Below, piece by piece: positions 1 to 37,010 of a stretch of 37,010 nt of DNA (within the stretch, counting starts at the first letter, position 1; each line of letters starts with the position of its first letter). The notes beneath the pieces were generated by a model. The model was not told the origin of the DNA, did no database searches, and saw nothing but the letters and a program-made list of their open reading frames with translations. This DNA is from Blattabacterium cuenoti (GTDB lineage Bacteria; Bacteroidota; Bacteroidia; Flavobacteriales; Blattabacteriaceae): the NCBI RefSeq assembly GCF_014252295.1, contig NZ_CP059215.1, forward strand, positions 352,501-389,510, given 5' to 3'. Made by a program: the position numbers and the translations under genes.

Positions 1-20
1 CCCCCCCTTTCTCTAAAAAA

Positions 21-94
21 TAGTCTCGCGCGGAATTGAACCGCGGACCTCTACATTATCAGTGTAGCGCTCTAACCATCTGAGCTACGAGACT
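21..94 (-). tRNA. tRNA-Ile (GAU) in the 16S-23S spacer
   Basis: Read on the minus strand, this 74-nt sequence folds as a complete cloverleaf. The acceptor arms AGTCTCG and CGAGACT pair fully, the D arm starts GCTC, the anticodon loop is CTGATAA (anticodon GAT) and the T loop is TTCAATT. The discriminator base is A and CCA is not encoded. It follows 16S on the same strand, the usual place for the spacer tRNA-Ile. A run of seven G (minus strand) begins about 14 nt further on and may be the start of the usual spacer tRNA-Ala, but the window ends there. Confidence 0.96.
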
Positions 95-223
95 GACATA
101 ATTATATAATTAATTAATCAATCTCTCTCTACCTCTATCTCTACTTCTACTTTTACTTTATAACTACTTTTAACTTTCTTAACTCTCTACTCTACTGTAG
201 ACTTCATGAATATTATTTTGAAG

Positions 224-234
224 AAAGCTTCTAG
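224..234 (-). other. 3' arm of 16S precursor processing stem
   Basis: AAAGCTTCTAG here is the exact reverse complement of CTAGAAGCTTT at 1864-1874, on the far side of 16S. An 11-bp stem closing the 16S precursor is the expected substrate for RNase III-type processing. That role is inferred from position. Confidence 0.65.
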
Positions 235-239
235 CTCAA

Positions 240-250
240 TATGCAAAGAA
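240..250 (-). promoter_or_regulatory. boxA-like antitermination site, spacer copy
   Basis: Plus-strand TATGCAAAGAA (minus strand TTCTTTGCATA) is repeated exactly at 1877-1887 upstream of 16S. One copy in the leader and one in the spacer, with a TTCTTTG core, matches boxA antitermination sites of rRNA operons, which in Bacteroidetes often read near GTTCTTTGACAT. Function is inferred. Confidence 0.45.
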
Positions 251-267
251 TTTTTTAAACTCTAAAA

Positions 268-1809
<1,542 letters not shown>

Positions 1810-1863
1810 AAAAATTAATGTCAAAGACACGAAAAACTTGTTAAAAATTCCACGATATTAAGT

Positions 1864-1874
1864 CTAGAAGCTTT
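1864..1874 (-). other. 5' arm of 16S precursor processing stem
   Basis: CTAGAAGCTTT pairs perfectly with AAAGCTTCTAG at 224-234, enclosing the whole of 16S. A second copy of this arm lies at 3865-3875 in the duplication, where it has no partner. Confidence 0.65.
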
Positions 1875-1876
1875 TT

Positions 1877-1887
1877 TATGCAAAGAA
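1877..1887 (-). promoter_or_regulatory. boxA-like antitermination site, 16S leader
   Basis: This is the leader copy of the 11-base direct repeat also present at 240-250, lying just outside the 16S processing stem. A second TCTTTGACATT motif on the minus strand (plus 1817-1830, reading GTGTCTTTGACATT) sits just before mature 16S and is closer to the Bacteroidetes form. Both are candidates only. Confidence 0.45.
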
Positions 1888-1913
1888 CAATAAAATAAAT
1901 TATTCCAAAAATG

Positions 1914-1921
1914 CAATTATA
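1914..1921 (-). promoter_or_regulatory. possible rRNA promoter -7 element
   Basis: Minus-strand TATAATTG is one mismatch from the Bacteroidetes -7 consensus TAnnTTTG and lies about 105 bases upstream of mature 16S, in the gap shared with divergent queA. A TTTG lies upstream, but the spacing of about 14 bases is short for the family, so the call is weak. The same sequence recurs at 3915-3922. Confidence 0.3.
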
Positions 1922-2012
1922 CGTTTTTTTTCTTACAAAAAAAGTTTTTATTGAAAAAAAATAACCTAATTTTATATGAAAATAGTGTACAAAAGCGTAA
2001 AATTCACAATTC

Positions 2013-3056
2013 ATGAGAACTTCAGATTTTGATTTCGTATCTCCTTCAGATCTTCTAGCAAAATTTCCTTCTCAAGAAAGGGACGAATCCAAATTAATGG
2101 TTATTCACAGAAAAAACAAAAAAATCGAACATAAATTTTTTAAAGACTTATACCAGTATTTTGAAGAAGGAGATACTTTTATTTTAAATAACACTAAAGT
2201 TTTTCCTGCAAGACTATTTGGTAATAAAGAAAAAACAGATGCTAAAATAGAAGTTTTTCTACTTCGAGAATTAGACCAAAAAGATAGAACTTGGGATGTT
2301 TTAGTTGATCCTGCAAGAAAAGTAAGAGTAGGAAATAAACTAAATTTTGGACATGGACTAACAGGAGAAGTCATAGATAACACAACTTCTAGAGGAAGGA
2401 TTTTACAACTTCATTTTAATGGAGACCACAAAGAGCTTATAAGAAAAATAAAAGAATTAGGAAAAACTCCACTTCCGAAATATATTAATAGACAACCAGA
2501 AAAAAATGATGAAAAACGTTATCAAACTATATATGCAAAAGAAGAAGGATCTGTAGCAGCACCAACTGCGGGATTACATTTTTCAAAACACTTATTAAAA
2601 AAATTGGAAATAAAAGGAATAAATTTAGTGGAAATAACTTTACACTTAGGATTAGGAAGTTTTTTCCCAGTAGAAGTAGAAGACATATCAAAACATAAAA
2701 TGGATTCTGAAAAATGTTTTATAAATGAAGAAACATGTCAAATTATAAATCATGCTATGAAAAAAAAAAAACGGATTTGTTCTGTAGGAACTTCTTCCAT
2801 GAGAGCAATAGAAAGTTCTGTTTCTTCTAATAAAAATTTAAATCCTTTTTTCGGATGGACTAATAAATTTATTTTTCCTCCATATAATTTTAACATAGCT
2901 AATTCCATGATTACAAATTTTCACATGCCAAAATCAACATTACTTATGATGACAGCAGCCTTTACAGGTTTTGAATTACTTATGAAAGCATATCAAATAG
3001 CAATTCAAAAAAAATATAGATTTTATTCTTATGGAGATGCTATGTTAATTTTATAA
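2013..3056 (+). CDS. queA: tRNA S-adenosylmethionine:ribosyltransferase-isomerase QueA, copy 1
   Basis: QueA moves the ribosyl part of S-adenosylmethionine onto preQ1 in tRNA, giving epoxyqueuosine at the wobble base of GUN anticodons. The protein has 347 residues, normal for the family. Clear family blocks are [10 protein letters not shown] (59-68), [11 protein letters not shown] (180-190), [13 protein letters not shown] (208-220), [11 protein letters not shown] (257-267) and [12 protein letters not shown] (302-313). The ATG at 2013 lies divergent from 16S with no clear ribosome-binding site. A run of 12 A at 2760-2771 (residues about 250-253) is prone to slippage. This copy is followed by only 9 bases of the next gene and then by a 16S fragment on the opposite strand, so it may be an assembly duplicate of the gene at 4014. 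Confidence 0.95.
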
Positions 3057-3091
3057 AATGATCAAAAAATTTCATTAATGAAATTATGAAA

Positions 3092-3810
<719 letters not shown>

Positions 3811-4013
3811 AAAAATTAATGTCAAAGACACGAAAAACTTGTTAAAAATTCCACGATATTAAGTCTAGAAGCTTTTTTATGCAAAGAACAATAAAATAAA
3901 TTATTCCAAAAATGCAATTATACGTTTTTTTTCTTACAAAAAAAGTTTTTATTGAAAAAAAATAACCTAATTTTATATGAAAATAGTGTACAAAAGCGTA
4001 AAATTCACAATTC

Positions 4014-5057
4014 ATGAGAACTTCAGATTTTGATTTCGTATCTCCTTCAGATCTTCTAGCAAAATTTCCTTCTCAAGAAAGGGACGAATCCAAATTAATG
4101 GTTATTCACAGAAAAAACAAAAAAATCGAACATAAATTTTTTAAAGACTTATACCAGTATTTTGAAGAAGGAGATACTTTTATTTTAAATAACACTAAAG
4201 TTTTTCCTGCAAGACTATTTGGTAATAAAGAAAAAACAGATGCTAAAATAGAAGTTTTTCTACTTCGAGAATTAGACCAAAAAGATAGAACTTGGGATGT
4301 TTTAGTTGATCCTGCAAGAAAAGTAAGAGTAGGAAATAAACTAAATTTTGGACATGGACTAACAGGAGAAGTCATAGATAACACAACTTCTAGAGGAAGG
4401 ATTTTACAACTTCATTTTAATGGAGACCACAAAGAGCTTATAAGAAAAATAAAAGAATTAGGAAAAACTCCACTTCCGAAATATATTAATAGACAACCAG
4501 AAAAAAATGATGAAAAACGTTATCAAACTATATATGCAAAAGAAGAAGGATCTGTAGCAGCACCAACTGCGGGATTACATTTTTCAAAACACTTATTAAA
4601 AAAATTGGAAATAAAAGGAATAAATTTAGTGGAAATAACTTTACACTTAGGATTAGGAAGTTTTTTCCCAGTAGAAGTAGAAGACATATCAAAACATAAA
4701 ATGGATTCTGAAAAATGTTTTATAAATGAAGAAACATGTCAAATTATAAATCATGCTATGAAAAAAAAAAAACGGATTTGTTCTGTAGGAACTTCTTCCA
4801 TGAGAGCAATAGAAAGTTCTGTTTCTTCTAATAAAAATTTAAATCCTTTTTTCGGATGGACTAATAAATTTATTTTTCCTCCATATAATTTTAACATAGC
4901 TAATTCCATGATTACAAATTTTCACATGCCAAAATCAACATTACTTATGATGACAGCAGCCTTTACAGGTTTTGAATTACTTATGAAAGCATATCAAATA
5001 GCAATTCAAAAAAAATATAGATTTTATTCTTATGGAGATGCTATGTTAATTTTATAA
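4014..5057 (+). CDS. queA: tRNA S-adenosylmethionine:ribosyltransferase-isomerase QueA, copy 2
   Basis: This gene encodes the same 347-residue protein as the gene at 2013, with the same 12-A run at 4761-4772. It lies in the native downstream setting: 29 bases separate its stop from the prenyl synthase ATG at 5087, and topA follows. If only one copy exists in the genome, it has this right-hand context and the left-hand context of copy 1. With two identical copies no change in function is expected beyond dosage, because the upstream region is copied as well. Confidence 0.96.
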
Positions 5058-5086
5058 AATGATCAAAAAATTTCATTAATGAAATT

Positions 5087-6064
5087 ATGAAAATCATCTT
5101 AGAAAAAGTAAAAATACCCATAAAAAAAGAAATTAAAGAATTTGAAAAACAATTTTTTAACCTAATTAAAAGCAATATTTTTCTTATAAATAAAATTACT
5201 CATTATATTATTCATAGAAAAGGAAAATTAATTCGTCCTATATTTGTTTTTCTAATAGCAAAAATGTTAGGAAATATACAGAAAAAAACATATCATACAG
5301 CTTGTTTAATAGAATTAATACATACAGCTACACTTGTTCATGATGATGTCATAGATAATAGTTCTCTTCGTCGTGGATCACTTTCCATAAATGCTATATG
5401 GAAAAATAAAATAGCCGTGTTAATAGGAGATTATTTACTTTCGAAAAGTCTTTTATTAGCTACAAATAACAATTATCAAGATCTCCTAAAAATAATTTGT
5501 AAAACTATTAAAAACATGAGTAAAGGAGAATTATTACAAATGGAAAAATCTAAAAGCATAGATATTACCGAAAAAATTTATAATCAAATTATTTATTATA
5601 AAACAGCAAGTTTAATCGCTGCTTCTTGTGAATGTGGAGCTCGTTCAGTTAATACTGATGAAAAAACAGCATTAAAAATGAGAAAATTTGGAATTTTTAC
5701 TGGTATAGCTTTCCAAATAAAAGATGATTTATTTGATTATGAAGAAAAAAACAATAATTTTACAGGAAAACCTATAGGAATTGATATAAAAGAAGGAAAA
5801 ATAACACTTCCACTCATTTATACAATTCAAAATGCTTCTAAAAAGGATCAAGAATGGATATTAAATTCCATAAAAAATTATGACGAAGAAAAAAGATATC
5901 AAATAATTGATTATGTAAAAAAATATGGAGGATTAAAATATGCTACTAAAAAAATGATAGAATTTCGTAACAGTGCATTAAAGATTTTAGAACTTTACCC
6001 AGAAGGGTCTATTAAAAATGCATTAAAAATAATGGTAAATTTCATCGTTGAAAGAAATCGATAA
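5087..6064 (+). CDS. long-chain all-trans polyprenyl diphosphate synthase
   Basis: Head-to-tail prenyltransferase that extends farnesyl-type primers with isopentenyl diphosphate. The 325-residue protein has both Asp-rich motifs: first DDVID (86-90) with RRG close behind (95-97), and second DDLFD (213-217) after KTASL (172-176). The residue five before the first motif is Ala81; small residues there allow long products, so it resembles the octaprenyl/heptaprenyl type (IspB-like) and not short-chain FPP synthase. With a men cluster in the same window, the likely product is the menaquinone side chain. It follows queA by 29 bases and precedes topA by 10, suggesting one transcription unit. The exact chain length cannot be read from sequence. 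Confidence 0.9.
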   Translation: MKIILEKVKIPIKKEIKEFEKQFFNLIKSNIFLINKITHYIIHRKGKLIRPIFVFLIAKMLGNIQKKTYHTACLIELIHTATLVHDDVIDNSSLRRGSLSINAIWKNKIAVLIGDYLLSKSLLLATNNNYQDLLKIICKTIKNMSKGELLQMEKSKSIDITEKIYNQIIYYKTASLIAASCECGARSVNTDEKTALKMRKFGIFTGIAFQIKDDLFDYEEKNNNFTGKPIGIDIKEGKITLPLIYTIQNASKKDQEWILNSIKNYDEEKRYQIIDYVKKYGGLKYATKKMIEFRNSALKILELYPEGSIKNALKIMVNFIVERNR

Positions 6065-6074
6065 AACCTTTTTA

Positions 6075-8177
6075 ATGAGAGAAAATTTAGTTATTGTAGA
6101 ATCTCCAACAAAGGCATGTACCATTCAAATGTTTTTGGGAGAAAATTATTATGTAGTATCTAGTTATGGACATATTATAGATCTTCCAGAAAAAGAAATA
6201 GGAGTTAAAATAAAAGAAAACTTCGAACCTAATTATGTCGTTTTATCCAAAAAAAAAAAAATAGTTCAGAATTTAAAAGAATTAATAAAAAACTATAAAA
6301 TTATATGGCTTGCTTCTGATGAAGATCGTGAAGGTGAAGCTATTGCTTACCAAATTTATAAGACTTTTAACATACCAGAAAAAAAATATAGAAGAATAGT
6401 TTTTCACGAAATTACAAGAAAAGCAATTTTATATGCTATAAAAAACCCTAGATCTATTAATTATAATTTAGTTTACGCTCAACAAGCAAGACGAATTTTA
6501 GACAGACTAGTAGGATTTAAATTGTCTCCTGTTTTATGGAAAAAAATAAAAAGAGGATTATCTGCAGGTAGAGTTCAATCTGCTGCGGTTAAACTTATAG
6601 TAGAACGTGAGAAAAAAATACAAAAATTTATTCCTTCATTGGATTATCAAATATATGGATTTTTCGAAAATGAGGAAAAAACAGTTTTCAAAGCAAAATT
6701 AGAGAAAAAAATTAAAGATAAAGATAAAACAAAAAACATTTTATCGTTATGTATTGATAGTATATTTATAGTAAATAAGATTGATATCAAATACGAAAAA
6801 AAAAGTCCTCCACCACCATTTACAACATCTTCTTTGCAACAAGAAGCTTGTAAGAAATTAAATTTTTCCATATCAAAAACCATGTTTTTGGCTCAAAAAT
6901 TATATGAAAAAGGATTCATTACGTATATACGGACAGATAGCACAATCTTATCAAAGGATATTTTATCAGAAATAAAAAACTATATACTTTCTTCGTATGG
7001 AGAAAAATATTTATCTGTAAAAGAATTTTCTAAAAGAAAAAAATTTTCTCAAGAAGCACACGAATCTATTCATCCTACTATTATTAAAAATGTGAATGAA
7101 AATTATTTAGAATCTTTAGATATTTTTCAAAAACAACTTTATCAACTTATATGGGAACGTACTATTATGGGACAAATGATAGGTTCTACTATTGAAAATA
7201 AATATTTTTATATTAAATCTTCTAATTTTAATGATTTTTTTATATATATAAAAAAAACCATTTTATTTGACGGATTTTTAAAAATTGCAAACAAGAATAA
7301 AAAAGAAAAGTCTTCTATTTTAGAAATGAAAAAAGGATCTATCCTTAATAGAAAGGATATTTTAGCTAAGCAAATTTTTTCGACTAAAATACATAGATAT
7401 AATGAGGCTTCTTTAGTAAATAACTTAGAAAAGTTAGGAATAGGGAGACCATCAACTTATGTTCCTATTATATCTACTATTCAAAAAAGAAATTATGTAA
7501 ACATACAAAAAATTACGAAAAAAACAGAAACAAGAAAAAATTTTCTTTTAAAAGAAAACTCTCTTCTTGAAGAAGAAGAAATAATTACTGAATTTGAGAA
7601 AAATAAATTATTTCCTACAGAAATAGGAGTATTAACTACTCATTTTCTAAAAAAAAATTTCGGAGAAATAGTAGATTACGATTTTACAGCAAATTTAGAA
7701 AAAAGTTTTGATGATATAGCTAATGGAAAAGAATCATGGATTAAAATCGTTAAAAATTTTTATAATAAATTCCATCAAAAAATACAATATGTGAAAGAAC
7801 ATGTAGATAAAATTAAAAAAGAATATTTTCTTGGAATTGATCCTAAATCTAAAAAAAAAATTTTCGCAAAAATTGCTCGTTTTGGAGCAATTATTCAACT
7901 GGGAGAATTTAAAGGAAAAGATAAACCTAAATTTTCTCCTTTATTAAATAGTCAAAAAATAAATACCATTTCACTTACAGAAGCTTTAAAAATTCTTGAA
8001 TTACCAAAATCCTTAGGTTTTTTTGAGAAAGAAGAAGTACTCTTAAAAATAAACAAATACAATATTTATTTAAAATATAAAAATCAATTTATTCCAATTG
8101 AAGAAAATATGTTCTTTAACTCATCTAAGTTAGAATTAGAACAAGCTATTGACATAATTAAAAATAAAAATAACTAA
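6075..8177 (+). CDS. topA: DNA topoisomerase I (type IA)
   Basis: Relaxes negative supercoils by single-strand passage. I take the ATG at 6075 (700 residues); an in-frame TTG at 6048 would overlap the previous gene. The TOPRIM domain starts at once, with the catalytic Glu in VESPTKA (Glu9) and DEDREGE (82-88). LSAGRVQSAAVKLIVERE (162-179) and the active-site Tyr284 in TYIRTDS follow. The C-terminal region has partial repeats of the type found in Bacteroidetes TopA, but no CxxC pairs, so the zinc ribbons of the E. coli enzyme are absent. The protein is shorter than free-living relatives, as expected in a reduced genome. A run of 13 A lies at 6249-6261, early enough that slippage would truncate the product. 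Confidence 0.96.
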   Translation: MRENLVIVESPTKACTIQMFLGENYYVVSSYGHIIDLPEKEIGVKIKENFEPNYVVLSKKKKIVQNLKELIKNYKIIWLASDEDREGEAIAYQIYKTFNIPEKKYRRIVFHEITRKAILYAIKNPRSINYNLVYAQQARRILDRLVGFKLSPVLWKKIKRGLSAGRVQSAAVKLIVEREKKIQKFIPSLDYQIYGFFENEEKTVFKAKLEKKIKDKDKTKNILSLCIDSIFIVNKIDIKYEKKSPPPPFTTSSLQQEACKKLNFSISKTMFLAQKLYEKGFITYIRTDSTILSKDILSEIKNYILSSYGEKYLSVKEFSKRKKFSQEAHESIHPTIIKNVNENYLESLDIFQKQLYQLIWERTIMGQMIGSTIENKYFYIKSSNFNDFFIYIKKTILFDGFLKIANKNKKEKSSILEMKKGSILNRKDILAKQIFSTKIHRYNEASLVNNLEKLGIGRPSTYVPIISTIQKRNYVNIQKITKKTETRKNFLLKENSLLEEEEIITEFEKNKLFPTEIGVLTTHFLKKNFGEIVDYDFTANLEKSFDDIANGKESWIKIVKNFYNKFHQKIQYVKEHVDKIKKEYFLGIDPKSKKKIFAKIARFGAIIQLGEFKGKDKPKFSPLLNSQKINTISLTEALKILELPKSLGFFEKEEVLLKINKYNIYLKYKNQFIPIEENMFFNSSKLELEQAIDIIKNKNN

Positions 8178-8196
8178 TTCCATACAAATATTAGAA

Positions 8197-8619
8197 TTAA
8201 CCGTCAAAATATCTTTGATTCAAATAAGTAGTTGGATAAGCTTGATCATGACCTGTTCTTCTAACATGATCTAAATATTTTGGAATATAAGATAAAGCTT
8301 TTACTCTGTCAGATAATGTCATTCTATTCCATAAATTTTCAGCCATTTTTTTTTTCCCCACTTTATATCTATAATCGGTCCAGAAACGATTAAAAGATAA
8401 ATCTGCAGGTATTTCTTCTATAGAAAAAACATCTCTTACATTTCTCATTTTATTGATTATAGATTCATTATAAGGTAAATATTTACCAATCCATACATAA
8501 TGTGATAAAGAAAGTTTTTCAGGAAAAATTACTTCCCTTAGAAAACCATTGAAATCATATTTAAATATGATTTCTCCAGATACAAAACGACTTCTAAATA
8601 TATATTGTTTACCTCTCAT
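8197..8619 (-). CDS. conserved hypothetical protein with phage-type C-terminal motif
   Basis: A 140-residue protein without signal peptide or membrane segment. I do not know its function. The N-terminal half (FRSRFVSGEIIFKYDFNGFL) looks like a small beta-rich unit. The C-terminal half carries a recognisable pattern: FNRFWTDYRYKVGKK (about 76-90), then W, a DR..AL.YIPKYL stretch, and TYLNQRYFDG at the very end. The pattern F..FW..Y..K.GKK..A...W ... R..AL..... ... TYLN.R.F is common at the C-terminus of phage replication-related and uncharacterised proteins, and I recall similar full-length proteins in other Bacteroidetes. It is convergent with topA (19-base gap). Intact coding and typical codon use suggest it is retained and not decaying. 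Confidence 0.8.
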   Translation of the reverse strand: MRGKQYIFRSRFVSGEIIFKYDFNGFLREVIFPEKLSLSHYVWIGKYLPYNESIINKMRNVRDVFSIEEIPADLSFNRFWTDYRYKVGKKKMAENLWNRMTLSDRVKALSYIPKYLDHVRRTGHDQAYPTTYLNQRYFDG

Positions 8620-8939
8620 TACTGTTTATTTCATCAGAATGAATTATTAATTAATCTTTTAATAGATAAACTCTTATCTTAATTAAGTAGTTAAGAATAC
8701 AAATTATTAACTATTTTAGTTAATGATGAAATTTTTAAAAAAATATTTCACATAATTTTTTTATTTATTAATGAATTAGTACGAAATATTATGTTTATCA
8801 ATTTAATTTTTTATTAATGTAAATACAATAAATTTTAAAAGTTTATAAATGCGGTACAGAAGTTATGGATTTTTATTTTATAAAAAATGGATTTATAATA
8901 TCTTTTTTTACACATTTTTTAATGTTTTAAATTTATAAT
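8620..8939. other. 320-base intergenic region
   Basis: Separates the hypothetical gene (minus) from rsmI (plus), so it should hold two divergent promoters. It is almost pure A/T and I cannot point to a convincing promoter. One hairpin is clear: TTAACTA (8707-8713) pairs with TAGTTAA (8717-8723). A 29-codon open frame from 8849 to 8938 ends 1 base before rsmI, with no recognisable similarity. No sign of a decayed larger gene. Confidence 0.6.
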
Positions 8940-9605
8940 ATGTTATATATTGTTCCTACTCCTATAGGTAACCTAGAGGACTTTACTTTCAGAGGATTAC
9001 GTATCTTAAAAGAGGTTGATTTAATTTTGGTAGAGAGTTATAAAGTTTCTAAAAAACTATTAAAATTTTATAATATTACAACTCAAACAAATAAATATCA
9101 TATTTATAATGAACATAAAAGAATTCCTCATCTTATAAAAAAAATCAAGAAAGGAATAAAATTAGCATTAATATCTAACGCAGGAACTCCAAGTATATCT
9201 GATCCGGGATTTTTATTAATTAAGTATTGTATTAATAATTCTATTCCTGTGGAATGTTTACCTGGACCTACAGCTTTAATTCCAGCATTAGTCAATTCAG
9301 GGTTGTCTATCAATGAATTTACTTTTATTGGATTTTTACCAAAAAAAAAAAGAAGAAGTAAATTGGAAATTTTATCAAAAGAAAATAGAACTATTGTTTT
9401 CTACGAATCTCCTCATAGATTATTAAAAACATTAAAAGAAATAAAATATTTTTTTGGAATGCAAAGAAACATTGCTATTTGTAAAGAAATATCCAAATTT
9501 TTCCAAAATACATTAAGAGGAAATATAGAAATAATAATTTCACATTACGAAAATGTCGAAAATATATTAGGAGAATATACTATCATTATTGAAAAAAACA
9601 ACTAA
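8940..9605 (+). CDS. rsmI: 16S rRNA (cytidine-1402 2'-O)-methyltransferase
   Basis: Transfers methyl from S-adenosylmethionine to the 2'-O of C1402 in the ribosomal P-site region of 16S. The 221-residue protein is a tetrapyrrole-methylase-fold enzyme. The N-terminal YIVPTPIGNLEDFTFRGL (3-20) and the SNAGTPSISDPG loop (79-90) bind the methyl donor, and CLPGPTALIPAL (106-117) and FYESPHRL follow; all are signature blocks of RsmI. A run of 11 A at 9341-9351 encodes the lysines after GFLP. It overlaps the end of convergent asd by 3 bases (9603-9605). Confidence 0.95.
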   Translation: MLYIVPTPIGNLEDFTFRGLRILKEVDLILVESYKVSKKLLKFYNITTQTNKYHIYNEHKRIPHLIKKIKKGIKLALISNAGTPSISDPGFLLIKYCINNSIPVECLPGPTALIPALVNSGLSINEFTFIGFLPKKKRRSKLEILSKENRTIVFYESPHRLLKTLKEIKYFFGMQRNIAICKEISKFFQNTLRGNIEIIISHYENVENILGEYTIIIEKNN

Positions 9606-10597
9606 ATATAATTTTCTTTCATTATATACTCTGCAATTTGAATAGCATTTGTTGCAGATCCTTTCCGGAGATTATCGGATACTATCCACATATTTATAGA
9701 ATTTTTAAATGAGAAGTCTTTTCGTATTCTACCAACAAAAACTTCATCTTTTTTGTGCGCATATAATGGCATAGGATAAATGTTCTTTTTCGGATTATCT
9801 TGAACAATAATTCCTTTTGTTTTATGCAAAATTTTATATATATGATTTATATCAGGTTTATTTTCAAATGTAATATTTACACTTTCTGAGTGTCCACCTA
9901 TTACAGGAACACGTGCTGCTGTAGCAGTAATAGCTATATCTTTATTATTCATTATTTTTTTTGTTTCCTTTATTAATTTCAATTCCTCTATTGTATAACC
10001 ATCTTTGGAAAAAGAGTCACAATGAGGTAAAACATTCTGATGAATAGAATATGGATAAATTTTACAAACATTCTTAGTCTTTCCCTCTTTTTCTTGATTT
10101 AGTTGATCTAAAGCTTTTTTACCAGTTCCTGTTACTGATTGATAAGTAGAAACAATTACTCTATGTATTTTATATTCTAAATGTAATGGAAATAAAACCA
10201 TTACTAATTGTATTGTAGAACAATTTGGATTAGCGATAATCTTATCACTTTTTTCTAAACAAGAAGCATTCACTTCAGGAACAATTAATTTTTTTGTAGG
10301 ATCCATTCTCCATGCAGAAGAATTATCTATGACAGTTGATCCTATTTTTACAAATCTAGGAGCCCATTCTTTTGATATACTTGAACCTGCTGAAAATAAA
10401 ACAATATTCGGTTTTTTTAATAATAACTTATTCAAGTCAATGACTTTATATACTCTTCCTTTAAAAGAAAATTCTCTTCCAACAGATTTCTCAGAAGCAG
10501 AAATATACAATTCCTCCAATGGAAAATTTCTTTTTTCTAAGACATCTATCATTACACGTCCTACTAAACCAGTAACTCCTACTACTCCTAGTTTCAT
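9602..10597 (-). CDS. asd: aspartate-semialdehyde dehydrogenase
   Basis: Reduces aspartyl phosphate to aspartate semialdehyde with NADPH, the branch point to diaminopimelate/lysine, threonine and methionine. The 331-residue protein has the N-terminal nucleotide-binding GVTGLVGRVM (7-16), DNSSAWRMDP (91-100), the active-site Cys126 in ANPNCST, and His236 in PVIGGHSESV. Length is typical. The stop codon overlaps that of rsmI on the other strand. The start faces gmk across a 66-base divergent gap, which must contain both promoters. The diaminopimelate made through this enzyme fits the peptidoglycan genes elsewhere in the window. Confidence 0.96.
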   Translation of the reverse strand: MKLGVVGVTGLVGRVMIDVLEKRNFPLEELYISASEKSVGREFSFKGRVYKVIDLNKLLLKKPNIVLFSAGSSISKEWAPRFVKIGSTVIDNSSAWRMDPTKKLIVPEVNASCLEKSDKIIANPNCSTIQLVMVLFPLHLEYKIHRVIVSTYQSVTGTGKKALDQLNQEKEGKTKNVCKIYPYSIHQNVLPHCDSFSKDGYTIEELKLIKETKKIMNNKDIAITATAARVPVIGGHSESVNITFENKPDINHIYKILHKTKGIIVQDNPKKNIYPMPLYAHKKDEVFVGRIRKDFSFKNSINMWIVSDNLRKGSATNAIQIAEYIMKENYI

Positions 10598-10663
10598 ATG
10601 AATTTTTATAAAAATTTAATTTCCCATTAGTAACTAACAAAGTTAGTAAATTATAAGTATAAA

Positions 10664-11239
10664 ATGAAAAAAGGTAAAATGATCATTTTATCTGGTCCTT
10701 CTGGATCTGGTAAAACTACTATTTCTCATTGTTTACTTTCAAAATTTCCAGACTTGAAATTTTCTATATCATGTACTACACGATCAATTAGAAATAATGA
10801 GAAACATGGAAGGGACTATTATTTTGTATCCATAAATAATTTTATCTCTAAAATGAAAAAATATCAATTTGCGGAGTGGGAAGAAGTTTATCCTAAACTA
10901 TTTTATGGAACTTTGAAAAAAGAAATTTTAAGAATTTGGGAATCTAACAAACATGTTTTGTTTGATGTAGATGTCAAAGGAGGATTGAGCTTAAAAAAAC
11001 AATATCCAGATAATTCTTTATCTATATTTATTATGGCAAATTCTATAAAAATTTTAAAAGAAAGACTTTTAATAAGAAATTCTGAAACATCATATGATCA
11101 GATAAATACACGTATAAATAAAGCAAAAAAAGAAAATCTTTCTGCTAAGAAATTTGACTTTATTTTATTTAATACTGATTTGTTTCAGACAAAAAAAAAA
11201 GCAATTCAAATTGTTCACAATTTTATTTATGGAAAATAA
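10664..11239 (+). CDS. gmk: guanylate kinase
   Basis: Phosphorylates GMP to GDP with ATP. The 191-residue protein has the P-loop GPSGSGKTT at 11-19, the GMP-binding CTTRSIRNNEKHGRDYYFVS block (about 37-56; Arg and Tyr residues conserved) and DVDVKGGLSLKKQYP (about 100-114). Length is normal. The last codons run into the U-tract that follows the structured RNA candidate on the opposite strand. A run of 10 A lies at 11191-11200 near the C-terminus. Confidence 0.96.
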   Translation: MKKGKMIILSGPSGSGKTTISHCLLSKFPDLKFSISCTTRSIRNNEKHGRDYYFVSINNFISKMKKYQFAEWEEVYPKLFYGTLKKEILRIWESNKHVLFDVDVKGGLSLKKQYPDNSLSIFIMANSIKILKERLLIRNSETSYDQINTRINKAKKENLSAKKFDFILFNTDLFQTKKKAIQIVHNFIYGK

Positions 11240-11240
11240 A

Positions 11241-11334
11241 ATCGGGGTGACTGGAATAATTCCAGTCAATACACGCCCCCCTAAACGTATATTCTAAATA
11301 ACCTTTAAACAACCTTATCCTTCATCACCCCGAT
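11241..11334 (-). ncRNA. candidate structured small RNA downstream of tRNA-Asn
   Basis: This stretch is clearly richer in G and C than its surroundings and forms a nested structure. Arms ATCGGGGTGA (11241-11250) and TCACCCCGAT (11325-11334) are perfect 10-base complements that close the element. Inside, a perfect palindrome TGACTGGAAT-A-ATTCCAGTCA spans 11248-11268. CGTATATT (11286-11293) pairs with AATACACG (11268-11275) around a loop holding six C (plus strand). The minus strand is favoured: there that last stem has a U-G wobble, while the plus strand would have an A-C mismatch, and the minus-strand element runs straight into TTTTATTTT. On that strand it starts 8 bases after tRNA-Asn. I see no tmRNA, SRP, RNase P or 5S hallmarks. 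A terminator/attenuator role is an alternative. Confidence 0.5.
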
Positions 11335-11342
11335 AAACTAAA

Positions 11343-11416
11343 CTCCTCAGGCTGGACTCGAACCAGCGACACCCTGATTAACAGTCAGGTGCTCTAACCA
11401 ACTGAGCTACTGAGGA
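11343..11416 (-). tRNA. tRNA-Asn (GUU)
   Basis: A complete 74-nt cloverleaf on the minus strand. Acceptor arms TCCTCAG and CTGAGGA pair fully, the D arm starts GCTC, the anticodon loop CTGTTAA gives anticodon GTT, and the T loop is TTCGAGT; discriminator G, no encoded CCA. Its first 10 bases are also the last codons and the stop of rpiB. It reads queuosine-type codons (GUN anticodon), so it is a natural substrate of the QueA pathway in this window. Confidence 0.96.
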
Positions 11417-11853
11417 TAATTTTGTATTGGTATTTTGCTTATTCTAATTTTATGTCTTCCACCTTCAAAATTGGTTATTAAAAATGTTTCTGTAATTTCC
11501 AAAATTTCATTTTTATCTAAAAAACGTGCTGGTAAACTAATAATATTAGCATCATTGTGTTTTCTTGCCAAGAAAGCAACTTCTTTATTCCATACTAAAG
11601 CTGCACGAATTTTTTTATATTTATTTGCAATCATAGCAGCTCCATTTCCAGTTCCACATATAATAATTCCAAAATCAGCTTTACCTTCATTCACAAATTC
11701 AGCTGTGGGATGAATAAAATCAGGATAATCTACTGCTTTTCCATGTTCAGAAAATCCAAAATCTTTTATTTTACATCCTATCTTAGTTAAGAAAGAGATT
11801 ATTAAAGATTTATAATATACTCCTGTATGATCGGACCCTATTGCTATTAACAT
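11407..11853 (-). CDS. rpiB: ribose-5-phosphate isomerase B
   Basis: Interconverts ribose 5-phosphate and ribulose 5-phosphate in the pentose phosphate pathway. The 148-residue protein has the RpiB/LacAB pattern: SDHTG (7-11), the active-site Cys66 in IICGTGNG, and His99 in ARKHNDANI. Length is typical. The stop codon TAG (11407-11409) is formed by bases 8-10 of tRNA-Asn on the same strand, so the gene overlaps the tRNA by 10 bases. Cutting the tRNA 5' end out of a shared transcript would remove the stop and the last two and a third codons of the mRNA. The start faces pgk across a 106-base divergent gap. Confidence 0.95.
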   Translation of the reverse strand: MLIAIGSDHTGVYYKSLIISFLTKIGCKIKDFGFSEHGKAVDYPDFIHPTAEFVNEGKADFGIIICGTGNGAAMIANKYKKIRAALVWNKEVAFLARKHNDANIISLPARFLDKNEILEITETFLITNFEGGRHKIRISKIPIQNYPQ

Positions 11854-11959
11854 AAATTAAAAAAAACACGGAGATATAAATATACATTAAAATTAAATTA
11901 AAAATTTTATTTTATAATTTTATTAAATTGCAATTAATAAGTATAAGGACAATGAACCA

Positions 11960-13192
11960 ATGATAAAGAATATTAAAACTATCAGTGATTTTAATTTCAA
12001 AAATAAAACAGCCTTACTAAGGACAGATTTTAATGTTCCTGTAAATAAATATCATAAAATAACAGATGATACCCGTATTCAATATAGTATTCCAACTATT
12101 CAAAAAATCATATCTGAAAAAGGAAAAGTCGTTATTATTTCTCATTTTGGAAGACCAAAAGGATTCCCATCTAAAACTTATTCTTTAAAATTTTTAATTC
12201 CTATCTTGTCCAAAATTTTAAAACTTTCTGTAAAATTTTTCGAAAATTGCATAGGAAAAAATGTAGAAAAAAAAGTTAATGAATTAGAAAATGGAGATGT
12301 ATTATTATTGGAAAACCTCCGTTTTTATAAGGAAGAAGAAGAAGAAAATGAAAATTTTGCATTTGAATTATCAAAATTGGGAGATATTTATGTGAATGAT
12401 GCTTTTGGAGCTTCTCATCGATCACATACTTCTATTACTGTTCTCCCAAAATTATTTCAGGAGAAAAAATGCATAGGATTTCTTATGCAAAAAGAAATTC
12501 AATTTTTGAATAAATTTTTTCTTTCAAAAAAAGAGAACAGACCTATCACAATTTTATTAGGAGGAGCAAAAATTTCTTCTAAAATAGAAATTATTGAAAA
12601 TATCATAAATTTTGCCGATCATATATTAATAGGAGGTGGAATGTCTTATCCTTTTATTTTAAAAAAAGGAGGAAGAATAGGTAATTCTCTTATAGAAAAA
12701 GAAAAAAATAAAATGATTAAAATTGAAAAAATTTTAACCAAAATTATTAATAAATGTCAAAAAAAAAACATTTTACATCTTCCAAAAGATGTTATTATAA
12801 CTAATTCATTTAATAATACAAAAACTACTAAAATATCTTCTATTTATTCTATTCCAGATGGATGGACTGGGTTAGATATAGGGCCATCTTCTATAAAATA
12901 TTTTTGTGATTTTATAGAACAATCAAAAACGATCTTATGGAATGGACCAGTAGGAGTTTTTGAAAATCCAAATTTTTCTTTAGGGACCATTTCTATAGCA
13001 GAAAAAATTGCAAAAACAACTGAAAAAGGTGCGTTTTCTTTAGTAGGAGGAGGAGATTCTATTGCGGCTTTAAAAATGGGAGGATATGATAAAAAAATCA
13101 GTTATTTATCTACTGGAGGAGGAGCCTTATTAGAAAGCTTGAAAAAAAAAGTTCTTCCTGGTATAAAATCCTTAATATTAAATAATAATTAA
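11960..13192 (+). CDS. pgk: phosphoglycerate kinase
   Basis: Glycolytic ATP-forming step between 1,3-bisphosphoglycerate and 3-phosphoglycerate. The 410-residue protein has substrate-binding RTDFNVP (21-27), SHFGRPKG, LLENLRFYKEEEEEN, VNDAFGASHRSHTS and LGGAKISSK in order. Near the C-terminus come the nucleotide-site GGGDSIAAL (about 363-371) and STGGGALLE. Length is slightly above the usual ~395. The chosen ATG at 11960 is preceded by AAGGAC about 10 bases upstream, one of the few plausible ribosome-binding sites here. The product 3-phosphoglycerate also feeds the serA-like enzyme at 24045. It starts a plus-strand run pgk-sodA-folB-tRNA-Cys-hemD. Confidence 0.97.
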   Translation: MIKNIKTISDFNFKNKTALLRTDFNVPVNKYHKITDDTRIQYSIPTIQKIISEKGKVVIISHFGRPKGFPSKTYSLKFLIPILSKILKLSVKFFENCIGKNVEKKVNELENGDVLLLENLRFYKEEEEENENFAFELSKLGDIYVNDAFGASHRSHTSITVLPKLFQEKKCIGFLMQKEIQFLNKFFLSKKENRPITILLGGAKISSKIEIIENIINFADHILIGGGMSYPFILKKGGRIGNSLIEKEKNKMIKIEKILTKIINKCQKKNILHLPKDVIITNSFNNTKTTKISSIYSIPDGWTGLDIGPSSIKYFCDFIEQSKTILWNGPVGVFENPNFSLGTISIAEKIAKTTEKGAFSLVGGGDSIAALKMGGYDKKISYLSTGGGALLESLKKKVLPGIKSLILNNN

Positions 13193-13236
13193 GTTTTTCA
13201 TTATATTTGTTCTATATAAAAAAATAAAGAAAAATT

Positions 13237-13848
13237 ATGTCGTTTAAACTCCCAAAATTATATTATTCATATAGTGATTTTGAACCTTATATAGACAGAA
13301 GAACAATGAAAATCCATTATGAGAAACATCATGCATCTTACACCGATAATTTGAATAAATTAATTTCTGGAACAGATATGATGAATATGACTATAGAAGA
13401 AATATTGAGAAAATCTTATATGGAAAACACAAAAATTCGTAATAATAGTGGAGGATTTTATAATCATAATCTCTTTTGGGAGATACTAATTCCTAATCTT
13501 AGATACACAGATCCAAGTCCTTTTTTAAATGAAAAAATTAAAAAAAATTTCGATTCTTTTGATTCTTTTAAGAAAGAATTTTCTTCTGCTGCATTTAATT
13601 GTTTTGGATCTGGATGGGCTTGGTTATGTATAAAAGAACAAAAATTAAAAATTTGTTCTACAGCAAATCAAGATAATCCTATTATGTCTGGAATAGGTTG
13701 TGAAGGCATACCAATATTAGGATTAGATGTTTGGGAACATGCTTACTATTTACAGTATCAAAATCGTCGTTTAGATTATATATCTTCTTTTTGGAAAATT
13801 ATCAACTGGAAAAAAGTTGAGGAAAATTACAACAAAGTAATAAAATAA
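13237..13848 (+). CDS. sodA: superoxide dismutase, Mn/Fe family
   Basis: Converts superoxide to oxygen and hydrogen peroxide. The 203-residue protein shows all four metal ligands: His27 (KIHYEKHH), His77 (FYNHNLFW), Asp164 and His168 (LDVWEHAYYL). STANQDNPIM places the outer-sphere Gln in the position used by Mn enzymes (Gln145), so manganese, or use of either metal, is more likely than strict Fe; this is inferred from the pattern. No signal peptide, so cytoplasmic. It starts 44 bases after pgk and ends 5 bases before folB, consistent with one operon. Confidence 0.95.
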   Translation: MSFKLPKLYYSYSDFEPYIDRRTMKIHYEKHHASYTDNLNKLISGTDMMNMTIEEILRKSYMENTKIRNNSGGFYNHNLFWEILIPNLRYTDPSPFLNEKIKKNFDSFDSFKKEFSSAAFNCFGSGWAWLCIKEQKLKICSTANQDNPIMSGIGCEGIPILGLDVWEHAYYLQYQNRRLDYISSFWKIINWKKVEENYNKVIK

Positions 13849-13853
13849 TTTTA

Positions 13854-14204
13854 ATGGATAAAATTATCCTAGAAAACATAAGATTATTTGGATATCATGG
13901 ATGTATCTTGGAAGAAGAAAAAATTGGATCTCATTATATTGTAAATATAGAAATTGAATTAGATCTTAAAAAACCCTCTATTTCTGATAAATTATCAGAA
14001 ACTATTGATTATGTTAATTTATATAGGATTGTTGAAAAAGAAATGAATATTAATTCAAAATTAATTGAACATTTAGCACAAAGAATAGTTCAAAAAATTA
14101 ACAAGAGATATAAAATAATTAAACATACAAAAGTAAAAATTTGCAAAGAAAATCCACCAATGCAAGGAAACATAGATAGAGTATGTATCGTTTTATATGA
14201 ATAA
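13854..14204 (+). CDS. folB: dihydroneopterin aldolase
   Basis: Cleaves dihydroneopterin to 6-hydroxymethyl-dihydropterin and glycolaldehyde in folate synthesis. The 116-residue protein has family length. It starts with ILENIRLFGYHGCILEEEKIG (5-25; the YHG...EE...G pattern) and has the pterin-binding Glu72 in LIEHLAQRI and a Lys in VKICKENPP (about Lys98) that fits the catalytic lysine. It follows sodA after 5 bases and is followed by tRNA-Cys after 17. Confidence 0.92.
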   Translation: MDKIILENIRLFGYHGCILEEEKIGSHYIVNIEIELDLKKPSISDKLSETIDYVNLYRIVEKEMNINSKLIEHLAQRIVQKINKRYKIIKHTKVKICKENPPMQGNIDRVCIVLYE

Positions 14205-14221
14205 AAACTTTTAATATTTTT

Positions 14222-14292
14222 GGCACTGTGGCCGAATGGAAAGGCAGAGGTCTGCAAAACCTTTTATAGCGGTTCGATTCCGCTCTGTGCCT
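14222..14292 (+). tRNA. tRNA-Cys (GCA)
   Basis: A 71-nt cloverleaf on the plus strand. Acceptor GGCACTG pairs with CTGTGCC except for a U-U mismatch at pair 6-67; where related Flavobacteria have a U-G pair as I recall. The anticodon stem is GAGGT/ACCTT with loop CTGCAAA (anticodon GCA), and the T arm is AGCGG-TTCGATT-CCGCT. The discriminator U73, an identity element for tRNA-Cys, is present, directly followed by a run of T that could end transcription. CCA is not encoded. Confidence 0.96.
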
Positions 14293-14364
14293 TTTTTTTT
14301 GTATAAATTTTCTGTATAAATTTACGGATTTCAAGCATAATACTTTTTGTATCACAAATAAGAT

Positions 14365-15105
14365 ATGAAGATAAATAATATTCTTATTTCACAACCTTTA
14401 ACAGGAGGCTATGATTCTCCATATTTAAAACTTTGTAAAAATAAAAATATCAACATTGATTTTAGATCTTTTATAGAAATAAAAGGTGCATCGCCTAGTG
14501 ATGTAAGAAAACAGAAAATAAATTTTTCTAATTTTACCGTAGTTCTTTTTATAAGCAAAAAATCTGTAGATCATTATTTTAGACTTTCTAAGTCTATGCG
14601 TTTTAAAGTTCCACCTACTATGAAATACGTTTGTCAAACAAAAACAATTGCTTTTTATTTGCAAAAGTATATTGTTTATAGAAAAAGAAAAATTTGTATT
14701 GGAAATAAATCATTTAAAGATATTATACCTTATATAAAAAAAAATACAAAAGAAAAATTTCTTTTACCTTCTTCAGATATTTTAAAAAAGGAAATCCCAA
14801 ACATGTTAAACAAACTAAATATTTTTTGGAAAAGAGCTATTTTATATAAAACTGCTTATAGCGATTTGTCTGATTTAAAACATATATGTTATGATATTTT
14901 AGTATTTTTTAGTCCAGCAGAGATTAGATCTCTGTTTGAGAATTTTCCTAATTTTAATCAAAAAAATATAAAAATTGCCACTTTCGGTAAAAATACTTTG
15001 TATGCAGCTTGTCAAGCGGGTCTAAAAATAGATATCAAAGTTCCAACTCCAGAATTTCCTTCTATGTCTATGGCATTAGAGAAATATATAAACACAAAAA
15101 AATAA
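14365..15105 (+). CDS. hemD: uroporphyrinogen-III synthase
   Basis: Cyclises hydroxymethylbilane to uroporphyrinogen III for haem and sirohaem. The 246-residue protein is divergent, as HemD always is. The Bacteroidetes form is recognised from ILISQPLTGGYDSPYL (6-21), IDFRSFIEIKGASPSDVRKQ (31-50), FISKKSVDHYF, MKYVCQTKTIAFYLQKYI..RKRK and FFSPAEIRSLF near the C-terminal half. A PTPEFPSMSMALEKYI end matches the family's closing helix. Sirohaem is the cofactor of sulfite reductase, whose flavoprotein partner CysJ is in this window. It is convergent with glmS, 6 bases apart. Confidence 0.85.
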   Translation: MKINNILISQPLTGGYDSPYLKLCKNKNINIDFRSFIEIKGASPSDVRKQKINFSNFTVVLFISKKSVDHYFRLSKSMRFKVPPTMKYVCQTKTIAFYLQKYIVYRKRKICIGNKSFKDIIPYIKKNTKEKFLLPSSDILKKEIPNMLNKLNIFWKRAILYKTAYSDLSDLKHICYDILVFFSPAEIRSLFENFPNFNQKNIKIATFGKNTLYAACQAGLKIDIKVPTPEFPSMSMALEKYINTKK

Positions 15106-15111
15106 ATAGCA

Positions 15112-16965
15112 CTATTCTACTGTAACAGACTTAGCTAAATTTCTTGGTTGATCCACATTTTCTCCCCGTATACAAGCAATTTGATAAGCTAACAATTGAA
15201 GAGGAATGACAGTAACTAAAGGACTAAGTTCTTCCGAAAGATATGGAATTTTTATAACGTGATCTGCTAACATACTAACTTGAATATCTCCTTCATTAAC
15301 TATGGCGATTACTTTACCTTTTCTAGCTTTAATTTCTTGAATATTTCCTACTATTTTATCATAAAATCCTTTTTTTATAGCGATAATAACCACTGGCATA
15401 TTTTCATCAATTAAGGCAATAGGTCCATGTTTCATCTCTGCTGCAGGATAACCTTCTGCATGAATATAAGATATTTCTTTTAGTTTTAAAGCTCCTTCTA
15501 AAGCAACTGGAAAATTAATTCCTCTACCTAAATAAAGAAAATTATTTACATTGTGATAAATTTTTGAAATTTCTCTTATAGAATTATCTGTTTTCAATAC
15601 ATGATCTATTTTTTCTGGAATGGACCTAAGCTCTTGGCATAAACATTTGTAACGATAATCATTTATAGTAGATCTATATTTTCCTATTTTTAAAGCTAAT
15701 AAAACAAGAACTGTAATTTGAGCAGTAAAAGATTTTGTAGACGCTACTCCTATCTCAGGACCTGCGTGAGTATAAGCTCCTGCATCTACAATTCTTGCTA
15801 TAGATGAGCCTACAACATTACAAATACCAAAAACAAATGCTCCTTTTTTTTTTGCTAATTTTAAAGCAGATAAAGTATCTGCCGTCTCTCCTGATTGAGA
15901 AATCACAATAATTACATTTTTTTTACCTATAATAGGATTTCTATATCTAAATTCTGAAGCATATTCTACTTCTACTGGAATACGAGCAAATTCTTCTAAT
16001 AAATATTCTCCAATTAAACTAGCATGCCATGAAGTTCCACATGCTACTATAGTTATGCATTTAGCATTAATAAAAATATCTTTATTAGATTCAATTCCGT
16101 CAATATAAATCATACCACATTCTGAAATTAACAATCGACCACGTAGTGTATCTAAAATTGTTTTTGGTTGTTCATGTATTTCTTTTAACATAAAATACTT
16201 ATACTTTCCTTTTTCTATTTGTTTTAAATTTATTTTAAGTTTTTTAATAATTGGATGGAGTTTATGATTATCTACAATTTTTCTCAAATCTAATTCTTTT
16301 CCTTTTTTAAGAATAGCCATTTCTCCATCTTTTAAATAAAGAGCATTATTTGTATAATCTACAAAAGGAATGGGATCAGATGCAATGAAAAATTCTTTTT
16401 CATTAATTCCTAATGCAAGAGGACTTCCCAATTTTGCAATAATAATTTTATCAGGATAATATTTATCCACGACGGCAATAGAATAAGCTCCTACTATTTC
16501 ATTGAGAGAAATTCTTACAGCTTCTTCTAAAGAAAATTTATTCTCTTTTCTAAGAAATTCAATAAAATTAATAAGAACCTCTGTATCGGTTTTACTTTTA
16601 AAAGTAAAACCATTCTTTGATAAAATAATTTTAATTGCATGATAATTTTCTATAATTCCATTATGAATCATGATAAGATCATTAGAATTAGAAACGTGAG
16701 GGTGAGCATTGATATCATTTGGAACCCCATGTGTTGCCCATCTTGTATGACCTATTCCAGTAGTTCCACTTATTTTTACCTTATCATAATATATTTTTCT
16801 TTCTAATTCGTAAACTCTTCCTTTTGTTTTGCACAAACTATATCCATTTTTATAAAAAATAGCAATTCCAGAACTATCATATCCCCTATATTCCAATTTT
16901 TTCAATCCATTAATTAGAATAGGATAAGCTTCTCTATAACCTAAATAACCAATTATACCACACAT
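15112..16965 (-). CDS. glmS: glutamine-fructose-6-phosphate aminotransferase
   Basis: Makes glucosamine 6-phosphate from fructose 6-phosphate and glutamine, the first step toward UDP-GlcNAc for peptidoglycan and outer-membrane sugars. The 617-residue protein begins MCGIIGYLG, with Cys2 as the glutaminase nucleophile once Met is removed. HTRWATHG and the N-terminal amidotransferase residues follow, then two SIS sugar-isomerase domains (CGTSWHAS and ISQSGETADT in the first; GRGINFPVALEGALKLKE in the second) and the closing PRNLAKSVTVE typical of GlmS. It lies 47 bases downstream of the glycogen-synthase-like gene on the same strand and probably shares its transcript. Confidence 0.97.
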   Translation of the reverse strand: MCGIIGYLGYREAYPILINGLKKLEYRGYDSSGIAIFYKNGYSLCKTKGRVYELERKIYYDKVKISGTTGIGHTRWATHGVPNDINAHPHVSNSNDLIMIHNGIIENYHAIKIILSKNGFTFKSKTDTEVLINFIEFLRKENKFSLEEAVRISLNEIVGAYSIAVVDKYYPDKIIIAKLGSPLALGINEKEFFIASDPIPFVDYTNNALYLKDGEMAILKKGKELDLRKIVDNHKLHPIIKKLKINLKQIEKGKYKYFMLKEIHEQPKTILDTLRGRLLISECGMIYIDGIESNKDIFINAKCITIVACGTSWHASLIGEYLLEEFARIPVEVEYASEFRYRNPIIGKKNVIIVISQSGETADTLSALKLAKKKGAFVFGICNVVGSSIARIVDAGAYTHAGPEIGVASTKSFTAQITVLVLLALKIGKYRSTINDYRYKCLCQELRSIPEKIDHVLKTDNSIREISKIYHNVNNFLYLGRGINFPVALEGALKLKEISYIHAEGYPAAEMKHGPIALIDENMPVVIIAIKKGFYDKIVGNIQEIKARKGKVIAIVNEGDIQVSMLADHVIKIPYLSEELSPLVTVIPLQLLAYQIACIRGENVDQPRNLAKSVTVE

Positions 16966-17012
16966 TCTAACTGATAAAATTAGAAATTTTCTATTTTTGT
17001 TATTATGAATAA

Positions 17013-17831
17013 TTAATTTATTTCTTCTAAAACAGTTTCTTTATAAAATTGTTGATAAACCTTTTCTATTTTTTCTACAGGATAATATTTTAATACTAAC
17101 AATTTTTTTATTTTTATATAATCTTCTATTTCCTGAGGAAAGGTAAGATCTCCTTTTATTATAGCATCCGAAAAATACATACAAAATTTTATCAAATTAA
17201 AATAATCCGGAGTTTCCAACAATTTTAATTTTCTAGGTTTTATACCATCAAGTTTAATTTTTTTTATAATTTCTTTATTGAGACAACCTTGAAAAGGTTT
17301 ATTGTAAATAGATGAAACTATTTTTACATTTTGATATACAGGATCATTTTTATAAAAATTTTTAATATATAAAGGAATAAAAGAACTAATCCATCCATAT
17401 ATATGGATAATATCAGGTTTCCAATTTAACCTTTTGACAGTTTCCAAAACTCCTTTTGTAAAAAATAAAGCTCTTTCATCATTATCCTGAAAAAAAATTC
17501 CATTCTCATCTTCATATATAGCTTTTCTTTTAAAATATTCTTCATTATCTATAAAATAAACTTGTAATCTAGCATCAGGAATAGATGCTACTTTTATCAA
17601 TAATGGTTGATCTATATCGTTTATGAGTAAATTCATTCCTGACAAACGAATTACTTCATGTAATTGATGTCTTCTTTCATTGATTACTCCAAAACGAGGC
17701 ATAAAAATGCGGACATCGTTTCCTATTGATTGCATAAACTTAGTAGCTCTTAAAACGGATAAAGATATCGGATTCTCTGATGAAAAAGGAAATAAGTCTG
17801 AAGAAACATATAATATACGTTTACTTTTCAT
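17013..17831 (-). CDS. glycogen synthase-like protein, N-terminal domain only
   Basis: A 272-residue protein matching only the N-terminal half of GT5 glycogen/starch synthases: RILYVSSDLFPF (5-16), FMPRFGVINERRHQLHEVI (43-61), VYFIDNEEYF (91-100) and PDIIHIYGW (139-147). The C-terminal nucleotide-sugar domain is absent. The KTGGL motif that binds ADP-glucose is replaced near residues 17-23 by SSENPIS, and the usual HAHDW reads HIYGW. Glucosyl transfer is therefore unlikely. Single-domain versions of this kind are, as I recall, widespread in Bacteroidetes, often near panC or glmS, so this is a family trait and not decay. Function is unknown; a sugar-sensing or scaffolding role near GlmS is only a guess. 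Confidence 0.8.
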   Translation of the reverse strand: MKSKRILYVSSDLFPFSSENPISLSVLRATKFMQSIGNDVRIFMPRFGVINERRHQLHEVIRLSGMNLLINDIDQPLLIKVASIPDARLQVYFIDNEEYFKRKAIYEDENGIFFQDNDERALFFTKGVLETVKRLNWKPDIIHIYGWISSFIPLYIKNFYKNDPVYQNVKIVSSIYNKPFQGCLNKEIIKKIKLDGIKPRKLKLLETPDYFNLIKFCMYFSDAIIKGDLTFPQEIEDYIKIKKLLVLKYYPVEKIEKVYQQFYKETVLEEIN

Positions 17832-18018
17832 CTTAAAAAAAGTTATTTTTATTTTTATTTAAAGTAAAAAAACGGATAATTGCAAATATAATAAATAAAA
17901 TCCAATGCCTAAATTTAATAATAAAATGAAAAACGGTTTTTTTAGATAAAATCTTGTAGATTGTAGTACATTTTTACAATGTCAATGAAATAATAATAAA
18001 TAGATATGTTTTATTATC

Positions 18019-20037
18019 ATGAAATCAGAAAAAAAAATAAAAAAAAAACATTACAATGATAATTTTGCAATAGGTTATATTAATATAACTATTCATGGAT
18101 TTGCTTTTGTAAATATTAAAGGATTTCAAAAAGATGTTTTTATTCCAAAAAATAAAACAAACCGGTCTTTAGAAGGAGATTTAGTAAAAATAATTTTCAA
18201 CAAAAAAAATAGAAAAGGAATAAAAATAGAAGGAGAAGTATTAAAAGTTATCAAAAGAAAAACAAAAAATTTTATTGGAATATTAAAAATGAATTTCCAA
18301 TATAATTCCAAGTATGGATTAGTTATAGTAAACAATAATAGCATTCATGTAGACATATTTATTCCAATAGATAATTTTAATAAATATAACCACAACGATA
18401 AAGTATTAGTTGAAATCATATCATGGCCCAAAAAATTAAAAAATCCTTTAGGAAAAATTATAAAAGTATTTGGAAAATCTGGAGAATATAAAACTGAAAT
18501 TTTTTCATTATTAGAAGAATATAAAATTACTTACGAATTCCCAAAGGAAGTAGAAGAAGAAGCTAAAAAAATTCATTCAAAAGAAATTTATGATATAAAT
18601 AGTGAAATAAGAAGAGATATGCGTAATATCAATACTTTTACTATAGATCCTTTTAACGCAAAAGATTTTGATGATGCATTATCAATTAGAAAATTAAATA
18701 ATGAAACCTGGGAAATAGGAGTCCATATTTCTGATGTTTCTCATTATATAGAAGAAGGAAGTTTTATAGATCAAGAAGCATATTCACGTGCTACATCTAT
18801 TTATTTTATAGGAAAAGTTATTCCGATGCTTCCAAAAATATTATCAAATGATCTTTGTTCCCTACAACCAAAAAAAGATAGATTAAGTTTTTCCTATATT
18901 TTTAACATAGACAATAAAGGAAAAATATTAAAAAATTGGTTTGGTAAAACAATTATACAATCTAATAGAAGATTTACATATGAAGAAATACAAGAAATCA
19001 TAGATAAAAAAAAAGGAGATTTTCATGAAGAAATTTATAATTTATTCCTATTTTCTAAAATATTAACAAAAAAAAGATTAAAAAATGGATCTATATATCT
19101 TGAAAAGATTGAGGTTAAGTTTCATTTAGACGAGAAAAAAAATCCAATATCTCTAGATTTAAAAAAGAACAACGACGCTCACCGGTTAATAGAAGAATTT
19201 ATGTTATTGGCCAATAGGAAAATTTCAGAGTTTGTTAGTTTAAATTTTAACGAAACCCCTTCTAATAAACTTTTTATATACAGAATTCATGATAAACCTG
19301 ATTTTCAGAAAATTTTTTTGCTAAAAAAAATTATAGAACCTTTAGGTTACTTTTTAGATTTTAATAGGTTAAAAACCTCTATTAATTGCTTATTGAAAAA
19401 AATTAAAGGGAAACCAGAACAAAATATGATTGAAAATTTAATTCTTCGTGCTATGAGCAAAGCTAGATACTCTACAAAAAACATAGGACATTATGGATTA
19501 TCTTTTTTTCATTATACTCATTTTACTTCTCCTATAAGGAGATATTCAGATATAATAGCCCATCGTTTATTATCTTATTACTTGAAAAAAGTAAATAATA
19601 GTTTTAATAAAACTAATGAAAAAACGTATAAACTAAAAACAATGGAATTTTATGAAAAACAATCTGAACATTGCAGTTATAAAGAACGATTGGCTATAGA
19701 TGCGGAAAGAGATTTTCTGAAATATATTCAAGTAAAGTATATCAAAAAATTTCTAGGAGAAGAATTTTATGGTATTATTACAGGATTCACTGGTTGGAGT
19801 GTTTATATCGATTTACTGTTATTTCAAACAGAAGGAATGGTACGATTACGTGATATTAAAGAAGATTATTATGTTCTAGATTCAAATAATTATAGTATAA
19901 TTGGAAAAAAAAAAAGAAAAATTTATCACTTAGGGGATAAAGTAAAAGTTAAATTAATAGATGTTAATCTGGAAAGAAAACAAATTATTCTTAGTTGGAT
20001 TGACGAATTGGATAAACAAGAAAATACTAAAAAATAA
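18019..20037 (+). CDS. rnr: ribonuclease R
   Basis: 3'-5' exoribonuclease that degrades structured RNA. In the 672-residue protein, cold-shock-like OB folds fill roughly residues 15-150. The RNB catalytic domain follows with DPFNAKDFDDAL (210-221); Asp210, Asp216, Asp218 and Asp219 are the metal-binding set. An S1 domain lies at about 580-665 (FYGIITGFTGWSVYIDL, then GDKVKVKLIDVNLERKQIIL). The usual N-terminal helical extension and C-terminal basic tail are short, so it is smaller than E. coli RNase R. It is divergent from the glycogen-synthase-like gene across about 190 A/T-rich bases. A run of 11 A lies near 19905-19915. Confidence 0.95.
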   Translation: MKSEKKIKKKHYNDNFAIGYINITIHGFAFVNIKGFQKDVFIPKNKTNRSLEGDLVKIIFNKKNRKGIKIEGEVLKVIKRKTKNFIGILKMNFQYNSKYGLVIVNNNSIHVDIFIPIDNFNKYNHNDKVLVEIISWPKKLKNPLGKIIKVFGKSGEYKTEIFSLLEEYKITYEFPKEVEEEAKKIHSKEIYDINSEIRRDMRNINTFTIDPFNAKDFDDALSIRKLNNETWEIGVHISDVSHYIEEGSFIDQEAYSRATSIYFIGKVIPMLPKILSNDLCSLQPKKDRLSFSYIFNIDNKGKILKNWFGKTIIQSNRRFTYEEIQEIIDKKKGDFHEEIYNLFLFSKILTKKRLKNGSIYLEKIEVKFHLDEKKNPISLDLKKNNDAHRLIEEFMLLANRKISEFVSLNFNETPSNKLFIYRIHDKPDFQKIFLLKKIIEPLGYFLDFNRLKTSINCLLKKIKGKPEQNMIENLILRAMSKARYSTKNIGHYGLSFFHYTHFTSPIRRYSDIIAHRLLSYYLKKVNNSFNKTNEKTYKLKTMEFYEKQSEHCSYKERLAIDAERDFLKYIQVKYIKKFLGEEFYGIITGFTGWSVYIDLLLFQTEGMVRLRDIKEDYYVLDSNNYSIIGKKKRKIYHLGDKVKVKLIDVNLERKQIILSWIDELDKQENTKK

Positions 20038-20053
20038 TTTTTTGATTTAGAAC

Positions 20054-20071
20054 TAAAACTAAAAAGTTTTA
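20054..20071. terminator. weak hairpin between convergent rnr and coaD
   Basis: TAAAACT (20054-20060) and AGTTTTA (20065-20071) form a 7-bp stem with a loop of four A, followed on the plus strand by TTATTAATTT. It is A/T-only and so weak. Its place between two convergent stops makes a bidirectional terminator plausible. Confidence 0.35.
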
Positions 20072-20104
20072 TTATTAATTTGAGATATTCTTTACTCTTT
20101 TCTA

Positions 20105-20593
20105 TTATTCTTCTATTCTTACAGAAGAAGGAACAAACATAGTATAATCTCCACCATTTTTCATAATATCTCTTACAAGATAAGAACAAATATGAGACTT
20201 ATCATAAGAAGAAATAAAATAAACAGTTTCAATAAAATTTTTTTTATTTAATTTATTATTAGTGAATAATATATTTTTTTCGAATTCAAAATCAAATTGA
20301 TTTCTAATACCTCTTAACAAAAATTTTGCTTTTTTTTTTCTGCAAAAAGAAATAACTAATCCATTAAATGAATCTATTTCTATTTTATGTTTGTAAATGA
20401 AGTCAACAAAAGTTTTTCTAATCCATTCTTTTCTTTTTTGAAGAGAAAACATATTTTTTTTTCTAAAATTTTTTCCAACAGCTATGATAATTTTATCAAA
20501 CAAATTCAAAGATCTAATAACAATATCGAAATGTCCTAAAGTAATGGGATCAAAAGATCCAGGAAATACAGCTATTTTTTCGTTTTTATTCAT
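20105..20593 (-). CDS. coaD: phosphopantetheine adenylyltransferase
   Basis: Adenylates 4'-phosphopantetheine to dephospho-CoA, the step before last of coenzyme A synthesis. The 162-residue protein has the nucleotidyltransferase signature AVFPGSFDPITLGH (8-21, with the TxGH motif at 18-21), LRGIRNQFDFEFE and a closing SYLVRDIMKNGGD block where the family has SSxxVRE. Length is typical. It is convergent with rnr. Confidence 0.95.
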   Translation of the reverse strand: MNKNEKIAVFPGSFDPITLGHFDIVIRSLNLFDKIIIAVGKNFRKKNMFSLQKRKEWIRKTFVDFIYKHKIEIDSFNGLVISFCRKKKAKFLLRGIRNQFDFEFEKNILFTNNKLNKKNFIETVYFISSYDKSHICSYLVRDIMKNGGDYTMFVPSSVRIEE

Positions 20594-20654
20594 AAAAATT
20601 TTTATATCATATATATTTATGTATAATTTATGTTAAATAAAAGTTATTAGGATA

Positions 20655-21677
20655 ATGAACAAATCATGTTCTAATTGTTTAAAAAATAAATGTAAAAAAA
20701 AATGCTACAAAAAACTGAATGTATTGGATTGGTTATCCAATATAAAATCTCCTTTTGGAGATCAAAATAATGATGTTGTGGAAGTGCAATTTAAAAATAA
20801 TAGAAAAGAATTTTTTATTTCTACAGAAATAACGTCTCCATTACAAGGAGACATTGTTTCTGTAGAGACTCAATCGGGAAAAGGATATGATATAGGTACA
20901 GTAATTTTAACTGGAGAATTGGCCAAATTACAAACAAGAAATATAAATGTAGAGACCTTAAAAAAGATATATAGAAAATCAACATATAAAGAAATACGTA
21001 TTTGGAAATTTTTTAGAAACAAAGAATCTTCAACTCTTTTAAAGGCTAAAAAAATTTCAAATCATTTAAACCTTTCTATGAAAATTTGTGATGTTGAATA
21101 TCAGGGAGATGGGGAAAAAGCTACCTTTTATTACACAGCTGAAAATAGAGTGGATTTTAGAAAATTAATTCAAGAATTAGCTATTCAATTTCACACTCGT
21201 ATAGAAATGCGTCAGATAGGATACCGACAAGAAGCAGGAAAAATTGGGGGAATAGGTTCTTGTGGTAGAGAGCTTTGTTGTTCCACTTGGTTAAAAAATT
21301 TTCAAAGTGTCTCTACTAATTCTGCAAGATATCAACAACTTTCTATTAACATTCAAAAATTAACTGGGCAATGTAGTAAATTAAAATGTTGCCTTAATTA
21401 CGAATTAGATGCCTATTTAGATTCTATAAAAGATTTTCCAGATTTTAACAAAAAAATTCATACAGAAAAAGGAATTGCTCAATGTATGAAAATTGATGTT
21501 TTTAAAAAAAAAATGTGGTTTTCTTACATTAAGAATCCAAATACTTGGTATGGAATAGAAGTAAAAAAAATTAAAAAAATCTTAGAAAAAAATCAAATAG
21601 CACCTCCTCTAGAAGAATTGTCAACAATTAATACTATAAAAAAAACAGAATTAACATTTAAAGATTTTTCTATATAA
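20655..21677 (+). CDS. PSP1/RicT (YaaT) family protein
   Basis: A 340-residue cytoplasmic protein of the PSP1 C-terminal family, which includes RicT of Bacillus (part of the RicAFT complex tied to mRNA processing and carrying iron-sulfur clusters). Cys203, Cys208 and Cys209 in GSCGRELCC and Cys240, Cys245 and Cys246 in TGQCSKLKCCLNYE match the cluster ligands known for RicT. An extra N-terminal set, Cys5, Cys8, Cys13 and Cys17, is seen in the Bacteroidetes form. I see no RicA or RicF in the window. The PBP gene follows after 28 bases. In free-living relatives I recall gldH, a gliding-motility lipoprotein gene, between the two; it would have been lost here. Role in this organism is unknown. 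Confidence 0.85.
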   Translation: MNKSCSNCLKNKCKKKCYKKLNVLDWLSNIKSPFGDQNNDVVEVQFKNNRKEFFISTEITSPLQGDIVSVETQSGKGYDIGTVILTGELAKLQTRNINVETLKKIYRKSTYKEIRIWKFFRNKESSTLLKAKKISNHLNLSMKICDVEYQGDGEKATFYYTAENRVDFRKLIQELAIQFHTRIEMRQIGYRQEAGKIGGIGSCGRELCCSTWLKNFQSVSTNSARYQQLSINIQKLTGQCSKLKCCLNYELDAYLDSIKDFPDFNKKIHTEKGIAQCMKIDVFKKKMWFSYIKNPNTWYGIEVKKIKKILEKNQIAPPLEELSTINTIKKTELTFKDFSI

Positions 21678-21705
21678 TATATGCTAATAAAAACGATTTT
21701 TTTGC

Positions 21706-24033
21706 GTGTATAAAAAAAGTACAAAAGTAAATTATTATTTTCGTATACTCATTTTTTGTTTTTGGTTTTTATTTTTTATAGGAATAAGTGCTATATTCGC
21801 AATTTTTTATGCAGCTTCTAAAGGTTATTTAGGAAATTTGCCTAGTACTAATGATATAGAAAACCCTACTATGGAAGTAGGATCAGAAGTATATGATTCT
21901 AATGGAATACTCTTAGGGAAATTTTTTTCCGAAAATAGGACTATAATTACTTATAAACAACTTCCAAAAAATCTTGTTAATGCTTTACTAGCAAAAGAAG
22001 ATATTCGTTTTCAATATCACTCTGGAATAGATGCTAAATCTCTTCTTAGAGCAATTCTTTCTCTAGGAAAAAGAGGAGGTGGTAGTACTATATCTCAACA
22101 ATTAGCAAAACTTCTTTTTACAAGACAATCTGCAAAAAATAAATTACAAAGAATTCATCAAAAACTTTTAGAATGGGTTATGGCTATAGAGTTGGAAAAA
22201 CGTTATACAAAAGAAGAAATTATTACAATGTATTATAATAAATTTGATTTTTTATATAATGCAAAAGGAATAGAAACGGCAGCTCATACGTATTTCAATA
22301 AAAAAGTTTCTGAACTCAATTTAGGAGAAAGTGCAACATTGGTTGGAATGTTAGAGAATCCATCCTTATACAATCCTAAAAATTATCCTAAAAGAGCAAA
22401 AAAACAAAGAAATTTAGTTTTGTTTCAAATGAAAAAATATAATTTTTTAAATGCATATAGATATAAAAAAGAATTAGAAAAACCTGTAAAAATTAATTTT
22501 AAAATACAAAAAAAAGATTTTGAATTACTTACTTATTATGGAGAATTTTTAAAAAAGGAAATTCAGGAAGCTTTAAATGAACATGAAAATAAAACTGGAC
22601 AAAAATTGAATCTTTATTCTAGCGGATTAAAAATATACACATCTATTGATGTAAAAATGCAGGATTATGCAGAAAAATCAGTAAAAAAACATCTTAGTAA
22701 GTTACAAATTTTGTTTAATCATTTTCAAAGAAGAAATAAAAATTTTCCATTTTTAAATATTTCTCAAAAGAAAACAAAGAGAATATTAATATCTGCAATG
22801 CATAGAACTTCTCTTTATCAAGATTTAAAACAAAAAGGACTAACAGAAGACAAAATTATAAAAATATTTAAGGAACCTCAATTAATAAAATTATTTACTT
22901 GGAATGGGCCTAAAAAAGTACTAATATCCCCGTGGAATTTTCTTCGTTATCAAAAAAGTATTATTCAAGCAGGATTACTGTCTATTGAACCATGTACTGG
23001 ATTTATAAAAGCATGGGTAGGAGGTATAGATTTTAATTATTTTCAATATGATCATGTAGCACAAACACAACGTCAAGTTGGTTCTATTTTTAAACCTATT
23101 TTATACGCGACTGCTATTAATAAATTGCATTATAATCCTTGTACAAAAATTTCAAATGAAAAATTTCGTTTAGGAAAATGGAATCCTAGAAACTCCAATG
23201 GAAAGTATGGAGGATTTCTTACATTAAAAGATGGATTAGCTCTATCTGTTAATACGATATCAGCTCGTTTAATATCACAAATCACTCCAGGTCCTGTAAT
23301 TGATTTAGCAAAAAAAATGGGAATAGAATCTATAATACCTAAACATCCATCTATAGCACTTGGTTCCGCTGATTTAACATTATATGAAATGACAGGAGCA
23401 TTTAACACATTTACTAATTATGGATTTTATGTTAGACCTAGCATTTTATTGAAAATAAAGGACGAAAATGGAAATTTAATAATAGATAATGTAGATATTA
23501 GTAAAAGACAAGTTCTTAGCGAAGAAGTAGCATATATTATGTTAAAAATAATGCAAGGGGTAGTTCAATATGGAACAGCAAAAAGATTAAAAAAATATAA
23601 TTTTATAGGAGAAGTAGCAGGAAAAACAGGAACAACTAATGAAAATTCAGATGGATGGTTCATTGGCATGGTACCAAATTTAACAACTGGAGTTTGGGTT
23701 GGTTGGGAAGATAGATTTTCCCATTTTGATAATATAAAATTAGGACAAGGAGCAAATATGGCTTTACCTATATGGGCCTATTATATGAAAAGCTTATATA
23801 AACATATGAATAAAATTTATCATGATAAATTATTTTTTCATAAATCTAAAAATTATCAAAATTATTGGGATCAATGTGAAAAACAACATTTTTTTAAAGA
23901 GAAAAATGTTATTGTAAATGATGAAAAAGAAGAAAAAGAGGAAGAAAAAGAAGATAAAAAAGAGAAAGAAACTGTAGAAGATATTAATAATAATTTAAAT
24001 AACTATAATAAAAATACAGATTATAACAAATAA
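21706..24033 (+). CDS. class A penicillin-binding protein (PBP1A type)
   Basis: Bifunctional peptidoglycan glycosyltransferase and transpeptidase, 775 residues. One membrane segment lies at about 11-37. The glycosyltransferase-51 domain has catalytic Glu98 in KEDIRFQYHSG and GGGSTISQQLAK (124-135). The transpeptidase domain has the full serine set: SIFK (Ser460, Lys463), SVN (514-516) and KTG (640-642). The last ~45 residues are a low-complexity Glu/Lys/Asn tail. The start is GTG at 21706: an in-frame stop lies at 21688-21690 and no ATG lies between. An intact enzyme implies that this symbiont still builds a cell wall. The serA-like gene follows after 11 bases. Confidence 0.94.
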   Translation: MYKKSTKVNYYFRILIFCFWFLFFIGISAIFAIFYAASKGYLGNLPSTNDIENPTMEVGSEVYDSNGILLGKFFSENRTIITYKQLPKNLVNALLAKEDIRFQYHSGIDAKSLLRAILSLGKRGGGSTISQQLAKLLFTRQSAKNKLQRIHQKLLEWVMAIELEKRYTKEEIITMYYNKFDFLYNAKGIETAAHTYFNKKVSELNLGESATLVGMLENPSLYNPKNYPKRAKKQRNLVLFQMKKYNFLNAYRYKKELEKPVKINFKIQKKDFELLTYYGEFLKKEIQEALNEHENKTGQKLNLYSSGLKIYTSIDVKMQDYAEKSVKKHLSKLQILFNHFQRRNKNFPFLNISQKKTKRILISAMHRTSLYQDLKQKGLTEDKIIKIFKEPQLIKLFTWNGPKKVLISPWNFLRYQKSIIQAGLLSIEPCTGFIKAWVGGIDFNYFQYDHVAQTQRQVGSIFKPILYATAINKLHYNPCTKISNEKFRLGKWNPRNSNGKYGGFLTLKDGLALSVNTISARLISQITPGPVIDLAKKMGIESIIPKHPSIALGSADLTLYEMTGAFNTFTNYGFYVRPSILLKIKDENGNLIIDNVDISKRQVLSEEVAYIMLKIMQGVVQYGTAKRLKKYNFIGEVAGKTGTTNENSDGWFIGMVPNLTTGVWVGWEDRFSHFDNIKLGQGANMALPIWAYYMKSLYKHMNKIYHDKLFFHKSKNYQNYWDQCEKQHFFKEKNVIVNDEKEEKEEEKEDKKEKETVEDINNNLNNYNKNTDYNK

Positions 24034-24044
24034 TATTAATTTTT

Positions 24045-25046
24045 ATGATTAAGAGAATATTAATTTTAGAAAAGAATTGTTCTTTTATTATACAAAAACT
24101 AAAAAAAAAAGGATTTATTTGTGATGAAAATTACTATGATTCAACAGATAAAATTAATCTTTCCCTATATGACGGAATTATTTTGAGAAGCAGATTAAAA
24201 ATAGATAATGAATTTATTAAAAAAGCTATCAATCTAAAATTTATAGCTAGAATTGGATCTGGAATAGAAAATATAGATAAGTATTACGCTTTCAAAAGAG
24301 GAATAACTTTAATTTCTTCTCCAGAAGGAAATAAAGATTCTGTAGCGGAACATGCAATAGGAATGCTTTTATGTGCTATGAACCATATTATTGTCTCTAA
24401 TCAACAAATTAAAAAAGGAATATGGAATAGAGAAAATAATAGAGGAATGGAAATTATGAAGAAAACAATAGGAATTATTGGATATGGAAATACTGGAAAA
24501 TCTTTGGCAAAAAAACTTTCTGGATTTGATACCAGTATATTATGTTATGATACATTACCTAATGTAGGAGATATTTATGCAAATCAAGTTGACATGAGTA
24601 CAATTTTTCAAAAATCAGATGTAATTAGTTTACATGTTCCTTATACAAAAAAAACAAAAGGAATGATTAATTATAATTTTATACAAAAATTTTATAAACC
24701 TTTTTATTTTATAAATACATCTCGTGGTGAATGCGTTATTACAAATCATTTAGTTAAAGCATTAAAAAATGGAAAAATATATGCAGCATGTTTAGATGTG
24801 TTAGAATATGAAAATTTATTATATGAAAATATTTTTCATTATAATCAAAATAATAAACAGTCCAAAACTTTCTTTGATCTTATTTATTCTGAAAAAGTTA
24901 TACTTACTCCACATATTGCTGGATGGACAAAAGAATCTAAATCTAAAATGGATGAGATAATTATAGAAAAAATTATTTTGTTAAACCAACAACTAAATTC
25001 TAAAAAAATTATGCAAAATTTGAATGATTCAGATTCTGATAATTAA
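24045..25046 (+). CDS. serA: D-2-hydroxyacid dehydrogenase, probable D-3-phosphoglycerate dehydrogenase
   Basis: A 333-residue NAD-dependent D-2-hydroxyacid dehydrogenase. The catalytic triad is visible: Arg227 (NTSRGE), Glu254 (DVLEYE) and His290 (TPHIAGW). The nucleotide-binding turn is GYGNTG (146-151), and IGSGIENID and VAEHAIGMLL are family blocks. There is no C-terminal ACT domain, so feedback control by serine of the E. coli kind is not expected. Phosphoglycerate dehydrogenase is the best guess because serine is needed by CysE in this window; another D-2-hydroxyacid substrate cannot be excluded by sequence. It ends convergent to cysJ. Confidence 0.8.
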   Translation: MIKRILILEKNCSFIIQKLKKKGFICDENYYDSTDKINLSLYDGIILRSRLKIDNEFIKKAINLKFIARIGSGIENIDKYYAFKRGITLISSPEGNKDSVAEHAIGMLLCAMNHIIVSNQQIKKGIWNRENNRGMEIMKKTIGIIGYGNTGKSLAKKLSGFDTSILCYDTLPNVGDIYANQVDMSTIFQKSDVISLHVPYTKKTKGMINYNFIQKFYKPFYFINTSRGECVITNHLVKALKNGKIYAACLDVLEYENLLYENIFHYNQNNKQSKTFFDLIYSEKVILTPHIAGWTKESKSKMDEIIIEKIILLNQQLNSKKIMQNLNDSDSDN

Positions 25047-25094
25047 ATTCTAACTTGATTTTCTAATTGAATTTTATAAATTTTTCTATATTTT

Positions 25095-26795
25095 CTAATA
25101 TACATCTTTTAAGTATCTTCCTTCTTTTTTCATTTTTTTTATAAAAAATACCGGATCATATCCTCCTACTTTATCTATTACATTATAGATCATTTTTTCA
25201 ACATCTATACTCATAGGATTTTTTTTACCACAAATATAAACATATGCTCCATTTTTTATCCATGAAAAAAATTCTTTTCTATTTTCCCATATTTTATCTT
25301 GCACATATATTTTTTTATTTTGATCTCTTGAAAAAGAAAGACTTACGCAATGAATAATCCTTTTTTTTTCCCAATTTTGAATTTCTTTTTGATATAAAAA
25401 GTCTGTATCAATATGTTGACCTCCAAAAAATAACCAATTTTTTCCTTTTCCTCCAATATATTCTCTTTCATATAAAAAAGAACGAAAAGGAGCTATTCCA
25501 GTTCCAGGTCCAATAAGAATTATATCTTTATCATAATTTTTTGGTAACCTAAAGAATCGGTTTTTATGAATAAAAAAGTATAATCTATCTCCTTTTTTTA
25601 ATTTAGATAAAAAATCAGAACAATGACCAAACACATTTTTTCCATTTAATTGAAAAGAATGACGAGATACAGTAATATGTATTTCATTATGATGAACTTT
25701 AGGAGAAGAAGATATAGAATATAATCTTGGTTTTATTGGTTCCATTATTTCCATTAAATTTTTTAGGGAAAACTCTTTTTTGAAAGGAAATTCTTTTAGA
25801 AGATCAATAAGTCTCCATTTATTATTATTATCATGATTACGATTAATAAAAATATCTTTTCTTTCAGATAAAGAAAAATATTTTTTTAGAAAATTGTCTG
25901 ATAAACAGAAAATATTAAATTTTTTTTTAAAAAGATTCAATATTTTCTGTTTATATTTTTCTTCTTTTAATTCGTATCTTATATCTTCATTTTCCAATAA
26001 AAATTCCATTATAGAATCAACTTCTTCTGAAGAATTTTCAGGGAATATTCCTACAGAATCACCAGGAAAATATTTAATATCATTTTGTACAAAAATTTCA
26101 ATATGACGAATTTCTTTATTAGATCCTTTTTTTTTATTACTTAATGATATATTATTAGAAATCTTTCCATATATTATTGTTCTTTCATTTTTTTTTTCAA
26201 ATTCTCCTTTCTGGAAAAAATTTAAAATTTTCAAATACCATTTATTTGCCTCTTCCTCGTAATCAACATCACATTTATGTAATGAAATGATTCTAACTCC
26301 TCCCATATCATGTAAACGTTTATCTACATCTACTCCAGCCTTACAAAAAAATGGATAAGATCTATCTCCTAAAGCTAATACACCATATTTCAACTTCTTT
26401 AAGAGAACACCTTTCTTATGAATAAAATCAAAAAAATTTTTTGCAGAAGAAGGAGGTTCTCCTTCCCCATATGTACTAATTATTATGAATAAATAATCTT
26501 CTTTTTCAAGATTTTGCAAAGGATACAAATTTAAATCTACTGAACTTATATTCAATCCTTTAAGTTTTAGCTTTTGATAAATATCAAAAGCTAAATTTCT
26601 AGAATTTCCTGTTTCTGTTCCATAAACTAATGTAATGTTTTTTTCTAATTCTTTTTTTTTGATAAAATCAAAAGAATATTCTACAGAATCAGGACATAAT
26701 AATCCGGATATATATCCACAAATCCATATAATCTCTTCTTGAGAAGATTCTTTGATTAATTTAATCAATGTTTTTTTATTTGATTCAGATAACAT
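25095..26795 (-). CDS. cysJ: sulfite reductase (NADPH) flavoprotein subunit
   Basis: Passes electrons from NADPH through FAD and FMN to the sirohaem subunit CysI, which reduces sulfite to sulfide. The 566-residue protein has a flavodoxin domain (YGTETGNSRNLA, 58-69, and GDRSYPFFCKAG), an FAD domain (RLYSISSSP), an NADPH site (GPGTGIAPFRSFLYER) and the C-terminal VYICGKKNPMSIDVE and GRYLKDVY aromatic end. The family normally shows this layout with about 600 residues, so it is slightly short. CysI is not adjacent in this window. A 225-base gap with two palindromes separates it from cysK upstream, so it probably has its own promoter. Confidence 0.93.
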   Translation of the reverse strand: MLSESNKKTLIKLIKESSQEEIIWICGYISGLLCPDSVEYSFDFIKKKELEKNITLVYGTETGNSRNLAFDIYQKLKLKGLNISSVDLNLYPLQNLEKEDYLFIIISTYGEGEPPSSAKNFFDFIHKKGVLLKKLKYGVLALGDRSYPFFCKAGVDVDKRLHDMGGVRIISLHKCDVDYEEEANKWYLKILNFFQKGEFEKKNERTIIYGKISNNISLSNKKKGSNKEIRHIEIFVQNDIKYFPGDSVGIFPENSSEEVDSIMEFLLENEDIRYELKEEKYKQKILNLFKKKFNIFCLSDNFLKKYFSLSERKDIFINRNHDNNNKWRLIDLLKEFPFKKEFSLKNLMEIMEPIKPRLYSISSSPKVHHNEIHITVSRHSFQLNGKNVFGHCSDFLSKLKKGDRLYFFIHKNRFFRLPKNYDKDIILIGPGTGIAPFRSFLYEREYIGGKGKNWLFFGGQHIDTDFLYQKEIQNWEKKRIIHCVSLSFSRDQNKKIYVQDKIWENRKEFFSWIKNGAYVYICGKKNPMSIDVEKMIYNVIDKVGGYDPVFFIKKMKKEGRYLKDVY

Positions 26796-26884
26796 TTTAT
26801 TTTTACATTTATAGAAAAATAAAAATCATTATAATTATGCATAAATATGCATCAAATGGTAATTAAACCTACTGTTCATTACAT

Positions 26885-26900
26885 CTTTATACGTATAAAG
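26885..26900. promoter_or_regulatory. 16-bp perfect palindrome upstream of cysJ
   Basis: CTTTATACGTATAAAG is its own reverse complement. The half TTTATACG recurs at about 26919-26926 within TTTTTTATACGTTTTT. Lying 90 bases upstream of cysJ, a paired plus a half site look more like an operator than a terminator. The binding protein, if any, is unknown. Confidence 0.4.
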
Positions 26901-26946
26901 CAAAAATATTTTAATTTTTTATACGTTTTTATTGAAATCAATGAAG

Positions 26947-26966
26947 TTACTCTTCATGAAGAGTAA
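26947..26966. promoter_or_regulatory. 20-bp perfect palindrome downstream of cysK
   Basis: TTACTCTTCATGAAGAGTAA is a perfect dyad with no spacer, 55 bases past the cysK stop on the minus strand. It is not followed by a clean T run on that strand, so it is a poor terminator. It may be an operator or an mRNA-end hairpin. Confidence 0.4.
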
Positions 26967-27020
26967 TAGAACGTAATATGTTTCTACATATACATATATA
27001 CATATAAAGGTTTACTTTTT

Positions 27021-27929
27021 TCAAAAAAGATTTTCAACTGAAAGATATCTTTCTCCAGTATCATAATTAAATGTTAATATTACAGATTTTTCCGAAAACT
27101 TTGATAATTGTTTATCTATAGCTGATAAAACTGCTCCCGTAGAGATTCCAACAAGAATTCCTTCTTTTTTTGCTATTTTACGAACATAAATAAATGCATC
27201 TTCTTTAGAAACTAAAAAAGTACCATCTAGTATTTTCACATTTAAAATAGAAGGAATAAAACCTGCACCTAAACCTTGTAAAGAATGAGGATTTGGATCT
27301 CCACCAAATATGACTGGAGATTCTACTGGTTCTACAGAAAAAATTTTTATATTTTTAAATTTATTTTTTAAAACATCTCCTATTCCGGTTATATGTCCTC
27401 CAGTTCCAACTCCAGTAATAAAATAATCTATTCCTTCAGGAAAAGAATTTATAATTTCTCTTGCAGTCGTAGTCATGTGAATATTAACATTGGATACGTT
27501 ATCAAATTGTTTAGGCATCCATGAATTAGGAATAGAAGAAACAAGTTCTTCTGCCTTTTGAATAGCACCTTTCATTCCTTTTTCTCTTGAAGTTAAAACA
27601 AATTCTGCTCCAAAAATAGAAAATAACTTTCTCCTTTCAATACTCATAGACTTTGGCATAACTAATATCAAACGATAACCCTTCACTGCACAAACCATAG
27701 CTAATCCTATTCCTGTATTTCCAGAAGTAGGTTCTATTATTACATCTCCTTTACAGATTATTTTCTTTTTTTCAGCATCTTCTATCATAGATAGAGCTAT
27801 TCTGTCTTTGATACTTCCCCCTGGATTAGTCCTTTCCAATTTTATCCAAACTTGATGATTTGGAAACAACCTATGAAGATGAACATGAGGTGTATTTCCA
27901 ATAGTGTTTAAAATACTATCAAATTTCAT
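27021..27929 (-). CDS. cysK: cysteine synthase (O-acetylserine sulfhydrylase)
   Basis: PLP enzyme joining O-acetylserine and sulfide to give cysteine. The 302-residue protein has the Schiff-base Lys41 in NPGGSIKDR, the substrate loop TSGNTG (68-73), and the phosphate-binding GTGGHITG block. The late SGGAVLSA-like segment reads STGAVLSA here. It follows cysE by 13 bases in the same operon; the two enzymes usually form the cysteine synthase complex. The CysE end here does not carry the usual C-terminal Ile peptide in an obvious extended tail (it ends PINFMI), though the last residue is Ile. Confidence 0.95.
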
Positions 27930-27942
27930 TTCTTATTTTTTT

Positions 27943-28767
27943 TTATATCATAAAATTAATAGGATCAGGAAAAGGACTATTATTTCTCATTCTTACTTCA
28001 TTTTTTTGATATACTATGGAAAAAGGTGGAATACTTTGAGTTAACCAAACATTTCCTCCTATAACACTATCATGACCTACTATAGTTTTTCCTCCTAAAA
28101 TAGTAGCTCCAGAATATATAGTTACTTTGTCTTCTATAGTAGGATGACGTTTTTGATTAGATAATTTTTTATCTACATAAATAGCACCTAAAGTAACTCC
28201 TTGATATATTTTTACTTCATTTCCTATTTTTGTACTGGAACCTATAACTATTCCCGTTCCATGATCAATTGCAAAAGATTTTCCTATTCTTGCAGAAGCA
28301 TGAATATCCACTCCTGTTTTACTATGTGCATATTCCGTAATCAATCTTGGGATAATTGGAATATTTTGAATCCATAATTGATGAGCTATTCTGTATAATA
28401 CAGTAGAAAAAAAACCAGGATAAGAAAGAAAAATTTCTTCTACAACAGTTGCAGCAGGGTCTGATTCTAATATAGCATTAGCATCTATTATTAATGTTTG
28501 ATAAATATTGGGAACTTCTTTAAAAAATTTTCTAGAAAAGCATTCGGAATTTTTTTTATCAATATTTAATTCAAGAAATATTTCATACAAAAAATATTTT
28601 AATTCATTGTACCTATCTTGAAATGAAGATATATTTTGTAAAACATACCGATCAGGAGTAAATAAAAAATTAAAAAAAGATTCCACAAATTCTTCAATTT
28701 TTTTCTTGCTAGGAAAAGGATCTCGTTTTTTATTATTTTCAAATACAGTACTTACAAAGTCTAACAT
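27943..28767 (-). CDS. cysE: serine O-acetyltransferase
   Basis: Acetylates serine with acetyl-CoA as the entry to cysteine synthesis. The 274-residue protein has an N-terminal helical domain and a C-terminal left-handed beta helix made of hexapeptide repeats: GVDIHASARIGKSFAIDHGTGI, GSSTKIGNEVKIYQGVTLG, HPTIEDKVTIYSGATILGG and VIGGNVWLTQSIPP run in order from about residue 150 to 255. His in IDHGTG and HPTIED fit the active-site histidines. The protein ends in Ile, the residue that enters the CysK active site in the known complex. It is the first gene of the cysE-cysK pair. Confidence 0.94.
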   Translation of the reverse strand: MLDFVSTVFENNKKRDPFPSKKKIEEFVESFFNFLFTPDRYVLQNISSFQDRYNELKYFLYEIFLELNIDKKNSECFSRKFFKEVPNIYQTLIIDANAILESDPAATVVEEIFLSYPGFFSTVLYRIAHQLWIQNIPIIPRLITEYAHSKTGVDIHASARIGKSFAIDHGTGIVIGSSTKIGNEVKIYQGVTLGAIYVDKKLSNQKRHPTIEDKVTIYSGATILGGKTIVGHDSVIGGNVWLTQSIPPFSIVYQKNEVRMRNNSPFPDPINFMI

Positions 28768-28831
28768 TTAATTTTTATTGATTTAATCATATAAGAAAAA
28801 CTATTATTATCTTAATGTTTTATTATATCTA

Positions 28832-28858
28832 ATTTTTAGGATTATCCTATCTAAAAAT
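28832..28858 (-). promoter_or_regulatory. nested hairpin upstream of cysE
   Basis: ATTTTTAG (28832-28839) and CTAAAAAT (28851-28858) are exact complements, and AGGAT/ATCCT forms an alternative inner dyad. It sits 65 bases before the cysE start codon. An operator or 5'-leader hairpin is possible; nothing ties it to a known family. Confidence 0.3.
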
Positions 28859-29042
28859 AAGATCAAAATTTCACTTTTTGTACTTTTTATCAAGTATAAC
28901 TAAACGAATTTTTTAGAAAAAAATATATATTATTTCTACAAAAAAATTGTTTCTTTTATCATTTTATCCTTTATTATTATCAACAATATTTTTTTAATAA
29001 AATTTTCCACTTGATGTTTTTCATTTTTTATCACGATAAAAT

Positions 29043-29074
29043 AAAAAACCCTTCGAATTACTTAACTCAAAGGG
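29043..29074 (-). terminator. intrinsic terminator of the men operon
   Basis: On the minus strand, CCCTTTGA pairs with TCGAAGGG (8 bp with one U-G wobble) around a 10-base loop, and TTTTTTATTTTAT follows at once. It lies 56 bases past the menE stop. The form is classic rho-independent and is the clearest terminator in the window. Confidence 0.75.
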
Positions 29075-29129
29075 AAAGTAAAAAAATAGATATTCATAAT
29101 ATCACTCTTACAAATATAATACATTTCTT

Positions 29130-30251
29130 TCATTTCTTTTGTTTTTCTATGATTACATTATTTTTAATAAGTTCCTTCATTATAGCTTTTCTATTAAATT
29201 TTCCGAGTGAGTTCTCTATAAAATGAGGAACGAAAAAAATATCTTTTGGTTTATAAAATTTATTTTTTCCACTAAAAATAATGTTTGAAAGTTCAAATTG
29301 AAAAGGATCTCCTTCAATAATTAATACTATCCTTTCTCCAAAAATTTTATCTGGAATAGAAGATATAAAAAATCGTTTGTAAATAGGAATAAAAGAACTT
29401 ATATTCCTCTCTATCAATTCAGGAATAATTTTAATTCCTCCGCTATTAATAACATTATCATATCTTCCGATCCAATAAAATTTATCACTTTCTTTCATAG
29501 ATACAATATCATTTGTCTGTATTGAATAATTTATACAAGATGAAGAAAATATCTTCAAACAATCTCTTTTATCTACACTTAAATGAATATCATGAAATGA
29601 TTTATAAAATATAGATTTATTTAATCCATTGATTTTTCTTATAGCTATATGTCCTAAAGTTTCTGTCATTCCGTAAGTAGAATAACAAACAGTTGCAATA
29701 TTTTTCAATTTTTTCTCCAAAATATTGGAAATAGAAGCCCCTCCTATCAATAAAATTTTAATATACTTTAAATATTGAAAGCTATAAAAGACTTGCATAG
29801 GAACCATTGATGCAATGTCAAAAAATTTTTTAACATTTTTTAATGGGTTAGATGATGGTTCTACACAATAAATTTTCCATTTAAAAATAATAGCACGAAC
29901 TAAAAACATTCTAGCAGCTATAAAATCTGTAGAAAGACATAAAAAACCTTTTAATCCTTTTTCTCTTAAATTCAAGAATTCTACTGTTTTTATTGCTCTT
30001 TCAAACATATATTTTTTTTTCAAAAAAATTTTTTTAGGAACACCTGTCGTTCCAGAAGTATATATGGTTACCAAGGATTCGTTATCAAACCAATTTCTTA
30101 AAAAAGAGAAAATAGAATTCTTCCAATAAAAATTTTTATTTTCCTTACTAAGGGAATCATAAGAATCATTCAGTGTTTTTTTAGAAGAAAAATCTATCCA
30201 CATTTTTTTATTATTAAAATATCTTAATATTTGAAATGAAATATGGATCAT
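29130..30251 (-). CDS. menE: o-succinylbenzoate-CoA ligase
   Basis: Activates o-succinylbenzoate as its CoA ester in menaquinone synthesis. The 373-residue adenylate-forming enzyme has the phosphate loop TIYTSGTTGVPKK (62-74), TYGMTETLGH, the hinge WIGRYDNVINSGG and a C-terminal SLGKFNRKA with the catalytic Lys. It is short for the superfamily, as flavobacterial MenE proteins are. The start is uncertain: ATG at 30251 overlaps the end of menC by 38 bases, while ATG at 30203 (residue 17) would leave a 10-base gap. It is the last gene of the men operon. Confidence 0.93.
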   Translation of the reverse strand: MIHISFQILRYFNNKKMWIDFSSKKTLNDSYDSLSKENKNFYWKNSIFSFLRNWFDNESLVTIYTSGTTGVPKKIFLKKKYMFERAIKTVEFLNLREKGLKGFLCLSTDFIAARMFLVRAIIFKWKIYCVEPSSNPLKNVKKFFDIASMVPMQVFYSFQYLKYIKILLIGGASISNILEKKLKNIATVCYSTYGMTETLGHIAIRKINGLNKSIFYKSFHDIHLSVDKRDCLKIFSSSCINYSIQTNDIVSMKESDKFYWIGRYDNVINSGGIKIIPELIERNISSFIPIYKRFFISSIPDKIFGERIVLIIEGDPFQFELSNIIFSGKNKFYKPKDIFFVPHFIENSLGKFNRKAIMKELIKNNVIIEKQKK

Positions 30252-31300
30252 ACCAAACAGAACCTTTTTTAACTTTTAAAGGGGAATTCCAATTATTGAT
30301 ATATAAATCTCCTGTATTCAATCCATGAACAATCTCATTTTTACATCCATATTTTTGTTCCATCATAAAAGTCCATTGAGTAATAGCATTCAATCCGATA
30401 TTACTTTCCAAAGAAGAACTAACCCACCATTTTATTTTTCTTTTATTAGCTTCTAATATCCATTCTCTAGATCCAGAAAATCCTCTATTTAAGCTAGGTT
30501 TCAAAACTATATATTTTGGATAAATAATATTTAATAATTTTTTTTTATCTTTCAACTTATTAATTCCATATAATTCTTCATCTAATGCAATGGGAATTTT
30601 TGATTCCTTACATATTCTTGACATTTCTTTCCAGTTCCCAGATGGGATAGGTTGTTCCACTGAATCAATGATATTTAAATCATAAAGTTTATTTAAACAA
30701 TATAAGGCTTTTTTAGTATTTTTGAAACAACCATTTGCATCTATGCGTATTCTTACAAATGGATATTTTTTTTGAATATTTTTTAATATTAAATATTGAT
30801 AATCAAAAAGATTAGAACTAATTTTCATTTTTATAAAAGAATATCCTTCAAAAAATTTTTCCTCTATTTTTTTTATTATATTGTTTTTCTTTTTGTTTTT
30901 GAAAAAATCCAACCATATTAAATCATTTATAAAAATACCTTTTTTACCATGAGTGAATTCAGAATCATATAATATATGAAATTTGTTTTTTAAACCTAAA
31001 AAAGCCTGCTCTAATCCAAAAAAAATAGACGAATATGAAATATATTTATTGTAATAACATATTTTTGTCTTTTTTAAAGAAATTACTTTTTTTAAACAAT
31101 CTTTTAATTCCATTTTAAATTTGTCAAGATTATTTAAAATGAATTTATCCAAAATTGGATTACATTCTCCTATCCCTACTTTATTATTTTTTTCCAAAAT
31201 AATAAACCAAACAGTATTGTGATGAAATATTTTATTAGAATTAGATATTCTTTTTCTAAAAAAAAACTTTTTTTTTTAGAAAAAAATTTAATTTTTCCAT
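30214..31300 (-). pseudogene. menC: o-succinylbenzoate synthase, 5' end frameshifted
   Basis: Dehydratase of the enolase superfamily that makes o-succinylbenzoate. The catalytic set is intact (numbered from 31197): Lys123/Lys125 in FIKMKIS, metal ligands Asp153 (RIDANG), Glu181 (SVEQP) and Asp206 (ALDEE), and Lys233 (VLKPS). The only start in this frame is a TTG at 31197, which would cut off the N-terminus. The frame stays open upstream to 31278 and encodes NTVWFIILEKNNKVGIGEC, a match to the family N-terminus. The expected start, ATG at 31300 (MEKLNFFLKKKVFF), is in another frame. Removing one base in the A10/T9 run at 31258-31277 joins them into about 361 residues, normal for the family. 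Sequencing error, slippage rescue or true decay are all possible. Confidence 0.8.
31251..31284 (-). repeat. 16-bp A/T inverted repeat inside menC 5' coding region
   Basis: TTTTTCTAAAAAAAAA (31251-31266) and TTTTTTTTTAGAAAAA (31269-31284) are perfect complements separated by 2 bases. The repeat includes the A9 and T10 runs (plus strand) at which the menC frames part. Although it looks like a terminator, it lies within coding sequence. Confidence 0.85.
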
Positions 31301-31329
31301 AATTTCATTTTTTAGTTCTAAAAACAGAC

Positions 31330-32028
31330 CTAAACATATATAGATTCCCCCATTTTTAATAAAATCAGTTCTTTTCCTTTTTCAGAAAACTTTTTTTTAG
31401 ATTCGTTTTTATCTATTTTAATTTCCTCAAAAGTATCATAATGGACCCCTAATATTCTTTTACACTTTAAAAAATCTGATGCAAGAATAGCTTCCTCTAC
31501 ATCCATTGTATATCTCCCTCCTATCGGTAAAATAGAAATTTTTAATGATCCAAAAATAGGAATAATCTTCATTTCATTCATTAATGATGTATCACCTGAT
31601 ATATACAAATTTCCTTTATTTGTATGTAATAAAAATCCTCCAGGGTTTCCTCCATAAGTTCCATCGGAAAAAACACTGGAATGAGCAGAAAAAACATATT
31701 TTAATTTTCCGAAAGGAAAAGAAATGAAAGATCCATAATTCATTCCATATGTCTTTATTCCTCTTTTTTCAAAATAATTAGAAATTTCATAATTAGATAT
31801 AACTAAAACATTACTGAATTTTTGTGAAAAAAATTCAACATCGCATACATGATCATAATGCGCATGAGTTAGCAATATATAATCTACTTTTTTTAAATAA
31901 AAATCAATACATTTTAAATAATTCCTATTATTGAAAAAAGGATTTCCAGAAAAAAAGGGATCTATCAATAAATTCTTTTCATTTACTTCTAACAAAAATG
32001 TATTATGAGTGAAAAAAGTTATTTTCAT
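31330..32028 (-). CDS. UPF0173-type metal-dependent hydrolase
   Basis: A 232-residue metallo-beta-lactamase-fold protein of the UPF0173 family. The metal-binding motif THAHYDH is at residues 54-60; GDTSLMNEM and the C-terminal GVHYDTFEE supply further ligands. The start MKITFFTHNTFLLEV is typical. The substrate is unknown. It sits between menA (4 bases upstream) and menC, and relatives occupy the same place in other Bacteroidetes men clusters as I recall. A thioesterase for 1,4-dihydroxy-2-naphthoyl-CoA is the step missing between MenB and MenA here, so that is a testable guess and no more. Confidence 0.88.
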   Translation of the reverse strand: MKITFFTHNTFLLEVNEKNLLIDPFFSGNPFFNNRNYLKCIDFYLKKVDYILLTHAHYDHVCDVEFFSQKFSNVLVISNYEISNYFEKRGIKTYGMNYGSFISFPFGKLKYVFSAHSSVFSDGTYGGNPGGFLLHTNKGNLYISGDTSLMNEMKIIPIFGSLKISILPIGGRYTMDVEEAILASDFLKCKRILGVHYDTFEEIKIDKNESKKKFSEKGKELILLKMGESIYV

Positions 32029-32032
32029 GTTT

Positions 32033-32941
32033 TTATAAATTACTAATTCCTATACTTAATCCATATAAAAGAATAATAAAAATTAATCTTTTTAACTCTA
32101 AATTGAATGATTTTTTTTCTTCTAAAAAAATGATTCTCTTAATATGAAAAATTAAAAAAATAACAACTAAAATAAAAGAAGCCCATTGGTACATATTACT
32201 TTTTTTATTAAAAAAAATAAAAATTCCTCCTGACAGAACTGCAATTAATATGGATATCGTATGATATAACTTTGCTTTTTTCATTCCTAACCATCCTGCC
32301 ATAGTATACTTTCCATTCTCATAATCATTATCCATATCTCTCATATTATTAATATTTAAAACAGCCACATTCAATAAACCTATAGATAATGACAATAAAA
32401 ACATATCTATCTGTAAACTATGTGTATATAAAAAATAACTTCCTCCAACTGAAAAAAAACCAAAAAAAATAAGAACAAAAAAATCTCCCATTCCTATTAC
32501 ATATCCATAAGGAGAAGGTCCAATAGAATATTTTATAGAACTATAAATGCAAAAAAAAATTATTGCAATACAAAACAAAAAGACAAAAATATTTTTATAC
32601 GAAATACTTTTATAAAGTAAATAAAATCCTGATAAAAAAGAAAATATAGAAAATAAAAAAATAGCTATTTTCATTTCTAAAAATGAAATAAAACCGCATT
32701 GAACTGTTCTTTTAGGACCTATTCTTTTAAAATTATCTACTCCTGTAACACTATCTCCATAATCATTTGAAATGTTAGCTAATATTTGCAATAATAAACC
32801 TGTAACAAGACATAAAATATATGTAGAAAACTTCACATTTTCCATTCTAGACTTAGATATAAAAAAACTTAAAGTTATTCCAGAAAAGGATAAGGGCAAA
32901 GTATGAAAACGAAATGCATCAATCCAATATTTTAATTTCAT
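32033..32941 (-). CDS. menA: 1,4-dihydroxy-2-naphthoate polyprenyltransferase
   Basis: Membrane enzyme of the UbiA family that attaches the polyprenyl chain to dihydroxynaphthoate, giving demethylmenaquinone. The 302-residue protein has about eight hydrophobic segments and both Asp-rich motifs: [12 protein letters not shown] (59-70) and [12 protein letters not shown] (200-211). The start ATG overlaps the menB stop by 4 bases, a sign of translational coupling. The prenyl donor is probably made by the synthase at 5087. Confidence 0.95.
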
Positions 32942-33762
32942 AAAAATTTTTTAAATTTTTTAAAATTAGGGTCTCTTTTTTCTAAAAAAGCTTTTTTTCC
33001 TTCCTGAGATTCTTCCATTAAATAAAACATCAAAGTAGCATCTCCAGCTAATTGCATTAATCCATGTTGCCCATCTAATTCTGCATTTAAACATCGTTTT
33101 ATCATTCTTAAAGACATTGAACTTTTTTTCTGTATTATTTTACACCATTCTATAGTCTTTTCTTCTAACTTTTCTATACTTACAACTTTATTGATCAATC
33201 CCATTTCTAATGCTTCTCTTGCTGTATATTTTTTACATAAAAACCACATTTCTCTTGTTTTTTTCTGACCAATATGACGAGCTAAATAAGAACATCCAAA
33301 ACCTCCATCAAAAGAACCTACTTTTGGCCCTACTTGACTAAAAATGGCATTTTCAGATGCAATAGTTAAATCACAAACTACATGTAAAACATGGCCTCCT
33401 CCTACAGCATAACCATTAACCATAGCTATAACAGGTTTAGGTATTTCTCTTATTTTTTTATAAAAATCTAATATATTCAATCTTGGAATACCATCTTTTC
33501 CTAAATAACCTCCTAATCCTCTTGTTTTTTGATCCCCTCCGGAGCAAAAAGATTTTCTTCCAGATCCAGTTATTATCAAAACATCTATATCCATTCTACT
33601 TTTACATATATCCACAGCATCCATCATTTCATTAACCGTTTCTACACGAAACGCATTGTGACACCATGGTCTATTGATTTCTATTTTAGAAATACCTTTC
33701 CAGAATAAAAACAAAATATCTTTATATTTTTTGACTGGAATCCATTCTACGGTAGAATTCAT
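32938..33762 (-). CDS. menB: 1,4-dihydroxy-2-naphthoyl-CoA synthase
   Basis: Crotonase-fold enzyme that closes the naphthoate ring of o-succinylbenzoyl-CoA. I choose the ATG at 33762 ([13 protein letters not shown], 274 residues); an in-frame start at 33804 would add 14 hydrophobic, unmatched residues. SGGDQKTRG, the oxyanion block [11 protein letters not shown] and [14 protein letters not shown] are clear. The Gly in QVGPKVG is where bicarbonate-dependent MenB enzymes (E. coli type) have Gly and others have Asp, so bicarbonate dependence is likely. It is the first gene of the men operon; menF, menD and menH are not in the window. Confidence 0.95.
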
Positions 33763-33856
33763 AATGAAAAATAAATTAATGTTTATTTTTATTTTAATTT
33801 GCAAAGTAATAAAAAAAAGACTTTTATTTATTATTTATTATGTTATTTATTATTTA

Positions 33857-34276
33857 ATGTATCGTAATATATTATCGGTATCTACAGGAGTAATATTAAG
33901 TATAATAGAAATTATATCTTCTATAAAACTTGTAAAAAAATGGTTTGTAAAAATACAATCTATTCCATTCAAAAAGTTGAAAGATGTTTTATGTGAAGCT
34001 CCTACTGAATTTTTTTTAATTTTAATTTTTTTTTATGCTTTTAGTCCTTTATTAGGAGGAATAACTACTGCTCTTTTTGTAAAAAATGCGAAAAAAGTTT
34101 ATGCTATTCTAACTGGATTTATTTTATTTTTTATAGCATTTTTTCATATATTATTTTATCCATTTCCTCTATGGTTTAAAATAGTAATTCTTCCACTTTT
34201 TTTACCTTTTTCATATCTGGGAGGAAATTTTATAGAAATTTTACAAAAAAAATGGATTAAATCAAGAGAAAAATAA
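33857..34276 (+). CDS. small conserved membrane protein
   Basis: With the ATG at 33857 this is a 139-residue protein with four membrane segments: about 6-22, 50-74, 83-101 and 106-128. The frame is open further upstream, but that part overlaps the menB start region on the other strand and lacks the hydrophobic pattern of the rest. APTEFFLILIFFYAFSPLLGG, VKNAKK and PFSYLGGNF resemble uncharacterised four-helix membrane proteins of Flavobacteriia, in which a GG follows helices 2 and 4. Function unknown. Its end overlaps nhaD by 20 bases (convergent). Confidence 0.7.
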   Translation: MYRNILSVSTGVILSIIEIISSIKLVKKWFVKIQSIPFKKLKDVLCEAPTEFFLILIFFYAFSPLLGGITTALFVKNAKKVYAILTGFILFFIAFFHILFYPFPLWFKIVILPLFLPFSYLGGNFIEILQKKWIKSREK

Positions 34277-35516
34277 ATCCAGATATATATCCAATTAAAG
34301 CTATCCAACTAATCTTTTTCAAATACCAAAAAAAATCTATTTTTTCCATTCCCATAGCTGCTACTCCTGCGGCAGATCCTATAAGTAAAATACTTCCTCC
34401 TGTTCCAGATACATAAGCTATAAAATGCCATAAATCATGATTAATTGGATAAGAAAACATAGAAATAGTAGCTGCTACTAAAGGAACATTATCTATAATA
34501 GAAGAAATAAATCCAAATATAAAAGTTGTTATTTTCCATGTATAAACAGTTTCATTAATCCAATGAGATAAATCATATAATTTTCCTAATGCTTCTAAAG
34601 ATGAAACTGAAAGCAAAATGCCCAGAAAAAACAAAATACTAGAAAAATCCATTTTTTTAAAAATATCTTCTAAAACAGATTTTGATTTAGATTTATAATT
34701 TTTAACTATACAAAGAAGAATTCCAAGAGAAAACATCATACCCATATATGGAGGTGTTCCTGTTATAGTTTTGAAAACAGGAACAAGTAACATTAAAAAT
34801 AATCCTATTTTTAACATAAAAAAACCTCTTTTTAGATTATCTCTTGATAATTCATTTTTTTTTATTTGAAAAGATCCATCGAAAATAGGTAAAAAAGATG
34901 ATATCAAAGTAGAAAAAAACATGCAGAGTATTGATGGAACAAGTATTTTTTTTATAAGAAAAAAAGTAGTTACTTTATTTGAAATCCATAACATTGTAGT
35001 AGTTATATCTCCAATTGGAGACCATACTCCTCCTGCATTGGCAGATATAATAACTAATCCTAAATAATATAAACGTTCTTTATAATTGGGAACTGTTTTT
35101 CTAAGAAGAGAAATCAAAACTATAGTTGCTGTTAAATTGTCTATTATTGCAGATAATAAAAAAGAAACTAAACTAAGTATCCATAAAAATTTACGTTTTG
35201 TGTTTGCATAAAACAACTCTTTTAAAGCTTCAAATCCTGAATATTTTTCAATCACAGAAATGATAGACATAGCTCCAATAAGAAAAAAAATAATTTCAGA
35301 AGCTTTTCCTAAATGATATAATAATAAATCTTTTGGATCTTTTCTGATTATTAAATGTTGACCGTTTTGAACTAATTCATAAACAGGGAAATTAAATAAA
35401 ATAATTAAGGACCAACAAATTACAGCCATTAAAATTGCTGGAATTACTTTATTTAAAGAAAATAAGTTTTCGAGAGTAATAAATAAATATCCAAGTATAA
35501 AAATTATAATTACCAT
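34257..35516 (-). CDS. nhaD: Na+/H+ antiporter, NhaD family
   Basis: Inner-membrane antiporter of the ion transporter superfamily. The 419-residue protein has about ten to eleven hydrophobic segments. NhaD hallmarks are IIDNLTATIVLISLL (about 124-138) with the matching later half-repeat IIDNVPLVAATI, and SANAGGVWSPIGDITTTMLW (about 158-177). GTGGSILLIGSAAGVAAMG near the C-terminus is also typical. It would export sodium in exchange for protons, helping pH and sodium balance inside the host cell. It lies 35 bases downstream of eno on the same strand. Confidence 0.92.
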   Translation of the reverse strand: MVIIIFILGYLFITLENLFSLNKVIPAILMAVICWSLIILFNFPVYELVQNGQHLIIRKDPKDLLLYHLGKASEIIFFLIGAMSIISVIEKYSGFEALKELFYANTKRKFLWILSLVSFLLSAIIDNLTATIVLISLLRKTVPNYKERLYYLGLVIISANAGGVWSPIGDITTTMLWISNKVTTFFLIKKILVPSILCMFFSTLISSFLPIFDGSFQIKKNELSRDNLKRGFFMLKIGLFLMLLVPVFKTITGTPPYMGMMFSLGILLCIVKNYKSKSKSVLEDIFKKMDFSSILFFLGILLSVSSLEALGKLYDLSHWINETVYTWKITTFIFGFISSIIDNVPLVAATISMFSYPINHDLWHFIAYVSGTGGSILLIGSAAGVAAMGMEKIDFFWYLKKISWIALIGYISGFIFLLI

Positions 35517-35551
35517 TGATTTTTATATCTTAATTCATCATGAATAAATAT

Positions 35552-36850
35552 TTATTCTGTATTATTATTCCATATTGGATAATATGCATGTTTCCCTAAT
35601 TCTTCTTCAATACGTAACAATTGATTATATTTTGAAACTCTTTCAGAGCGACAAATAGAACCTGTTTTAATTTGTTCAATATTTAATGCAACAGTAAAAT
35701 CCGATATAAAGGAGTCTTCCGTTTCTCCAGAACGATGAGATATAATATTCCTGTACTTATTTTTTTTAGCTAAATTAATTGTTTCAATTGTTTCTGTTAA
35801 AGTTCCTACTTGATTTACTTTTATGAGAATAGAATTTGCTATTTTTTTTTCAATTCCCTCATTTAATTTACGAGTTTGAGTAACAAAAAGATCATCTCCT
35901 ACTAACTGAATATCAGTTCCTATTTCATCAGTTAATAATTTCCATCCATCCCAATCATTTTGATCCATTCCATCTTCAATAGATATAATTGGATACCTTT
36001 TAATTAAGTAAGATAAATAATTAACATGTTCTTCTTTAGATTTTTTTGAATTTCCTGTTTTATTATCAAATTTAGAATAGTCATAATATTTATAATCTTT
36101 ATTATAAAATTCAGAAGCTGCACAATCTATAGCTATTCCTATTTGATCATAAGGAACATAATTTGCCATATGGATAGCATCTAATATATGGTCTAAAACA
36201 TCTTCTATTCCATTAAAATTAGGAGAAAATCCACCTTCGTCACCAACACTTGTTGATAAACCTCTTTTTTGTAAAATATCTTTTAACTGATAAAAAACTT
36301 TATATCCCATTTGAAGAGATTCTAAAAAGGAATTAGCTTTAACTGGAATTATCATAAATTCTTGAAAGGTTATAGGAGCATTAGAATGCCTCCCTCCATT
36401 TACAATATTAATTAAAGGAATAGGAAGTGTATTTGCATAAATACCCCCTATATATTGACGAAGAGGTATTTTTAGTTCATTAGATGCGGCTTTTGCTACT
36501 GATAATGAAACAGCTAAAATAGCATTAGCTCCTAATCTTTTTTTATTAATTGTTCCATCTAATTCTAACATTAATTTATCAATATAAATTTGATCAAAAA
36601 TAGATTTTCCTATTAATTCAGGAGATATAATCTTATTCACATTGCAAACAGCTTTTAATACTCCTTTACCACAAAAAAAATCTTTTTCATTATCACGCAA
36701 TTCAAAAGCCTCATTTTCCCCTTTTGAAGCACCAGATGGAACGGATGAACGTCCTAAAATATTTTGTTCCGTTATTACATCCACTTCTATAGTGGGAGTT
36801 CCTCTTGAATCTAAGATCTGTCTAGCATGAATACTTTTAATTTTACTCAT
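35552..36850 (-). CDS. eno: enolase
   Basis: Converts 2-phosphoglycerate to phosphoenolpyruvate. Two ATGs are adjacent (36853 and 36850); the inner one gives 432 residues starting MSKIKSIHARQILDSRG, the usual form. SVPSGASKGENEAFEL, SIEDGMDQNDWDGW, GDDLFVTQTRKL, ILIKVNQVGTLTE and SHRSGETEDSFISD (about 371-384) contain the metal ligands and catalytic residues. The start region overlaps the stop of the upstream gene (TAA at 36843-36845), so translation is probably coupled to it. Confidence 0.97.
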   Translation of the reverse strand: MSKIKSIHARQILDSRGTPTIEVDVITEQNILGRSSVPSGASKGENEAFELRDNEKDFFCGKGVLKAVCNVNKIISPELIGKSIFDQIYIDKLMLELDGTINKKRLGANAILAVSLSVAKAASNELKIPLRQYIGGIYANTLPIPLINIVNGGRHSNAPITFQEFMIIPVKANSFLESLQMGYKVFYQLKDILQKRGLSTSVGDEGGFSPNFNGIEDVLDHILDAIHMANYVPYDQIGIAIDCAASEFYNKDYKYYDYSKFDNKTGNSKKSKEEHVNYLSYLIKRYPIISIEDGMDQNDWDGWKLLTDEIGTDIQLVGDDLFVTQTRKLNEGIEKKIANSILIKVNQVGTLTETIETINLAKKNKYRNIISHRSGETEDSFISDFTVALNIEQIKTGSICRSERVSKYNQLLRIEEELGKHAYYPIWNNNTE

Positions 36851-37010
36851 CATTCATTTTTTTTGTCTGTTTTTCTTCTACTACATCATTTATTTTTTTT
36901 GTCTGTTTTTCTTCTACTACATCATTCATTTTTTTTGTTTGTTTTTCTTCTACTACATCATTTATTTTTTTTGTCTGTTTTTCTTCTACTACATCATTCA
37001 TTTTTTTTGT
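36843..37010 (-). CDS. 3' end of upstream gene, 12-residue repeat tail (possibly ribosomal protein L17)
   Basis: The minus strand is open from the window edge to a TAA at 36843-36845 and encodes 55 residues. These are repeats of NDVVEEKQTKKM or NDVVEEKQTKKI, ending MNDE. The tail is highly charged and probably unstructured or coiled. The overlap with eno (8 bases from its inner ATG) shows the two are in one operon. In Bacteroidetes, eno often follows rplQ (with or without carA), and L17 in this phylum carries an acidic low-complexity C-terminal extension, so L17 is my best guess. The repeats alone do not identify the protein. Confidence 0.65.
   Translation of the reverse strand, partial: TKKMNDVVEEKQTKKINDVVEEKQTKKMNDVVEEKQTKKINDVVEEKQTKKMNDE
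36851..37010. repeat. 36-bp coding minisatellite with 72-bp higher order
   Basis: Four full 36-bp units start at 36851, 36887, 36923 and 36959, and a fifth at 36995 runs off the window. Units alternate between CATTCATT and CATTTATT at their start (Met-Asn or Ile-Asn codons), so the true period is 72 bp. Unit 3 alone has GTTTG for GTCTG. All lengths keep the reading frame. Confidence 0.96.

Follow-up and report, generated by a model that had tools for sequence, protein, structure and literature searches.

A recurrent reading-frame break in the poly(A/T) start region of menC in Blattabacterium, probably mended during transcription

In Blattabacterium, the cockroach symbiont, the vitamin K gene menC (o-succinylbenzoate synthase) is interrupted at the level of the chromosome: an indel inside a long A/T run, right behind the natural start codon, puts this codon out of frame with the body of the gene. 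The break is shared by related genomes and recurs across the genus, and the stretch upstream of the only usable in-frame start codon (a TTG) is constrained in the menC frame. We consider it probable that menC starts at the out-of-frame ATG at 31300 and that slippage of RNA polymerase restores the frame in a part of its transcripts. A gene kept in use, with its frame restored at the runs, as the original prediction had proposed, thus appears to be the best reading of the available sequences, given the constraint upstream of the TTG and an evolutionary rate similar to those of menA and menE. All positions refer to the window, i.e., the whole stretch of DNA analyzed here (37,010 nucleotides; G000:C1:352501-389510), which belongs to a genome of 624,952 bases assembled as a single contig.

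The menC locus and its interrupted frame

The menC frame (30214-31275, minus strand, as are all genes and codons of this locus given below) is open from the codon after an upstream in-frame stop (TAA, 31276-31278) to its own stop (30214-30216), and the TTG at 31195-31197 is its sole ATG, GTG or TTG start upstream of the conserved body. The expected ATG at 31300 lies in another frame (ORF 31256-31300) and reads MEKLNFFLKKKVFF across the runs before a stop at 31256-31258. Two candidate slippage sites are located there, an A10 run at 31268-31277 (T10 on the plus strand) and a T9 run at 31258-31266 (A9 on the plus strand), both of them within a perfect inverted repeat with 16-nt arms and a 2-nt spacer (31251-31284). 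In all these respects (open upstream frame, single usable start, natural ATG in another frame across A10/T9, 16-bp repeat) the locus is as originally described. The upstream neighbor, a PRK00685-type metal-dependent hydrolase gene (31330-32028), ends with its stop 29 nt before the menC ATG, and menA (32033-32941) and menB (32938-33804) are located nearby. A menE-like gene (29130-30251), for which the best models are menE models at scores below their cut-offs, overlaps the end of menC; the MenE step, next after MenC, is presumably EC 6.2.1.26. The 36 genus relatives listed have genomes of ~0.5-0.64 Mb, as compared with 1.5-5.4 Mb for genomes of other families in the same order (Flavobacteriales); the window's genome contains a urease alpha gene.

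By sequence family and by predicted fold, the product of this gene belongs to MenC. Its best NCBIfam matches are MenC models (below their equivalog cut-offs), PF13378 is found above cut-off, and the closest solved structure, by profile as well as by fold, is MenC of Desulfotalea psychrophila (PDB 2pge; 32% identity at the protein level), whose N-terminal stretch aligns with profile positions 3-68. A structure model, for which 27 of the 37 genus copies were aligned with six outgroup copies (33 sequences in total), has a mean pLDDT of 88.5 and places strands at residues 2-11 and 16-29, where residue 1 is the first codon after the upstream stop and the TTG is residue 27; a start at the TTG would delete the whole first strand and the larger part of the second. 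In the same alignment K149, K151, D179, E207, and D232 are invariant, and K259 is kept in at least 90% of the sequences, including that of the window. These six residues, which we take to be the catalytic positions of MenC, are all retained, in agreement with the original prediction.

We take the inverted repeat to be incidental, arising where Lys and Phe are encoded in AT-rich DNA. The window palindrome folds with a z-score of -2.9, and among nine relatives folded a similar behavior is seen in G021 (-2.2), G031 (-2.5), and the in-frame G018 (-3.3), while strong hairpins are lacking in G017 (0.1), G011 (0.0), G013 (-0.3), G029 (0.0), G026 (0.5), and G010 (-0.9). A role as a functional hairpin or terminator was considered and rejected, as the fold is not conserved among relatives and a search for a terminator-like site in 30900-31700 found none. 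The combination of a slippery site with a conserved stimulating structure, by which programmed ribosomal frameshifting is recognized, is likewise missing here.

Recurrence and direction of the breaks

The start region of menC was read in 37 genus copies (the window and 36 relatives). A full N-terminus with an in-frame ATG is present in 25 of them and a TTG at or beside the aligned start place in two more (G005 and G009), which answers the test suggested originally, i.e., whether relatives lack the N-terminal part as well: these copies have it. In another nine copies (the window, G017, G010, G011, G021, G031, G006, G002, and G028), an ATG in another frame is followed by the runs. The same kind of break, at the aligned place in nine of 37 genomes, is therefore not peculiar to the window's genome and amounts to more than chance. 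An A or T run of at least 10 occurs in the stretch from -100 to -45 in all nine shifted copies vs. eight of the 28 others (Fisher p=0.0002, for relatives that are not independent). A quick tree built from the two neighboring proteins, hydrolase and MenE (37 rows, SH-aLRT support only), unites the window, G017, G010, G011, and G021 in one clade (SH-aLRT 99), all five members of which carry the break. The nine shifted labels require five changes on this tree (four of them forced by starred branches; four in total without G006), each of which may be a gain or a reversion. In the menC copy of the smallest genome fetched (G025, locus L036; 511,065 bases), neither an in-frame ATG, GTG or TTG upstream of the body nor an other-frame ATG reaching the runs was found. 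A stop listed within the G019 match proved to be where that gene naturally ends.

According to the likeliest alignment, every shifted copy would be short of bases. When the bases between the ATG and a reference codon are counted, seven shifted copies are one base short and two (the window and G021) are two bases short, where "two short" could also be counted as "one too many." However, an aligned Leu/Ile/Phe codon is separated from the Phe-rich triplet by four residues (12 nt) in each of the 25 copies whose ATG is in frame vs. 10 nt in the window, and for this reason the window is read as two bases short rather than one too long. The proposal that a one-base deletion would join the two frames is thus formally true, but it is not the better account of how the window came to differ. 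The register varies even within the window's clade (G017, G010, and G011 one short; the window and G021 two short). For G031, which has several ATGs in two frames, the one at -110 was used. In G006 later indels intervene, and the first loss was judged against its sister G012; its menC contains three run indels, one of which is a secondary gain, the sole gain seen, and decay or misreading of this gene is possible. Further into the body of menC (a KKKLLD stretch near residue 217, numbered from the TTG), another A-run has lost one base in each of three genomes, G034, G015, and G008 (loci L031, L033, and L037, respectively).

Comparison of 29 genes in seven syntenic 38-kb blocks (the window and six relatives) revealed, besides menC, three genes broken at A-runs. 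The coaD gene (20105-20593 in the window, where its A10 run is in frame) is broken in G011, G031, and G013, in each case by one base missing relative to in-frame copies; in a set of 23 genus genomes without G031 it is split in two genomes (G011 and G013), and a single stop is listed for the coaD match of G015 as well as for that of G002. The topA gene (6048-8177) has an A13 run, in frame, in the window and A12, out of frame, in G010 and G013, and cysJ is broken in G010, again one base short vs. in-frame copies. The breaks concentrate at these three genes and menC, whereas runs of at least nine are crossed in frame 234 times in the seven blocks. Over the 37 genomes, menC shows 12 breaks vs. 79 in-frame crossings of such runs, as compared with 0 vs. 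68 for its two neighbors, the hydrolase gene and menE, combined (Fisher p=0.0013; 0.0026 when G006 is omitted; kinship makes these p-values optimistic).

Constraint is weaker on the four broken genes than on the remaining 25 (Mann-Whitney p=0.005). Over the seven genomes, pN/pS of menC is 0.48, the second highest of the 29 genes (cysJ 0.54, menA 0.44, menE 0.42). As the four are among the least constrained genes, the breaks appear to sit where a reduced dose is probably tolerated, a pattern that fits partial rescue and, equally, early decay.

Constraint upstream of the TTG and competing explanations

The 26 codons upstream of the TTG (31198-31275), which in the model hold strand 1 and most of strand 2, are conserved in the menC frame. 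Over six shifted genomes (the window, G017, G010, G011, G021, and G031; the distant G002 and G028 and the repeatedly broken G006 were left out), pN/pS of this stretch is 0.36 in the menC frame vs. 0.95 and 1.06 in the other two, the same constraint being expected if the runs were merely miscalled. The first nine codons, which include the runs, yield 0.30 in frame vs. 2.21 and 0.71, and the last seventeen 0.41 vs. 0.65 and 1.34; the body of menC in the same six genomes has a value of 0.49. The shifted copies are no less constrained than others, as shown by a value of 0.505 for the same 26 codons in nine unshifted genomes (one of them G005, with the TTG start). Within this stretch, third codon positions of eleven unshifted genomes vary no more than second positions do, which makes the comparison of frames a better test than counts by position. 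A TTG start, against which stand this frame-specific constraint and the loss of strand 1 and most of strand 2 from the model, is thus considered unlikely.

In G017, G010, and G011, the T-to-C changes (TTT to TTC) in three Phe codons all fall on third positions of the menC frame; for G017 and G010, a search for an in-frame ATG, GTG, TTG or ATN before these codons found none. Ribosomes therefore seem to be in frame already before the Phe codons of these two genomes, an indication that translation starts at the out-of-frame ATG. Some eight codons remain before the runs, and their conservation in four genomes (the window, G017, G010, and G021) is suggestive. As the stretch is very short, the ATG of G011 overlaps the gene ahead of it, and G031 has ATGs in two frames, we do not use this conservation as evidence.

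Under the slippage reading, the A/T runs coding for a Lys-Phe-rich N-terminus would have dropped two bases, leaving a chromosome that no longer holds a single frame. RNA polymerase would slip on the A10 and T9 runs, such that transcripts gaining two bases (or losing one) would encode full-length MenC and the remaining ones would yield a 14-residue peptide. We infer from the above evidence that two bases were lost rather than one gained, that the ATG at 31300 is used, and that the recoding is transcriptional slippage and not another kind. Several points speak against this reading. The window and G021 would need +2 or -1, where +1 suffices for the other shifted copies, and in E. coli reporters single-base deletion was seen at T8 but not on poly(A) (PMC6260861). 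No frame-restoring transcription error is reported for Buchnera (PMC5574713), the low constraint on the four broken genes would also fit a tolerated loss, and both G006, with its three indels, and G025, without a usable start, look like decay. A gap in the pathway, described below, also counts against it.

A first alternative, by which the genes are in frame and the assemblies read A/T runs one or two bases too short, is in our judgment unlikely. The primary breaks are indeed losses in runs of at least nine, i.e., the usual homopolymer sequencing error, G006 accumulates three run indels in one gene, and signs of purifying selection would be equally expected of a gene truly in frame; however, miscalls would hardly pile up at four genes when 234 long runs are crossed in frame, nor in menC as opposed to its neighbors (with the caveat of kinship on those p-values), and the break is carried by five of five members of the window's clade. 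Another improbable scenario places the start beyond the break, on a non-standard or newly arisen codon, with the first strand lost. Here, the ATA at 31246-31248 corresponds exactly to an in-frame ATG in G011 and G021, and the G011 leader differs from the others, its upstream ATG overlapping the preceding gene. Against such a start, AUA is a poor start codon, both the constraint and the third-position changes extend upstream of the ATA, and the first strand of the model would go; for G011 and G021 themselves it may nevertheless hold.

A shift made on the A-run by the ribosome instead of RNA polymerase would suit one-base-short copies such as G017, G010, and G011, since runs of the A AAA AAA type are classical -1 frameshift sites, but we find it very unlikely, given that the window and G021 need the other direction and that the hairpin is no stronger than shuffles in G017, G010, G011, and the in-frame G013, G029, and G026. 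Differences of register within a single clade could also mean that run length varies between chromosome copies of a symbiont population, part of which would then be in frame; we consider this extremely unlikely, and the assemblies searched show a single allele. Finally, menC may be dying under relaxed selection, with the frameshift as an early step of loss, as its rank in pN/pS among the 29 region genes and the run breaks in 12 of 37 genomes (plus one more without a usable start) might suggest. We regard this as quite unlikely in view of the conservation of the six catalytic-position residues, the persisting constraint on the 26 codons in six broken genomes, and the nearly equal rates of menA and menE, as well as of the menaquinone pathway being described, in PMC9603385, as dependent on Blattabacterium. 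The same paper lists EC 6.2.1.26 as a gap specific to Blattabacterium, so the pathway may be incomplete in parts of the genus.

Relation to known cases and wider meaning

RNA-polymerase slippage at menC would add one more case to a known kind, and would stand out by its recurrence, apparent one-sided direction, and drift of register. Frameshifted homopolymer genes of Buchnera and Blochmannia are reportedly rescued by transcriptional slippage (findings attributed to Tamas 2008 and Wernegreen 2010). The similarities with menC include an AT-rich obligate insect symbiont, a break at poly(A/T) in an otherwise intact gene, and its occurrence in relatives, whereas menC differs by belonging to another phylum, by a break right behind the start codon, by several changes at one place across the genus, and by a register that varies within a clade; moreover, slippage is reported as shown in those symbionts and is what we infer for menC. 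Programmed slippage or frameshifting is also used by dnaX and insertion sequences. These share with menC the A or T runs of at least nine as a slipping site (dnaX is mentioned in the review PMC5009743), but they give several products by design, unlike the restoration of a broken frame in menC, which has no conserved stimulating structure.

According to the same review, long poly(A) runs in the symbionts of aphids and of ants have 12-50% of their transcripts corrected, and a run of nine can receive as many as six additional bases (PMC5009743). Of the insertions made during transcription in Buchnera, 151 of 157 fall in homopolymers vs. 16 of 57 deletions (15, 21%, in the discussion), and that study reports no transcription error restoring a reading frame (PMC5574713). 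In a study with E. coli reporters, single-base deletion amounted to 10% at T8, and the poly(A) runs examined showed none (PMC6260861). Judged by these data, losses in DNA would be the class of change that insertions by the polymerase can mend. The losses-only pattern is thus suggestive in that it fits mending by the polymerase, while mutational bias and miscalls predict the same.

What the present analysis adds to the earlier reading is that the break is shared and recurrent, that it is apparently always a loss of bases, and that the palindrome is incidental. Among the matches listed in a literature search outside of which most subscription journals fall, none described frameshifted Blattabacterium genes by title or start of abstract, and none contained both Blattabacterium and menC. 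In Blochmannia vafer, eight genes have homopolymer frameshifts, some of them common to more than one species (PMC3017870), and Blochmannia annotators count such genes as intact (PMC4389277). In the case of menC, automatic annotation would probably either start the gene at the TTG, with two strands cut off, or call a pseudogene.

A more far-reaching idea, possible but doubtful at present, is that throughout the genus the chromosomal frame at long A/T runs is close to irrelevant, as RNA polymerase adds bases and the genes stay in use after losing one base or, in some cases, two. If so, only losses would survive because the polymerase supplies insertions, the tree would hold seven or eight changes of this kind for the two sites of menC, and slippage would serve to decode even coaD, required for coenzyme A synthesis, in three genomes. 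In any event, menC provides a natural experiment in which a single gene has lost its frame many times in parallel within one symbiont genus. These make it testable whether polymerase infidelity shields symbiont genes from decay, as well as which direction of indel survives, for how long, and in which genes.

Two repeat structures were noted elsewhere in the window. An exact tandem duplication of 2,004 bp (1091-5095, with copies at 1091-3094 and 3092-5095), through which 719 bp of the 16S rRNA gene and all of queA are present twice, is either a recent duplication or an assembly artefact; a second copy of this unit was not seen in those relatives whose fetched stretch reaches there (the G017 stretch does not and that of G010 does so partly), and the 16S gene of G013 was matched in two separate pieces. 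A tandem array of 36-bp units is located at 36812-36991, around and upstream of the start of the enolase gene.
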